Shown piece after piece: positions 1 through 64,000 of a DNA stretch of 64,000 bases; position 1 is the stretch's first letter; each line of letters opens with the position of its first letter. The stretch is from an uncultured Gammaproteobacteria bacterium (GTDB lineage Bacteria; Pseudomonadota; Gammaproteobacteria; Eutrophobiales; Eutrophobiaceae): positions 806,001 through 870,000 of the forward strand of contig CALSRS010000001.1 in the NCBI GenBank assembly GCA_943788815.1, written 5' to 3'. A model generated the notes under the pieces. It had not been told where the DNA came from, made no database searches, and saw only the letters and a list, made by a program, of their open reading frames with translations. The position numbers and the translations under genes were made by a program.

Positions 1-118
1 TCCCGTATGAGATTAATTTTTGATCGTCTTTTTGTTTGATTTGCTGTGGTTCAAACGGCTCAATTAATCCGTGTTCCTTGGCCATTCTCCTTATCCATTT
101 ATCTGATTTTACGCTCAT
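1..118 (-). CDS. dcd: dCTP deaminase, N-terminal 39 codons (cut by window edge)
   Basis: The reverse strand reads from an ATG at 118 as [20 protein letters not shown], followed by PFEPQQIK. This is the characteristic N-terminus of proteobacterial dCTP deaminase, which turns dCTP into dUTP and supplies dUMP for thymidylate synthesis. An AAAGG ribosome-binding site lies about 9 bases upstream. Everything after roughly residue 39, including the catalytic core, lies outside the window. It follows mrp on the same strand, an mrp-dcd order familiar from pseudomonads. The call rests only on the N-terminal similarity. Confidence 0.85.
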
Positions 119-216
119 CAATATTTACCTTTTATAACAATTTTTAAACGAATTTAACTATTTTAATCACTATGAAGTTAATGCTTATCAAACACTCAAC
201 ACACTGAATTACTGTG

Positions 217-1308
217 TTAGCTATTTTCTACTACAATCTTTGGAAACTTGCTACTATAGTCCCGAGATTTTTTTGCTAATATTGCCGCAGCTTTACGCGC
301 AATTACTCTGTAAGACTCTGTAATTGGGGAATCCGGAAAAGTCGCAACGGTAGGTTTACCTTCATCCACACCTTTTCTGATTGACGTATCTAACGGTAAT
401 TTCCCCAGTAGCGCAACATCGTATTGCTCTGCCATTGAATTGCCCCCTCCCTCGCCAAAAATATGATCTTCATGACCGCATTCGCTGCAAATATGGGTAC
501 TCATGTTTTCGACTATACCGAGGACCGAAACTTCGACTTTTTCAAACATTCGCAATGCCTTTCTTGCATCCAGTAATGCAATGTCCTGGGGAGTAGTCAC
601 GATTATGGCACCACTGACAGGTATCTTTTGACACAGAGTTAATTGAATGTCACCGGTCCCAGGCGGCAAGTCAATAATCAAATAATCCAGATCAGACCAG
701 TTGGTGTCTCCCAATAGTTGCTCCAGAGCGGACGTCACCATAGGGCCTCGCCATATCATCGGTGTCTCTTCATCTATCAGATAACCAATAGACATACTCT
801 GAATGCCGTAACTAACATTTGGTTCAAGCTTTTTGCCATCTGTTGATTCAGGTTTCATAAAACATCCAAGCATTCTGGGTTGGCTAGGCCCATAGATATC
901 TGCATCCAGTATCCCGACGCTGGCACCCTCGGCCTGTAATGCCAATGCAAGATTAATTGCCGTGGTAGATTTACCCACGCCACCTTTGCCAGATGCTATG
1001 GCTATGGTGTTTTTTACACCGGGTAGGGGTTTGACTCCTTTTTGTACGGCATGGGAAACAATATTGGAGGAGATGTCAACATTGACAAACTTATTTCCCA
1101 AATTAGGTGTAATGACCTCAAGGATTTTTTGCCTGAGATCCTCTGCATAGCCAAGCATGGGATAACCCAATTCCAAGGATATAGTCACCTTATCATCAGT
1201 TTGCTCGACATTTTTTATTGCATTTGCACTTAGTAAATCCTGCTCTAGATTATCATCGACAACTTTTTGCAGGGCTGCATTAATTTCTTCATTGGTCATA
1301 TGTGACAT
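217..1308 (-). CDS. mrp: Iron-sulfur cluster carrier P-loop ATPase Mrp/ApbC
   Basis: A 363-residue P-loop ATPase that binds a 4Fe-4S cluster and passes it to apoproteins in the cytosol. It has an N-terminal DUF59 (MIP18-like) domain over about residues 1-90, then a Mrp/NBP35 ATPase domain. The deviant Walker A motif [11 protein letters not shown] is at about residues 106-116, and a C-terminal-half CxxC (HICSECGHE) is the expected cluster-binding pair. Length matches E. coli Mrp (about 370). I placed the start at 1308 (MSHMTNEE); 1299 is also possible, and an in-frame ATG at 1350 would add 14 residues unlike the family. It is divergent from metG, the usual neighbour in many gammaproteobacteria. 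Confidence 0.92.
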
Positions 1309-1433
1309 TTCTTTACCATCTGTATGTAACTGTGGTGGATCATACCGCATTATACTCTCTAATTTCAGATGCTTGCTTAAAGAGATTCAACTTTCGTGTA
1401 AACTACCCCCCTGATTTTCAAATCGAAATTACA

Positions 1434-3476
1434 ATGAAACAAGACACGCGAAAAATTCTGGTCACCAGTGCCCTACCCTATGCAAATGGGCCAATTCATA
1501 TTGGACATCTGGTGGAGTACATTCAGACTGATATTTGGGTAAGATTTCACAAACTTCGTGGTCATGAGTGTCTTTATGTCTGTGCAGATGATGCACATGG
1601 CACACCGATAATGCTTCGAGCTGAAAAAGAAAATATTACCCCTGAAGAACTCATATCTAGAACATTAGAGGCACATAAGCGGGATTTTAATGATTTCCAT
1701 GTGGACTTCGATAATTTTTATACGACCCATTCAGATGAAAATCGGGAACTATGTACCTATATTTATGAAAAATTAAAAGCACAAGGTCATATAAATCAAA
1801 AAACCATTGAACAGTTTTATGACCCTGTGAAAGAAATGTTCCTCCCTGATCGGTTTATCCGGGGTGAATGTCCTTATTGTCATACATTGGACCAATATGG
1901 TGACCAGTGTGAATCCTGTAACCGCACGTATACGCCTACTGACCTGATCAATCCTGTTTCAGCAATTTCAGGTTCTACGCCCATAAGAAAGGAGTCAGTA
2001 CACTTCTTTTTCAACCTACCTGATTTTGAATCCATGCTGAAATTGTGGACACGAGAAAACCTGCAAAAGGAAATTGCCAATAAACTCGATGAGTGGTTTT
2101 CTGCTGGATTACAGCCCTGGGATATTTCACGAGATAAACCTTATTTCGGGTTTGAAATCCCAGATGAACCAGGAAAATATTTCTACGTCTGGCTAGACGC
2201 CCCAATTGGCTATTTCGCCAGCCTTAAAAACCTTTGTGAACGTAAAGGTCTGGATTTTGATGCCTTCATTAAACTGGACAGTGAATATGAAATGTACCAT
2301 TTCATTGGTAAAGACATTATGTATTTTCATGCCCTGTTCTGGCCTGCAATGCTTGAAGGAAGTGGTCTTCGTAAACCAAATAACGTGTTTGTCCATGGAT
2401 TCTTGACAGTTAACGGCCAAAAAATGTCCAAATCGCGAGGGACATTTATCAATGCAAGGACCTATCTTGATTTTTTGGGACCAGAATATCTGCGATATTA
2501 TTTCGCGGCGAAATTAGATCAATATGTAGATGACATTGATCTCAATTTTGAGGACTTTATATTTAGGATTAATTCAGATCTGGTAGGAAAGGTTATTAAT
2601 ATAGCAAGTCGATGCGCTGGTTTTATCAACAAACGTTTTGATGGAAAACTGGCGAGTGATCTTGCCGATCCCGGTCTATATGAAAAAATTGGCGGAGAAG
2701 TCATTTCAGAAAAGATAGCCAAATTATATGAGTCTCGCGAATACAGTAAGGCAATGCGGGAAATTATGCTGCTTGCAGATGAGGTAAACCAGTATATAGA
2801 CATTCATAAACCCTGGGTTATTGCTAAACAAGATGGCAAAGATAAAGAATTGCAGGAAATATGTACCATGGGATTGAATTGTTACCGATTACTGGTGACA
2901 TACCTCAAACCGGTATTACCTGCGCTGGCCAGTGATTCTGAAGCATTTTTGAATATTGAACCGCTGCAATGGAATGATATTTCCAAGCCGCTGCTTTCAC
3001 ATCAGATCAATAAATTTAAACCGTTAATGACACGCGTTGAAAAAGAAAAGGTTGAAGCAATGATACAAGCAAGTAAAGAGAGTCTACAGTCAACAACATC
3101 TGAGGAGATAAGTAATCAAGTTAGTGGTCATTTAAATGACACACCGCTGGCTGATGAAATATCCATAGATGATTTTTCAAAAATAGATCTGCGTGTAGCA
3201 AAAATCATCGCGGCTGAACATGTGGAGGGTGCGGATAAACTACTGCAACTCACTCTGGACATAGGTGGTGAAACCCGCAATGTCTTTGCCGGCATCAAAG
3301 CTGATTACAACCCTGAAGAACTCACAGGAAAATTAACCGTGATGGTGGCGAACCTGGCACCAAGAAAGATGCGGTTTGGGATATCTGAAGGTATGGTGCT
3401 AGCTGCTGGCGGAAATGGAAACATATATATATTAAGCCCAGATGATGGTGCTGAACCTGGAATGCGCATAAAATAA
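1434..3476 (+). CDS. metG: Methionyl-tRNA synthetase
   Basis: Class I aminoacyl-tRNA synthetase of 680 residues that charges tRNA-Met, including the initiator. The HIGH motif is at residues 22-25 and KMSKS at residues 330-334. A zinc-binding knuckle (CPYC...CESC) sits in the connective domain. The C-terminal 100 or so residues form the EMAP-II-like tRNA-binding domain ([14 protein letters not shown]), which supports dimerisation. The ATG at 1434 gives the standard N-terminus [10 protein letters not shown]; the frame is open further upstream from 1302, but that would run into the divergent mrp leader. It heads a long plus-strand run, with rnfA starting 7 bases after its stop. Confidence 0.97.
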
Positions 3477-3483
3477 TGGAGTT

Positions 3484-4065
3484 GTGAGCGAACTTTTACT
3501 TATTCTTGTCTCTACCAGTGTGGCCAATAATCTTGTCCTGAACTACATGCTGGGCATAGACCCGCTATTAGCAACATCCCGAAAAACCGGTCCGGCTATA
3601 AACACATGTCTATTTATGGTTTTCACCATGCCAGTAGTCTCTGTTATTTCATATACTTTTAACATATATATATTTGAACAACATGTTCCCGATTATCTTC
3701 ATCTAATTTCGACTGTCATTATCATTGCTGTAACCGTAATGGTTACCGGCTTAATTATTCAACGTTTATCACCCAATATCTATATTCGTATTGAAAAAAT
3801 TATCCCGTTAATGATGGTAAACAGCACCCTGCTTGGGCTTGTTCTCATAGAGAAAAAATATGTTTACTCTATGATTTCCGCTTTGTTTTCTGGCCTGGGG
3901 ACTGCTCTGGGTTTTTGCCTGATTTTGATGATGTTCGTTTCTATTAGAAAAAAACTTGATAATCCAGAGATACCCATTCCCTTTCAGGGCATTGCCATCA
4001 TCTTTATTACTCTGGGCATACTCTCTCTTGGATTCATGGGATTTAGTGGTATTTCTTCGCCATGA
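3484..4065 (+). CDS. rnfA: Rnf electron transport complex subunit RnfA, both cluster cysteines replaced
   Basis: A 193-residue, six-helix membrane protein, the same length as E. coli RsxA, with the same C-terminal FMGFSG signature. It starts with GTG directly behind metG. In RnfA/RnfE (and NqrD/NqrE) one cysteine in each of two pseudo-symmetric loops holds a 2Fe-2S cluster in the membrane. Aligned by eye to remembered RsxA, loop LGLCPF reads LGIDPL (Asp26) and loop TTNCAVLG reads MVNSTLLG (Ser114), so both ligands are absent. The remaining cysteines (near 42 and 144) are not at those positions. Length and tail favour RnfA over RnfE. The ATGA overlap with rnfB indicates translational coupling. 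Confidence 0.85.
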   Translation: MSELLLILVSTSVANNLVLNYMLGIDPLLATSRKTGPAINTCLFMVFTMPVVSVISYTFNIYIFEQHVPDYLHLISTVIIIAVTVMVTGLIIQRLSPNIYIRIEKIIPLMMVNSTLLGLVLIEKKYVYSMISALFSGLGTALGFCLILMMFVSIRKKLDNPEIPIPFQGIAIIFITLGILSLGFMGFSGISSP

Positions 4066-4628
4066 TGATGGAATTAATGTTTGTTGCTATGTTCGTCGCA
4101 ATCTTTGTCGGCATACAATATTTTTATCATTTTATTAATATAAAAAATGCTCCCAGCATCCAGGGTAAGGATGTTGCAGATCACATTGAAAGACTCTTAC
4201 CGCAAACCCAATGTGGACAATGCCATTATGAGGGCTGTCGTCCTTATGCATTGGCTATTGCCTCAGGAGAAGCTTCCATCGACCAATGCCCCCCTGGCGG
4301 ACAACAAACTGTCACTGCGATTAGAGACCTTTTAGGTAAAGAAACGAAATTTATTAATCTCCCCTTAAATCAGGAATTTAACTCGATGGTAGCGACTATC
4401 GACGAAGACTATTGTATTGGCTGTGTTAAATGTATTAATGCTTGTCCTGTAGATGCAATTGTCGGCGCACCTAAACAAATGCATACGGTTATTAAAGGTA
4501 ATTGTACGGGCTGCGAGCTATGCATACCGCCCTGCCCGGTAAACTGCATTGACATGGTCCCCACGCGCGTTAAAACGAATGAATGGGTCTGGGAAAAACC
4601 TGAACCAGCTTACAGAGAGTCCAGGTGA
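4062..4628 (+). CDS. rnfB: Rnf complex ferredoxin subunit RnfB
   Basis: A 188-residue subunit with one N-terminal transmembrane helix, an Fe-S (4Fe-4S) domain with the pattern CGQCHYEGC followed by a distal Cys-Pro-Pro-Gly, and two ferredoxin-type clusters (CIGCVKCINACP and CTGCELCIPPCP). It accepts electrons from soluble ferredoxin, or delivers them to it, on the cytoplasmic side. All predicted cluster cysteines are present, unlike in the adjacent RnfA. Length matches E. coli RsxB (192). It overlaps rnfA by 4 bases at the start, and its stop overlaps the GTG of rnfC. Confidence 0.95.
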   Translation: MMMELMFVAMFVAIFVGIQYFYHFINIKNAPSIQGKDVADHIERLLPQTQCGQCHYEGCRPYALAIASGEASIDQCPPGGQQTVTAIRDLLGKETKFINLPLNQEFNSMVATIDEDYCIGCVKCINACPVDAIVGAPKQMHTVIKGNCTGCELCIPPCPVNCIDMVPTRVKTNEWVWEKPEPAYRESR

Positions 4629-6151
4629 GCCGGCAATTATATGAATTTCCGGGAGGCTTGAAGTTTGAAACCTTCAAGGAAATCACGGCTACCATTCCTG
4701 CCATTCAGCATCCATTACCAAATAGAATAATTTTGCCGGTTAGACAGCATATAGGCATTCCTTCTGTCCCTACTGTCAGGAAAGGCGAGCATGTCCTTAA
4801 AGGACAACCCATTGCCGAGGCTGACGGATACGTGAGTATTCCACTCCATGCAAGCACATCAGGCACGGTCATTGATATTGGTGATTACCCTGTTCCCCAT
4901 GCTGGCGAACATGAAGCGACATGTATTGTGATAGAGCCGGATGGAAAAGATGAATGGTTTGATATTCAACCAACGGATGATTACCTTACAGTTGATCCTA
5001 AACAACTGCAGGAGATAATCCGATCATGTGGGATAACCGGTCTTGGTGGTGCTGGATTCCCGGCACATGTAAAACTTAATGAAGGGGTCGTAAATATTGT
5101 TGACACCCTCATTATTAACGGCGTGGAGTGTGAACCATTTATTACCTGTGATGATCGTCTAATTCAAGAAAAAGCCCACTACGTGGTTTCAGGAACCAGG
5201 ATGATTCGCCATGCAGTTCAGGCAAAACACTGCGTAATAGCAGTTGAAGATGATATGCCCAAAGCATATGAGGCACTCGCAAACTGGATTGATGATGATA
5301 TTGAACTGATTAAAGTACCAAAGCGGTATCCTGCGGGTGGGGAAAAGCAGTTAATCCAGACACTCACAGGAAAAGAAGTACCTAGCGGTGGCCTTGCAAT
5401 TCATATTGGCATTGTAATGCACAACGTCGCTACTGCCGCTGCAGTTTACCGTGCTGTGACGAGAGGAGAGCCACTAATTTCCCGTTATGTCACAATCGCC
5501 GGTGAAGTGGAAACACCTCGCAATCTACAGGTATTACTGGGGACCTCCGTAAATGATTGCCTAAAAGCGTGTGGATATGAACACAATGATGAACACATGA
5601 TCATTCTTGGTGGACCCATGATGGGTATGCACATTAGAAATCCTGATATACCGATTATCAAAACCACGAATTGCATCCTGGTAAAAAAGCTTGAACCGGC
5701 AGCAACAGAATTACCCTGTATTCAATGCGGCGATTGTTATAACGCTTGTCCAATCAAGCTAATGCCACAGGAACTGTACCGTAATGCCAAAACAGACAAC
5801 TTCGCAGAGACACAGCAATATCATATTTTTGACTGCATAGAATGTGGCTGTTGCTCCTATGTCTGCCCGAGTAATATTCCACTGGTCCAGTATTTCAGAT
5901 ACGCCAAATCACAAATTGCCGCAGAAGAAAGACGTCGTGATGGCGCAGACCTCGCCAGAAAACGATTCCTGGAACACAATAAACGCGAGCAGGCTAAGAT
6001 TGAAGCTAAGCGCCCATCAAGACCAGTAATTGAAACATCATCTAATCCCAGCATGGATGAAAAGCGAAATTACATCGAGGGTGCCGTTTCTCGAACCTTA
6101 AAAAAACGATCAAAAACAAAAAAAATTCTCGACAAGAGGAACAGTGATTAA
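4625..6151 (+). CDS. rnfC: Rnf complex NADH-binding subunit RnfC
   Basis: A 508-residue peripheral subunit that binds NADH and FMN and carries two 4Fe-4S clusters (CIQCGDCYNACP and CIECGCCSYVCP, about residues 365-420). The glycine-rich segment GITGLGGAGFPAHVK belongs to the NuoF-like flavin/NADH fold. It is shorter than E. coli RsxC (740), lacking the long Ala/Lys-rich tail; the Lys/Arg-rich last 80 residues are a short version. The GTG start overlaps the rnfB stop (GTGA), and the end overlaps rnfD by 8 bases. Confidence 0.95.
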   Translation: MSRQLYEFPGGLKFETFKEITATIPAIQHPLPNRIILPVRQHIGIPSVPTVRKGEHVLKGQPIAEADGYVSIPLHASTSGTVIDIGDYPVPHAGEHEATCIVIEPDGKDEWFDIQPTDDYLTVDPKQLQEIIRSCGITGLGGAGFPAHVKLNEGVVNIVDTLIINGVECEPFITCDDRLIQEKAHYVVSGTRMIRHAVQAKHCVIAVEDDMPKAYEALANWIDDDIELIKVPKRYPAGGEKQLIQTLTGKEVPSGGLAIHIGIVMHNVATAAAVYRAVTRGEPLISRYVTIAGEVETPRNLQVLLGTSVNDCLKACGYEHNDEHMIILGGPMMGMHIRNPDIPIIKTTNCILVKKLEPAATELPCIQCGDCYNACPIKLMPQELYRNAKTDNFAETQQYHIFDCIECGCCSYVCPSNIPLVQYFRYAKSQIAAEERRRDGADLARKRFLEHNKREQAKIEAKRPSRPVIETSSNPSMDEKRNYIEGAVSRTLKKRSKTKKILDKRNSD

Positions 6152-7181
6152 TCAACAACTATTAACATCACCTCACAGGCATGATGGTTCGTCAGTTCGC
6201 ACCAAGATGTTATGGGTGTGTGTTTCATTAATACCAGGCATCGCCTGTTATACATGGTTCTTTGGCCCCGGAATCCTCATTCAATGTTTACTGGCAATAG
6301 TTTTTGCACTACTTGTTGAAAGCGTCTTACTTAAAATCCGCAAACAAAAATTATCAGTTTTCCTGCTGGACGGCAGTGTATATGTAACTGCAATTTTGTT
6401 TGCATTAATGATCTCTCCGTTTACACCCTGGTGGATCAACTTTATCGGCATCTGTTTTGGTCTGGTGTTTGCCAAACACTTATATGGCGGCCTTGGCAAT
6501 AATATTTTCAACCCAGCTGCGACTGCATATGTATTTATATTATTGTGTTTCCCTGTTGCCATGAATCAATGGCCATCAGCAATCGATGGCCCCTCACAAG
6601 AGACTTCAATAAAAAATTCATTTAAATATATTTTTTTAATGCCTCATGATTCCTATTCAGAAAATAATTATGATTCGACTAGTAGCGCAACACCCCTGGC
6701 TGATATGCAAAATAGACTAGCGGCCATGGAAATGGTGAATGAAATCCGAACTTCATCACAATACGGTAACTATGCTGGCAAAGGATGGGAATGGGTGAGT
6801 ATATTCTATTTGCTCGGTGGTATTGGATTAATTGCCCTGGGCGTAATTTCCTGGCATATTCCGGTCGCAATACTTGGAAGTGTGTTTGCATTCAGTCTGA
6901 TATTTAATATGTATGATACAAATCTCTATCCTTCCAGCTTGTTCCATATATTATCAGGTGGTTGCATACTTGCAGCATTTTTTGTGGCCACTGATCCGGT
7001 AACTGCCTCTGCAACGCCCATAGGAAAATTAATTTATGGCACGATAATTGGCGGACTCATATACGCAATTAGGAGCTGGGGAGCCTATCCAGATGGTGTT
7101 GCATTTGCCATTATCATAGCTAATGGCCTGGTACCAATGATAGATGAGTACACAAGACCATATATCATTGGAGAAAATTGA
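6144..7181 (+). CDS. rnfD: Rnf complex membrane flavoprotein RnfD
   Basis: A 345-residue multi-pass membrane subunit, related to NqrB, that binds FMN covalently. The likely attachment threonine is Thr183 in SSATPL, matching the SQATPL context in E. coli RsxD. Conserved helices include GGLGNNIFNPA near residue 120, TDPVTASATP near 285 and YPDGVAFA near 315. It starts with GTG inside the end of rnfC. The flavin site looks intact, so the subunit should be functional even though the complex as encoded here is incomplete. Confidence 0.94.
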   Translation: MINQQLLTSPHRHDGSSVRTKMLWVCVSLIPGIACYTWFFGPGILIQCLLAIVFALLVESVLLKIRKQKLSVFLLDGSVYVTAILFALMISPFTPWWINFIGICFGLVFAKHLYGGLGNNIFNPAATAYVFILLCFPVAMNQWPSAIDGPSQETSIKNSFKYIFLMPHDSYSENNYDSTSSATPLADMQNRLAAMEMVNEIRTSSQYGNYAGKGWEWVSIFYLLGGIGLIALGVISWHIPVAILGSVFAFSLIFNMYDTNLYPSSLFHILSGGCILAAFFVATDPVTASATPIGKLIYGTIIGGLIYAIRSWGAYPDGVAFAIIIANGLVPMIDEYTRPYIIGEN

Positions 7182-7187
7182 TCTTAA

Positions 7188-7805
7188 ATGCCAGATAACG
7201 CATTAAAACTTCCGGCTCTACTTAGTCTGTTCGTCATCACACTTGTTTGTGTTGTGATTTTATTTGCTGTTGAATCTTTGACCACTGAAAGAATTAAGGA
7301 AAACAGCTTGTCCGCATCAAGAAGAATATTTAATGATATAATTCCAGCTGGCTACACGAATGACATATATAATGATGGATTGTCAGTAGTTGATAAGGAT
7401 TATTTCGGGACGCAAAAGCCGGTAAGTATTAATCGCATTCGAATTAATGAAGAAATTACAGGTGTTTTGATCTATCCAGTCACAGCGAACGGATATAAAA
7501 GTGAAATTCAATTGGCAATTGGAATAAACCGGGATGGGACCATTTCAGGGACGAGAGTATTGCATGAAAATGAAACATCTGGACTGGGCGACCAGGTCCA
7601 TCAAGACAAATCCGACTGGATAGATATGTTCTTTGGTAAATCATCAAGTAGCTATACCCGAAATCAATGGCGAGTTATCAGTGACGGTGGGGATTTTGAT
7701 GAAATCAGTGGTGCAACAATTACATCCAGGAGTGTGATAAATGCTGTCAAATCTGCACTGGATTATCATGAATTATCCAGCGATATAATTTACTCAGAAA
7801 AATGA
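7188..7805 (+). CDS. rnfG: Rnf complex periplasmic flavoprotein RnfG
   Basis: A 205-residue protein with one N-terminal membrane helix (about residues 10-28) and a periplasmic FMN-binding domain. The covalent FMN motif SGATIT near residue 174 is intact; FMN is linked as a phosphoester to the threonine. Length agrees with E. coli RsxG (206). In the usual rnfABCDGE order rnfE would follow. Here the next gene is yhbY, whose ATG overlaps the rnfG stop by 4 bases (ATGA), so there is no room for rnfE. Confidence 0.94.
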   Translation: MPDNALKLPALLSLFVITLVCVVILFAVESLTTERIKENSLSASRRIFNDIIPAGYTNDIYNDGLSVVDKDYFGTQKPVSINRIRINEEITGVLIYPVTANGYKSEIQLAIGINRDGTISGTRVLHENETSGLGDQVHQDKSDWIDMFFGKSSSSYTRNQWRVISDGGDFDEISGATITSRSVINAVKSALDYHELSSDIIYSEK

Positions 7806-8092
7806 ATAATAATCAGAAAAAATTTTTGCGTTCTCTTTTACATCATAAAAAAGTAACCATTTGGATTGGCCAAAAAGGACTAACCGATACCGTATTCAAT
7901 GAAATTGAACTAGCGCTGAACCATCATGAGCTCATTAAGATAAAGATTAGAAATGGTGATAGAGAGGAAAGAGATAATATAGTTGTAAAAATATGTGAAC
8001 GGACTTCTGCATTTCTGCTCCAAACCAGAGGTAGTATTGCATCCATATACCGTGCAAATCCCGAAAAACCAGTATTAACGCTTCCAAACTAA
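7802..8092 (+). CDS. yhbY: CRS1/YhbY-family RNA-binding protein
   Basis: A 96-residue protein consisting of a single CRS1-YhbY domain, a KH-like fold with the GxxG loop IGQKGLT near residue 24 and a conserved LIKIKI strand. The family associates with pre-50S ribosomal particles and probably helps ribosome assembly. In many bacteria yhbY sits near ftsH or greA. Here it is translationally coupled to rnfG (ATGA) and fills the position normally held by rnfE. It is not related to RnfE. Confidence 0.88.
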   Translation: MNNNQKKFLRSLLHHKKVTIWIGQKGLTDTVFNEIELALNHHELIKIKIRNGDREERDNIVVKICERTSAFLLQTRGSIASIYRANPEKPVLTLPN

Positions 8093-8117
8093 TTGAATTT
8101 TAGTTTTTCTGGCAACA

Positions 8118-10460
8118 ATGTTAATGAGAATGACAATTTTTAGAGTACAAGCAAAGAATACTGATAATTCGCTTTATCTATTTGCATTGCTCTCTTGCTT
8201 ACTTGCATCTAGCTATCCAGCTCACTCTCAGACCCAAACCAATTCAGAAACTGCCTCATTCTGTCCGGTGATGATGGCAGTGCCACCGCGGCCATTAGTC
8301 ACCGAGACACTGGAAGACGACGACATCATGGTCATTGCAAACAGCATAGATTATGTTGAAGGGGGCACGTCATTAATTGTTGGCAATGCCGAACTAAGTT
8401 ATAACGATCAACAGGCACGTGCAGACAGGATTGAATATAATGATCCTGAAAACACCGTCAGGCTGGATGGTGATATTAATTACTGGGACAATGATGTTTA
8501 CCTCACCAGTCCCGCTGCTTCCATAGATCTTGATACAGATACTGGTGATTTTGAAGATGTGAGGTACTGGTTACTGGGTAACCGGGGAAGAGGGAGTGCC
8601 AGACAGGTAATGATAAATCTTGGCACTACGACACGCGGAGAGGTAATGGACTATACCACCTGTGATCCAGACCTCGAAAGTCCCTGGAACCTGACAACAA
8701 ATATCTGGAAACTCAGCGCACAAAATATCACCCTGGATCATGAGGCACAAAGAGGTACTGGCAGGAACGTCATCCTCAAAATTAAAGACATTCCTGTTTT
8801 TTACACACCTTACATTTCATTTCCGACTAGTGATCGTCGAAAATCTGGACTACTAGTCCCAACATTTGCATCCTCCAGCAGATATGGTTTTGAACTCCTG
8901 GCGCCATATTACTGGAATATATCACCACAAACGGACGCTACCATAACCCCCAGACTGATCACTAACAGTGGTTTGATGCTTATGGGTGAATATCGATACC
9001 TTTTTAAACGCGGTAGAGGAACGGTTAATCTTGAATACCTTCCAGATGATTCTGTTAAGCAAGGCAAAGACAGAAGTTCCATATCAATTGATCACCGACA
9101 ATCCTTTCTTGATGCTGGCAGATTTGTTCTCAACTACAACCGGGTTTCTGATCGAGATTATCTGGAAGATTTTAGCAGTTCATTAATTGGCACGAGTACC
9201 CGGTATATTGAACAAAGCGCAATAGCATCTTATAGCTGGAACCTTAGTGGACACAGATTAAGTATTCATAATCAGGTTGGCAACTATCAGATAGTCGATC
9301 GCAATATACCGGATGTATCTGTTCCATATAAACGTTTACCTTCTACAACAATTAACTATACTTCACCTGTTAAACATGCCCAACTTGCATACAGCTTCAA
9401 AGGAATATTTGATAATTTTGTTCGTGATGATGACTTGTCACCGGATAACGTTAATGGTGCCAGGTATGATCTTTATCCTACAGTTTCATTTCCCATCAGG
9501 AACATTGCCTATCACCTGACACCCAAGGTAGGTTTGAGGTATACCAGTTACCAGCTTAAGGACAATCCAGTTTTTAATGACCAATCACCAGATCGTTTCA
9601 TTCCAATGATGAGTATAGATAGTGGAATGTTTTTTGAAAGACAGGCAAACCTGTTTGGACAGGACGTCCTGCAAACACTGGAACCAAGATTATATTATTT
9701 ATATGTTGAAGAAGAAGACCAGACCGACCTACCTATATTTGACACCGGACTGTATACCCCCAGTTTTTCATCGCTTTTTTATGAAAACCGCTTTAATGGT
9801 GTAGACCGATTTGGCGATGCCAACCAGATCAGCATGGCACTCACCTCCCGGGCTTTTAGTAGTGAATCTGGCCGACAACTGGGTAGTCTCAGCCTGGGGC
9901 AAACGGTGCATCTCAATGACAGGAATATAAATTTACCAGGGTTCTCTGATGAGACTGAATCTGTCACTGCGATTATTGCCAGAGTTGAGTCCAATTTTTT
10001 TCAACATGTTGATTTTAACGGTGAATTTCAATGGGACCCAGAACTGGATCGGATACAAAAACTCTCAGTACGAACCCAAATCCGCCCCGGAGAGGGCAGA
10101 ATAATCAATTTGGGATATCGTAAACACAGGTCGAATCCAGCTAACCGGGTTATTAATATTTTCGATGTAGATCAATCAGATATCTCCTTTAAATGGCCAA
10201 TGAATAATGAATGGAACCTGCTTGGGCGATGGAATTATGCTGTGGAAAAAGATCGGACTCTAGATTTATTTGCCGGTGTGGAATACAACAGTTGCTGCTG
10301 GGGCGTGCGTGCAATAGGCCGTCGATTCCTGACCAGCCTGAATGGAGAGTACGAAACTGGCTTTTTTGTGCAAATTGAGCTAAAAGGACTAGCCGGACTA
10401 GGGCAAAAAACGGTAGACTTTCTCAGAACGAGTATACCAGGATACGAGAGTGGATTTTAA
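8118..10460 (+). CDS. lptD: LPS-assembly outer membrane protein LptD
   Basis: A 780-residue outer-membrane beta-barrel that inserts lipopolysaccharide into the outer leaflet with LptE. A signal peptide precedes SYPAHSQ at about residue 38. An OstA jellyroll domain spans about residues 65-190, followed by the large barrel. The four cysteines of the family's disulfide pattern can be seen: one in SFCPV near the mature N-terminus, one in YTTCDPD near 175, and the adjacent pair Cys726-Cys727. Three ATGs (8118, 8124, 8130) could serve as start. It is followed by surA, its periplasmic chaperone, after only 2 bases. Confidence 0.95.
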   Translation: MLMRMTIFRVQAKNTDNSLYLFALLSCLLASSYPAHSQTQTNSETASFCPVMMAVPPRPLVTETLEDDDIMVIANSIDYVEGGTSLIVGNAELSYNDQQARADRIEYNDPENTVRLDGDINYWDNDVYLTSPAASIDLDTDTGDFEDVRYWLLGNRGRGSARQVMINLGTTTRGEVMDYTTCDPDLESPWNLTTNIWKLSAQNITLDHEAQRGTGRNVILKIKDIPVFYTPYISFPTSDRRKSGLLVPTFASSSRYGFELLAPYYWNISPQTDATITPRLITNSGLMLMGEYRYLFKRGRGTVNLEYLPDDSVKQGKDRSSISIDHRQSFLDAGRFVLNYNRVSDRDYLEDFSSSLIGTSTRYIEQSAIASYSWNLSGHRLSIHNQVGNYQIVDRNIPDVSVPYKRLPSTTINYTSPVKHAQLAYSFKGIFDNFVRDDDLSPDNVNGARYDLYPTVSFPIRNIAYHLTPKVGLRYTSYQLKDNPVFNDQSPDRFIPMMSIDSGMFFERQANLFGQDVLQTLEPRLYYLYVEEEDQTDLPIFDTGLYTPSFSSLFYENRFNGVDRFGDANQISMALTSRAFSSESGRQLGSLSLGQTVHLNDRNINLPGFSDETESVTAIIARVESNFFQHVDFNGEFQWDPELDRIQKLSVRTQIRPGEGRIINLGYRKHRSNPANRVINIFDVDQSDISFKWPMNNEWNLLGRWNYAVEKDRTLDLFAGVEYNSCCWGVRAIGRRFLTSLNGEYETGFFVQIELKGLAGLGQKTVDFLRTSIPGYESGF

Positions 10461-10462
10461 CC

Positions 10463-11752
10463 ATGCTTAAAAAATTACATATAAAAATCATTAGCTTAGC
10501 CATACTTACAACATTTCTTCAGCCCTTATTCGCAGCTGAAGAAATAGATCGCATAGTCGCGATTGTTGAAGATGACGTGATTTTGCACAGTGAATTGAAC
10601 ACCAGAGTTCAAACTATCACTAACCAGTTAATTGAACAGGGGACTCCCCTGCCCCCGCAATCTGTCTTGGAAAAACAGATCCTTGACCGGTTAATACTAA
10701 CCAAGCTTCAAATACAAATGGCGGAAGGTACGGGTATCCGTGTAGATGATGAAACACTGAATCGTACAATTGCTAGCATTGCTGCAGAAAATGAATTAAC
10801 TCTGGATCAGTTCCGTGACATCCTGGAAACAGATGGTTACCAATATCAAAATTTCCGAGAAGATATTCGTAATGAAATCATGATGTCCCGATTAAAACAG
10901 CGCCAGGTTGATAACCGTATGTTTGTATCCGACCGTGAAGTCGATGATTTTTTAATTAACCTACAACATCAAGGTGGACTGGAACAGGAATATCTAATAT
11001 CACATATATTGATCTCACTTCCAGAATCACCAACACAACAGGACCTTGAGCAATCCCGCCAACTTGCAGATAAAGTACAGACAGAGCTGGAAGATGGTGC
11101 TGATTTTGCTGCATTGGCCGCAACCTATTCTAACGATGATAACGCTCTAGATGGTGGTGATCTCGGTTGGCGAAAATACTCTCAGGTACCAACCTTATTT
11201 GTGGATTTTATTGCCACAATGGGAAAAGGTGAAGTCAGTGAGTTAATCCGTAGCCCAAGTGGATATCACATTGTTAAATTAATGGACGTGAGAGATGCCG
11301 AGGAAATGGTCGTCACACAGGTCGAGGCGCGTCACATCCTAATTAAGACTAGTGAAATTGTTGATGAAGAAGAAGCAATTAACAGACTTCATTCACTCAA
11401 GCGAAGAATTGAAAATGGAGATGATTTTGCACAGCTGGCAAGGGGCAACTCTGAAGATATCGTCTCCGCAGGTGATGGTGGTGAATTGGGTTGGTTAAGT
11501 CCTGGCGATACCGTTCCAGAATTTGAAGCAGTTACGGGTGAAATGGCCATAGACCAGGTCAGCGATCCATTCCAGACCCAGTTTGGTTTTCATATATTGC
11601 AAGTGACTGGGCGTAGACAACATGACAGCACGGATGACATCCGCAGGGCAAGAGCACGTGAATTTATTCGCCAGCGTAAAACCAATGAAGCGATGGATAC
11701 CTGGTTACAGGAAATCAGGGATGATGCGTACGTTGAATATCGCCTGGAATAA
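10463..11752 (+). CDS. surA: Periplasmic chaperone/peptidyl-prolyl isomerase SurA
   Basis: A 429-residue periplasmic protein that escorts unfolded outer-membrane proteins, LptD among them, to the BAM complex. The signal peptide ends at LFA-AEEIDR (about residue 25). The N-terminal chaperone domain follows, then two parvulin domains (ISHILISLPE near 173 and VEARHILIKTS near 288, each with GGDLGW or GGELGW). Length equals E. coli SurA (428). It lies in the conserved lptD-surA-pdxA-rsmA order. Confidence 0.96.
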   Translation: MLKKLHIKIISLAILTTFLQPLFAAEEIDRIVAIVEDDVILHSELNTRVQTITNQLIEQGTPLPPQSVLEKQILDRLILTKLQIQMAEGTGIRVDDETLNRTIASIAAENELTLDQFRDILETDGYQYQNFREDIRNEIMMSRLKQRQVDNRMFVSDREVDDFLINLQHQGGLEQEYLISHILISLPESPTQQDLEQSRQLADKVQTELEDGADFAALAATYSNDDNALDGGDLGWRKYSQVPTLFVDFIATMGKGEVSELIRSPSGYHIVKLMDVRDAEEMVVTQVEARHILIKTSEIVDEEEAINRLHSLKRRIENGDDFAQLARGNSEDIVSAGDGGELGWLSPGDTVPEFEAVTGEMAIDQVSDPFQTQFGFHILQVTGRRQHDSTDDIRRARAREFIRQRKTNEAMDTWLQEIRDDAYVEYRLE

Positions 11753-11761
11753 AGGATAACA

Positions 11762-12748
11762 ATTAAGCCCTTAGTCATAACCCCCGGCGATCCAGCCGGT
11801 ATAGGTCCTGATATTGTTATTAGTCTCTCGGAGTCAAATTTCGACTTTCCCCTCGTTGTAATAGCAGATCCCGACCTACTAGAAGACCGTGCAAAAAAAT
11901 TATCTAAAACCATATCAATTAGCAATTACGATCCTGCAAGCAGTCAAAATCATCAAGCAGGTAAACTAACCGTCCTTGCAAAGTCATGTCTGGAGCCGGT
12001 ACTAACAGGCAAACCTTCACCCAAAAATGCCTCATATGTGCTGGAATGTCTTGATCATGCAATTAAGGGGTGCCTGTCGAGTGAATATGCAGGGATGGTC
12101 ACCGGACCTGTGAATAAGGCGGTTATCAACCAGGCAGGATATAGTTTTACAGGGCATACAGAATATATTGCCAAACAATGCAATGATGCATTTCCAGTAA
12201 TGATGCTAATGAATAATTCCATGCGAGTCGCATTGGTCACTACACATTTACCACTTCGTAGAGTACCTGAATCAATAACGCCTGATTTGGTCGAAACTGT
12301 TATTCGAACTATCCATCAGGACATGGTCAACAAGTTTCGAATCAATTCACCAAAAATAATGGTTTGTGGCCTCAATCCCCATGCAGGAGAACAGGGATAC
12401 CTGGGACATGAAGAGCAAGAAGTTATTGAACCCGTACTTTCGCGCCTAAAACAACACGGTATGATGATCACAGGGCCCGTATCTGCTGATACTGCGTTCA
12501 CTTCGGCTTCACTCAAAAATACAGATGTAGTTGTCTGTATGTTTCACGACCAAGGATTACCCGTTTTAAAATCATCCGGCTTTGGGAATATCGTCAATAT
12601 CACCCTGGGATTACCGATCATCCGTACGTCTGTTGATCATGGTACTGCCAATGATCTGGCAGGGACAGGCAAGGCAGATAGCAGCAGCCTGCGCGCCGCT
12701 GTAGACTTCGCTGCCAAACTCTGTTTCAACACACAACATTCTTCATAA
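11762..12748 (+). CDS. pdxA: 4-hydroxythreonine-4-phosphate dehydrogenase, apparent ATT start
   Basis: An NAD-dependent enzyme of pyridoxal phosphate synthesis. The frame from 11762 reads (I/M)KPLVITPGDPAGIGPDIV, the invariant PdxA N-terminus, giving 328 residues against 329 in E. coli. No ATG, GTG or TTG lies in frame between the surA stop (11750-11752) and this motif. The only in-frame codons are AGG, ATA, ACA and ATT, and an AGGA site at 11753-11756 is correctly spaced for ATT at 11762. The first in-frame ATG (12038) would remove 92 conserved residues. Metal-binding motifs are present (TGHTEY, NPHAGE, FHDQGLPVLK). Function is confident; the ATT start is inferred from sequence. Confidence 0.92.
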   Translation: MKPLVITPGDPAGIGPDIVISLSESNFDFPLVVIADPDLLEDRAKKLSKTISISNYDPASSQNHQAGKLTVLAKSCLEPVLTGKPSPKNASYVLECLDHAIKGCLSSEYAGMVTGPVNKAVINQAGYSFTGHTEYIAKQCNDAFPVMMLMNNSMRVALVTTHLPLRRVPESITPDLVETVIRTIHQDMVNKFRINSPKIMVCGLNPHAGEQGYLGHEEQEVIEPVLSRLKQHGMMITGPVSADTAFTSASLKNTDVVVCMFHDQGLPVLKSSGFGNIVNITLGLPIIRTSVDHGTANDLAGTGKADSSSLRAAVDFAAKLCFNTQHSS

Positions 12749-12760
12749 CATTTAATACTT

Positions 12761-13552
12761 ATGTCAGTCCGTGCCCGAAAACGATATGGTCAACATTTTT
12801 TAAATGATCCGTCAGTAATTGCAAAAATTATTGAGGCAATTGATTTCAATACTACTGGCAACATTGTTGAAATCGGTCCTGGACGTGGTGCACTTACCAG
12901 GCCATTACTTGAACAAACGGATTTACTACATGTAGTCGAAATTGATAACGACCTTGTTGAGCATCTTCGAGATATTGAAAATTCACAAAAGCTGAAGATT
13001 CATCACATCGATGCACTGGATTTTGACTTTTGTAAATCTGTCGGCAACAATCTCACCATTATCGGGAACCTGCCTTACAATATTTCAACGCCTCTTTTGT
13101 TTCACCTGCTAGATCAAATAAATTGCATTAGTAATATGTTGTTTATGCTGCAAAAGGAAGTAGCAGAAAGAATATGTGCATCACCTGGCAACAAGGATTA
13201 TGGACGCTTATCAATCATGGTACAGTGCATGTGCAATGCATATAGTCTGTTTGATGTACAACCTGAAGCTTTCACACCCATACCTAAAGTTCAATCAACT
13301 ATCATTAAACTGGTACCCGCTAATAATCCTGAATTCATACCAGATTCAGTCGATACTTTTAAACGCTTGGTTAGACAATCATTTTCGAAACGCCGAAAAA
13401 CAATCAGAAACGCACTTAAAGGAATCGTAGATGATGAAATACTGATTGCATCAGACATCGACCCAAACACACGACCAGAAACCATAGGCGTTGAAGGCTA
13501 TATTCGTCTAAGTAATAACCTGTATAATTCAGCAAAAGTGACAAACAACTAG
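12761..13552 (+). CDS. rsmA: 16S rRNA dimethyladenosine transferase RsmA (KsgA)
   Basis: A 263-residue SAM-dependent methyltransferase that dimethylates A1518 and A1519 near the 3' end of 16S rRNA. It has the N-terminal RARKRYGQHFLND signature, SAM-binding motif EIGPGRGALT near residue 42, and the catalytic motif NLPYNIS near residue 105. Length is close to E. coli KsgA (273). It follows pdxA by 12 bases, the conserved order. In E. coli apaG-apaH come next; here they are 14 kb away. Confidence 0.97.
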   Translation: MSVRARKRYGQHFLNDPSVIAKIIEAIDFNTTGNIVEIGPGRGALTRPLLEQTDLLHVVEIDNDLVEHLRDIENSQKLKIHHIDALDFDFCKSVGNNLTIIGNLPYNISTPLLFHLLDQINCISNMLFMLQKEVAERICASPGNKDYGRLSIMVQCMCNAYSLFDVQPEAFTPIPKVQSTIIKLVPANNPEFIPDSVDTFKRLVRQSFSKRRKTIRNALKGIVDDEILIASDIDPNTRPETIGVEGYIRLSNNLYNSAKVTNN

Positions 13553-13568
13553 CGATAAGAGCATAGCA

Positions 13569-14102
13569 TTGGATAATAAAATATTAAGCCTGTTGGAGAA
13601 GATTGCGGACTTTCTGGAATCTGTTATTGAACATATTGGTAAGGCAATATCCTGGCTGGTACTTATACTTGTAATTTTAGTCAGCTATGACGTTACCATG
13701 CGGTATCTGTTTCAAAGTGGCTCTATTGCAATCCAGGAGATGGAATGGCACCTTTTCTCTCTTATTTTTCTACTTGGAGCCGCTTATACCTTTAAACATG
13801 ATGACCATGTAAGACTGGACCTTTTGTATCAAAGCAAATATATGAATGATTACCGCCGAGCTTGGGTAAATTTTCTAGGTTGTCTTTTATTTCTCATACC
13901 ATTTTCTATTTTGGTAATTACGAGTTCCTGGCCTTTTATTCACCTCTCATACATTCATAATGAAGGTTCTCCTGACCCAGGTGGTTTGCCCCACCGATGG
14001 CTAATCAAATCTGCGATCCCATTGTCATTTACGTTAATACTGCTACAAGGAATCGCCTACATGATAAGAAATTTCTTTTTTATCCTGGAAGAACATAAAT
14101 GA
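13569..14102 (+). CDS. TRAP transporter small membrane subunit (DctQ-like)
   Basis: A 177-residue protein with four predicted membrane helices and the DctQ-type motif DVTMRYLF near residue 42. It is the small integral subunit of a tripartite ATP-independent periplasmic transporter that imports organic acids or similar solutes using an ion gradient. The start codon is TTG at 13569, with AAGAG upstream. It overlaps the large subunit by 4 bases. No periplasmic solute-binding (DctP) gene is found anywhere in the window, so the substrate cannot be guessed from a receptor. Confidence 0.88.
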   Translation: MDNKILSLLEKIADFLESVIEHIGKAISWLVLILVILVSYDVTMRYLFQSGSIAIQEMEWHLFSLIFLLGAAYTFKHDDHVRLDLLYQSKYMNDYRRAWVNFLGCLLFLIPFSILVITSSWPFIHLSYIHNEGSPDPGGLPHRWLIKSAIPLSFTLILLQGIAYMIRNFFFILEEHK

Positions 14103-15412
14103 CGGCCTGGATCATCATCATGTTTATCAGCATGATAATCCTGTTGTTCGTTGGTTTTCCTGTTGCCTTTACATTAGGTTCAGTTGCATTAATTTTCGGC
14201 ACCACGATACTGGGATTCAGTTTTTTTGATCTCCTGCCCTTGCAAATATGGGGCGTTATGACCAACTTTACTTTGCTAGCCGTTCCCTTGTTTATTTTTA
14301 TGGGTATTATTTTGGACAAGTCTGGTCTCGCCAGCGAATTACTTGAAACCATGGGCATCCTATGTGGAAGGCTAAAAGGTGGGCTTGCCTTATCTGTTGT
14401 AATTGTAGGTGCACTCCTGGGTGCAACCACAGGTGTAGTCGGCGCGACGGTTGTGACTATGGGCATCATCGCCTTACCTACTATGCTAAACCACAACTAT
14501 TCCCCGCAATTAGCCACTGGCACCGTTGCTGCTGCTGGCACGCTGGGGCAAATTATTCCACCCAGCATCATCTTGATATTAATCGGTGATGTAATGGGTG
14601 TGCCGGTTGGTCGACTTTTCATGGGGGCCGTTGTACCTGGCGGTATTCTGGTACTCATGTTTATTTTTTATATCAGTATTAGGGCATGGCTAAATCCCGA
14701 AGTTGCACCAGCTATTAATACCCACGGCAATGATAAAACAATCATTCAGATGTTGTTAACATTGCTACCGCCATTATTATTAGTAGTTTGTGTACTCGGA
14801 TCCATTTTTTTTGGTATAGCCTCACCTACTGAGTCGGCAGCAATTGGGGCCCTGGGAGCTATCATACTGTCCGCACTGCACAAAAGACTGACACTAGATA
14901 ATCTCAAAGCAGCCTTACAACTCACAACTCGATTGACCAGTATGGTATTTTTGATATTGATTTGTGCCAGGGCCTTTAGCCTCGTATTTAATGGCATAGG
15001 TGGGAATGCATTTGTTTTCGATATCATGACCAGTCTCCCCGGAGGTCAATGGGGGTTTTTACTTGTCAGTATGCTTTTAATTTTTGTCCTGGGATTCTTT
15101 CTCGATTTTCTAGAGATTTGTTTTATCGTAGTACCGATATTGACACCTATAGCCAATGCGCTGGGAATCGATCTGCTATGGCTTGCTATATTAATCGCAA
15201 TGAATTTACAAACTTCTTTTCTGACACCACCCTTTGGATTTTCCCTGTTTTATTTAAAGGCCGTCGCGCCACCTGAAATTAAAATTCAGCATCTGTATTC
15301 CGGCATCATTCCTTTTGTACTGATACAGCTGGCAACTATCATTGTCTTGCTACTATTCCCAAACGTGGTGACCTGGCTTCCAGACATGATGGATAGGATC
15401 CACGGTTTGTAA
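14099..15412 (+). CDS. TRAP transporter large membrane subunit (DctM-like)
   Basis: A 437-residue DctM-family permease with about twelve hydrophobic segments, forming the transport channel of a TRAP system. Family motifs visible are VGFPVAFTLG near residue 16, GALLGATTGVVGATVVTMG near residue 102 and the TPPFG segment near 378. The ATG sits within the dctQ stop (ATGA). It ends the long plus-strand run that starts at metG. Substrate unknown; many DctM proteins of this length take up C4-dicarboxylates or other carboxylic acids. Confidence 0.9.
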   Translation: MTAWIIIMFISMIILLFVGFPVAFTLGSVALIFGTTILGFSFFDLLPLQIWGVMTNFTLLAVPLFIFMGIILDKSGLASELLETMGILCGRLKGGLALSVVIVGALLGATTGVVGATVVTMGIIALPTMLNHNYSPQLATGTVAAAGTLGQIIPPSIILILIGDVMGVPVGRLFMGAVVPGGILVLMFIFYISIRAWLNPEVAPAINTHGNDKTIIQMLLTLLPPLLLVVCVLGSIFFGIASPTESAAIGALGAIILSALHKRLTLDNLKAALQLTTRLTSMVFLILICARAFSLVFNGIGGNAFVFDIMTSLPGGQWGFLLVSMLLIFVLGFFLDFLEICFIVVPILTPIANALGIDLLWLAILIAMNLQTSFLTPPFGFSLFYLKAVAPPEIKIQHLYSGIIPFVLIQLATIIVLLLFPNVVTWLPDMMDRIHGL

Positions 15413-15583
15413 ACCATATATAATTTCGACACTCGAACCAAAACAGACATTCGGCTTAGTGTTCTAAAGCATAAAAACCCCGCATAAACGGTCAGCCTGT
15501 TAAATCTATTGAATTTGCGTCATAGGTAAGAGTGGACAGTGAATAATAGAAAGTCATCAGGAGTCTGACCAAAAATCTATTTT

Positions 15584-15618
15584 TTAAATAAAAAAAAAGC
15601 CTCGCAAATAGCGAGGCT
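15584..15618 (-). terminator. Rho-independent terminator of the cold-shock gene
   Basis: A perfect 8-bp stem AGCCTCGC / GCGAGGCT (15598-15605 and 15611-15618) with loop AAATA. On the minus strand it is followed by a long T run (A run on the plus strand at 15591-15598). It lies 34 bases past the cold-shock gene stop. Confidence 0.88.
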
Positions 15619-15651
15619 CTTGTCCAAGACAAAAAGACTGTCTTATATGGA

Positions 15652-15855
15652 CTATTGTGGTTTCACGTTGATAGCGCTTGGACCTTTAGGACCATCTTCA
15701 GTATCAAAGCTCACTTGCTGACCTTCGGATAAGGATTTGAAACCCTCAGCCTGGATCGAGTTATGATGAACAAAGACATCTTTACTGCCATCGGCAGGTG
15801 TGATGAATCCAAAACCCTTACTATCGTTAAACCATTTTACTGTACCTGTAGCCAT
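15652..15855 (-). CDS. Cold-shock domain protein (CspA family)
   Basis: A 67-residue single cold-shock domain protein, an RNA/ssDNA-binding OB fold that melts RNA structure. RNP1 (KGFGFITP) and RNP2 (VFVHH) are both present. The ATG at 15855 is preceded by a GAGGT ribosome-binding site; a longer frame to 15933 lacks family similarity upstream. Downstream is a strong terminator. Whether it is cold-induced cannot be told from sequence. Confidence 0.95.
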
Positions 15856-16400
15856 TCTAGTTACCTCATTAATTAATAAACAATGTATTAGTATGCGTAT
15901 TGTTGACGAAGAATCACGGAAAAGACGCTCCAATACACTGCGAGGAACTACCGAGAACCGTTACAAAAAACCACTAACGGTCACACTCTATAGTATTTTT
16001 CACGAGAAAACTACTTTACATGCTGTTCTGGTGAAGCTTGCATCCATTTAGATATAATAAAATATCCTCATTAAATACATGCCTTATCGATACTGTTTAG
16101 CAAAGTGGATAAAAATAATGACACATTTTCAGACATTGATATTAGGGAAATATAATTCACAAGTATTATTAAATGCTTGTTTTTCCCCGAGATTTTAGTC
16201 ATCCATCTTAAATATTTAGTAGTAGAATGACTAATAGCAAATATCTGTAATTGGCCAAGAGCTGAAGTATTTTTTGATAAAAGCAATAATCCCTGTTATT
16301 CGTCAGCATCCGAACCTAAGCAATCATAAGCATTTATACCTATTTTGTTCCGAACTTTTGTTCGTTAGCTCTGTCAGTTGTTCCTACAGGAGGAGAGATG
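15856..16400. other. Intergenic region upstream of cold-shock gene
   Basis: About 545 bases between the divergent cold-shock gene and the secreted protein at 16401. It presumably holds the leader and promoter of both genes. No recognisable cold-box, RNA gene or terminator was found. A 71-codon minus-strand frame (16071-16286) has no ribosome-binding site and no recognisable motif. Confidence 0.5.
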
Positions 16401-16898
16401 ATGAAACTAATATTCTACGTCGCTTTAATCTTGGCATCGAAAAGCGTATACGCCCAAGCTGTTACTGAAGATTTTGATTCTGCGGACAAAACAGAAATTG
16501 CGCTAGGATCATACAAAATAACAATACCAGGGGGATGGATTCATAAATCTGAGACAAAATCAGACCAGAGAGTAACAACGACAATTTATCATCCTAACGG
16601 TTCAGGCACTTTACAATTCATGTCACTGAGCGCTTCGCCCAATGTCATAACTCAAGAAGTTTTACGCAACACGACAAATGTAGACTCATCAATAAATCTT
16701 AACTGGCAAGTATGGGGCGATTTCAATGGTTATCAATATGCCTATACTGAGAATCGGACAGATTATCTGAACTGGTGGCTGGCTAACCAAGAAGAGATAT
16801 TAATTTTCTCATACAGTAGCGAATCATTAGATGAATCTGATAAAAATATGATTAATGGAATTGTGAATTCAATTACGGCGGCAAACCGGGGACATTAA
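16401..16898 (+). CDS. Secreted protein of unknown function
   Basis: A 165-residue protein with a clear signal peptide (MKLIFYVALILASKSVYA, cleavage before QAV). The mature domain is about 147 residues, with a pattern of beta strands (ITIPGGWIHKSE, YHPNGSGTLQFMS) and several aromatic residues (YLNWWLANQE). I do not recognise the family. AGGAGG at 16388-16393 is 7 bases from the ATG at 16401 and 4 from another at 16398, so 16401 is preferred. Probably periplasmic or extracellular. Confidence 0.7.
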   Translation: MKLIFYVALILASKSVYAQAVTEDFDSADKTEIALGSYKITIPGGWIHKSETKSDQRVTTTIYHPNGSGTLQFMSLSASPNVITQEVLRNTTNVDSSINLNWQVWGDFNGYQYAYTENRTDYLNWWLANQEEILIFSYSSESLDESDKNMINGIVNSITAANRGH

Positions 16899-16947
16899 TA
16901 AAATATATAACCAAAAGCAGGTTTATTCGTTAGATTAGATTACATAA

Positions 16948-17298
16948 ATGAATTGGCTAAAAACCCAGCTTGAATGGTTGTTAATACAAGATCCGGGTTC
17001 GCTACTTGTAGCATCATTAGGTTGGCCTGCCGTTTTTTTTAGCATGATTCTATCTATATCGGGAGTTTATTTAAAAAAGCCTTTATTACTAATGTTCGCT
17101 GCAATCTTAATTTCACCAATAAGTCTTTATTTACTTGGAGGAAATAATTGGATAGGTAAGCTTTTTCCATTGCTCCCAGTATTACTTTCCATCTGTTGGT
17201 ATACAATTAGAAAAAAAATGTATTATACATCTTGGTCCATTTTGATTTTGACATATTCAAGTTTCTCATACTTGGTATATCTAGTAATAAAAAAATAA
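16948..17298 (+). CDS. Small hypothetical membrane protein
   Basis: A 116-residue protein with about four hydrophobic segments and a Lys-rich C-terminus (VIKK). There is no clear ribosome-binding site, and no family is recognised. It lies 49 bases after the secreted protein and may be co-transcribed. The region is more AT-rich than the flanking operons. A spurious frame remains possible. Confidence 0.5.
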   Translation: MNWLKTQLEWLLIQDPGSLLVASLGWPAVFFSMILSISGVYLKKPLLLMFAAILISPISLYLLGGNNWIGKLFPLLPVLLSICWYTIRKKMYYTSWSILILTYSSFSYLVYLVIKK

Positions 17299-17480
17299 CT
17301 ATATCACTGTAGAAAATATTTAAAATAGATAGGCATAGTGAGAATAATTTAAACAGGAATTGAATGTCCGATTTTGGAATGAAATGGATATAATCAGATA
17401 AGTAGTAAATATCTCTGAATAAGCATCGCTATCAAGCCAAGGCTGACCATAGTTAAAACATTACATTAAAATAACACGGA

Positions 17481-17810
17481 ATGATGAAGACTCTAAAAAT
17501 AATTGGAAAGAGCTTATTATTAACCATTTCCGTTGTATGTTTTATTATTAGCCCAGCCGCATTCACGCCCGCTGTATATTTATCTTTTGCCTTTATGCTA
17601 ATTGCTGGAGTAATGGGATATTATGGGGATATAAAATTTTCCATTTCAATACTGTGTTTATCATCTATAGCGATTGCACTTAGCCCAATTACAGAATTAA
17701 TGTTTGAGAGTAAAACAACAATTATAGTAGCTTCCACGACAATAATAATAGGATATGTTGGCCTAATGCTAGGTGTTATTAAGTTGAAGCAGCATGGCTC
17801 AATTACATAG
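17481..17810 (+). CDS. Small hypothetical membrane protein
   Basis: A 109-residue protein with four predicted hydrophobic helices and almost no charged residues apart from the termini. It starts at ATGATGAAG; either ATG could be used. No family recognised. The next gene is a minus-strand lipoprotein, so transcription converges here. Confidence 0.5.
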   Translation: MMKTLKIIGKSLLLTISVVCFIISPAAFTPAVYLSFAFMLIAGVMGYYGDIKFSISILCLSSIAIALSPITELMFESKTTIIVASTTIIIGYVGLMLGVIKLKQHGSIT

Positions 17811-18066
17811 CAAGACAACTCAGCTATAACGACCATCATAAGACAGGAAAATTATACTCACGATATTAATGTCCGATTCTGGCAAAGAATATATTGCTGT
17901 TCAGCGGAATGTGAGGCAGCGGCAGAACTTTCAAAATAATAATACTTCATTACTCAACAATCTTTTTTTCATGAAATAAATGTAAGTTAATTACGATTAA
18001 CTTATCTCAACTCTCTGCTTCTAACATGAAGCCGGCGCAATACCGCATAGAATTCCTGTTTGTTAT

Positions 18067-18273
18067 TTATTCATACTCGTCGTGATCATCCCCATCAGGA
18101 ATCGCTGCACCTAATACTTTACCTGTTGCTTTTACTGTCCCTACTGTTACTCCAACCGCCGTGCTTGCTGCTGCGTCAACAACTTTCACGACGGTACAAG
18201 CAGACATAAATAATAACAATATCAATAGAACGCCAAAGAAGCATTTTTCTGCTATGGGATTTCCTTGTTTCAT
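18067..18273 (-). CDS. Small lipoprotein
   Basis: A 68-residue protein with an N-terminal hydrophobic stretch ending in a lipobox-like FMSAC (cysteine about residue 26). A short mature part follows, rich in Val, Ala and Thr (VVKVVDAAASTAVGVTVGTV), with an acidic tail DGDDHDEYE. The pattern (CTVVKV, GTVKATGKV, IPDGDD) resembles a family of small proteobacterial lipoproteins annotated NF038104; that match is from memory. AAGGA lies upstream of the ATG. Confidence 0.65.
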   Translation of the reverse strand: MKQGNPIAEKCFFGVLLILLLFMSACTVVKVVDAAASTAVGVTVGTVKATGKVLGAAIPDGDDHDEYE

Positions 18274-18392
18274 ATATTAATTTTCCTTAATTAATTTTTA
18301 TTCTTACTGACCATAAAGCATCTAATAATAAGGCGTCATAAATAGAAGATGCATCACTCTTTTTTAGAACAAAGTAAACATCCAGATATTTG

Positions 18393-19265
18393 TTAATTAA
18401 GCTTCAAATCATTGCGCAGTATATTAATTACTTGCTGTGAAGTTGGTTTCACGCCTCGCCAAATATAGAACGATTCTGCTGCCTGCTCTACCAGCATTCC
18501 CAAGCCGTCTAGCGCCTTGCTTGCGCCATGTCCCTTGCACCACTGATTAAATACTGTTTCAGTATCCCCATACACCATGTCATAACAACAGCTGTCTTTT
18601 GATATTATGGAGCTTGGCAGTGGTGGTAACTCTCCCTTTAGTCCTGACGATGTCCCATTAATGATCACATCAAAGTTCCCTTTATTCTCAAGGGTATCAA
18701 TACCGCAAGCACTAATATTGTTCGCTTGAATACTACTGGCAAGGTCGACTGCTTTATTGACCGTACGGTTGGCTATCAATATTGATTCGGGTTGCTGTTC
18801 AAATAAGGGACCCAAAATGCCTCTGACGGCACCTCCGGCACCAATTATTAATATTTTACTGCCCTGCACCTGAATACAGTTGTTTAGTAGATCACGCAGC
18901 AGTCCCACGCCATCGGTATTGTCTCCAGAAATTTGACCATCATCACCAAACCAAAGTGTATTCACCGCCATTGCAGCTTGTGCCCTGATAGTTAAACTAT
19001 TACACAGACGATATGCATCTTGTTTATAGGGAACCGTAATATTTAAACCTTTACCACCCAATTCTCTAAATTGCTGTACAGCGGATGCAAATTGACCTTC
19101 GGGGACATGAATAGCCTGATAACTAATCGACTGGTTTGTTTGTTCAGCAAAGCTTGTATGGATGAAGGGAGATTTACTGTGGGCAATGGGATTACCCATC
19201 ACGGCATAATTGTCACGAACGGGATCAAGGTGTATTTCCAAAGATGATGACTCAACTGAACTCAT
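18393..19265 (-). CDS. aroE: Shikimate dehydrogenase
   Basis: A 290-residue NADP-dependent enzyme that reduces 3-dehydroshikimate to shikimate in the aromatic amino-acid pathway. Shikimate-binding motif NPIAHSKSPFIH is near residue 25, catalytic Lys in NITVPYK near 80, the nucleotide-binding loop GAGGAVRG near 142 and the NRT motif near 165. The N-terminus is about 15 residues longer than usual; I see no better start codon. It follows the cyclic-nucleotide/rhodanese gene on the same strand after 62 bases. Confidence 0.95.
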   Translation of the reverse strand: MSSVESSSLEIHLDPVRDNYAVMGNPIAHSKSPFIHTSFAEQTNQSISYQAIHVPEGQFASAVQQFRELGGKGLNITVPYKQDAYRLCNSLTIRAQAAMAVNTLWFGDDGQISGDNTDGVGLLRDLLNNCIQVQGSKILIIGAGGAVRGILGPLFEQQPESILIANRTVNKAVDLASSIQANNISACGIDTLENKGNFDVIINGTSSGLKGELPPLPSSIISKDSCCYDMVYGDTETVFNQWCKGHGASKALDGLGMLVEQAAESFYIWRGVKPTSQQVINILRNDLKLN

Positions 19266-19327
19266 AGAATAGCAATGCTAATTGAGCCAGTTTAATTGAA
19301 TGCTGGCTGTTAAAAATTGATCGCGTA

Positions 19328-20377
19328 TTACTCGCTGAACAGGCCGCCCTTCAAGCAACTAGTGCTTAGGCCTCTTTCGGTCAGCAAAAAAGCACCTGCC
19401 GAACTTCTGCGGCTGGTATCGCAATACAAAATATAAGTCTTACTAGGATCTAGCTTGTCTGCCTTCATCCTTAGCATATACAGGGGGATATTCTGGGCAC
19501 CCTCAATTCCATTATTTTTAAATTCACTATCAAGACGAACATCCACCCAGACAGCCGTTCCATCAGCCACCATCTTGTCCCCTTCCTCACGAGTGACCCA
19601 GTTCAGCATGGGTTCCTTTAATAATTCATTAAAATCTTCCTTGGACAAACGCATTAATACGCCATCGGTAACCATAATAATATTGGCATTGCGCTTAGTC
19701 TCAGATAACAGTGCTTCTTCCCCAAAGGCATCACCATCACTCAAAGTGGCGAGTATAAGCTCAGTATTGTTCTTGGACGGTTTGGTAACCTTACATTTCC
19801 CTTTGTTAATGATGTAATAATAATCTCCATCTTCATCTTGTTTTATTACGGTCTCACCAGCCTTGAAAGGGACTTCCTGTATACGCATAAACATAGACTG
19901 GATATTTCCCGGAGGTATTTGCATGAAGGCCTTAGACTGTAAAATCCGTGTCATCCAGTCACCACCCTCAGCATCTTCATCAAAATTTTCTTCTACAGCT
20001 ATTTCATCTACTTCGATACCGGACATCTGGTCCCAGGTCATTAAAATGTCGAGGAGATCACTATCTATCCGGGTAACCTTACAGGGTGTTTTTGTAGTAG
20101 CTGTGTGCTTGCGTGGCTGAAGGTTGGACATGGCATGTTTTGCCTGATCGGATCCAGCTTTTACTAACGAAATCGCACCGTCATTGGCTATTAATTCAAC
20201 CTCACCTTCGACTAGATATATGGCTTGCTTATCACTATCTCCAGCCTTAAAGATGGCCCTCCCAGCTGGGATGTCTTCCACAAATGTCTTGGAAGCCAGT
20301 TCTTCAAAATTTTCATGATTCAGGGCATTGGGTGGGACAAATGATCTTAGTATTGTTTTATCTATTAGGTTTGCCAT
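19328..20377 (-). CDS. Protein with two cyclic-nucleotide-binding domains and a rhodanese domain
   Basis: A 349-residue protein with tandem cNMP-binding (cupin-like) domains at about 20-115 and 150-255. The second is the better conserved (GETVIKQDEDGDYYYIINKG, GDAFGEEALL). A rhodanese domain occupies about 260-349, with the active-site loop YCDTSRRS, so the catalytic cysteine is present. There is no DNA-binding domain, so this is not a CRP-type regulator. The start at 20377 has a GAGGA site. The role is unknown; it plausibly senses a nucleotide and handles sulfur or signals by protein contact. Confidence 0.85.
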   Translation of the reverse strand: MANLIDKTILRSFVPPNALNHENFEELASKTFVEDIPAGRAIFKAGDSDKQAIYLVEGEVELIANDGAISLVKAGSDQAKHAMSNLQPRKHTATTKTPCKVTRIDSDLLDILMTWDQMSGIEVDEIAVEENFDEDAEGGDWMTRILQSKAFMQIPPGNIQSMFMRIQEVPFKAGETVIKQDEDGDYYYIINKGKCKVTKPSKNNTELILATLSDGDAFGEEALLSETKRNANIIMVTDGVLMRLSKEDFNELLKEPMLNWVTREEGDKMVADGTAVWVDVRLDSEFKNNGIEGAQNIPLYMLRMKADKLDPSKTYILYCDTSRRSSAGAFLLTERGLSTSCLKGGLFSE

Positions 20378-20514
20378 GAATATCCTCAAAAATACGAATT
20401 TACCTTTCCATAAACTCAAACGCGTATCTTAAGCCGAGAACGGGACTAATGGAACAATTAATCCAATACTCAAGGCATTTTTTGGTTTTGAAAATTCTTA
20501 TCTGATAAAAATAC

Positions 20515-20541
20515 AAAAAAAAACGGGTGCCAGGCACCCGT
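20515..20541 (-). terminator. Rho-independent terminator after amtB
   Basis: Inverted repeat CGGGTG / CACCCG (20524-20540, loop CCAGG), followed on the minus strand by nine T residues. It ends the minus-strand glnK-amtB transcript 27 bases past the amtB stop. Confidence 0.88.
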
Positions 20542-20567
20542 TAATTATCTGATTTCAGGTGTCAGGA

Positions 20568-21860
20568 CTATAGATTATAGCCTCGCTCATCATGCAGAAC
20601 TAAATCCAGACCCTCTGTTTCTTCGTCTTCGGTCACCCTCAGACCAACCATTGCATCCACCAGCTTCAGGATGATGAAACTTGCAATACCGCACCAGACG
20701 ATGGTCGCTACGACACCTATTGCCTGCGTTATCATCTGAGCTCCAATAGATGTTTTAAGTCCCAACCCCCCCATCGATTCCGCTGCAAAAACAGCAGTTA
20801 ATAAGGTACCGAGAATGCCCCCAACACCGTGAACTGGAAAAACATCCAGGGAATCATCAATTTTCAGACCGCGCTTGATATATTGTGTCGAGAAATAGCA
20901 GATTACGCCTGCTGATAGTCCGATACATAATCCTCCTATCGGCCCGACAAAACCAGATGCAGGGGTAATCGTCCCTAAACCAGCCACCATTCCCGTGACA
21001 ATCCCTAACACACTGGGTTTACCGTGTTTTATCCATTCACATGCCATCCAGGCCAGAGAACCCGCTGCTGCAGATATATGGGTCACTGTCATCGCCATAG
21101 CTGCGCTAGAATCAGCTGCCAATGCACTACCAGCATTAAACCCAAACCATCCTACCCAAAGCATGGATGCGCCCGTGACCACCATGGGTAGATTATGCGG
21201 TGGCATTGCCGTCGTAGGAAAACCTTTACGTTTTCCTAGGACCACCGCCGCCACCAAGGCGGCAACCCCCGCATTGATATGAACTACGGCACCACCTGCA
21301 AAATCCAGAAAACCCATGTCACTAAGCCATCCACCACCCCAAACCCAATGGGTGACTGGCGCATAGACAACTACTAACCAGATGGCTGAAAACCAAAGAA
21401 CTGCAGAAAATTTCATTCGTTCTGCATAACCGCCCACAATCAGTGCAGGCGTAATAATGGCAAATGTCATCTGGAACATAAAAAATAAGGTTTCAGGCAG
21501 ATCACCACTGACACTGTCCAGACCGATCCCCCCCATGAATATCTTGCCCATACCGACAATCTTATTCATTCCACCACCATCACCAAATGCGAGACCATAG
21601 ACAAATACTACCCATAAGATAGATACCAAACAGGCAATGGCGAAGCATTGCATCAGGACAGACAGGACATTTTTGTTTCTAACTAGGCCGCCATAAAACA
21701 ATGCAAGACCGGGCAAGGTCATAAACAATACCAGTGCGGTGGATGTTAAAATCCAGGAAGTATTTGCACCATTTACTACATCCTGTGCATTTACCAGCTG
21801 AGGTAATGAATATAAAAAGATGGTAAGCCAGATGGATGATATGTTTTTTATAATTTTCAT
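20568..21860 (-). CDS. amtB: Ammonium channel AmtB (first copy)
   Basis: A 430-residue ammonium channel with an N-terminal signal-like helix and eleven further helices. The pore twin histidines can be seen in VVHINAG and FPVHGVGG. GGGGGAG lies 9 bases upstream of the ATG at 21860; an earlier in-frame ATG at 21878 overlaps this site, so 21860 is preferred. It sits 21 bases downstream of a P-II gene, the usual glnK-amtB pair in which GlnK plugs the channel when nitrogen is plentiful. A sigma-54 promoter upstream of glnK likely drives both. Confidence 0.95.
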   Translation of the reverse strand: MKIIKNISSIWLTIFLYSLPQLVNAQDVVNGANTSWILTSTALVLFMTLPGLALFYGGLVRNKNVLSVLMQCFAIACLVSILWVVFVYGLAFGDGGGMNKIVGMGKIFMGGIGLDSVSGDLPETLFFMFQMTFAIITPALIVGGYAERMKFSAVLWFSAIWLVVVYAPVTHWVWGGGWLSDMGFLDFAGGAVVHINAGVAALVAAVVLGKRKGFPTTAMPPHNLPMVVTGASMLWVGWFGFNAGSALAADSSAAMAMTVTHISAAAGSLAWMACEWIKHGKPSVLGIVTGMVAGLGTITPASGFVGPIGGLCIGLSAGVICYFSTQYIKRGLKIDDSLDVFPVHGVGGILGTLLTAVFAAESMGGLGLKTSIGAQMITQAIGVVATIVWCGIASFIILKLVDAMVGLRVTEDEETEGLDLVLHDERGYNL

Positions 21861-21881
21861 TTTTTTATTCTCCCCCATAAT

Positions 21882-22259
<378 letters not shown>

Positions 22260-22302
22260 TCACAGTTCAGGTCCATTTTAGATACCCGGATGACCAATAG
22301 TA

Positions 22303-22319
22303 ATGCACGATATGTGCCA
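22303..22319 (-). promoter_or_regulatory. Sigma-54 promoter for glnK-amtB
   Basis: On the minus strand the sequence is TGGCACATATCGTGCAT. It has the invariant GG (-24) and GC (-12) separated by exactly 10 bases and matches the TGGCAC-N5-TTGCA consensus except at one base of the -12 element. It lies 83 bases upstream of the GTG of glnK. Confidence 0.85.
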
Positions 22320-22393
22320 CAAAGAAAAAAGGCAGAAATAACAGGAAGTTATTAATTTTTAATTTGAGAATAACATCTTCTGGAGGACAAAAT

Positions 22394-22440
22394 TGCACTA
22401 GTATGTTGCAAAATTTTAGAGTTTGCTCCTTTTTGGAGCA
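22394..22440. promoter_or_regulatory. Tandem NtrC-like palindromes upstream of the sigma-54 promoter
   Basis: Two 17-bp palindromes: TGCACTAGTATGTTGCA (22394-22410) and TGCTCCTTTTTGGAGCA (22424-22440). Both resemble the NtrC operator TGCAC-N7-GTGCA. Their centres are 30 bp apart, about three helical turns, and they lie roughly 75-135 bp upstream of the sigma-54 promoter, a typical enhancer position. The second is also a perfect hairpin (8-bp arms from 22422 to 22442), so it could instead end the glnB transcript; no T run follows it on the minus strand. Confidence 0.6.
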
Positions 22441-22468
22441 AAATATACTGCGCTTGGAAAAGGTCTAT

Positions 22469-22819
<351 letters not shown>

Positions 22820-22868
22820 TCAGAATATTCATTTATGATTCACCGATACACTATACAACTGCTTATTT

Positions 22869-22907
22869 CAAAAAACAAAGGGGATAGAAAACGCTGTTTC
22901 TATCCCC
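22869..22907 (-). terminator. Terminator after second amtB
   Basis: Perfect 11-bp stem GGGGATAGAAA / TTTCTATCCCC (22880-22890 and 22897-22907), loop ACGCTG, with a T-rich tract on the minus strand (TTTGTTTTTT). It separates amtB copy 2 from P-II copy 2. Confidence 0.88.
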
Positions 22908-22934
22908 GTAATGTTTAATATTTTTATACAATAA

Positions 22935-24188
22935 TTAGTTGTTAACAAATTCTGGGTAGGCTTCTACACCACATTCACCTACATCCAGACCTTCATATTC
23001 TTCCTCTTCACTGACCCGGATTCCCATCACGGCCTTGATGATTCCCCAGAATATCAAGCTCATAATGAATGTCCAAAAGAAGATTGTAGCCAGACCCATC
23101 AGCTGTGCACCGATAGTTGCATCGGGGTTAGTCAAGGTCACTGCAAGCAAGCCCCACATCCCCACTGAACCATGCACAGATATTGCGCCGACCGGATCAT
23201 CAATTTTCAGCTTGTCCAGACCGACAATCGAAAACACAACCAGGATACCGCCTATGGCACCAATCATCGTTGCCAGTAATGGCGTTGGAGTCAGAGGTTC
23301 CGCTGTAATTGCAACAAGGCCTGCAAGTGCGCCATTTAGTGTCATGGTTAAATCCGCCTTACCAAACAGTATCCTCGCAGTAATCAATGCTGCAACTACG
23401 CCACCCGCTGCGGCCATATTGGTATTCACTATAATCAGGGATACCGCATTGGCCTCACCAACATTGGAGATCATCAGCTCTGAACCACCGTTAAACCCAA
23501 ACCAACCTAACCACAGGATAAATGTACCCAAAGTGGCTAAAGGCAGGTTTGCACCGGGTATTGCATTGATCTTGCCTTCCTTGCTGTATTTGCCTTTACG
23601 AGGCCCTAACAGTAATACGCCGGCCAAAGCAGCAGATGCACCACACAGGTGAACAACACCCGATCCTGCAAAATCCAGGAAACCTTGAGCGTCTAAAAAT
23701 CCACCGCCCCATTTCCAGAAGCCCTGCACAGGATATATAAAGCCAGTCATCACAATGGCAAAAACAAAGAACGCCCAAAGTTTCATGCGCTCTGCGATTG
23801 CGCCCGAGACGATCGACATGGCCGTTGCAACAAATACGACCTGAAAGAAAAAGTCTGATAGACCTGAATAATAAGGTGCATCATCTCCTCCTGCCAGAAC
23901 AGCTTCTGCTGTATTGTCACCGGCGCCCAACAGGCTGCCAAATCCAGGCCAGAAACTGCTGTCTGCGCCACTGTACATGATGTTATACCCCATGATCATA
24001 TACATAATGCAGGCAATGGCGTAAAGAACGACATTTTTAGTTAAAATTTCAGCGGTGTTTTTGGATCTCACTAGCCCAGACTCAAGCATTGCGAAACCTG
24101 CCGCCATCCACATTACAAATGCACCCATTACCAGAAAGTAAAAGGTATCGAGTGCATATCTGACTTCTAAGTCAACTATGGCTTCCAC
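22935..24188 (-). CDS. amt: Ammonium channel (second copy)
   Basis: A 417-residue ammonium transporter that starts at a GTG (24188) with GGAGG nine bases upstream. It has no signal-like N-terminal extension, unlike the copy at 20568. The pore histidines lie in VVHLCGA and ISVHGSVG. The C-terminal region VSEEEEYEGLD is the cytoplasmic segment that GlnK contacts. It is clearly divergent from the first copy, so the pair is not a recent duplication; the two may differ in affinity. It follows P-II copy 3 by 29 bases. Confidence 0.95.
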   Translation of the reverse strand: MEAIVDLEVRYALDTFYFLVMGAFVMWMAAGFAMLESGLVRSKNTAEILTKNVVLYAIACIMYMIMGYNIMYSGADSSFWPGFGSLLGAGDNTAEAVLAGGDDAPYYSGLSDFFFQVVFVATAMSIVSGAIAERMKLWAFFVFAIVMTGFIYPVQGFWKWGGGFLDAQGFLDFAGSGVVHLCGASAALAGVLLLGPRKGKYSKEGKINAIPGANLPLATLGTFILWLGWFGFNGGSELMISNVGEANAVSLIIVNTNMAAAGGVVAALITARILFGKADLTMTLNGALAGLVAITAEPLTPTPLLATMIGAIGGILVVFSIVGLDKLKIDDPVGAISVHGSVGMWGLLAVTLTNPDATIGAQLMGLATIFFWTFIMSLIFWGIIKAVMGIRVSEEEEYEGLDVGECGVEAYPEFVNN

Positions 24189-24217
24189 GTTATAATTCCT
24201 CCGAGTTAATTATGTAA

Positions 24218-24615
<398 letters not shown>

Positions 24616-24639
24616 TTAGGTTTGATTTTTTATATAGAC

Positions 24640-25368
24640 CTACCAGGAACTGGAAACTGAGAACACAACTGTTGAATCACAGATGTTCCCACCACCAAAG
24701 CATTCAGCTTCACTCAAGTCCGTATCTGAGTAGGTAACTGCAAAATCCACACCCATAATCGATTTTGACAAGCTGACGTTATACTCCAACCAATCTGGGG
24801 TACCCCATGCGGCCTCATCTTTTATAGACTGATGTCCGATATGGAACCCAAGGCCGAAATCGCTAGGTAAGGTAAATCCTAAATCGCCATAGACATAGAA
24901 ACCTGTATCACTATTGAATGAGAAATTGTCAGACCATAGAAATCCGACACCTACTGAAGGCTCAAAGTCTCCGCCGAATGTGTAACTCAGACTCGGTCCA
25001 AACTCCATGTAATCCTCACCAGAACTGGTGCTAGTTGTACCTGGATAATAGTAATAAACTGCAAATAGGTCGTAGCCAAGGCCGTTCGCGAACTCACCCG
25101 CGTAACCACCATAAATATCTACCTCTGCACCATCATCGGTAAAACTAATGTTCGATGCCCATGTGCCAGCATAGAATCCCATCTCATGACCATAATCGAT
25201 TCCACCTTGTATCGTGAAACTATTATCAGTTTGTGACTGACCACGGAATAAGTAGTCTGAGGCCAAATTCACATTTCCTGAAAATGAATGCGGTGAGTCC
25301 TGAGCAAGTCCGGTTGCGGCATAAAATAGTGTTAAGGTTGTAATAATCAATTTACTAACAGTCTTCAT
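24640..25368 (-). CDS. TorF-type outer-membrane protein (TIGR02001-like)
   Basis: A 242-residue protein with a signal peptide (MKTVSKLIITTLTLFYAATGLA, cleavage before QDS) and a pattern of alternating beta strands ending in an aromatic residue (VSSSW), typical of an outer-membrane barrel. Motif ASDYLFRGQSQT matches the proteobacterial family TIGR02001/TorF often found beside glnK-amtB; this is recalled, not searched. The start at 25368 has GGAG upstream. It is the first gene behind a sigma-54 promoter, which suggests nitrogen-regulated uptake across the outer membrane. Substrate unknown. Confidence 0.82.
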   Translation of the reverse strand: MKTVSKLIITTLTLFYAATGLAQDSPHSFSGNVNLASDYLFRGQSQTDNSFTIQGGIDYGHEMGFYAGTWASNISFTDDGAEVDIYGGYAGEFANGLGYDLFAVYYYYPGTTSTSSGEDYMEFGPSLSYTFGGDFEPSVGVGFLWSDNFSFNSDTGFYVYGDLGFTLPSDFGLGFHIGHQSIKDEAAWGTPDWLEYNVSLSKSIMGVDFAVTYSDTDLSEAECFGGGNICDSTVVFSVSSSW

Positions 25369-25417
25369 AACATGATCTCCATATAAATTAATAAAAAGTA
25401 AAAAAGACACTCTTTCA

Positions 25418-25434
25418 ATGCATATACCGTGCCA
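25418..25434 (-). promoter_or_regulatory. Sigma-54 promoter for outer-membrane protein-glnK-amt operon
   Basis: On the minus strand the sequence is TGGCACGGTATATGCAT, with GG and GC 10 bases apart. It agrees with TGGCACG-N4-TTGCA at all but one position. It is located 50 bases upstream of the ATG at 25368. Confidence 0.88.
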
Positions 25435-25505
25435 TAATTTAATTATTCATATATATCAATAAGATATATAGATGATAATAATTTCAGCTCATAATTTTCT
25501 TGCAA

Positions 25506-25535
25506 TGCAACATGATATTGCATCATCCTGGTGCA
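25506..25535. promoter_or_regulatory. Overlapping NtrC-like palindromes
   Basis: TGCAACATGATATTGCA (25506-25522), a perfect TGCAA-N7-TTGCA palindrome, and TGCATCATCCTGGTGCA (25519-25535), which differs from the NtrC operator TGCAC-N7-GTGCA at one base, overlap by 4 bases. They lie about 75-115 bp upstream of the sigma-54 promoter, a plausible enhancer site. Confidence 0.6.
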
Positions 25536-25639
25536 TCATTACACCGCCTATGCACAGTGAGAGTGCCAGGTAGGTGATCGGGATTTGCTTTTAATTGTAT
25601 GCGAGAATTAACATTGATTTGTAAATTGGAACTTAGTTG

Positions 25640-25900
25640 ATGTCGTTTAAACCAGAAAATCTTGATGAATTAGTAAAACAGATTTCAAACCTGCTGCCTG
25701 ATGATTTGCGGCAGACCCGAGAAGATCTTGAAAAAAATTTAAAGGCCGCGTTGAAAGCCACATTAAATAAAATGGATCTGGTAACCCGAGAGGAATTTGA
25801 TATTCAGCAAGAGTTGTTGGCTAATACCCGAAAGCTGCTGGATGAATTGGAAGGAAAAGTTAACCATCTGGAATCAGATATAAGCAATACCAGTAAGTAA
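25640..25900 (+). CDS. ubiK: Ubiquinone biosynthesis accessory factor UbiK (YqiC/BMFP family)
   Basis: An 86-residue coiled-coil protein with the family pattern LVKQISNLLPDDL near the N-terminus and a heptad region KMDLVTREEFDIQQELLANT. UbiK binds UbiJ and helps late ubiquinone synthesis. It starts at the ATG 25640 rather than the TTG 3 bases upstream. comM follows after 49 bases on the same strand. Confidence 0.85.
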   Translation: MSFKPENLDELVKQISNLLPDDLRQTREDLEKNLKAALKATLNKMDLVTREEFDIQQELLANTRKLLDELEGKVNHLESDISNTSK

Positions 25901-25949
25901 AGGAAAAGTACTATAATTTAGCTTCACTAAAAATACAGGGAATGTTCAC

Positions 25950-27467
25950 ATGGAAGTGGCAATCGTATACAGCCGTGCTTTATCCGGAATCAATTCACCA
26001 TTAGTAACTATCGAAGTCCATTTGTCGCGTGGGCTTCCAGGGTTTTCCATTGTTGGTCTCCCCGAGACGGCCGTTAGAGAAAGCAAAGATCGAGTAAGAA
26101 GCGCCCTACTCAATAATTATTTTGAATATCCGTTAAAGCGCATCACGGTCAATCTGGCACCGGCTGATTTACCCAAGACCAGTGGCCGCTTTGATTTACC
26201 GATTGCGATTGGAATTTTGGCGGCCTCAGGACAAATACCGAGCAAGGATCTTCTAAAGTACGAATTTGCTGGCGAACTTGCACTAACTGGAAAGTTACGT
26301 CCCATTAGCGGGTGCCTGCCCATGGCCAATTTCACTCAAAAGGCAAACAGAAGCATTATATTACCGCAAGGCAATGCTCAAGAAGCCTCATTAATTCAGA
26401 ATCTTGATATCTATGCTGCTCCCAACCTTAATGCCGTATGTGCACACCTATCGGGCTCTGATGCCTTGCAATTATTTTACAGTCAACATCAGTACACACC
26501 TGCTCATTTCCCAGATCTGTCAGAAGTAAAATTACAGTACCAGGCCAAACGAGCACTGGAGATAGCCGCAGCAGGGAACCATAACCTGCTTATGATAGGC
26601 CCTCCTGGCACGGGGAAAACCATGCTGGCTGAACGATTACCCGGCATCCTACCTTCATTGGAAAATTAACAGGCACTGGAAGTGGCTGCAATTCACTCTA
26701 TATCTTCCCAGGGATTTAATGTTGAATCATGGAAACGCAGGCCATTCCGGTCACCTCATCATACCGCTTCAGCCGTTGCGCTGGTGGGTGGAGGAAGTCA
26801 TCCTAGACCAGGTGAAATCTCACTTGCACATAACGGGGTATTATTTCTTGATGAACTACCGCAATTTGATCGTAAGGTACTGGAAGTTTTACGTGAACCC
26901 ATAGAGTCAGGAAAAATATCTATATCACGCGCAGCAAACCAACAAATTTTCCCAGCACGATTTCAATTGATTGCGGCGATGAACCCATGTCCTTGTGGTT
27001 ACTACGGCGACATGACTGACAGATGTAGTTGCACACCTGAAAAAATCAGGCGTTATCGAACCAGGATATCGGGGCCTTTATTGGACAGGATAGATATGCA
27101 TATTGAAGTTCCAAACCTTGGACATGAGATTCTTCACACTATCGATGAAGCCAATATTGAAAGCAGTAATAATGTAAGAGCAAGGGTAATACATGCCCAG
27201 ACTAAACAGCGCTCACGAACAGGGAGTCTCAATAACTTGCTATCAAACCCTGAAATTAGCGAGCATTGCAATCTTGAAATGCATGATAGGAAGTTACTAG
27301 AAAAAGCAGCGACACAATTTAATTTGTCTGCACGATCTTTAATGAAAATCCTGAAGGTATCAAGGACCATTGCCGACCTCGATAATTGTGACAATATACA
27401 AAATGACCATATCACAGAAGCGATTAGTTTCCGTAGACTTGAAAGGTTATTACAACAACTTGCATAG
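25950..27467 (+). pseudogene. comM: comM (YifB) Mg-chelatase-like helicase interrupted by one in-frame stop
   Basis: The whole ComM length (about 505 codons) is present in one reading frame, but a TAA at 26667-26669 splits it into 239- and 266-codon halves. The break follows ILPSLEN; the codons right after it continue as QALEVAAIHS, which is ComM sequence, so nothing is missing. Walker A GPPGTGKTMLAERLP precedes the stop by a few residues; Walker B LFLDELPQF and the zinc-type cysteines (CPCGYYGD, CSC) follow it. ComM drives branch migration during natural transformation. Possibilities are a recent nonsense mutation, a sequencing error, or readthrough. Confidence 0.9.
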
Positions 27468-27479
27468 CACCTTTCAATA

Positions 27480-27878
27480 ATGTCAAATAGAGACATGTCA
27501 GACATACTCATTCCAGAAATTAAAATCGCCGTAGAGACTGAATATCTTATAGACCAATCGGCCCCTGATCAAAATCATTACGTTTTTGCCTATACCATCA
27601 CTATTGAAAATAATGGAAACATCCCTGCTAAATTACTCCGTCGTCACTGGATAATTACCGATGCGAACAACAAGATACAGGAAGTTAAAGGTGAAGGCGT
27701 AATAGGATTACAACCTCATATCTCACCCAACCAGGTTTTCACCTACTCCAGTGGAGCAATTTTAGAAACTCCATTGGGCTGTATGCAGGGTAGTTATGAG
27801 ATGGTTACCGATGAAGGTAATGAATTTACATCACCCATTCCTCTATTCAGATTAACATCAAATATTGTTATGCATTGA
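27480..27878 (+). CDS. apaG: ApaG protein
   Basis: A 132-residue single-domain protein with a fibronectin-III-like fold (DUF525). Family motifs are YTITIENNG, LLRRHWIITDAN and GVIGLQPHISP. The biochemical role is unsettled. It precedes apaH by 3 bases, as in E. coli. The start at 27480 lacks a good ribosome-binding site; 27495 (MSDILIPE) is an alternative. In E. coli this pair belongs to the lptD-rsmA cluster, which here is 14 kb upstream. Confidence 0.92.
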   Translation: MSNRDMSDILIPEIKIAVETEYLIDQSAPDQNHYVFAYTITIENNGNIPAKLLRRHWIITDANNKIQEVKGEGVIGLQPHISPNQVFTYSSGAILETPLGCMQGSYEMVTDEGNEFTSPIPLFRLTSNIVMH

Positions 27879-27881
27879 TAC

Positions 27882-28697
27882 ATGGCAACATATGCGATAG
27901 GTGATATTCAAGGCTGCCACCTGGAATTTCAAAGATTACTCGATAAAATTAAATTTGAGTCTGGTCACGATAGATTGTGGTTAACAGGTGATATTGTAAA
28001 TCGCGGACCAGATTCACTTGGGGCATTAAGACTGGCAAAAAAGTTTTCAGCATTGTCGGTGCTGGGCAATCATGAATGTCACTTGCTGGCTGTTGCAAAC
28101 GGCGTAATTAAAGCAGGTAAAAAAGATACCTTTTCACCCATTATCAATGCAGACGATAGTCAGGAACTCCTGGACTGGATTCGGCAATTCCCGCTGATTC
28201 ATCATGATGCAAAACTTGGATATACCATGGTCCATGCCGGACTACATCCCGCCTGGAGCCTGAACCTGGCTCTTGAATTGGCTAACGAGGTGGAAAGTAT
28301 ATTTCGATCAGACAAATACATAGAGTTACTCGATCATATGTATGGCGACAATCCAGACCAATGGCAAAATGATTTATCCGATTGGAAAAGGATACGCTGC
28401 ATCATCAATTACTGCACAAGGACCCGATATTGCAAAAAATCAGGTCGGATTGATTTCAAAGACAAGGGACCACCAGGCACCCAGCGAGATGGTACATACC
28501 CTTGGTATAGTTTAGAAAACCGCAAAAGCTTAAGCACAAATATATTATTCGGTCACTGGGCGTCTTTACACGATGGTGACCCTCGGGCGTTTCAACACTA
28601 TAATGTATATCCATTGGATACAGGCTGTGTCTGGGGTCGTAAATTAACGGCTATCCGCCTGGAGGACAGACAGATTTTCCAGGTTAGTGCTTTGTAA
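27882..28697 (+). CDS. apaH: Symmetrical diadenosine tetraphosphatase
   Basis: A 271-residue metallophosphoesterase that splits Ap4A (and removes Np4A caps) into two ADP. Metal-binding motifs are GDIQGC (residues 7-12), GDIVNRGPDS near 38 and GNHECH near 65, with a later GHWAS and the Asp-Thr-Gly-Cys-Val-Trp-Gly signature of the family near 245. Length equals the E. coli enzyme (280). It follows apaG. Confidence 0.96.
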   Translation: MATYAIGDIQGCHLEFQRLLDKIKFESGHDRLWLTGDIVNRGPDSLGALRLAKKFSALSVLGNHECHLLAVANGVIKAGKKDTFSPIINADDSQELLDWIRQFPLIHHDAKLGYTMVHAGLHPAWSLNLALELANEVESIFRSDKYIELLDHMYGDNPDQWQNDLSDWKRIRCIINYCTRTRYCKKSGRIDFKDKGPPGTQRDGTYPWYSLENRKSLSTNILFGHWASLHDGDPRAFQHYNVYPLDTGCVWGRKLTAIRLEDRQIFQVSAL

Positions 28698-28729
28698 ACA
28701 AAAATAACAGTGCGACGAGGATAAAATCA

Positions 28730-29362
28730 ATGGAATTCACTAAAATAACTATCAAGTCATGGGAAACAATAATATTGCTTCTCATTGTTTCGTTAACTGT
28801 TACCTCATGCGGGTCCTCTGGTGAGCTTCCTCGTCTATCAACGGATGCGGTTATTCTCTCTTTTGGTGATAGTTTAACCAGAGGGAAAGGTGCTGAAGAT
28901 CATCAAAGTTATCCCGCATTACTTCAAAACTTAACGAATCGAAAAGTTATTAACGCCGGAAGATCAGGTGAAATATCAGAAGAAGGACTTAAGCGCCTAC
29001 CATCATTACTTGATCAACACGCACCGGACCTACTGATACTCTGTCATGGTGGCAATGATATTTTACAGAAAAAAGATTTAATAAAGATGGGTGAAAATAT
29101 CAGAAAAATGATCAGTCTTGCCGAGGAGCGAAATATACCGGTTGTATTACTGGGGGTCCCGCGCCCAGGACTGTTTTTATCATCAGCAGAGATATTCAGT
29201 GAGATAGCCGAATCGACAGGCGTGATATTTATAGAAGACCTGATCGCTGATGTGTTATCAGATAAAGCTCTAAAGTATGATATTGCGCATCCTAACCAAC
29301 ACGGCTATGAAAAAATTGCAAAATCAATATTCACTGTATTACAGGATCGTGGTGCGATATAA
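28730..29362 (+). CDS. SGNH/GDSL hydrolase, lipoprotein (TesA-like)
   Basis: A 210-residue hydrolase with a lipobox at the end of its hydrophobic N-terminus (VTSC, Cys about 27), so it is probably membrane-anchored in the periplasm. Block I FGDSLT holds the nucleophile Ser, block III GGND and block V DIAHPN supply the rest of the active site. It resembles arylesterase/thioesterase TesA, but that enzyme is normally a soluble periplasmic protein; the lipid anchor is unusual. It precedes marC by 3 bases. Confidence 0.85.
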   Translation: MEFTKITIKSWETIILLLIVSLTVTSCGSSGELPRLSTDAVILSFGDSLTRGKGAEDHQSYPALLQNLTNRKVINAGRSGEISEEGLKRLPSLLDQHAPDLLILCHGGNDILQKKDLIKMGENIRKMISLAEERNIPVVLLGVPRPGLFLSSAEIFSEIAESTGVIFIEDLIADVLSDKALKYDIAHPNQHGYEKIAKSIFTVLQDRGAI

Positions 29363-29365
29363 ATC

Positions 29366-29992
29366 ATGCTGGAAACATTCATAGTTTCATTTACCACCTT
29401 CTTTGCTACGATTGCGCCGTTCGATGTTGCAGCAATGTTTGCTGCCTTAACATCTCAAGCAAATGTAAAATCCAGATATAAGATTGCCTTAAAAGCTGTG
29501 TTAATAAGCGGGGGAATACTTTTATCATTTGCACTTTTTGGTAATTTTGTTTTACACGCCCTGGGAATTTCCCTGGCTGCTTTAAAAATTGCCGGAGGGA
29601 TCTTGTTGTTACTCATCGGCATAGACATGGTCTTTGCAAGACCCTCAGGAGGGACATCCGCTACCAAGGAGGAAGTTGATGAAGCCATCGTCAGTCATGA
29701 TATTTCAGTATTCCCACTGGCAACACCGCTAATCGCAGGACCTGGATCTATGGGTGCAGCCATTTTATTAATGGCAAATGCGAATGATCATTACTTGGAT
29801 GAAATTATTATCATATCTGCACTAATTATTGTATTACTCATTACGCTCGCACTTCTATTGCTTGCTACACGCCTACAGCAATATATCAAGGTCACAGGCA
29901 TGAATGTAATTAGTCGGGTTATGGGTGTTTTACTTTCCGCCCTGGCAGTACAATTCATGATAGACGGAATATTACAAAGCGGCCTGATATAA
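29366..29992 (+). CDS. MarC-family inner-membrane protein
   Basis: A 208-residue integral membrane protein with six predicted helices and the MarC-family motifs TIAPFDVAAMF near residue 14, KIAGGILLLLIG near 71 and PLATPLIAGPGSM near 115. The function of the family is unknown. Its stop is 1 base from that of folA on the opposite strand. Confidence 0.87.
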   Translation: MLETFIVSFTTFFATIAPFDVAAMFAALTSQANVKSRYKIALKAVLISGGILLSFALFGNFVLHALGISLAALKIAGGILLLLIGIDMVFARPSGGTSATKEEVDEAIVSHDISVFPLATPLIAGPGSMGAAILLMANANDHYLDEIIIISALIIVLLITLALLLLATRLQQYIKVTGMNVISRVMGVLLSALAVQFMIDGILQSGLI

Positions 29993-29993
29993 T

Positions 29994-30506
29994 CTACCAG
30001 TAAAGAGAATGCCTTTTTTCCAGGATTAACATACTGAAAGGATATTCATTTTTATCATCGGCGGGAATATCTTCCCTGATGATTTCATCCCACTCAACAC
30101 GATCGATGACCGGCAAGAAAATATTTCCATCTACATCTGCATGCACCTCTGTTAAATAAATCCTGTTAACAAAATCCAGTGCAATCTGGTATATCTCACT
30201 CCCACCTATGACCACCACTTCTTCTTCGTTTTCACACATTTCAATAGCGTCTTCAAAACGATAGCAGACATCACATCCATCGGCATGAAAATCTTTGTTA
30301 CGGGTAATAATAATATTTTGTCTTCCATCAAGCGGCTTGCCTATAGACTCATGGGTTTTTCTTCCCATAATAATTGGCTTTCCCATAGTGACATTTTTGA
30401 AATTTTTCAAATCTGTCGAAAGATGCCAGGGTAATTCGCCATCCCTGCCGATAACACCTTTTTGATCCACCGCAACGATAAGGGAAATCTTGGTCTTTCT
30501 CTTCAT
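29994..30506 (-). CDS. folA: Dihydrofolate reductase
   Basis: A 170-residue enzyme that regenerates tetrahydrofolate with NADPH. Motifs are GVIGRDGELPWHL (substrate/loop region with Trp), IIMGRKTHESIG, and VVVIGGSEIY with the nucleotide-binding glycines. The start ATG overlaps the thyA stop by one base (TAATG), so both are probably made from one transcript, which suits the dihydrofolate produced by ThyA. Confidence 0.96.
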   Translation of the reverse strand: MKRKTKISLIVAVDQKGVIGRDGELPWHLSTDLKNFKNVTMGKPIIMGRKTHESIGKPLDGRQNIIITRNKDFHADGCDVCYRFEDAIEMCENEEEVVVIGGSEIYQIALDFVNRIYLTEVHADVDGNIFLPVIDRVEWDEIIREDIPADDKNEYPFSMLILEKRHSLYW

Positions 30507-31300
30507 TAAATCGCTACCGGTGCAGAAATATGGGGATGGGCCTGGTAATTCACCAGTTCAAAATCTTCAAATTTAAAATCAAATATTGATTTTACGTTCT
30601 CATTTATATTCATTGCAGGTAAAGGATAGGAATCTCTGGATAGTTGTTCATCAACCTGATCAAGATGATTGAGATATAAATGAGCATCACCAAAGGTATG
30701 AATAAAATCCCCATATTGCAAGCCCGTTACCTGGGCGATCATCATAGTTAGCAAGGCATAGGATGCTATGTTAAATGGCACTCCCAGGAATATGTCTGCA
30801 CTGCGTTGATAAAGTTGACAGGATAATTTTCCATCTACCACATAAAATTGAAAAAACGCATGACAAGGTGCAAGGGCCATTTTATTTAATTCCCCCACAT
30901 TCCAGGCACTGACAATTAATCTTCGTGAATCTGGATTCTCCTGTATCTGTTGTATGACATTAGTAATCTGATCGATATCATATCCGTCACTACCATGCCA
31001 TGACCGCCACTGCTCACCATAAACTGGCCCCAGATTTCCCGCTTCATCTGCCCACTCATCCCAAATCCTCACGCCATGTTCACTGAGATACTTAATATTT
31101 GTATCGCCACGTAAAAACCATAACAACTCATAAATAATAGACTTTAAATGGACTTTTTTGGTGGTGACTAGCGGGAACCCAGAGCTGAGATCAAAGCGCA
31201 TCTGGTAACCAAAAACACTTAATGTACCCGTGCCTGTCCTGTCAGTTTTTTCAGTTCCATGCTCTTTGACATGACGCATGAGATCCAAATATTGTTTCAT
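30506..31300 (-). CDS. thyA: Thymidylate synthase
   Basis: A 264-residue enzyme, equal in length to E. coli ThyA, that methylates dUMP to dTMP using methylene-tetrahydrofolate. The catalytic cysteine is in [12 protein letters not shown] (near 146), with the phosphate-binding motif [13 protein letters not shown] and IASYALLT downstream. It is second in the minus-strand set lgt-thyA-folA, 35 bases after lgt. Confidence 0.97.
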
Positions 31301-31335
31301 AAGGAATAACTATCTTTTTTAACTTAGGTCTTACA

Positions 31336-32124
31336 TTAATTACTATTTTTTGACTTGTAAGCCAGGACGATCAGTATAACACCTAGGACAAACATCGGAA
31401 CTGATAGCACCTGCCCCATGGTCAACCATTCTCCTGCCAGATACCCGATGTGCGCATCGGGTTCTCTGACAAACTCAACCAGGCATCTGAAAAAACCGTA
31501 TAGCAGGAAAAATAATCCTGAGACGGCCATCCTCGGTCGATATGATGACGAGAACCACCATAAAATAATAAAGAGCACCAGACCTTCAAGGATCGCTTCA
31601 TACAGTTGCGATGGATGACGGGTAATATTGCCAGCGCCAGGAAAAACCATGGCCCATGGCAGATCAGATGGTCCTCCCCATAGCTCACCATTGATAAAAT
31701 TACCTATTCTTCCTAAGCCAAGACCAACCGGCACAATGGGGATAAGAAAGTCACCCACTTCAAAAAACCTTCTGTTGGTCTTTCTGGCAAAATAAGCAAC
31801 TGCCAGCGCGACACCGATTAAACCACCATGGAATGACATACCACCCTGCCAGATCTTAAGTATGGCCACCGGGTTTGAAATATAATAGGGCAAATTATAA
31901 AAAATAGCCGATCCTAGCCTACCACCAATAATGATGCCGACAGCTCCGTAAAAGATTAGGTCAGCGACCTCATCTGGATTCCACCGATTATCCGGCGCCC
32001 TTGATCGAACATTTAATAACCACCATGCAATTGCTAGCCCTGAAAGATAGGTCAATCCATACCAACGAACCTGGACTATGCCAAGGTCAAGAGCAACGGG
32101 ATCAATATTTGGATAAGAAATCAT
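31336..32124 (-). CDS. lgt: Prolipoprotein diacylglyceryl transferase
   Basis: A 262-residue inner-membrane enzyme that adds diacylglycerol to lipobox cysteines, the first step in lipoprotein maturation. It has seven hydrophobic segments and the signature GLGRIGNFINGELWG near 138, plus HGGLIGV near 99. It is upstream of thyA, an order seen in many gammaproteobacteria (lgt-thyA). Confidence 0.97.
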   Translation of the reverse strand: MISYPNIDPVALDLGIVQVRWYGLTYLSGLAIAWWLLNVRSRAPDNRWNPDEVADLIFYGAVGIIIGGRLGSAIFYNLPYYISNPVAILKIWQGGMSFHGGLIGVALAVAYFARKTNRRFFEVGDFLIPIVPVGLGLGRIGNFINGELWGGPSDLPWAMVFPGAGNITRHPSQLYEAILEGLVLFIILWWFSSSYRPRMAVSGLFFLLYGFFRCLVEFVREPDAHIGYLAGEWLTMGQVLSVPMFVLGVILIVLAYKSKNSN

Positions 32125-32310
32125 TGAAACCTAGTTTAACATGCTTAATTACGTGTATAGTCGTTTTAATCTATTAAAAGCTGCAAAATATATAGACATT
32201 GTATAAAAATAATTTCACAAAAACAGGTAGTGACTCTGTTTTTAACATCGTCCAAAATATATTCGCTGTTTTATCTTATCTATATCCTCTGTCGTAAAAA
32301 ATAAAATCTT

Positions 32311-34359
<2,049 letters not shown>

Positions 34360-34557
34360 GATAATCCCATACCGAAAGTGTTTGGATAAAGGCTAAATCT
34401 ATACGGCTGGATCTGTTATCTTCTCAAAACGACTTTCGACTGAGGTTGGCAGTAATCATAAATTAAATCAATTACCGTAATATCAAATATAAATTGGTAT
34501 TGGGGTATTGTTTTATATAAATTCACATACATAAGACTAACAGGGTAAAAATATCTC

Positions 34558-36360
34558 ATGAGCGATCATAAAAAATTACAGGATTGGGTCTCCCGTATGA
34601 CAGAATTGTGTCAACCTGATGAGGTTGTCTGGTGTGATGGCAGTGAAGCTGAATATAACAGCATGTGGGATCTGTTAATAAAATCAGGCACTGCAAAAAA
34701 ACTCAATGAATCTTTACGACCTAATAGTTACCTCGTTAAGTCCGATCCCAATGATGTTGCCCGGGTAGAAGACAAGACCTTTATCTGCTCAGCAAACGAA
34801 GAAGATGCCGGTCCGACTAACAACTGGCAAGAGCCAGAGAAAATGCGTGAGACCTTAATTGGCCTGTTTGAGGGCTGTATGCGCGGCAGGACCATGTATG
34901 TCATTCCATTCAGCATGGGACCTATCGGTTCTCCCATTGCTCAAGTAGGGGTTGAGATTACAGATTCCCCTTATGTAGTAACGAACATGCATAAGATGGC
35001 CCGTGTGGGAACGGCAGTACTCGATCACCTGGGAGAAGATGGCGAGTTCGTTCCCTGTATACATTCTGTAGGGTCACCTTTAACCGACGGACAAGCAGAC
35101 GTGGCGTGGCCGTGTAATTCCAAGAACATCTATATCGTGCATTACCCGGAAACCAGAGAAATCTGGTCATTCGGTTCAGGCTATGGTGGTAATGCCCTGT
35201 TAGGTAAAAAGTGTCTGGCCTTAAGGATTGCATCCGCCATGGCGCGAGACGAAGGCTGGTTGGCTGAGCATATGCTCATTGTAAAAATCACCAACCCAGA
35301 AGGTGATATTAAATACATTGCCGGCGCATTCCCCAGCGCCTGCGGTAAGACTAACCTTGCCATGCTGACCCCAACCATACCAGGATGGAAAGTTGAAACC
35401 GTTGGTGATGATATCTGCTGGATGAAATTCGGTGCTGATGGTCAGCTATATGCAATCAACCCGGAAGCCGGATTTTTTGGTGTTGCACCAGGAACCAGTG
35501 ACGATTCCAACCCCAACGCAATGAAAACATTACATGGAAACTGTATCTTCACCAACGTAGGCGAAACAGATGATGGTGATGTCTGGTGGGAAGGCATGAC
35601 CGATGAACCGCCTGCTCACCTGATTGACTGGAAAGGAAATGACTGGACGCCGGAATCAGGAACACCCGCCGCCCATCCCAACGCAAGGTTTACTGTTTCT
35701 GCCAACCAATGCCCAGTGATTGCAGATGAATGGGAAGACTTAAAGGGTGTACCTATCAGCGCCATCCTGTTTGGTGGCCGAAGGGCAACCACAGTGCCTC
35801 TGGTAAACGAAGCCAATAACTGGAATCAGGGGACCTTCTTTGGGTCTATTGTCTCTTCAGAAAAGACCGCTGCTGCAGCCGGCAAGATTGGCGAATTACG
35901 CCGTGACCCCATGGCCATGTTGCCATTCTGCGGGTACAACATGGCATCCTACTGGCAACACTGGATTAATATTGGCAAGAAGGACGATGCAAAACTACCA
36001 GGTATTTATTATGTAAACTGGTTCCGTAAGGATGACGATGGCAAGTTTATGTGGCCAGGCTTCGGTGAGAACAGCCGGGTTCTGAAATGGATCTTTGAAC
36101 GCTGTGACGGCGCTGCCCAAGCCATCGAAACACCCATCGGTAACCTCCCAACCATCGACGCCATGGATTTCTCCGGCCTTGGATTGGACGAAACCGCCAT
36201 TGCTGAACTACTCCGCGTGGAAATCGACGGCTGGTTGCAAGAGATCCCAATGATTAAGGAATACTATGCAAAATTCGGCGATCGAGTCCCTGCAGAATTT
36301 CACGAGCAACTAGAAGAAATGCAGGACAGACTGGAAAAAGCCAAGCAAGAAGCAGCATAA
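34558..36360 (+). CDS. pckG: Phosphoenolpyruvate carboxykinase (GTP)
   Basis: A 600-residue GTP-dependent enzyme that interconverts oxaloacetate and phosphoenolpyruvate for gluconeogenesis. The kinase-1a P-loop [15 protein letters not shown] near residue 260 includes the reactive Cys of the GTP class. [12 protein letters not shown] near 401 and the mobile lid regions are present. Many gammaproteobacteria use the ATP form (PckA); this GTP type is less common there. A strong terminator follows at 36418. Confidence 0.96.
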
Positions 36361-36384
36361 CTCGGAAATATTTTTATACTCGTC

Positions 36385-36404
36385 ATTCTGGCGAAATCCA
36401 GAAT
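36385..36404. repeat. Palindromic repeat unit
   Basis: ATTCTGG / CCAGAAT inverted repeat, preceded by CGTC and followed by CCAAAA. It is the same design as the units at 38504 and 46145: a short stem flanked by GTCAT and ATCCA. Confidence 0.75.
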
Positions 36405-36417
36405 CCAAAAATAAGAA

Positions 36418-36440
36418 ACCGCCGGAAGGCGGTTTTTTTT
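36418..36440 (+). terminator. Terminator of pckG
   Basis: ACCGCC / GGCGGT stem, loop GGAA, followed by eight T residues (36433-36440), 58 bases past the pckG stop. Confidence 0.92.
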
Positions 36441-36595
36441 ATGAAAAAAATAAATCTGTCCCCATTATAAAATTAGTGTCATTGAAAAAATATGATAGAC
36501 GTCTGTTTCGTGCTATCACTTCAATCGGTCGATGCAGACCTAAATTAATAAAAATCTACGCATATTCAGAATAAATTTGAGGACAAACCGACTTC

Positions 36596-38227
36596 TCAAC
36601 TTTTAGCTTTTTTATATATGCCAATCAGCCCTTCCGTCGATGCATCAAATTCTGCATCTGTCCCATCTTCTACTAACTTAGTATAGACCTGCTGGCTAAT
36701 CTTTTTTCCCAGTTCCACGCCAAACTGGTCGAAGGCATTGATGTTCCAGATCACGCTTTGCACAAAGACCCGGTGTTCATAGAGTGCGATGAGACTACCG
36801 AGTACTTCCGGGGTGAGTCTTTCAAAGACAATGGTATTACTGGGATGGTTGCCGGGTATCTGTCTATGCATGGCCTGTACCTGGGCGTTCTGTTCTGTCA
36901 TGCCTGCATCCATGAGTTCGGTTTTGATATCTTCATGGGATTTACCATTCATCAGAGCATTGGACTGGGCCAGACAGTTGGCCAGTAAATGGGCATGGTG
37001 TTCATCATCGCCGGGATTCAATTCAGCAATAAAGTCCACGGGAATAAAACCGGTCCCCTGGTGGAGTAACTGATGAAATGAATGCTGGCCGTTGGTCTCC
37101 ACCGTACCCCAGGTCACGGGAGCGGTGGGATAAGAAATCGGCTTGTTATTCATATCAACAGACTTACCGTTACTCTCCATGGTCAGTTGTTGCAGGAATT
37201 CCGGGAAGTAACACAGACGATGACAGTACGGCAGTACTGCCTGGCTTTGACCACCCCAATAATTCACATACCAGATATCCAAAAGAGCCAATAATACCGG
37301 CAGGTTCTGATCCAAGGATGCACTTTGAAAATGCTGATCCATAGCCTCGGCGCCTTTTCTTAAGCGGTTAAAATTGTCCATGCCGACTGACATGGCAATA
37401 GAAATACCAATGGCCGACCACAGTGAATAACGCCCACCCACCCAATCCCACATAGGTAAGACGTTGGTATCGGGTATACCAAACTCCCCTGCCTTTCCTG
37501 ATTTCGAACTGACAGCGAGGAAATGTTTACCGGTTGCATTTTTTGCTTCCGGGAGTTTTGCTTCTAGCCATGCCTTTGCGGTTTTTGCATTTTGAAGGGT
37601 CTCAAGAGTAGTGAAAGACTTAGAGCATATGATGAATAAGGTAACTTCCGGTGCAACCAAGTCCAGCACGGAATGAAGATCAGTACTGTCAATATTGGAA
37701 ACAAAGTGACATTTAACTGCACCCTTACTAAAGCCTTTTAAGGCATCGGTGACCATCATGGGTCCAAGATGGGATCCACCAATACCAATATTGACCACGT
37801 CGGTGATTCGTAGGCCGGTACAACCCATCCATTGACCGCTATGTACTTGATCTACGATAGCCTTCATTTTTGAAAAGGCCGCATCGATATCTGCAGCGAA
37901 CGGTGCCCTACCACTAAAGTCACGTAAGGCTGTATGTAGGGCCGGTCGGTCTTCGGTGGTGTTGACCTTATCTCCACGGATCATCGCCGCAATTCTGTCT
38001 TTTAGGTTTAGGCTTTCGGCGGCTTTTACCAAAAGTGTAAGGGTTTCTTCAGTTACGAGGTTCTTGGAGTAATCGAGTATTAAATTAGCGCCGCTAACGT
38101 GCATCTTATCAAACCGAGTCGGATCTTCAGCAAACTTTTCGACAAGGCGAAAGTTTTGCTGCGACTGTCTGTGGTCCGCCAGTTCATCCCAAATCGGGGA
38201 GTCGGTTTGTTTAAAGGTATTATTCAT
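36596..38227 (-). CDS. pgi: Glucose-6-phosphate isomerase
   Basis: A 543-residue sugar isomerase of glycolysis/gluconeogenesis. Signatures: GIGGSHLGPMMVTDAL near 150, a central TLETLQNAKTAKAWL near 210, and the second PGI signature region GTVETNGQHSFHQLLHQG near 377. The catalytic glutamate/histidine environment is preserved (FHQLLHQG). Length is close to E. coli Pgi (549). It sits next to pckG, convergent at the 3' ends. Confidence 0.97.
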   Translation of the reverse strand: MNNTFKQTDSPIWDELADHRQSQQNFRLVEKFAEDPTRFDKMHVSGANLILDYSKNLVTEETLTLLVKAAESLNLKDRIAAMIRGDKVNTTEDRPALHTALRDFSGRAPFAADIDAAFSKMKAIVDQVHSGQWMGCTGLRITDVVNIGIGGSHLGPMMVTDALKGFSKGAVKCHFVSNIDSTDLHSVLDLVAPEVTLFIICSKSFTTLETLQNAKTAKAWLEAKLPEAKNATGKHFLAVSSKSGKAGEFGIPDTNVLPMWDWVGGRYSLWSAIGISIAMSVGMDNFNRLRKGAEAMDQHFQSASLDQNLPVLLALLDIWYVNYWGGQSQAVLPYCHRLCYFPEFLQQLTMESNGKSVDMNNKPISYPTAPVTWGTVETNGQHSFHQLLHQGTGFIPVDFIAELNPGDDEHHAHLLANCLAQSNALMNGKSHEDIKTELMDAGMTEQNAQVQAMHRQIPGNHPSNTIVFERLTPEVLGSLIALYEHRVFVQSVIWNINAFDQFGVELGKKISQQVYTKLVEDGTDAEFDASTEGLIGIYKKAKS

Positions 38228-38568
38228 GGTGTTAGTTTATCAGGAGTTTAATAGTCATGCCGGACTTGACCCGGCATCCAGTCGATATAATGACCGCCTA
38301 CGGCGTACTTTTCCCACTAGATTCCCGCCTTCGCGGGAATGATAGAGGTTTATTTAATATATTTTCCAGACTCCGGATGAAGTTTATGCCCATATTGACG
38401 TCAGCATGACAAATATGTTGTGTACAGAGAAAATTGACAATTGTAATCTTTGTAACGAATCCAGAAGATAAAGTGTCCACTTTACGGACAATTATTTTAT
38501 TGGATTCTGGCTTTCGCCAGAATGACGGACGTAATTCTTATCAATATTTAAGAGAAGTTATATTAGTT
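38228..38568. repeat. Intergenic region with three palindromic repeats
   Basis: No gene is supported here. Three hairpins of the dispersed family are visible: ATGCCGG/CCGGCAT (38259-38279), ATTCCCGC/GCGGGAAT (38323-38342) and ATTCTGGC/GCCAGAAT (38504-38523). Each has GTCAT or ATGA next to one arm and ATCC next to the other. They resemble REP-like mobile palindromes common in proteobacteria. Confidence 0.75.
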
Positions 38569-38604
38569 ATCTCTGTATTCTCTGTGCTCTCTATGCTCTC
38601 TGTG
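38569..38604 (-). repeat. Four 9-bp tandem repeats next to a stop codon
   Basis: On the minus strand the four units read CACAGAGAG, CATAGAGAG, CACAGAGAA and TACAGAGAT. They start 2 bases past the TAA (38609-38607) of the PfkB kinase gene, so they form the start of its 3' untranslated region. Confidence 0.8.
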
Positions 38605-38606
38605 GC

Positions 38607-39539
38607 TTAAAGATCGAAACCAAAACTGTCCTTAAACCTATTCTTCAAGTAAGTATCATCAAATGCATGATTCTGGGTGCCATGGTGCTCAATCTTTATG
38701 GACCCCATTAGTGCCGCTAACCTACCTGTACTCTCCCAGTCCAGGTCATTCATTAACCCATATAATAAACCTGCCCGAAACGCGTCTCCACAACCGGTTG
38801 GATCGACCAGTTTCTCTGCCTTTGCCACGGGGATGCTGTACTGTTTATTACTGCTATAAATGACCGCGCCTTCAGCGCCACGGGTAATGATCAGTGCTTT
38901 GGTCAACTCGGCAACTTCATGGGGGGAATAGCCGGTATGTTTCTGCATCATCTGCCATTCATAATCATTCACACAGACCCAGCTTGCCTGCTCAATAAAT
39001 TTTTTCAGTTCTTCCCCATTGAACATAGGCATGCCCTGCCCTGGGTCAAAAATAAAGGGTATCCCTGCCTCATGAAACTGGGCCGCATGTTGTAGCATGC
39101 CATCACGACCATCCGGGGCGATAATCCCTAGCGAAATGTTATTCGCATCGGCAATCTTATTTTCATGAGAATTAGACATGGCGCCTGGATGAAATGCAGT
39201 AATCTGATTATCATCAAGGTCTGTTGTGATAAATGCCTGGCCGGTAAAGACATCATCGATGACTTTTACGTAATCTCGAATCACACCTTTACTGTCCATC
39301 CAATTGGCATAGTTGTCAAAATCCTTTCCTACTGTCCCCATGGGTGCACCCTGCCCGTGTAACAGTTTCAGGTTATAAGCAATATTACCCGCACACCCAC
39401 CAAACTCTCGGCGCATTTCCGGAACCATAAAAGAAACATTTAAGATGTGTACTTTCTCGGGAAGAATATGGTTTTTAAAATGATCTGGGAAAACCATAAT
39501 ATGATCGTATGCAAACGATCCACATATTAATGCTGACAT
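38607..39539 (-). CDS. PfkB-family sugar/nucleoside kinase (adenosine-kinase-like)
   Basis: A 310-residue ribokinase-fold kinase. PfkB motif 1 is GGCAGNIAYNL near 47; the C-terminal motif DPTGCGDAFRAGL near 250 carries the catalytic Asp (GCGD). Overall layout is closest to bacterial adenosine kinase-like PfkB proteins found in several sulfur- and ammonia-oxidising gammaproteobacteria; the substrate cannot be fixed from sequence alone. Unusual 9-bp repeats begin at its stop codon. Confidence 0.85.
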   Translation of the reverse strand: MSALICGSFAYDHIMVFPDHFKNHILPEKVHILNVSFMVPEMRREFGGCAGNIAYNLKLLHGQGAPMGTVGKDFDNYANWMDSKGVIRDYVKVIDDVFTGQAFITTDLDDNQITAFHPGAMSNSHENKIADANNISLGIIAPDGRDGMLQHAAQFHEAGIPFIFDPGQGMPMFNGEELKKFIEQASWVCVNDYEWQMMQKHTGYSPHEVAELTKALIITRGAEGAVIYSSNKQYSIPVAKAEKLVDPTGCGDAFRAGLLYGLMNDLDWESTGRLAALMGSIKIEHHGTQNHAFDDTYLKNRFKDSFGFDL

Positions 39540-39581
39540 ATATAAATCCTTATTTTTTTAATTATCCGATAGTTGAGAATG

Positions 39582-42461
39582 CTAACCTGTACTGACCAGT
39601 TTTGGTTTCGACTTTACCACCTCAGCAGATTTTTTAAATCTGTTCAGTGTTGTTTTTAGGAACTGACCCGTATATGAATTTTTTATCTTAATCAGGTCTT
39701 CTGGCGTTCCAGTGGCAATGACCTGCCCGCCTTTTCCACCACCTTCAGGACCAAGGTCGATAATCCAGTCGGCTGTTTTAATGACATCCAGATTATGTTC
39801 TATGACAACGATGGTATTTCCATGGTCACGCAGCCTGTGCAATACATGTAGCAATTGTTTAATATCATGAAAGTGCAAGCCGGTGGTGGGTTCATCCAGT
39901 ATATACAAGGTTTTACCGGTATCGCGCTTAGATAATTCCCTGGATAGTTTGATTCTTTGCGCTTCCCCCCCAGAAAGGGTAGTCGCATTTTGGCCTAACT
40001 TTATATAAGCCAGACCCACGTCTATCAAGGTCTGAAGTTTTTTAGCCAAAACAGGCACTGCATCAAAAAAATCCCGTGCATCTTCTACTGTCATATTCAA
40101 AATTTCATGTATGGATTTACCCTTATATCGAATATCAAGGGTTTCACGATTATAACGCTTGCCTTTGCATTCATCACATACGACATAAATATCCGGAAGA
40201 AAATGCATCTCAACTTTAATCAATCCATCCCCCTGACATGCCTCGCAGCGTCCACCTTTCACATTAAAACTAAAGCGACCTGGGTTGTATCCCCGGGTAC
40301 GAGCCTCCTGGGTTGATGAAAACAATTCTCTTATGGGGGTGAATAATCCGGTATAAGTTGCTGGGTTAGATCTGGGTGTTCTACCAATGGGGCTTTGATC
40401 GATATCAACGACTTTGTCTAGTTGCTCCAGTCCTTTAAGTTCTTTATATGCAGCCGGACTGGTATTTGACCTGTTAATCTCTCGGGTCACGGCCTGGTAC
40501 AAGGTATCGTTAATAAGCGTCGACTTTCCAGAACCTGATACGCCGGTGACACAGGTCATTAGACCAACAGGGATCGAAACACTAATATCCTTCAAGTTAT
40601 TACCACTGGCCCCCTTCAACTTAATGACATGTTTTTCATTAAATGGGGTTCGCATTAACGGGGTATCTATCTTCATCGTACCGGCTAAATAATTCCCGGT
40701 AATGGAGTGTGAGCAAGATTCTATCTTCTTCGGGATGCCTTGAGCGACGATGCTACCTCCATGAACACCCGCACCTGGACCAATATCAATAACATGATCT
40801 GCACTCATAATAGCTTCTTCATCATGTTCTACGACGATGACGGTATTACCCATATCCCTTAATTTTTTTAGCGTTTCCAGTAACCTGGCATTATCGCGCT
40901 GATGAAGTCCAATTGATGGTTCATCAAGAACATACATTACACCGACCAATCCAGCACCAATCTGACTGGCAAGGCGTATGCGCTGGGCCTCACCACCGGA
41001 CAATGATTCTGCGCTTCTATCCAGTGTCAGGTACTCCAGTCCCACATTCACCAGAAACTGCAATCGTTCCCTCACTTCCTTTAGAATTTTTCCTGCTATC
41101 TCTCCTCTTTTCCCTTTGAGATTCAGATCATTGAAATAGTTATACAGATCTAATATTGCCAAAGATGTCAGCTCAGGTAATGAATCCTTGTTTATGTAAA
41201 CGTGACGTGCAGCTTTGTTTAAACGGGACCCATCACAAGTTTGACAGATTTTATTACTCTGAAACTTAACTAGCTCTTCGCGTACCATAGTCGAATCTGT
41301 GTCCCGGTACCTGCGTTCCATGTTGGGTATGACCCCCTCAAAACTGTGTTTGCGTTTAATATAGTTACGACGTCCCCCCAGGTATTTAAAATCAATTTCC
41401 TCTTTTCCACTGCCATGCAATATGATCTTCTGGATCTTTTTTGGTAATTCCTTAAATGGCTTATCAAGATCAAAGCCATAGTGTTCTGACAGCCCTTTTA
41501 TCAACTGGAAATAATACACATTTCGCCTATCCCATCCCTTGATCGCACCGCCAGGCAAACTCAAAGTGGGATCTTGAAGGATCCGATCAGGGTCAAAATA
41601 CTGAATGACACCCAGGCCATCGCACACCGGGCACGCACCCACAGGATTATTAAAAGAAAACAATCTGGGTTCCAGTTCACTAATGGAATAACCGCACTGG
41701 GTACAGGCAAATCGGGATGAAAATACAATATCTGCAGTTTCAGGTTTGTCCATGGAGGCAATAATGACCAGGCCATCAGAAAGCCTGATTGCGGTCTCTA
41801 CAGACTCAGATAAGCGCTGCTTTACATCTTCGCGGACACGAAACCGGTCAACCACAGCTTCTATGGTATGTTTTTTTCTGAGTTCCAGCTCGGGGACCTC
41901 GTCCAGCTCAAATATTTCCCCATTTACCCGGACACGAATAAACCCCTCACTGCGTAAACGCTCCAGAATACGGTGGTGCTCCCCTTTTCTTTCCTGAATT
42001 ACCGGAGCAAGTAACATTAATCGCTCCTCCTGTGGTAATCCGAGTACAGCATCTACTATCTGACTCACGGACTGCGCACTCAGTGCGACCTTATGATCGG
42101 GACATCTGGGCTCTCCGACCCTTGCATACAATAATCTAAGATAATCGTATATCTCGGTAATTGTACCCACCGTAGAACGGGGATTATGAGATGTGGATTT
42201 TTGCTCTATAGATATTGCAGGGGATAGTCCATCTATATGATCAACATCAGGTTTCTCCATTATTGACAGGAACTGCCGGGCATATGCCGAAAGCGATTCT
42301 ACATAGCGACGCTGACCTTCTGCATAAATGGTGTCAAATGCCAGGGATGATTTACCTGATCCGGACAAGCCCGTAATGACCACCAGCTTGTCTCTTGGAA
42401 TATCTACATTGATATTCTTTAAATTATGGGTCCGTGCACCCCTGATTTGAATATTTTTCAT
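39582..42461 (-). CDS. uvrA: Excinuclease ABC subunit A
   Basis: A 959-residue DNA-damage sensor for nucleotide excision repair. Two ABC ATPase modules: Walker [14 protein letters not shown] near 31 and [13 protein letters not shown] near 640, with signature [12 protein letters not shown] and [12 protein letters not shown]. Zinc fingers [10 protein letters not shown]...CPVC and CEACQGDG...CDEC are intact. It is divergent from ssb, the common proteobacterial arrangement. Confidence 0.98.
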
Positions 42462-42501
42462 TTACCTTTTCGTCAGACAAAATAAACTGCTAATATTAAA
42501 T

Positions 42502-42532
42502 TCATTCTCTGGTATAACGCAAAAGAGAATGA
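42502..42532. promoter_or_regulatory. Inverted repeat between uvrA and ssb
   Basis: TCATTCTCT / AGAGAATGA (9-bp arms, 13-base spacer) lies in the 128-base gap between the divergent uvrA and ssb starts. It is not a LexA-type box (no CTGT-N8-ACAG). It may be a regulator site or a transcribed hairpin; function unknown. Confidence 0.4.
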
Positions 42533-42589
42533 GTAATAATTTGCATTATCTGTCATTAATTTAATTTACATATTGAAAAGGAGATAAAT

Positions 42590-43042
42590 ATGGCCAGAGG
42601 CATAAACAAAGTCATTTTGGTTGGAAACCTTGGAAATGACCCGGATGTGCGGTATACGGCAAATGGTGCGGCTGTGAGTAATATTAGCATCGCAACTTCA
42701 GAATCCTGGAAAGATAAGGAATCTGGTGAACAAGTGGAAAAAACAGAATGGCATCGGGTGGTCTTTTTTGGAAAACTTGCCGAGATAGTAGCAGAATACC
42801 TGAAAAAAGGCTCTCAAGTTTATGTTGAAGGTCGTTTACAGACCCGTAAATGGCAAGACAAGGAAGGAAATGACAAATACACCACAGAAATTGTCGCAAA
42901 TGAAATGCAGATGTTAGGTAGTAAACCAGGCGGTGGTGGCAATTATGAAAATCAAAAAACTGCCTCTGCGCCACCTGATGCTGAAGCTCCATCAGCAAAA
43001 AAACCTGATGATGGCTTCGTGGATGACGATATCCCATTCTAG
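42590..43042 (+). CDS. ssb: Single-stranded DNA-binding protein
   Basis: A 150-residue SSB with an N-terminal OB fold (about residues 1-110: [40 protein letters not shown]), a short low-complexity linker, and the acidic tip DDDIPF that recruits repair and replication partners. A strong AAGGAG ribosome-binding site precedes the ATG. It is divergent from uvrA. A terminator follows 12 bases past the stop. Confidence 0.97.
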
Positions 43043-43054
43043 CATTGACTCATT

Positions 43055-43085
43055 AAGGGAATGATCTATTGATCATTCCCTTTCT
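43055..43085. terminator. Bidirectional terminator between ssb and LplT-like gene
   Basis: Perfect 12-bp stem AAGGGAATGATC / GATCATTCCCTT (43055-43066, 43071-43082), loop TATT, with T-rich 3' side on the plus strand (TTTCTTT). The right arm ends just before the 3' end of the convergent minus-strand gene. Confidence 0.9.
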
Positions 43086-44408
43086 TTATGACTTTTTACT
43101 GAACTCCAATATCAGAATCTTTGACCTATTGAGATATTCAGGGAACTTTAGAAATATCGTCCCGGTGATCATCATATTCAATAATCCAACAAGCAAATAA
43201 ATTTCTGGGATAGAAAAAGACAGTTTAATTAAGGCAATAACAATTATTGCCGATACCACCATAAATAAGGCATTTAAAATATTCGTTGCCGCAATCACTC
43301 TCGCGCGAAGTTGCTCATTGGCTCTGTGCTGGACCATTGCATAGAGCGGCACGATATAAATCCCACCAAAAAATCCAATCATTGTCAGATCAAACAATAC
43401 GCGCCAGTGAATTGGTTCACGGAGAAATTCTGACAGCTCCATAGCCATTTGTCCGCCAACTGCAGGTGTACCTATGAAAAAGAGATCAATGGCAAAAATC
43501 GTAAGCCCCAGGGCGCCGATAGGCACCAGGCCCGGTTCAATTTTGCCACTAGATAACTTTTCACAAATCAGGGATCCCGATCCAATTCCTATTGAAAACG
43601 CTGTCAATAATCCCGTCGTTACCAGCTCATTTCCCATCAGAATGTCACGTGTATAGGTCGGCACCAAAGAAAGATAGGTCGCACCTATAAACCAGAACCA
43701 TGAAATTGCAATAATGGCTACAAAAATTCCCTTTTCTGATATGACGTATCGCAGAATATAAATCGTTTGAGAGAGAAAATTCCAATCTATGGTGAGCGTC
43801 TCATCTGCAGCATCGGCGACGGGGATATAACGACTTACAAACCATCCCCCAAATGCTACCCCTAGAACGATAATAGACACGATTGCTATACCATAATTAT
43901 CCAGTGCAATCAGGGCACCACCAATAATCGTCCCACCCAATATGGCAATATAGGTCCCCATCTGTACCAGGCCATTACCGCCTGTTAACTCATGTAATTT
44001 TAAATGTTGAGGTAGTATTCCGTATTTTAACGGACCAAAGAAGGTAGATTGCATGCCCATGAAAAACAATACCGTCATTAGCATCATCAAACTTTGAGTT
44101 ATGAATCCAACGACAGCAAGTCCCATAATCAGGATTTCCATCAGCTTAATTCGGCGAATTAATATAGATTTTTCATATCTATCAGCGAGCTGACCCGCCG
44201 TAGCAGAGAACAAAAAATAAGGGAGAATGAAAAGACCACCAGCTATGATCACCAGAATACTGCTTTCTATCTCGGTTTGATCTGCAATGGTAAATGCTAT
44301 GAAGATCACTAACGCATTTTTATAGATATTATCATTTAATGCCCCCAAAAATTGGGTGACAAATAGCGGCAGAAAACGTTTGCTATTTAGTAAATTAAAC
44401 TGACTCAT
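43086..44408 (-). CDS. MFS transporter, LplT-like (lysophospholipid transport)
   Basis: A 440-residue, roughly twelve-helix major facilitator. Its N-terminus (FLGALNDNIYKNAL, about residues 21-34) and motif AGQLADRYEKS near 73 match the LplT family, which carries lysophospholipids across the inner membrane. In E. coli lplT works with aas, and in many bacteria the transporter is fused to an acyltransferase. Here it stands alone with no acyltransferase in the window. The exact substrate is inferred. Confidence 0.75.
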   Translation of the reverse strand: MSQFNLLNSKRFLPLFVTQFLGALNDNIYKNALVIFIAFTIADQTEIESSILVIIAGGLFILPYFLFSATAGQLADRYEKSILIRRIKLMEILIMGLAVVGFITQSLMMLMTVLFFMGMQSTFFGPLKYGILPQHLKLHELTGGNGLVQMGTYIAILGGTIIGGALIALDNYGIAIVSIIVLGVAFGGWFVSRYIPVADAADETLTIDWNFLSQTIYILRYVISEKGIFVAIIAISWFWFIGATYLSLVPTYTRDILMGNELVTTGLLTAFSIGIGSGSLICEKLSSGKIEPGLVPIGALGLTIFAIDLFFIGTPAVGGQMAMELSEFLREPIHWRVLFDLTMIGFFGGIYIVPLYAMVQHRANEQLRARVIAATNILNALFMVVSAIIVIALIKLSFSIPEIYLLVGLLNMMITGTIFLKFPEYLNRSKILILEFSKKS

Positions 44409-44503
44409 GGACTTGGAATATCAATAATGTCATATTTATAGAATAAAATTTAATATCATATATCCAGATAATATATAAATAGTTACGGTACCAGGAGAAT
44501 TTC

Positions 44504-45955
44504 ATGTCGATTGTGACACAGATTAACTTGCTAAAAAATCGAAGGACAAAAATTATTGCCACTTTGGGCCCGGCGACATGTGCCCCAGAAAAAATTCGCG
44601 AGCTAATCATGAGTGGTGTCAACGTATTCAGGCTAAATATGTCCCATGGAAACCATGCATTTCATGCAAGTGCATATCAGGACATAAGAGAGATATCCTC
44701 AGAACTGAACTTGCCTGTGGGTATACTGGCAGATCTTTGTGGACCCAAGATACGTACTGGCAAATTTATAAATGGAGAAATACAACTGTTACGCGGAGAC
44801 CATGTGACGGTAACGACCCGTGATGTCGAAGGTACTAGTGACATAATCCCATCGCAATACAAGGCACTGGCCTCAGATGTAAAGACCGGCAATCGAATAT
44901 TACTGAACGATGGATTGCTAGAACTCAGGGTTATATCAATCAAAGATACTGAGATTGAATGTGAAGTAGTCCATGGCGGTGTCCTCAAAGACCATAAGGG
45001 GATCAATTTACCTGGCGTTAACATTTCTGCACCTTCATTAACAGATAAAGATAAAATAGATGCCAACTTCGCGATCGACCTTGGCGTTGACTTCCTGGCA
45101 TTATCATTTGTCCGAAAGGCTGACGACATTTATGAATTAAGAAAAATAATCACTGAACATAAGGCTCACTGTTCTATCGTCGCAAAAATTGAAAAGCCTG
45201 AGGCGCTGGAAGATATTGATCAAATTCTGGAGGCTACTGACGCCATAATGGTCGCAAGAGGTGATCTTGGCGTTGAACTCAATCCTGAAGAAGTGCCTGT
45301 CGCCCAAAGTCAATTGATAGATCAGGCGCGTATCCGTTTTAAACCAGTGATTGTAGCGACACAGATGCTGGAATCTATGATTGAAAGCGCAAGACCTACC
45401 AGGGCGGAAGTAACTGATATCGCCTTCGCAGTCACACTGGGTACCGATGCTGTGATGCTATCAGCTGAAACAGCAGCAGGGAAATACCCTATAGAAGCAG
45501 TACAGATGATGGACCGTATCGCCAGGCAAACAGAATCACACCTTTGGAATAATGGAATCTATGGTGCCACCCCGGTAAAAGATGCCACACCACCCCTTAG
45601 CATATGGGATGTCATGGCAGATGCCACTGCCCATATGTCCAGAAATATCATGGCACATGCCGTGGTCGTGATTTCCAATAGTGGCATGTCTGCCAATACC
45701 ATGAGTTCTGCAAGACCGGCTTCACCAATTGTTGCTATCACCAATAACCATGATGTCTTCAGGAAAATGGCATTGCTATGGGGGGTGTTGCCCGTCTATT
45801 CAGAAGATGCCGGAAAAACCAACCCAAATGAAATTGCCAGAAACGCTGCAAAAGAACTCGACCTGGTAAAGCCGGGTGAGTACATCATCCTCGTGAGGGG
45901 ATTTCATGCCACGCCTGAGCTTAATACACCTTCTATTACATGTATGGTTGTGTGA
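44504..45955 (+). CDS. pyk: Pyruvate kinase
   Basis: A 483-residue glycolytic enzyme. It has KIIATLGPAT near residue 16, FRLNMSHGNH near 42, the active-site segment SIVAKIEKPEAL near 222 with the catalytic Lys, and VARGDLGVELNPEEVP near 247, plus MLSAETAAGKYP near 323. The C-terminal allosteric domain is present. AGGAG precedes the ATG. The TGA stop is the first three bases of a 7-bp repeat array. Confidence 0.97.
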   Translation: MSIVTQINLLKNRRTKIIATLGPATCAPEKIRELIMSGVNVFRLNMSHGNHAFHASAYQDIREISSELNLPVGILADLCGPKIRTGKFINGEIQLLRGDHVTVTTRDVEGTSDIIPSQYKALASDVKTGNRILLNDGLLELRVISIKDTEIECEVVHGGVLKDHKGINLPGVNISAPSLTDKDKIDANFAIDLGVDFLALSFVRKADDIYELRKIITEHKAHCSIVAKIEKPEALEDIDQILEATDAIMVARGDLGVELNPEEVPVAQSQLIDQARIRFKPVIVATQMLESMIESARPTRAEVTDIAFAVTLGTDAVMLSAETAAGKYPIEAVQMMDRIARQTESHLWNNGIYGATPVKDATPPLSIWDVMADATAHMSRNIMAHAVVVISNSGMSANTMSSARPASPIVAITNNHDVFRKMALLWGVLPVYSEDAGKTNPNEIARNAAKELDLVKPGEYIILVRGFHATPELNTPSITCMVV

Positions 45956-45990
45956 GGTGTGAGGTGTGAGGTGTGAGGTGCGAGGTGTGA
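45953..45990 (+). repeat. Heptamer repeat starting at the pyk stop codon
   Basis: Five units: TGAGGTG four times, then CGAGGTG, followed by TGA. The stop codon of pyk (45953-45955) is the start of the first unit. The array therefore lies in the 3' untranslated region. Confidence 0.88.
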
Positions 45991-46510
45991 CAATATTGTT
46001 ACTTTCTGAAGCTTTTACTGTCAATATTTTTTCCCAATAATGCCATAACCTAGTCAATTTAAGTCTGCGCAACCCGCAGTCATTTTTTATTTGGATGCTG
46101 GTTTACACCAGCATGACGGGACGTACATAAATTAACAATGCGTCATACTGGCGGAAGCCAGTATCCAATATAGTTAAGTGCGCCTGAAAGGCGATTCATT
46201 AATTCAGATACAACAAATCTTGTATCAAGAAATTAAATCTCATTAAATATAACAGGTTTTGGTATCGCCCTTCGGGCGATAACTCAAATTACTGGATTCC
46301 TGCCTCGGCTTTGTCTCTATAAGTCGCTCTACCGCCTACGTCCATGTAGGCGTCCGTGGGAATGATGGAATATAGACTTCCTATCAAACTACTGGATTTT
46401 TGCCTCGACTCGGGCTTTTGCTACCCTCTAACGCCAACATTAATTTAAGCATACGCGGAGAATGAAAATATTTTTGCGATTTAATTATTGTCGCAATAGT
46501 TCAGAGCCGA
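45991..46510. repeat. Repeat-rich intergenic region
   Basis: A gene-free stretch between convergent genes that carries several palindromes: ATGCTGG/CCAGCAT (46095-46114), ATACTGGC/GCCAGTAT (46145-46164), TATCGCCC/GGGCGATA (46263-46281) and CGCCTAC/GTAGGCG (46333-46352). The first two have the same GTCAT...ATCCA-type flanks as the units at 36385 and 38504. No coding sequence is supported. Confidence 0.8.
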
Positions 46511-46545
46511 CACTTCACTCCTTACTCCTGACCCCTGACTCCTCA
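46511..46545 (-). repeat. Degenerate heptamer repeat starting at the DUF934 gene stop codon
   Basis: On the minus strand five 7-bp units run directly from the TGA stop (46545-46543): TGAGGAG, TCAGGGG, TCAGGAG, TAAGGAG, TGAAGTG. They are related to the TGAGGTG units at the convergent pyk end. Confidence 0.8.
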
Positions 46546-47031
46546 CCTGGTCTTATATAAGGGCAGGTTTTCGTCCGAGGCACCCTGGTAGGTGACAGAA
46601 AAATCCTTGAGAGACTTAAGGGCATCTTCAAAGTCCTTATCTTCACGAATTGCAAAAGAGCTGATACCACATCGCTTCATATAGAATAGCTGGTCTCTGA
46701 GCACGTCTCCAATTGCACGAATATCACCCGCATATCCATATCTGTCACGAAGCAAGCGAGCATGGGAATAACATCGCCCATCTTTATGAGCAGGAAATTC
46801 CAGGGCAATAAGTTGAAACTGATCCAGATGATCAGCTAACTCAGCTATGTTGTTATCTCCGTTAATACAGACCGCAGTTTTATCATCACGTTGTTTACAA
46901 ATAGCCTGGTTTTCTTTCCAGTAATCAAAAGGCACTATGAGATCACCACCAGGTAGCTCATCGTCCTGGGATGGTTCGGAGATTAATACCCAGTTATCTT
47001 CGTGTATCGCGTTATCTTTAATTACTCTCAT
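46543..47031 (-). CDS. DUF934 protein linked to sulfite/nitrite reductase
   Basis: A 162-residue soluble protein of the DUF934 family, found beside cysI-like genes in proteobacteria, with motifs LALEFPAHKDGR-type (here IALEFPAHKDGRCYSHARLLR, about residues 83-103) and GDIRAIGDVLRDQLFYMKRCG near 108. The biochemical role is unknown, but conserved linkage suggests assimilation of sulfate or nitrite. It lies 9 bases after the reductase gene. Confidence 0.82.
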   Translation of the reverse strand: MRVIKDNAIHEDNWVLISEPSQDDELPGGDLIVPFDYWKENQAICKQRDDKTAVCINGDNNIAELADHLDQFQLIALEFPAHKDGRCYSHARLLRDRYGYAGDIRAIGDVLRDQLFYMKRCGISSFAIREDKDFEDALKSLKDFSVTYQGASDENLPLYKTR

Positions 47032-47040
47032 CGATGTAAC

Positions 47041-48705
47041 CTATTTACCCTTTTGTTCTGCATAGACACTCTTCTTGAATGTATCCATTCCAATTCGTCT
47101 GTAAGTATCCAGAAATTGCTCACCATCTTCGCGGTGCTCAACATAGGCATCCAGAATTTTTTTAATTGAATCAGCAACATCAGATTTGGGTATTGCAGGT
47201 CCTAACCGGTCACCTAATGTGGCATCCATGGCTGCCGTTCCACCAAGGGTTAATTGGTAAAATTCATTACCTTTTTTGTCCACACCTAAAATCCCGATAT
47301 GACCCACATGATGATGTCCACAGGCATTCATACAACCGGACATCTTAATTTGAAGTTCACCAATATCATGTAGATAATCCATATCATCAAAATATTTATT
47401 AATCTGATTTGCTATGGGGATAGAGCCTGCATTTGCCAATGCGCAAAAATCCAGTCCAGGACAACAGATCATATCAGTCATCAGTCCAATATTAGGGGTT
47501 GCCAGCTCCTCAGATTTTAATTCTTCCCACACGCTGTAAAGGTCTTCTTGTTTTACATGACCAAGCACTAAATTTTGATCATGTGTTACGCGTATTTCAT
47601 CAAAGCTGTACTTTTCTGCCAGGTCTGCAACCAGCTGCATTTGTTCATTGGTCGCATCACCTGGGGGGTTGCCCGGGGCTTTGAGAGAAATATAAACTGC
47701 GCGATATCCGGGAATTTTATGGTTTTTAACATTCTGTTTGACCCATAGAGAGTATGCCTTGTTTTCAGATAGATTTTTTTGAAATGTCTCATCATTATTT
47801 GCCTGTGGGTCATATTCAGGCTGAGCAAAATATTTCTTCACTCGGGTTATTTCTTTTTCATCCAGGAGCAAGGAAGTCTCTTTGACATGACTCCACTCTT
47901 CCTCGACCATTTCAGCAAATTTATCCGCGCCTATGGCCTTAACCAGTATCTTGATTCTCGCCTTATGGATATTGTCCCTGCGCCCAAACATGTTATATAC
48001 CCTTAGTATGGACTCCAGATAAGACAACAAATATCTTTTCTCCAGAAATTTCTTTATCACAACACCTATATGAGGCAATCTTCCCAGACCACCACCCACT
48101 AAAATCTTAAATCCCGTCTCACCTTGTTCATTTTTTACGATATAGATCCCAATATCATGCACCTGGACAGCCGCACGATCATTTTCTGCGCCAGACACGG
48201 CTATTTTAAATTTCCTGGGGAGATAGGAAAACTCAGGATGAAATGTCGACCACTGGCGAATTATTTCACAGTAAGGTCGAGGATCTTCTATTTCATCAAC
48301 AGAGATGCCTGCAAATTGATCTGATGTGACATTACGTATGCAATTGCCACTGGTTTGGATAGCATGCATTTCAACGGTAGCAAGATCTGCAAGGATATCC
48401 GGAACAGTTTCAAGTCGAGGCCAGTTATATTGTATGTTTTGACGAGTACTGAAATGTCCATAATTTTTGTCATACTTATTTGCAATGTAGCCAAGCATTC
48501 TAAGTTGATTGGAAGATAACAAACCATATGGGATGGCCACACGTAACATCGGCGCATAACGTTGAAGGTATAGTCCATTCATCAGGCGCAGTGGTCGATA
48601 CTCATCCTCTGATAATTCCCCAGCGAGGAACCGGCGTGTTTGATCTCGAAACTGGTCTACCCGCTCATTGACTATGGTCTTATCGTATTCGTCATATATA
48701 TACAT
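47041..48705 (-). CDS. Siroheme-dependent nitrite/sulfite reductase
   Basis: A 554-residue reductase with siroheme and a 4Fe-4S cluster. The four coordinating cysteines are in CPGLDFC (near 418) and SGCMNAC (near 458), the hallmark of assimilatory sulfite/nitrite reductases. Arg-rich substrate-binding regions are present at YGHFSTRQNIQYNW near 80. This version, next to DUF934 and without a cysJ flavoprotein, is often annotated as the sulfite reductase hemoprotein (CysI/NirA). Sulfite or nitrite cannot be decided from sequence; no other sulfate or nitrate assimilation gene is in the window. Confidence 0.9.
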   Translation of the reverse strand: MYIYDEYDKTIVNERVDQFRDQTRRFLAGELSEDEYRPLRLMNGLYLQRYAPMLRVAIPYGLLSSNQLRMLGYIANKYDKNYGHFSTRQNIQYNWPRLETVPDILADLATVEMHAIQTSGNCIRNVTSDQFAGISVDEIEDPRPYCEIIRQWSTFHPEFSYLPRKFKIAVSGAENDRAAVQVHDIGIYIVKNEQGETGFKILVGGGLGRLPHIGVVIKKFLEKRYLLSYLESILRVYNMFGRRDNIHKARIKILVKAIGADKFAEMVEEEWSHVKETSLLLDEKEITRVKKYFAQPEYDPQANNDETFQKNLSENKAYSLWVKQNVKNHKIPGYRAVYISLKAPGNPPGDATNEQMQLVADLAEKYSFDEIRVTHDQNLVLGHVKQEDLYSVWEELKSEELATPNIGLMTDMICCPGLDFCALANAGSIPIANQINKYFDDMDYLHDIGELQIKMSGCMNACGHHHVGHIGILGVDKKGNEFYQLTLGGTAAMDATLGDRLGPAIPKSDVADSIKKILDAYVEHREDGEQFLDTYRRIGMDTFKKSVYAEQKGK

Positions 48706-48915
48706 TAATTACTTTATTCCGTTTAAAAAGAGACTTATTCCGGCGTGCAAAGATAGCAATAATTATTTATTCATTAAAGTAATATCTATCACTATAGATA
48801 TAACTAATTGAAATAGATTAACTGCCACAGGATTTCTCCCATCATCTTGATTGATAACTGATTTAAATCAGTGTGTGATTTTTGAAAAGAGTCGGGACTC
48901 CGAATCTTAGTAGGA

Positions 48916-49131
48916 CTAAATAAAGCTATATCGAGCGATTAACGCGCGTCCCTTGCGAGTAATATACCCATCTATATCAATGAATCCACGATCAATCGCT
49001 GCTGAAATCAATGAATCCGGTTTCCGAGAGGGGATCATGACGGTCTGTTCACCATGTTTATATCGCAAAGCCAAGGCTATCTGCTGCTCTGTGATACTGA
49101 GTGGTTCTGCTGTACTCTGTAATGAAGACAT
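48916..49131 (-). CDS. Small protein of unknown function
   Basis: A 71-residue basic protein with a predicted helical fold, resembling a short winged-helix (RALIARYSFI at the end, SLISAAIDRGFIDIDGYIT in the middle). An AAGG site precedes the ATG. It lies upstream of the reductase gene on the same strand, 210 bases away. No family recognised. Confidence 0.5.
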   Translation of the reverse strand: MSSLQSTAEPLSITEQQIALALRYKHGEQTVMIPSRKPDSLISAAIDRGFIDIDGYITRKGRALIARYSFI

Positions 49132-49334
49132 AAACCTTAACCCGTATGTTTCTTTTATTATTAATAAGTTACGTAAGTATCATGTATATTTTATTATATA
49201 ATCTATGTCAACTATATTTAATAACTTATTGTCTTTATTAGGTTTATTAAAACTAATAAAAATTTTCTTATTATCATGAAATATACACACGGTAGTATGT
49301 AAAAGAACGGGGGCTACTAGATATGGTGGAGAAC

Positions 49335-50444
49335 TTAATCTGTCAGGTGTCGTCGTCCTAGATACTCGGTATTGCGCATTTCCATCAATCGACTCCGGGT
49401 TCGCTCAAATTCTTTCACTAGCCGGGTTCCCTCATATAGCTGCTCAATGGCAACTTCTGACGTAATGATGAGTTTGACATTTCGGTCATAAAATTCGTCC
49501 ACCAGCGTAACGAAGCGGCGGGCTTGATCATTCAGCTCTTGTGTCAAACTGGGAATATTCTGAATCAGGACGGTTTGAAACTGCCTTGCAATTTCAATGT
49601 AGTCTGCAGGACCGCGAGGACTATTGCAGATTTCAGAAAAATCAAACCACACAACACCATCAGCACATTGGATAGTGTTAATCTTTCTACCTTCGATTTC
49701 AATCGTGCTATCAGCCCTGCCAGCGTTGGGAGCGATGTTCTTAAAATTTTGTAACATCATTTCAGATGCAGATTGATCCAGGGGGTAATGGTACAACTCA
49801 GCACTACCCAGATATCTCAATCGATAATCAACATCTGAACTCATTTCAAGAATCTCCATGTTGCTCTTAATTAATTCAATCGCTGGTAAGAAACGGCTAC
49901 GTTGCAATCCTTCCTTGTAGAGATTATCTGGATGTGAATTTGAAGTTGCAATAAAGATAATTTCTCTATCGATAAATGCTTCGAGTAGTCGCCCAAGTAA
50001 CATGGCATCTGTAATATCACTAACATGAAATTCATCAAAGCAAATCACCTGATATTGCTTTGCAAAATTATCTGCAACAATCTGCAAAGGGTCTTCAGTA
50101 TTATTAAGATGCTTAAGTTCTGAATGCACCCTTTGCATAAACCGATGGAAGTGAATACGTAATTTATTACTTAATGGCAGGCATTCAAAAAAAGTATCCA
50201 CCAGATATGTCTTGCCTGATCCCACTGTTCCCCATAAATAAACACCCTGTATCTCAGCTACAGATTGACTTGTTAGCCAGTCTTTTATTCTTAACCAGAA
50301 TGTCGATTCATCTTGATTTAATTGTTCAATTTTTTTAAATAATTCTTCAAGCGTCTGAATTGCTCTCAATTGCACAGGATCTGACAATATCAAACCATTT
50401 TTTACGTCTTCATTATATTGATTAAGTGGTGATTTTTTTTTCAT
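49335..50444 (-). CDS. zapE: Cell-division ATPase ZapE (AFG1-like)
   Basis: A 369-residue AAA-type ATPase. Walker A is LWGTVGSGKTYLVDTFF near residue 66, Walker B ICFDEFHVSD near 135, and the sensor region FIATSNSHPDNLYKEGL near 171. ZapE helps FtsZ ring constriction; the AFG1 relatives act in mitochondrial quality control. It is divergent from the zinc protease at 50548. Confidence 0.93.
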   Translation of the reverse strand: MKKKSPLNQYNEDVKNGLILSDPVQLRAIQTLEELFKKIEQLNQDESTFWLRIKDWLTSQSVAEIQGVYLWGTVGSGKTYLVDTFFECLPLSNKLRIHFHRFMQRVHSELKHLNNTEDPLQIVADNFAKQYQVICFDEFHVSDITDAMLLGRLLEAFIDREIIFIATSNSHPDNLYKEGLQRSRFLPAIELIKSNMEILEMSSDVDYRLRYLGSAELYHYPLDQSASEMMLQNFKNIAPNAGRADSTIEIEGRKINTIQCADGVVWFDFSEICNSPRGPADYIEIARQFQTVLIQNIPSLTQELNDQARRFVTLVDEFYDRNVKLIITSEVAIEQLYEGTRLVKEFERTRSRLMEMRNTEYLGRRHLTD

Positions 50445-50547
50445 CTTGACAGGTTTAATCAGACACGCATACTTAATTGAATCTTAATTTTAATGTTAAT
50501 TGCTGGTGTCACAGTAATAGATAATCCTACATGCCAACTGGAGAATT

Positions 50548-51237
50548 ATGCTGACTATCTTCGGCATTTTAATGCTGACTGTAATAATTATATTCGGCCC
50601 TCAAATTTGGGTCAGATACATCTTAAAACGTTACAACAAACAGATTGAACAATTACCTGGAACTGGTGGAGAACTTGCCCTTCACCTGGTTGATACTCTG
50701 GGTTTATCAGGTATTACAGTTGAAGTCTCCGATGCAGAAAATAATCATTATGACCCTGAGAACAAAGTCGTCAGTCTATCACCCGATGTCTATAACGGAA
50801 AATCTTTTACAGCAATTGCGATCTCAGCACATGAAATTGGTCATGCCATACAACATTTGCTTAAATATAAACCACTAATATTAAGATGGTATTTTTCGCG
50901 ATACGTTGCAAGGGCGGAAAAAATCGCATCCATTATACTACTTGCATTTCCATTTATCGTTTTGGTAACGCGTATACCTGCTGCCGGAATATTAATGTTA
51001 GTACTAGGGCTTACATTCCTTGCACTTCCAGTCTTATTTCACCTTATAACTTTACCCGTTGAACTTGACGCAAGTTTTAAACGTGCTTTACCCCTACTCA
51101 TACAAGGGAAATATATTCCTGAATCTGCTATTCCTATCGTCAACAAAATTCTGTTCGCTGCCGCCCTCACCTATCTATCCGCATCTCTGGTCAGTATTCT
51201 CAATTTTTACCGGTGGGTTGCGATTCTTAAGCGTTGA
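50548..51237 (+). CDS. Zinc metalloprotease, YugP family
   Basis: A 229-residue membrane protein with an N-terminal helix and the zinc-protease motif HEIGHAIQH near 94. Two or three further helices follow (IILLAFPFIVLV, LVLGLTFLALPVLF). This is the neutral zinc metallopeptidase (DUF2757/YugP) family, of unknown substrate. It is followed immediately by a decayed hydrolase gene. Confidence 0.87.
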   Translation: MLTIFGILMLTVIIIFGPQIWVRYILKRYNKQIEQLPGTGGELALHLVDTLGLSGITVEVSDAENNHYDPENKVVSLSPDVYNGKSFTAIAISAHEIGHAIQHLLKYKPLILRWYFSRYVARAEKIASIILLAFPFIVLVTRIPAAGILMLVLGLTFLALPVLFHLITLPVELDASFKRALPLLIQGKYIPESAIPIVNKILFAAALTYLSASLVSILNFYRWVAILKR

Positions 51238-51248
51238 TATTAAAAACC

Positions 51249-51561
51249 ACTCAGCAGATATCCAGCTTGAGTTTGAAGAGATATGCATTAAAGGCTATGG
51301 CAAGTCACTATTATCCATTATTACCAGTCAACATCATTACCAGAATACGTTATCCTACAATACAGCACCTGATGGACATAAATCGTCCACTACTGGTCAT
51401 TCATAGTATTGAGGATGAAATTATTCCATTTAGAACTTTACGAAAAGAAAAATAACCCAAAATTAATGTTGCAAAATTGTGGAGACCACAATGTTGGATT
51501 TTATATCAGCTTACAAAACTATAAAGAAAGCATGCATACTTTATTAAGCCAGTGCTTATAA
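51249..51561 (+). pseudogene. C-terminal remnant of an alpha/beta hydrolase (BEM46/ABHD13-like), frameshifted
   Basis: In one frame (51249-51435) the reading is MASHYYPLLPVN...RIRYPTIQHLMDINRPLLVIHSIEDEIIPF, a pattern of alpha/beta hydrolases of this family (HYPFLPV, LLVIHG-xxDE-IVPF). After a shift near 51430-51440 a second frame gives LYEKKNNPKLMLQNCGDHNVGFYISLQNYKESMHTLL before the stop at 51559-51561. GDHN contains the expected catalytic-histidine position. The N-terminal half, with the nucleophile, is not present, so the gene is dead. Confidence 0.7.
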
Positions 51562-51584
51562 GAAATTAAACGGATATATAACTA

Positions 51585-52877
51585 ATGATACTTTCATACG
51601 TGATCATCACCCTGTTAATTATATTAATAGGCTTGTCAATTTTTCAGTTGATACGGACCAGTAGAAATCCAGTGAATCAAGGTATAACCCGAATTGACAC
51701 ACGGCTGGAAGATCTATTAAAACGCCTTTCGCAACTGGAGGAACGTCTGGGCGACATTAAACTCTCTCAACAGGAAACTTCAGCCCAGACACGAGAACGA
51801 TTAGTTACTTTATTGGCCGAACATAATACCAGTTTTGAAAAAAGGCAGGCCGATGCCTATAAAGGTATAAATGAATCGCTGCAATCGGGTATTACAAACC
51901 TTCAAAAACAAATTGGCGATTACTTAAACCGATACAGTGAAGATCTAGGAAAACGCATGGAAGGTCTAACCAAACAGACCGATGAACGTCTGCAACAGAT
52001 CTCCGGGCAGGTGGAAAAAAGATTGACGGAGGGTTTTGAAAAAACCACAGCGACCTTTGCGGATATTCTCAAGCGACTGGCATTGATCGATGAAGCTCAG
52101 AAAAAGATTACGGAGTTGTCTACCAATGTTGTCAGTCTGCAAGAAGTCCTTGCAGACAAACGTTCTCGAGGCGCCTTCGGTGAAGTGCAACTCAATGCTC
52201 TGATATCCAATATCATGCCCGAGCAGTCCTACCAAATTCAGTATACGCTGCCAAATAACACCAAAGCCGACTGTGCACTGTTTTTGCCAGAACCAACTGG
52301 CATGATAATGATCGATTCCAAATTCCCGTTAGAATCGTATCAACGTATGACAGACTTCTCTTTACCTGAATCGGAAAAAAAGGCCGCTGAAAAACAGTTT
52401 CGACAGGACATCAGCAAACATATTCAGGATATCGCCAGTAAGTACATAATCCCGGGAACCACCTCCGACGGAGCCATGATGTTTATACCCGCTGAAGCCG
52501 TATTTGCGGAAATTCAGGGGCACTATCCAGATCTTGTAGATAAATCCCATACGGCCAAGGTCTGGATGGTGTCACCAACGACACTGGTCGCCATCCTCAA
52601 TACCGCACGGGCTGTTCTAAAAGATGCCGCTACCCGTGAACAGGTACATATTATCCAGGAGCACCTCGGCTACCTGGCAACGGACTTTGGACGCTTTCAA
52701 AAACGCATGGACGACCTGGAGCGGCATATCAAACAGGCCCATGAGGACGTGGAAAAAGTCAATAAATCTGCGAAGAAAATTACCTCACGGTTTGATAAGA
52801 TAGAAAGAGTTGAATTGACCCATATTAAAGATGAGACTATTCCTGTATTACCTGCTGAAGAGGACGATGAATCTTAA
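51585..52877 (+). CDS. rmuC: DNA recombination protein RmuC
   Basis: A 430-residue protein with one N-terminal membrane helix (about residues 3-22), a long coiled coil (about 35-190), and the RmuC nuclease-like domain with RSRGAFGEVQLNALI near 196 and DSKFPLESYQRM near 244. The family limits DNA inversions between short repeats; the mechanism is still unclear. The frame is intact. Confidence 0.92.
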   Translation: MILSYVIITLLIILIGLSIFQLIRTSRNPVNQGITRIDTRLEDLLKRLSQLEERLGDIKLSQQETSAQTRERLVTLLAEHNTSFEKRQADAYKGINESLQSGITNLQKQIGDYLNRYSEDLGKRMEGLTKQTDERLQQISGQVEKRLTEGFEKTTATFADILKRLALIDEAQKKITELSTNVVSLQEVLADKRSRGAFGEVQLNALISNIMPEQSYQIQYTLPNNTKADCALFLPEPTGMIMIDSKFPLESYQRMTDFSLPESEKKAAEKQFRQDISKHIQDIASKYIIPGTTSDGAMMFIPAEAVFAEIQGHYPDLVDKSHTAKVWMVSPTTLVAILNTARAVLKDAATREQVHIIQEHLGYLATDFGRFQKRMDDLERHIKQAHEDVEKVNKSAKKITSRFDKIERVELTHIKDETIPVLPAEEDDES

Positions 52878-52933
52878 TTATTTTATATGTTTCCTTTAGT
52901 GTTATTTTAATTACTCAAATCTTCGTACTACTG

Positions 52934-53701
52934 ATGCAAAATTTAAAAGCGATTATTTTCGACATGGACGGCACCCTGGCCGACACAGAAGAAATACACC
53001 GGCAGTCATTCAATACAGCCTTTGAAGAATATAAACTCGATTGCCACTGGAACCAAACCCTTTATAAAGAGTTACTCTCCATATCTGGAGGTCGAGAAAG
53101 AATACGACGTTTCATAGTTGAAAATAATCTTGTGACGGAAAAGCAGATTTCAATTACAGATCTGGCTAAGGAGATCCATACCCGTAAATCTGATATCTAC
53201 AGGCAGAGATTGATTGATGGCCATGTCGGATTTAGAAATGGTGTATCCAGGTTGCTTGCTGATGCCATTAACACCAACATTACACTGGCTATTGCGACCA
53301 GTTCCTCCTATCAAAATGTAGAGACACTCCTCAAAGCAGCATTAGGCGACAACTTTTCGGAAAACTTTAAGACCATTGTGACTTGTGAAGATATCAGCGA
53401 ACAAAAACCTTCTCCTGCAATTTATCAGTTGGTATTGAATAAAATTGGCATTAATCCAAACCATTGTGTTGCCATTGAAGACACCTACAACGGCAACAAA
53501 TCAGCAACGTCCGCTGGAATTACAACGGTAATAACGACACATATGTTTACGCTGGATGATGAATTTGACGGTGCATCCCTGGTGGTAAACCAACTGGGTG
53601 AACCTGATTCCCCAATGAAGGTGTTATCCGGTAATACACATGGGAGTAATTATGTGACATTGGAATTACTAGACCAGTTAATTGAAGACAATATAGGTTG
53701 A
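52934..53701 (+). CDS. HAD-family phosphatase, CbbY-like
   Basis: A 255-residue haloacid-dehalogenase hydrolase. Motif I FDMDGTLADTE (Asp10 nucleophile), motif II AIATSSS near 117, motif III KPSPAIY near 157, motif IV IEDTYNG near 180. The SGGRERI segment near 53 is like the GGKERI of CbbY, which removes xylulose-1,5-bisphosphate, a Rubisco inhibitor. The autotrophy link is suggestive only; the function could be another sugar phosphatase (GpH/YieH type). It lies 7 bases upstream of oxyR. Confidence 0.82.
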   Translation: MQNLKAIIFDMDGTLADTEEIHRQSFNTAFEEYKLDCHWNQTLYKELLSISGGRERIRRFIVENNLVTEKQISITDLAKEIHTRKSDIYRQRLIDGHVGFRNGVSRLLADAINTNITLAIATSSSYQNVETLLKAALGDNFSENFKTIVTCEDISEQKPSPAIYQLVLNKIGINPNHCVAIEDTYNGNKSATSAGITTVITTHMFTLDDEFDGASLVVNQLGEPDSPMKVLSGNTHGSNYVTLELLDQLIEDNIG

Positions 53702-53708
53702 TGTCATC

Positions 53709-54614
53709 ATGACGCTCACAGAATTACGCTACATCGTCGCCGTTGCCAAAGAAAAACACTTTGGAAAAGCAGCATCTCGATGCTTTGTGAGTCAACCGAC
53801 ATTGAGTGTTGCTGTAAAAAAACTAGAAGATGAACTGGGTCTTACATTGTTTGAACGTCATAAACATGATGTGACCATTACCCCCCTGGGAATTAAGATC
53901 ATAGAGCAGGCGGAACGAGTCCTGGAACAGGCAAAGACGATTAAGCTCATCGCCAATGAAGCCAAGGACCCGCTTAAAGGAACACTGCAGTTGGGTATCA
54001 TCTACACTATCGGCCCTTATCTACTTCCCCGTATTATTCCACTCATTAACAAAGCAGCCCCTGAACTAACATTAATCATCGATGAAGATTTTACAGCCAA
54101 TCTGGCCGGCAAACTTACCAGCGGCGAACTGGATCTGGTGATATTGTCTTCACCATTTGATATACCTGGTATTAAAACTGAATTGCTTTATAAAGAGCCG
54201 CTCATTGTCGCATTACCAAAGAAACATCCACTATGCAGAAAAAAAACGATTAAGGCAGAAGATCTCCTCAATGAAACATTACTGTTATTGAAAACCGGCA
54301 ATTGTTACAGAGATCAAGTAATGGATGTCTGCCCAGCCTGCAAGAGTGATACTTTCAGCAAAGGTAGAATGCAAAAGACCCTGGAGGGAAGTTCACTGGA
54401 AACCATCAGACAGATGGTAGCGGCAGGGTCCGGCGTCACAGTGCTACCCAGTACCTCGCTAATAAACATAGATGAAAAGAATTCTCTGGTGGAATATCGC
54501 CCGTTCAGCCGGCCCGTACCAAAGCGCGAGGTAATACTCGCTTATCGTGATACTTATCCTGGGAAAAAACTGATCCGCTTAATACAGGAAACAGTCAATA
54601 AGTGTGATTTTTAA
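53709..54614 (+). CDS. oxyR: Hydrogen peroxide-inducible regulator OxyR
   Basis: A 301-residue LysR-type activator. The N-terminal winged HTH (about residues 1-60: ELRYIVAVAKEKHFGKAA, VSQPTLSVAVKKLEDELG) and C-terminal sensor domain are present. The redox cysteines GNCYRDQVMDVC, eight residues apart as in Cys199-Cys208 of E. coli OxyR, identify it as OxyR rather than a generic LysR protein. It is preceded by the CbbY-like gene and abuts the convergent protease gene with no gap. No catalase or peroxiredoxin gene is in the window. Confidence 0.95.
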   Translation: MTLTELRYIVAVAKEKHFGKAASRCFVSQPTLSVAVKKLEDELGLTLFERHKHDVTITPLGIKIIEQAERVLEQAKTIKLIANEAKDPLKGTLQLGIIYTIGPYLLPRIIPLINKAAPELTLIIDEDFTANLAGKLTSGELDLVILSSPFDIPGIKTELLYKEPLIVALPKKHPLCRKKTIKAEDLLNETLLLLKTGNCYRDQVMDVCPACKSDTFSKGRMQKTLEGSSLETIRQMVAAGSGVTVLPSTSLINIDEKNSLVEYRPFSRPVPKREVILAYRDTYPGKKLIRLIQETVNKCDF

Positions 54615-56009
54615 TTATCTGAGTACTAAAAATGCAGCAGTATTTCCCCTGACTATCCTTAGTAATAAGGAACCACTGTAGTTTTCCAGGGCATCAAAAA
54701 ATTCTTGTGTATTCTTTAACGGAAATTTATTGACTGACGTAATAATATCACCTGGTCTCAAACCACGTTGCCATGCCAGACTTGCCTGATCTATTTCTTC
54801 CACTAAAACACCTTCAACCAGGCCATAGTAACGGCTATTGGCATCAATATTACTAAAGCTAATCCCTTCTAGCCGCTGATTACCAATGGAGCGGCTGCTC
54901 TGATAGCTTAGCGATGATGAGACTTCAACAGTCAAACGCTGTCGATTCCCCTCCCTGAAAAAATCAAACTCTATCTGTTCTCCAACAGGTAACAAGGCAA
55001 TATGATTTCTTGCGATATTCGCGGAATTCACAGGCTTATCATTTACGGACATTAGTACATCACCGGCTTGCAAGCCGGCTACATCCGCTGGCGAACCTTT
55101 TGCGACGCTGACAATAATTGCACCACTTTGATTTTTAACACCCAAGGCATCAGCCAGTTCGGGTGTCAGGTCCTGTACTGATATCCCAATATATCCTCTA
55201 TCTACTTCACCGGTACTGACCAGCTGTTCCATAATTTGAAGAGATAAGTTTATGGGGATAGCAAAACCTATTCCGATATTTCCACCCGATTGAGAAAAGA
55301 TCGCCGTATTTATTCCTATCAGTTCTCCTTTAAGATTCACTAAAGCACCGCCTGAGTTTCCAGGATTAATCGAGGCATCAGTCTGTATAAAATCTTCATA
55401 GCCCTCTATTCCCAGACCACTACGACTCAAAGCACTGACGATCCCGGACGTTACGGTTTGTCCCAAACCAAATGGATTTCCAATGGCAACGACAAAATCT
55501 CCCACCCTGAGTGCATCGGAATCTGAGAGCTTAATGTCTACCAGATCATCTGGGGGTATACGAATAACGGCAATATCCGTTTCCGGATCAGAGCCTACCA
55601 ATTCAGCCTGTAGTTGACGCCCGTCTCTAAGGGTTACCGTAATTTGCACTGCATTTTCAATCACATGATTATTGGTTAATACCAACCCACGATGTGCATC
55701 GACAATCACACCTGAACCCAGGCTTTGGGTCTTTCGTTGCACAGGGCCTGGCAAATTAAAAAATCGTCTGAAAAATGGATCAGAATATAAGGGGTTTTGC
55801 TGGACAGTAATTCTTCCTTCGGTTGCAATATTCACTACCGCTGGCGTAATCCTTTCCAGCATCGGCGCCAGACTTGGCATTTCCTGATCATCGGGTAATG
55901 ACTGAGGCAATGCTGCAAATATATACTGGCTGATTATCACACCGGACAATAACAATACAAATGAAACAAAAAAGTTTCTGGTGATTTTTTCTCTTAGTAT
56001 ATTCATCAT
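54615..56009 (-). CDS. Periplasmic serine protease DegQ-type (HtrA family)
   Basis: A 464-residue HtrA protease/chaperone. A hydrophobic N-terminal segment of about 20 residues (ending near residue 33) is a signal anchor or signal peptide. The catalytic triad is His in TNNHVIENA, Asp in DPETDIAVIRI and Ser in INPGNSGGAL. Two PDZ domains follow (about 260-350 and 375-464). Two PDZ domains distinguish it from DegS. It handles misfolded envelope proteins. The stop abuts that of oxyR. Confidence 0.93.
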   Translation of the reverse strand: MMNILREKITRNFFVSFVLLLSGVIISQYIFAALPQSLPDDQEMPSLAPMLERITPAVVNIATEGRITVQQNPLYSDPFFRRFFNLPGPVQRKTQSLGSGVIVDAHRGLVLTNNHVIENAVQITVTLRDGRQLQAELVGSDPETDIAVIRIPPDDLVDIKLSDSDALRVGDFVVAIGNPFGLGQTVTSGIVSALSRSGLGIEGYEDFIQTDASINPGNSGGALVNLKGELIGINTAIFSQSGGNIGIGFAIPINLSLQIMEQLVSTGEVDRGYIGISVQDLTPELADALGVKNQSGAIIVSVAKGSPADVAGLQAGDVLMSVNDKPVNSANIARNHIALLPVGEQIEFDFFREGNRQRLTVEVSSSLSYQSSRSIGNQRLEGISFSNIDANSRYYGLVEGVLVEEIDQASLAWQRGLRPGDIITSVNKFPLKNTQEFFDALENYSGSLLLRIVRGNTAAFLVLR

Positions 56010-56021
56010 ATTATTATTACT

Positions 56022-56053
56022 TTAAAAAGATGAGGCGAGAATCACCCCGCCTC
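56022..56053 (-). terminator. Terminator of hsp20
   Basis: GAGGCG / CGCCTC stem (56032-56037 and 56048-56053) with a 10-base loop; on the minus strand it is followed by ATCTTTTTAAAG. It lies between the hsp20 stop and the protease start. Confidence 0.65.
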
Positions 56054-56064
56054 TCTTTAATTAA

Positions 56065-56514
56065 TTACTTAACTTCAATCCTGCGTGGTTGTACCTTCTC
56101 CTGTTTAGGCACAACTATCTCCAGGACACCATCTTTACTCTTGGCTTCAATTCTATCGGTATCTGCTGTATCTGGAAGACTGAACCTTCGGTAGAAAGTT
56201 CCATAGACACGTTCAACTCGCTTGTAGCCCTCGTGCTCTTCCTCTTTGTTTGTCGCACGTTCACCCTTGAGGGTCAAAATACCATCTTCCATAGTGATAT
56301 CGATATTTTTGGCTTGTACCCCAGGTAAATCAGCATGAATAACATACCTGTCTTTTTCTTCTTTAATATCTACCGCTGGTCGCCAATCACTGACCTCAAT
56401 ATTTGAATTATCATCATTGGAACTATCTTGCGAATAAGAAAAATTACTACTACGCAAAAATTCACGCTGTAACTGGTCAAGTAAAGAATAGGGTTCGTAT
56501 TTTATCAGTGACAT
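56065..56514 (-). CDS. Small heat-shock protein Hsp20
   Basis: A 149-residue alpha-crystallin-type chaperone. The alpha-crystallin domain spans about residues 40-140 (DWRPAVDIKEEKDRYVIHADLPGV region), with the C-terminal anchoring motif RRIEVK. A very strong ribosome-binding site, AGGAGGTG, precedes the ATG. A sigma-32-type promoter is 40 bases upstream, so it should be heat-induced. Confidence 0.95.
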   Translation of the reverse strand: MSLIKYEPYSLLDQLQREFLRSSNFSYSQDSSNDDNSNIEVSDWRPAVDIKEEKDRYVIHADLPGVQAKNIDITMEDGILTLKGERATNKEEEHEGYKRVERVYGTFYRRFSLPDTADTDRIEAKSKDGVLEIVVPKQEKVQPRRIEVK

Positions 56515-56555
56515 TTTGCACCTCCTGAATATATGTTGCTAATCACTGATATCAA

Positions 56556-56584
56556 AAATGGGGGTGGCACCAGAAGAATTCAAG
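56556..56584 (-). promoter_or_regulatory. Sigma-32 (heat-shock) promoter of hsp20
   Basis: On the minus strand CTTGAAT (56584-56578), 14 bases, then CCCCATTT (56563-56556). This matches the RpoH consensus CTTGAAA-N13/14-CCCCATNT. The -10 element ends 42 bases upstream of the hsp20 ATG. Confidence 0.85.
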
Positions 56585-56621
56585 TGCTAAAAAAATATTT
56601 TTTTATACGGTAAGTTGTGAT

Positions 56622-57269
56622 TTAAATGCGCGAGGCTGTTTCGGTCATCACTTTGGATAATAGTTTCATAAGCCCTTTGACAGGCTCCGGCAATTCCTTC
56701 GCTCCTTGTTCCATTGCAACACTGGCATGCTTACCTTCATCCTGGCGCATTTGTTCGAGTATTGCCCGGCTCTTATCATCGTTTTTTGGTAGACGCGAAA
56801 GATGTGATTCCAGGTGCCTGACCACCTGTCTTTCAGTCTCCGCCACAAACCCCAGGTTCCAGTCATCTCCCATCATGCCCGCCACAATACCTATCGTATA
56901 TGAGCCACCATACCAAACCGGACCTAGATAACTGGTATGACCACCCAATTCACTGACGCGTTGTTGACACCATTTTAGATGGTCTATTTCTTCCCGGGCA
57001 GATCGTAATAGCGTTTCTTTGACCATGGGGCTACGGGCAGTTACCGCCTGTCCCTGATAAAGGGCCTGGGCAGAGACCTCGCCGGCATGATTAACCCGCA
57101 TTAATGTTGCAGATTCTTTCCTTTCGGACTCACCCAGGTGGTCTGAATCGACAAAACTGCCCGGATTTGCACGTTCAGGGCTAATATCTACCGCTCTGTC
57201 AGCAGAAATAATGGCCTGGAAACCCATGATTATATGGTCCAGTGGGCTATAGGTTCTAAAGTTAGACAT
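56622..57269 (-). CDS. coq7: Demethoxyubiquinone hydroxylase Coq7
   Basis: A 215-residue di-iron monooxygenase that adds the 5-hydroxyl group during aerobic ubiquinone synthesis. Iron ligands sit in MRVNHAGEV, EEIDHLKW (ExxH), and QDEGKHAS (ExxH). This is the Coq7 type rather than the flavin enzyme UbiF used by E. coli. It overlaps no gene and lies 107 bases before hsp20 on the same strand. Confidence 0.94.
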   Translation of the reverse strand: MSNFRTYSPLDHIIMGFQAIISADRAVDISPERANPGSFVDSDHLGESERKESATLMRVNHAGEVSAQALYQGQAVTARSPMVKETLLRSAREEIDHLKWCQQRVSELGGHTSYLGPVWYGGSYTIGIVAGMMGDDWNLGFVAETERQVVRHLESHLSRLPKNDDKSRAILEQMRQDEGKHASVAMEQGAKELPEPVKGLMKLLSKVMTETASRI

Positions 57270-57307
57270 TATTTAGGGATTTTACCGTATAAATGCGTCT
57301 TTGAATA

Positions 57308-57336
57308 TTGACAGTAATTCATGCAATACGTACCAT
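57308..57336 (+). promoter_or_regulatory. Possible sigma-70 promoter of rplM-rpsI
   Basis: TTGACA (57308-57313), 17 bases, TACCAT (57331-57336), 37 bases upstream of rplM. Confidence 0.5.
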
Positions 57337-57373
57337 TGCCACTCTTTTTTTCAGGTAAATCTTAATTCTGACA

Positions 57374-57808
57374 ATGACTACCTCTACCTATACAGCTAGA
57401 CCAGCAGATATCAAACAAGACTGGTTCGTCGTCGATGCGGCTAACAAAACATTGGGACGATTGGCAACAGAAATTGCCCGTCGATTAAGGGGAAAACATA
57501 AACCCGAATATACCCCCTCCATGGACACAGGTGACTATATCGTCGTCATTAACGCCAAGGACGTGCAAGTGACCGGTCGCAAAACCACTGATAAAAAATA
57601 TTATCATCACACTGGCTATCCTGGTGGAATAATATCTGAGTCCTTTGAAAAGGTCATCAGTCGAAAGCCTGAACTGGTTATTGAGCGTGCCGTTAAAGGC
57701 ATGTTGCCAAAAGGGCCATTAGGAAGACAGATGTTCCGTAAGCTCAAGGTCTATGCCGGAGCAGAACATAATCATGAGGCACAAAAGCCTCAACCACTGG
57801 AAGTTTAA
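57374..57808 (+). CDS. rplM: 50S ribosomal protein L13
   Basis: A 144-residue ribosomal protein, a couple of residues longer than E. coli L13 (142). Family features: [20 protein letters not shown] near residue 16, [20 protein letters not shown] near 41 and [19 protein letters not shown] near 108. It is followed by rpsI 4 bases later, the conserved pair. Confidence 0.98.
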
Positions 57809-57812
57809 TATA

Positions 57813-58205
57813 ATGACAGAACAAGTTTATTACAGCACCGGCCGCCGCAAGAGTTCCACTGCAAGGGTGTATATCAAGAAAGGCAAAGGCAGCATTACAA
57901 TTAACAAGCGCAGTATTGATATTTTCTTTGGCCGGGAAACAGGACGAATGATAGTACGTCAACCACTGGAAACCGTTGATATGAAAGACAACTTTGATAT
58001 CAATGTGACCGTAAGTGGTGGTGGGATATCAGGCCAGGCAGGTGCAATTCGCCATGGCATAACCCGCGCATTGATTAAATACGATGAAACCTTTCGCAAA
58101 CCCCTGCGTCAGGCCGGTTTCGTGACACGTGATGCCAGAGAAGTCGAACGTAAAAAGATCGGCCTCCACAAGGCAAGAAAGCGTCCTCAATTCAGCAAAC
58201 GATAA
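57813..58205 (+). CDS. rpsI: 30S ribosomal protein S9
   Basis: A 130-residue protein, the same length as E. coli S9. It has [19 protein letters not shown] near the N-terminus, [19 protein letters not shown] near 66 and the C-terminal KKRPQFSKR-type tail ([10 protein letters not shown]) that reaches the P-site tRNA. The true start is the ATG at 57813; the frame is open further upstream in rplM. Confidence 0.98.
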
Positions 58206-58209
58206 TTTT

Positions 58210-58242
58210 CTGGCTATCCGTGTTTCGGATAGCCAGTTTTTA
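58210..58242 (+). terminator. Terminator of rplM-rpsI
   Basis: Perfect 11-bp stem CTGGCTATCCG / CGGATAGCCAG (58210-58220, 58226-58236), loop TGTTT, followed by TTTTTAT. Confidence 0.93.
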
Positions 58243-58285
58243 TATTTGTGCCACTCCGTTATGGCTTCAACATAACCCACATCTT

Positions 58286-58359
58286 TGGGGGCTCGTCTAA
58301 TGGTAGGACTGCGGACTCTGACTCCGCCAGTAGAGGTTCGAATCCTCTGCCCCCAGCCA
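58286..58359 (+). tRNA. tRNA-Gln (anticodon CTG)
   Basis: A 74-base tRNA with the encoded CCA (58357-58359). Acceptor TGGGGGC pairs with GCCCCCA; the first pair is U-A, typical of tRNA-Gln. The anticodon loop CTCTGAC between GCGGA and TCCGC gives anticodon CTG (codon CAG). The T arm AGAGG-TTCGAAT-CCTCT is perfect. It lies just after the ribosomal operon and just before an insertion-sequence remnant. Confidence 0.95.
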
Positions 58360-58401
58360 TTATTTTCAAGTAGCTATATAATTTTCGCTCCATGAAGTTT
58401 C

Positions 58402-58599
58402 CTATATCCTCATTTTACGATCACATACCGAACGTCCGCTTTGGGGGTTTTGATTCAATCCTTCACGGCGACACAGCTCGGCAATGCTTTCTTCTCCACG
58501 CATCCCTTCCAGTACAATTCGGATCTTTTCTTCAGAGGAATACTTCTTACGGGTACGACGACGTATATCTTTAACTAATTTCTCGCTATTATTGCTCAT
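58402..58599 (-). pseudogene. Truncated IS3-family orfA (transposase helix-turn-helix)
   Basis: A minus-strand frame of 65 codons that matches the start of IS3-type OrfA: RRRTRKKYSSEEKIRIVLEG and EESIAELCRREGLNQN. After LNQ the usual continuation (YYxWSKEFL) is replaced by unrelated sequence, so the element is cut after about 50 codons. No OrfB or full terminal repeats are seen. It is a decayed insertion next to tRNA-Gln. Confidence 0.8.
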
Positions 58600-58717
58600 A
58601 ATGAGACTCCTATTTATAAGTTTAACTTATCAGAAGTCTCTCTTAGAAATCAGCTCAATTCTGTCTCATATGCTTTGACGAGATACAGTTAAATATTTCA
58701 AATAATATTCTTTTAAT
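58600..58717. other. Gap upstream of subtilisin gene
   Basis: 118 bases, probably the end of the degraded insertion sequence plus the promoter of the subtilisin gene. No clear promoter or ribosome-binding site. Confidence 0.4.
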
Positions 58718-61700
58718 ATGTTAAAAAAAATTATCCAGAACAGTGTAAGCTTTATTTTATTACTAACGATTTCAACCATTCTTTATGGGCAGAATTTATC
58801 TCATGCTTATTTAATACAAAAAGCCAGAAATCAAGGTGAAGTTGGAGTGATTATTCAGCTTGATGTTGAGACTCGACCTGAAGGGGCACTTATTTTACCC
58901 AATAAATTGGCTGAACAAAGAAATCGTATTAGAGTTAAGCAGGACCGTATTTCTAATTCAATGCGTAGATTCAATCCTCGAAAAGTAAAGAAATTCCGCT
59001 ATCTGCCATACATGTCGGCAAAGATAAATCAGACTGGCCTCGAGGAATTATTGGCTAATCCAGACGTGGCGTTAGTGTTTGAGGATAAACTAGCTAAACC
59101 AATTTTACTATCTAGTGGTGCTGTTATTGGTGTACCAAGTGCAGTTTCGCAGGGGTTTACGGGTACTGATCAGGTTGTTGCTATACTTGATACTGGTGTT
59201 GATCGTAATCATCCAATGTTAATTGGGAAGGTTGTCCACGAGGCATGTTTCTCTTCAACCGTGTCATCTGAAAGTGCCACAACAATTTGTCCAAACGGTG
59301 AGGAAACACAAGTTGGTATCGGGGCATCGGCTCCCTGTGCTTCAGATTGTGCACATGGTACCCATGTTGCTGGTATCGCAGCGGGTAATGGTAATGGATT
59401 GACCGGGGTCGGCAGAGATGCTCAGGTGATGAGTATTCAAGTTTTTTCATTATTTAATAGCTCAAGAGAATGCGGTTCTTATGGTACCCCTTGCGCTTTG
59501 TCCTACACATCTGATCAGATCGCTGCCCTTGAGCATGTCTATGCACAGCGTAATAACTTCAATATTGCATCAGTTAATATGAGCCTTGGTGGAGGCCGCT
59601 ATTCTTCTGAATGTGATAATCTAGCAACAAAGGCAGCTATTGACCTGCTGCGCTCTGTTGATATACCCACAATTATTGCTTCTGGTAATGAATATTATAC
59701 TGACAGTATTAGTGCGCCTGCGTGTATCTCAACAGCTATAAGTGTGGGTGCAACTACTGACTCGGATACGGTGGCAAATTTTTCTAATAATGCGCAGATT
59801 TTGGATTTGCTTGCTCCAGGCGTAAATATTACCTCTGCGGTACCAGGAACAGATACCGAAACCTGGAGCGGAACCTCTATGGCTGCACCACAGGTAGCGG
59901 GTGCTTTTGCTGTCATGCGATCAAATTTACCTTCGGCATCCATTGATTCTATTTTGAATAGCCTGAGAATAACGGGCATTCCTATTATCGACTCACGCAA
60001 TGGTATCGTGAAGCCCCGTATTCAAATAGATCAGGCATTGTATGCTTTGAGTGGCTCGCTCGAGGGCACAGGAAATATTAGTGTTAATCCCAATGAGGGA
60101 TTTATATCATCCGGACCCTTTGGTGATAAATTCAGTCCCCTTATCAAATTTTATACCATCACAAACAACGGTAGCGAAGCCATCCAGTTTAATATTTCTG
60201 AAAATGTTTCCTGGTTGGATGCTAGCCCAAAGACGGGCACACTTTCTGCTGAAAGCAGTGAAGATATATTATTGTCGGTTACATCAGATGCGAACAATTT
60301 AAATAATGGAACGTATTATACGTCAGTAACATTTGAAAACATTACTAATGGCATTGGAAACACTTCTCGCGAAGTTAGCCTAACGGTGGCGGGAGGAGTG
60401 GTTGAGAATGACAAGTTTATTCATGGTTTTCCTTTGACGCAGTCTTCTGGAGCTACGATTGGTACTAATGTCAATGCGACTAAAGAATCAGGAGAACCAA
60501 ATCATGGTAACAATACTGGCGGTCAGTCTGTCTGGTGGCGATGGACAGCACCTTCCTCAGGTGAAGTTATATTTGATACCGAAGGGAGTAATTTTGATAC
60601 GCTGTTAGGTTCATATATTGGTGACAGCGTTAATGCTCTGGAGACACTAGCGAGTAATGATGATACTGATGGTTTGGATTTGCAAAGTCGTATCACATTT
60701 AATGTGCAATCAGGAAAAACCTATCATATAGCGGTAGATGGGTATTCGGTTTCAAGTGGTCAGATCATTCTAAATTGGGAATTTACACCGGAAATTGGCG
60801 GGCTATTACCCTTAACGGTCATCCCGGACGAATATTTTATTATTAACGGAGAGTCAGGTGGCCCGTTCAGTCCGTTATCAAAAACTTACACGCTGACAAA
60901 CTTCAATAGTACTTCGGTACCATTTCAGATACAGGGATTGCCTGGCTGGCTCACGGCTAGTCAGACGTCTGGTACGCTAGATGCCAGTGCGTCTACAAAT
61001 ATCACCCTTTCTGTGAATGCAACAAATGCTAATGGATTAAGCTCAGGAATATACACTGAAGGTATACTGTTTAATTCTACCTCACGCCTTGTCAGGCTCA
61101 CAGTTTCGAGCGGCGATCAAGCTAATGATGATTTTTCCAATGCAAATATAATCTCTGGATTACCGCTTTCTTCAAGCGGCGCTAATTTCAATGCAACGAA
61201 AGAAGTGGGAGAGCCAAATCATGGTGATAATACTGGTGGGAAATCGGTTTGGTGGAGTTGGACGGCGTCAGTCGACGGAAATATATCTATTGATACTTAC
61301 GACAGCAATTTTGACACCACCCTCGGAGTCTATACTGGCAACTCTGTTGATTCATTAAATTTAATTAGGACCAACGATGACCGTAGAGGTGTAAAAAGTA
61401 GTGTCGTTATAACTGTTTCAAGTGGAACGACCTATTACATTGCAGTGGATGGTTATGATGGGGATTTTGGATCGATTGTTATAAATATCACATCTAGTGG
61501 CGGTGAAGTTCCTGAGAATGATAACTTTTCTAATGCGCTATCCATTACCGGGATACCTAGTTCCGTAACGGGAACTAATAGATTTGCCAGCAAGGAAATC
61601 GACGAAGATAATCATGGTGGTAATGCTGGCGGCAGATCAGTGTGGTGGGTCTGGTCGTCCCCCGTATCTCAGGAAGTGATGGTTGATACATTTGGTAGCA

Positions 61701-63514
61701 GCTATAACACAACTCTTGGGGTTTATAGGGGGAGCCAAATTAATAATTTATCTCTCATTGCAGGTAACGATAACGCGGCTAGCGGCACACAAAGCGCTGT
61801 GACGTTTACCGCTGATGAGGGAATTTTTTATTATATTGCAGTAGACGGAAGTAATGGTGCGAGTGGGGATGTTGCTTTAAATCTTACCTCGACAGATTCA
61901 ATTATTTATCCCTTGCAAGTTTCAATCAATGGGAATGGTTCCGTACAGAGCAACATAGCTGGAATTAATTGTCCTTCAGATTGCGAAGAATCCTATCTCG
62001 CAGGAACCTTGGTTTTATTGTCTGCAATACCAGATGATGGTTGGCTTTTTGATGGTTGGAGTGGTGAATGCTCGGGAGAAGATGCTTGTTCACTGACTAT
62101 TTTTATTGACAAAAGTATCACAGCAACATTCATCATTCAGGATACAGATTTAGATGGCATGCCCGATAATATCGATACAGATGATGATAATGATGGCATG
62201 TCTGATACTTATGAGGTTGCTAATGGATTAAATCCATTAGTTGATGATGCGCATGAAGATAAAGATTTGGATGGGTTGACTAATTTTGAAGAATATAATT
62301 TAGGTACTTACGCGAATAATATAGACAGTGATAATGATGGAGTCGACGATAAAACAGAAGTAGATAATGGTCGCAACCCACTCATCAATGAAGATGGCCG
62401 ATTGCAAATATTAAAGACCGTCAGCATACAATATCCATCACTGGGTGAATCAGTTGAATACCAGATTTCCGTTATTAACGAAGGATCGGAATCAATTGCA
62501 GAAGTTGAAGTATTTGATTTATTGCCTGGCGGCATGGAAGCCCCAGTTGGAATGGCACCTTTTATCAGTCAGGGTGTCTACGACGCTCAGAGCGGCATCT
62601 GGGAGGTGGGTTTAATGCGTATAGGGGGCGACGCAACACTTATATTACCAGCTGTGCCCAAGCAGAATATACTCCCAGAATGTTTTGTAAATGAGGCGGT
62701 ATTAACAGAATATTCTGGGCGCAATGCTTTAGATGATTATTATCGTGATATTGCCACTGTATATGTTGGCGGAGTTTCAGAGTGTGCTCAAATTAGTCTA
62801 AGTGTTATACCAAAAATTATTCAGGAAAACGTCTGTGATGGGATAACCACTAGTGATCAACTGGAATTTAATTTTCAAATTTTAAATATCGGCCCAGATA
62901 TTGCCAAAGAAGTTGAGATTAATTTATCAGGCGAATTAGGCGATGTAGTACAAGAAAATCAAACTTTAACTTTTGCTGAATTACCCGTAGATGAATTAAT
63001 TAGTGGCGAAATGTCTTGGGAGCTGGATTGCTCCCGCAGCGCAATGATAGCTGCTTATACTATTGAAATTGTAACCGAGACGACAACTTCCACAGATAGC
63101 ATTATGAATATCACAGGTGAACTAGATACCCTAGAATCTGATATATATACACCAGATATTCGAGATATTCAAGATGCTATTACTAGCGGTGGTGGTGGAT
63201 GTTTTATAGCGACAGCAGCATATGGCTCTTATATGCACTCACAAGTATACAAACTCAGAATGTTTCGCGATACCGTTTTAATCAAAACATCAGTTGGTCG
63301 GGCGTTAGTCTCCATTTATTACGATTACTCTCCGGCAGTAGCGACAGTGATTTCTGAACATGAATTTTTACGTCTTGTTACCCGTATAGTCCTTACGCCC
63401 ATAGTCTATATGGTTGCTTATCCTTTAGTCATGACTCTATTGTTTATTGCTTTAGGCCTAATACTACTATTTAAAAAAAAATTTTGGTGCTCGTCTTTGA
63501 AAGGGTTTAATTAA
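58718..63514 (+). CDS. Large secreted subtilisin-like protease with CFI-box C-terminus
   Basis: A 1598-residue multidomain protein. Signal peptide about 1-29; inhibitor-like propeptide about 35-125; S8 peptidase with Asp158, His213 (AHGTHVAG) and Ser387 (GTSMAAP). Then two BACON-like Ig domains (about 453-560, 699-800), three repeats with the core NHG-x-N-x-GG-x-SVWW (about 563-690, 803-930, 932-1060), an InlB-B-like domain near 1066-1140, Asp-rich thrombospondin-3-like calcium repeats ([19 protein letters not shown]) near 1142-1225, and DUF11-like domains. It ends with [10 protein letters not shown] (Cys1495) and a membrane helix near 1565-1593, a probable surface-anchoring or sorting tail. 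Target unknown. Confidence 0.9.
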
Positions 63515-63631
63515 TAGCTAATACCATTGATTTTAGCTTCCCTTACAAGGACAAAAATAAAGAAAAAAGGGTGTCAGGTCTTGCAATGCCACACGGGTGT
63601 AGTATGTGCGCACCCGTCGGACACTCCATTT
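63515..63631. other. Gap between subtilisin and insertion sequence
   Basis: 117 bases. An inverted repeat ACGGGTG / CACCCGT lies at about 63594-63619, just past the end of the transposase gene; it may be an IS-end structure. No gene. Confidence 0.4.
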
Positions 63632-64000
63632 TCATAGTAACTTATCTCTGAGAGATTCATAAGGCGTTCTGCCCTTGTGTGCACCATGTGGCCGAGCAAA
63701 ATTATAAAATTGTTCCCATACTGCAAGTTTTTCCTTTAGGTTCACATCATTTTTGTAATTCAACAGTTGATAAAATTCTTCCTGGTCTGATCGATGTGAA
63801 CGTTCTACTTTTCCGTTGAGCTGTGGTGTTCTTGCCTTGATATACGCATGGCGCATGCCTAAGTCTTCCACATACCAATGGAATTGCGCCTGAAACTCGT
63901 GGCCACGATCGGTTCTGATCTGTTGTATACGAAATGGAAATTTATCAATGACATAATCCACAAAATCTATCGCGTTCTTTTGTGTGTGGCGTTCATAGAC
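63632..64000 (-). mobile_element. IS481-like transposase, C-terminal part (cut by window edge)
   Basis: A minus-strand frame with no stop up to the window end. It contains the end of a DDE integrase core: RTDRGHEFQAQF carries the second catalytic Asp and KVERSHRSDQEEFY the Glu. The C-terminal FYNFARPHGAHKGRTPYESL is typical of IS481/IS3 integrases. A GTG at 63961 is only an internal codon; the frame continues to 64000 (VYERHTQKNAIDF...), so the N-terminus is outside the window. It appears intact as far as can be seen. Confidence 0.85.

Follow-up and report, generated by a model that had tools for sequence, protein, structure and literature searches.

The genes surA, pdxA and rsmA lie in the same direction in the window, the stretch of 64,000 nucleotides of DNA analysed here as a whole, which comes from the genome of an uncultured gammaproteobacterium (hereinafter G000). 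The upstream gene, surA (10463..11752, + strand), is an open reading frame for a peptidylprolyl isomerase; in the profile search, its product matched the SurA model NF008038 with an E-value of 4e-106 and 355.4 bits, under the model's curated cut-off of 394. The surA stop codon, read directly from the sequence, is TAA at 11750-11752, and its final base overlaps a Shine-Dalgarno-like AAGGA (11752..11756, +). Five bases after AAGGA comes the proposed start codon of pdxA, ATT at 11762..11764 (+). The pdxA gene itself, encoding 4-hydroxythreonine-4-phosphate dehydrogenase, spans 11762..12748 (+) and consists of 328 codons plus the stop, which again reads TAA (12746-12748). The third gene, rsmA (also known as ksgA; 12761..13552, +), encodes a 16S rRNA dimethyltransferase, starts with ATG 12 bases past the pdxA stop and was used as the control gene.

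In G000, surA and pdxA share one reading frame, with 9 bases between the surA stop and ATT. The in-frame codons past the surA stop are AGG ATA ACA ATT AAG CCC TTA GTC ATA ACC CCC GGC GAT, and, counting from the first base of ATT, the first conserved motif of PdxA, TPGDPAGIGP, comes 6 codons later. Not until GTG at 12038, 95 codons past the surA stop, does the pdxA frame contain a standard start, and initiation there would result in the loss of 92 residues including this motif. No ATG, GTG or TTG begins between 11734 and 11800 in any frame; the closest upstream standard codons (ATG at 11721, ATG at 11724 and TTG at 11733) are all out of frame with pdxA. A previous sequence-only reading of this DNA had stated that AGG, ATA, ACA and ATT are the only codons in frame between the surA stop and the region of PdxA similarity, and that this similarity extends from the first codons past the stop. 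Both statements are borne out: the codons are those listed, and in the comparison with solved structures of PdxA (best match 1ps6, E-value 2.2e-101), the aligned part starts at residue 4 of the protein translated from ATT. The common frame of surA and pdxA is an addition to that reading. An out-of-frame mini-ORF of 12 codons (11721-11759) terminates 2 bases upstream of the pdxA ATT, and a similar frame is readable in the sister species; being set by the surA codons, it is probably a by-product of surA coding.

The lack of a nearby standard start is peculiar to pdxA within the window. Among 55 open frames (at least 100 codons, chosen greedily, with overlaps of less than 90 bases allowed), pdxA is unique in that its first ATG, GTG or TTG is at least 40 codons past the upstream stop. 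Further late first starts were noticed in surA (28 codons in) and in the frames at 16320, 21840 and 52871 (21-29 codons). The frame at 52871 was considered as a second near-cognate gene and rejected because its Pfam HAD hydrolase domain begins at residue 26, past codon 22, where the first standard start is found; the frames at 16320 and 21840 had no Pfam match.

The identity of the pdxA product is clear from its match to the TIGR00557 profile, which covers positions 1-319 of 320 with 406.8 bits (cut-off 290.35), that is, the full length. This is the single pdxA match in the whole G000 genome. The pdxJ gene is present both in this genome and in that of the sister species of the same genus (G001), and in neither was a PdxS-type synthase detected over the cut-off (27 bits versus 438); taken together, these observations suggest that PdxA is probably needed. 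The PdxA proteins of the two species are 69% identical (221 of 328 residues), compared with 107 identical codons of 328, and third positions are kept in 110 of the 221 identical residues. The protein has changed far less than the codons, and PdxA is accordingly under purifying selection between the two species.

The junction of the sister species has the same arrangement, with surA and pdxA in one frame and ATT at a 9-base spacer. Its sequence, TAG AAC ATA ATA ATT AAA CCT, contains no standard start and places ATA, ATA and ATT at 3, 6 and 9 bases past the surA stop. Given that 5 of the 8 ATT codons of the G000 gene are also ATT in G001, conservation of this codon alone proves little. The AAGGA is missing in G001, whose closest match to it is a GGA at a distance of 13 bases; hence this element is not conserved and essential, and coupling to surA probably matters more than the Shine-Dalgarno site. 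Among the five species of the genus, ATT is found at the pdxA start in two (G000 and G001), in two others (G002 and G003) a GTG overlaps the stop codon of surA, and the fifth, G004, is devoid of both a standard start and a suitably located near-cognate codon. The assembly of G003 additionally carries, besides a full copy, an incomplete second pdxA located at the end of a contig (G003:C12:120580-120894, L007) that is 53% identical to the query.

We surveyed pdxA starts across the family by anchoring the genes on the first conserved motif, which was feasible for 49 of 53 genomes; those left out had no match (G034), part of the gene only (G009 and G040), or a split gene with N and no motif (G033, L052). 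Two rows were also set aside, the partial gene L007 and L053, which is the same gene as L033, and the Pseudomonadales record L002, which falls outside the family on the tree and has ATG, is not among the 49. The comparison sample from the rest of the class comprised the best-scoring 88 of 118 genomes with a match. Under the strict rule (no ATG, GTG or TTG from the upstream stop up to the first conserved motif), a standard pdxA start is lacking in 6 of the 49 family genes (G000, G001, G004, G050, G051 and G052) and in 2 of the 88 class genes (L112 and L152). Under the loose rule (none of these codons 5-16 codons before the motif), the family count rises to 9 of 49 with the addition of G006, G010 and G018, which have an in-frame, possibly used ATG inside surA at codon -18, -18 and -20, respectively; the class count rises to 4 of 88, L086 having ATG at -4 and L132 at -19. 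The control gene rsmA has a standard start candidate at all 46 readable family loci, in a window of about -20 to +3 codons that differs from the -16 to -5 window used for pdxA. Fisher's test gives 0.003 (loose) and 0.027 (strict) for pdxA versus rsmA and 0.013 (loose) and 0.025 (strict) for family versus class pdxA, values that ignore kinship and serve as a guide only; with L002 included in the counts, the values are almost unchanged. Since 8 of the 88 class loci have their first standard start at -6 and another 12 at -7, a start located 6 codons before the motif, as proposed here, is quite ordinary.

What replaces the standard start varies among the nine family genes identified by the loose rule. 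In the genus g18, all three species (G050, G051 and G052) have CTG exactly 1 base past the surA stop, and G010 has ACG at the same place; AAGGA or AAGG at the usual spacing is present in G050, G051 and G010 and not in G052. In G004, G018 and G006, there is no near-cognate codon at a good place. The G006 junction (L039) contains AAGGAGG together with an ATG that is out of frame, close to where pdxA would be expected to start, possibly reflecting a frameshift in the assembly or in the genome. Several other loci attracted our attention as well. L112 (G090), from another family of the class, lacks a standard pdxA start and has CTG with AGGAGG 8 bases upstream. In L152 (G122) and L019 (G052), ATT overlaps the surA stop (ATTAA and ATTGA), and judging from the sequence, this ATT might be a start that replaces an ATGA-type overlap. 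A pdxA with one in-frame TGA was found at G135:C4:27620-28546.

The distribution of the start codons hints at how the standard start was lost. Most often, in 20 of the 49 family genes, the first standard pdxA start is at -12, within the terminal part of surA, and is formed by bases of surA GAT-G or AAT-G codons. Six of the nine loose-rule genes (G050, G051, G010, G018, G004 and G000) have surA GAA at that place, the surA tail ends earlier in G001 and G052, and G006 has a different tail. Some genes with GAA have another standard start, namely GTG in G002, TTG in G025 and, in G019 and G044, an ATG located further on. A plausible origin would be a GAT to GAA change, or a shortened surA tail, that removed the pdxA ATG read across GAT-G, after which coupling to surA may have let a near-cognate codon take over. 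The PdxA tree (58 proteins: 49 from the family, L002, and 8 from other families) requires a minimum of 6 switches between presence and absence of a standard start, or 5 if G006 is left out. All nine genes fall to the same side of a 21-row branch whose support, 83/94, is under the program's mark for a firm branch; a single early loss followed by regains could, as an alternative to repeated loss, also produce such a distribution.

Altogether, these observations suggest that pdxA is probably translated with fMet from AUU at 11762, mainly by ribosomes or 30S subunits that re-initiate after terminating on surA 9 bases upstream, with the aid of AAGGA. Under this scenario, the ribosomes or subunits that finish surA would stay on the same mRNA and re-initiate at AUU, and AAGGA at the surA stop would assist in G000. 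No standard in-frame start can give the conserved protein in G000, a feature kept in G001. The surA-pdxA distances, +9 in G000 and G001 and +1 in all three g18 species and G010, are within the range of -8 to +10 bases from stop to start that is taken as predictive of re-initiation (PMC10666635). Re-initiation declines with the stop-start distance, and Shine-Dalgarno sites are helpful but not required (PMC2268962); re-initiation on eukaryotic ribosomes is the subject of separate work (PMC4648390). From the layout of the junction, we infer that AUU is used rather than the AUA located 6 bases earlier, and coupling to surA would be expected to carry most of the pdxA initiation. Excess IF3 lowers both re-initiation without a Shine-Dalgarno site and initiation at non-standard codons (PMC2268962), and by analogy with published work on other genes (PMC2268962, PMC5472188), the output of PdxA is predicted to be low and sensitive to IF3. 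A contribution of RNA structure or a riboswitch at the pdxA start was rejected: there is no Rfam match at gathering scores within 10300-13700, and the folding near the start is nothing special (z of 0.17 and -1.42).

The ATT start put forward in the sequence-only reading is thus retained as the best reading, there being no usable standard start and the codon being common to the sister species, and several of the accompanying points call for adjustment. The Shine-Dalgarno site that had been described as perfectly spaced is real in G000, where AAGGA has a spacer of 5, but absent from G001. Re-initiation by ribosomes ending surA, which had been offered as an alternative to the ATT start, is indeed favoured, but as the mode in which ATT is used and not as its rival. 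The suggested look at close relatives gave a mixed picture, with ATT recurring in G001 but GTG in G002 and G003 and neither codon in G004.

The main alternative is that initiation occurs at AUA (11756-11758), or at a mixture of AUA and AUU, with re-initiating ribosomes accepting any near-cognate codon near the surA stop. This possibility, which we regard as unlikely albeit worth keeping in mind, is compatible with ATA lying 3 bases past the surA stop in G000, with the succession of ATA, ATA and ATT in G001, and with the candidate codons 1 base past the stop in g18 and G010; against it, AAGGA overlaps ATA 11756 and so leaves no spacer for Shine-Dalgarno pairing, whereas with ATT the spacer is of the usual length and the N-terminus is normal. 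It appears quite improbable that AUU is recognized through AAGGA alone, independently of surA translation, as at infC. AAGGA with its 5-base spacer in G000 would fit such a mode, as would the view that E. coli gene pairs at +9 to +12 bases are likely independent initiators (PMC10666635), but G001 lacks the site despite the identical ATT, and the near-cognate codon abuts the surA stop in g18 and G010. A sequencing or assembly error that masks a standard start is very improbable. The analysis covered a single assembly of the species, but this assembly consists of 3 contigs with 99.2% completeness, the remainder of pdxA is intact, and a separate species has the identical arrangement and codon without a standard start, which makes a read error unlikely. 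Finally, readthrough of the surA stop yielding a SurA-PdxA fusion, for which the common frame in G000 and G001 could be invoked, is hardly credible and was rejected mainly because the two genes are in different frames in most family loci, and also because the stop codon differs (TAA in G000, TAG in G001) and the SurA signal would direct the fusion to export, whereas PdxA is a cytoplasmic enzyme.

The position of rsmA downstream of pdxA raises the question of feedback. The nearest rsmA start candidate is located -11 to +12 bases from the pdxA stop at 34 of the 46 family loci, including 7 of the 9 loose-rule pdxA genes; in G004 and G010, the distance is 27 and 120 bases, respectively. In E. coli, loss of KsgA/RsmA goes with more non-AUG initiation (PMC7897474). 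By analogy, the surA-pdxA-rsmA operon might act as a sensor of start-codon stringency, such that low RsmA or IF3 would lead to more pdxA AUU starts and hence bring more ribosomes into rsmA. If true, this would amount to homeostatic feedback of the infC type, operating via rRNA methylation; we consider it a speculative and improbable scenario. Most relatives with the identical gene order keep a standard pdxA start.

Near-cognate starts as such are already known; what is new is their recurrence in pdxA, next to the surA terminus. Among the pdxA literature matches listed, no title or abstract deals with an unusual pdxA start. In a published reconstruction, 1 switch to AUU and 2 to CUG were reported for 61,358 ancestral AUG starts (PMC5622118). 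Switches of this type are very rare, and yet in a single bacterial family several lineages have no standard start for one conserved biosynthetic gene, at its junction with surA. Such a set of natural variants could be used to test whether start-codon choice is relaxed by coupling to an upstream gene. In practical terms, gene finders limited to ATG, GTG and TTG would shorten such genes, here by 92 residues.

Near-cognate initiation appears to be already in use in these bacteria, as indicated by infC, which was found in 42 of the 53 family genomes. In 30 family genes read by alignment, infC starts with ATC in most cases and with ATT or ATA in some, and 25 of the 30 have no standard start in the upstream open frame; in G000 and G001, the open infC frame reaches an ATG located further up, so the comparison is weaker there. 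Neither infC nor, in a search with IF3_C, anything over the cut-off was found in the three g18 genomes (G050, G051 and G052, with pdxA in L037, L010 and L019). Loss of IF3 was considered as an explanation for the pdxA starts of this genus and rejected: rplT, which is within 1.1 kb of infC in G000 and G001, was not found in the same three genomes either, and the assemblies are 84-87% complete, so that most likely a piece is missing from incomplete assemblies.

Several known systems resemble pdxA in part. E. coli pcnB, another gammaproteobacterial gene, also starts with AUU; it is unrelated to pdxA and has a different context. A close parallel in terms of the codon is infC, the gene for IF3, likewise an important conserved gene with a near-cognate start, for which AUU is the classic codon (PMC5472188). 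Unlike pdxA, whose site is weak or absent, infC has a GGAGG-type site in nearly all 30 family genes read, and its product is the very factor that reads the codon, whereas pdxA has no known link to IF3. A case other than infC is known from Streptomyces, where the near-cognate GTC start of sigR makes this gene subject to repression by IF3 (PMC5472188); in contrast to pdxA, it encodes a regulator and not a biosynthetic enzyme, and in the excerpted account of that work no re-initiation from an upstream gene is described. In terms of geometry, surA-pdxA resembles short-distance termination-reinitiation pairs, in which stop and start are within a few bases (PMC10666635, PMC2268962), such as the M13-derived reporter with a 1-base gap in which re-initiation is lowered by excess IF3 (PMC2268962). 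In the pairs covered by these accounts, the native starts are standard (PMC10666635, PMC2268962), whereas at the surA-pdxA junction the start is near-cognate.
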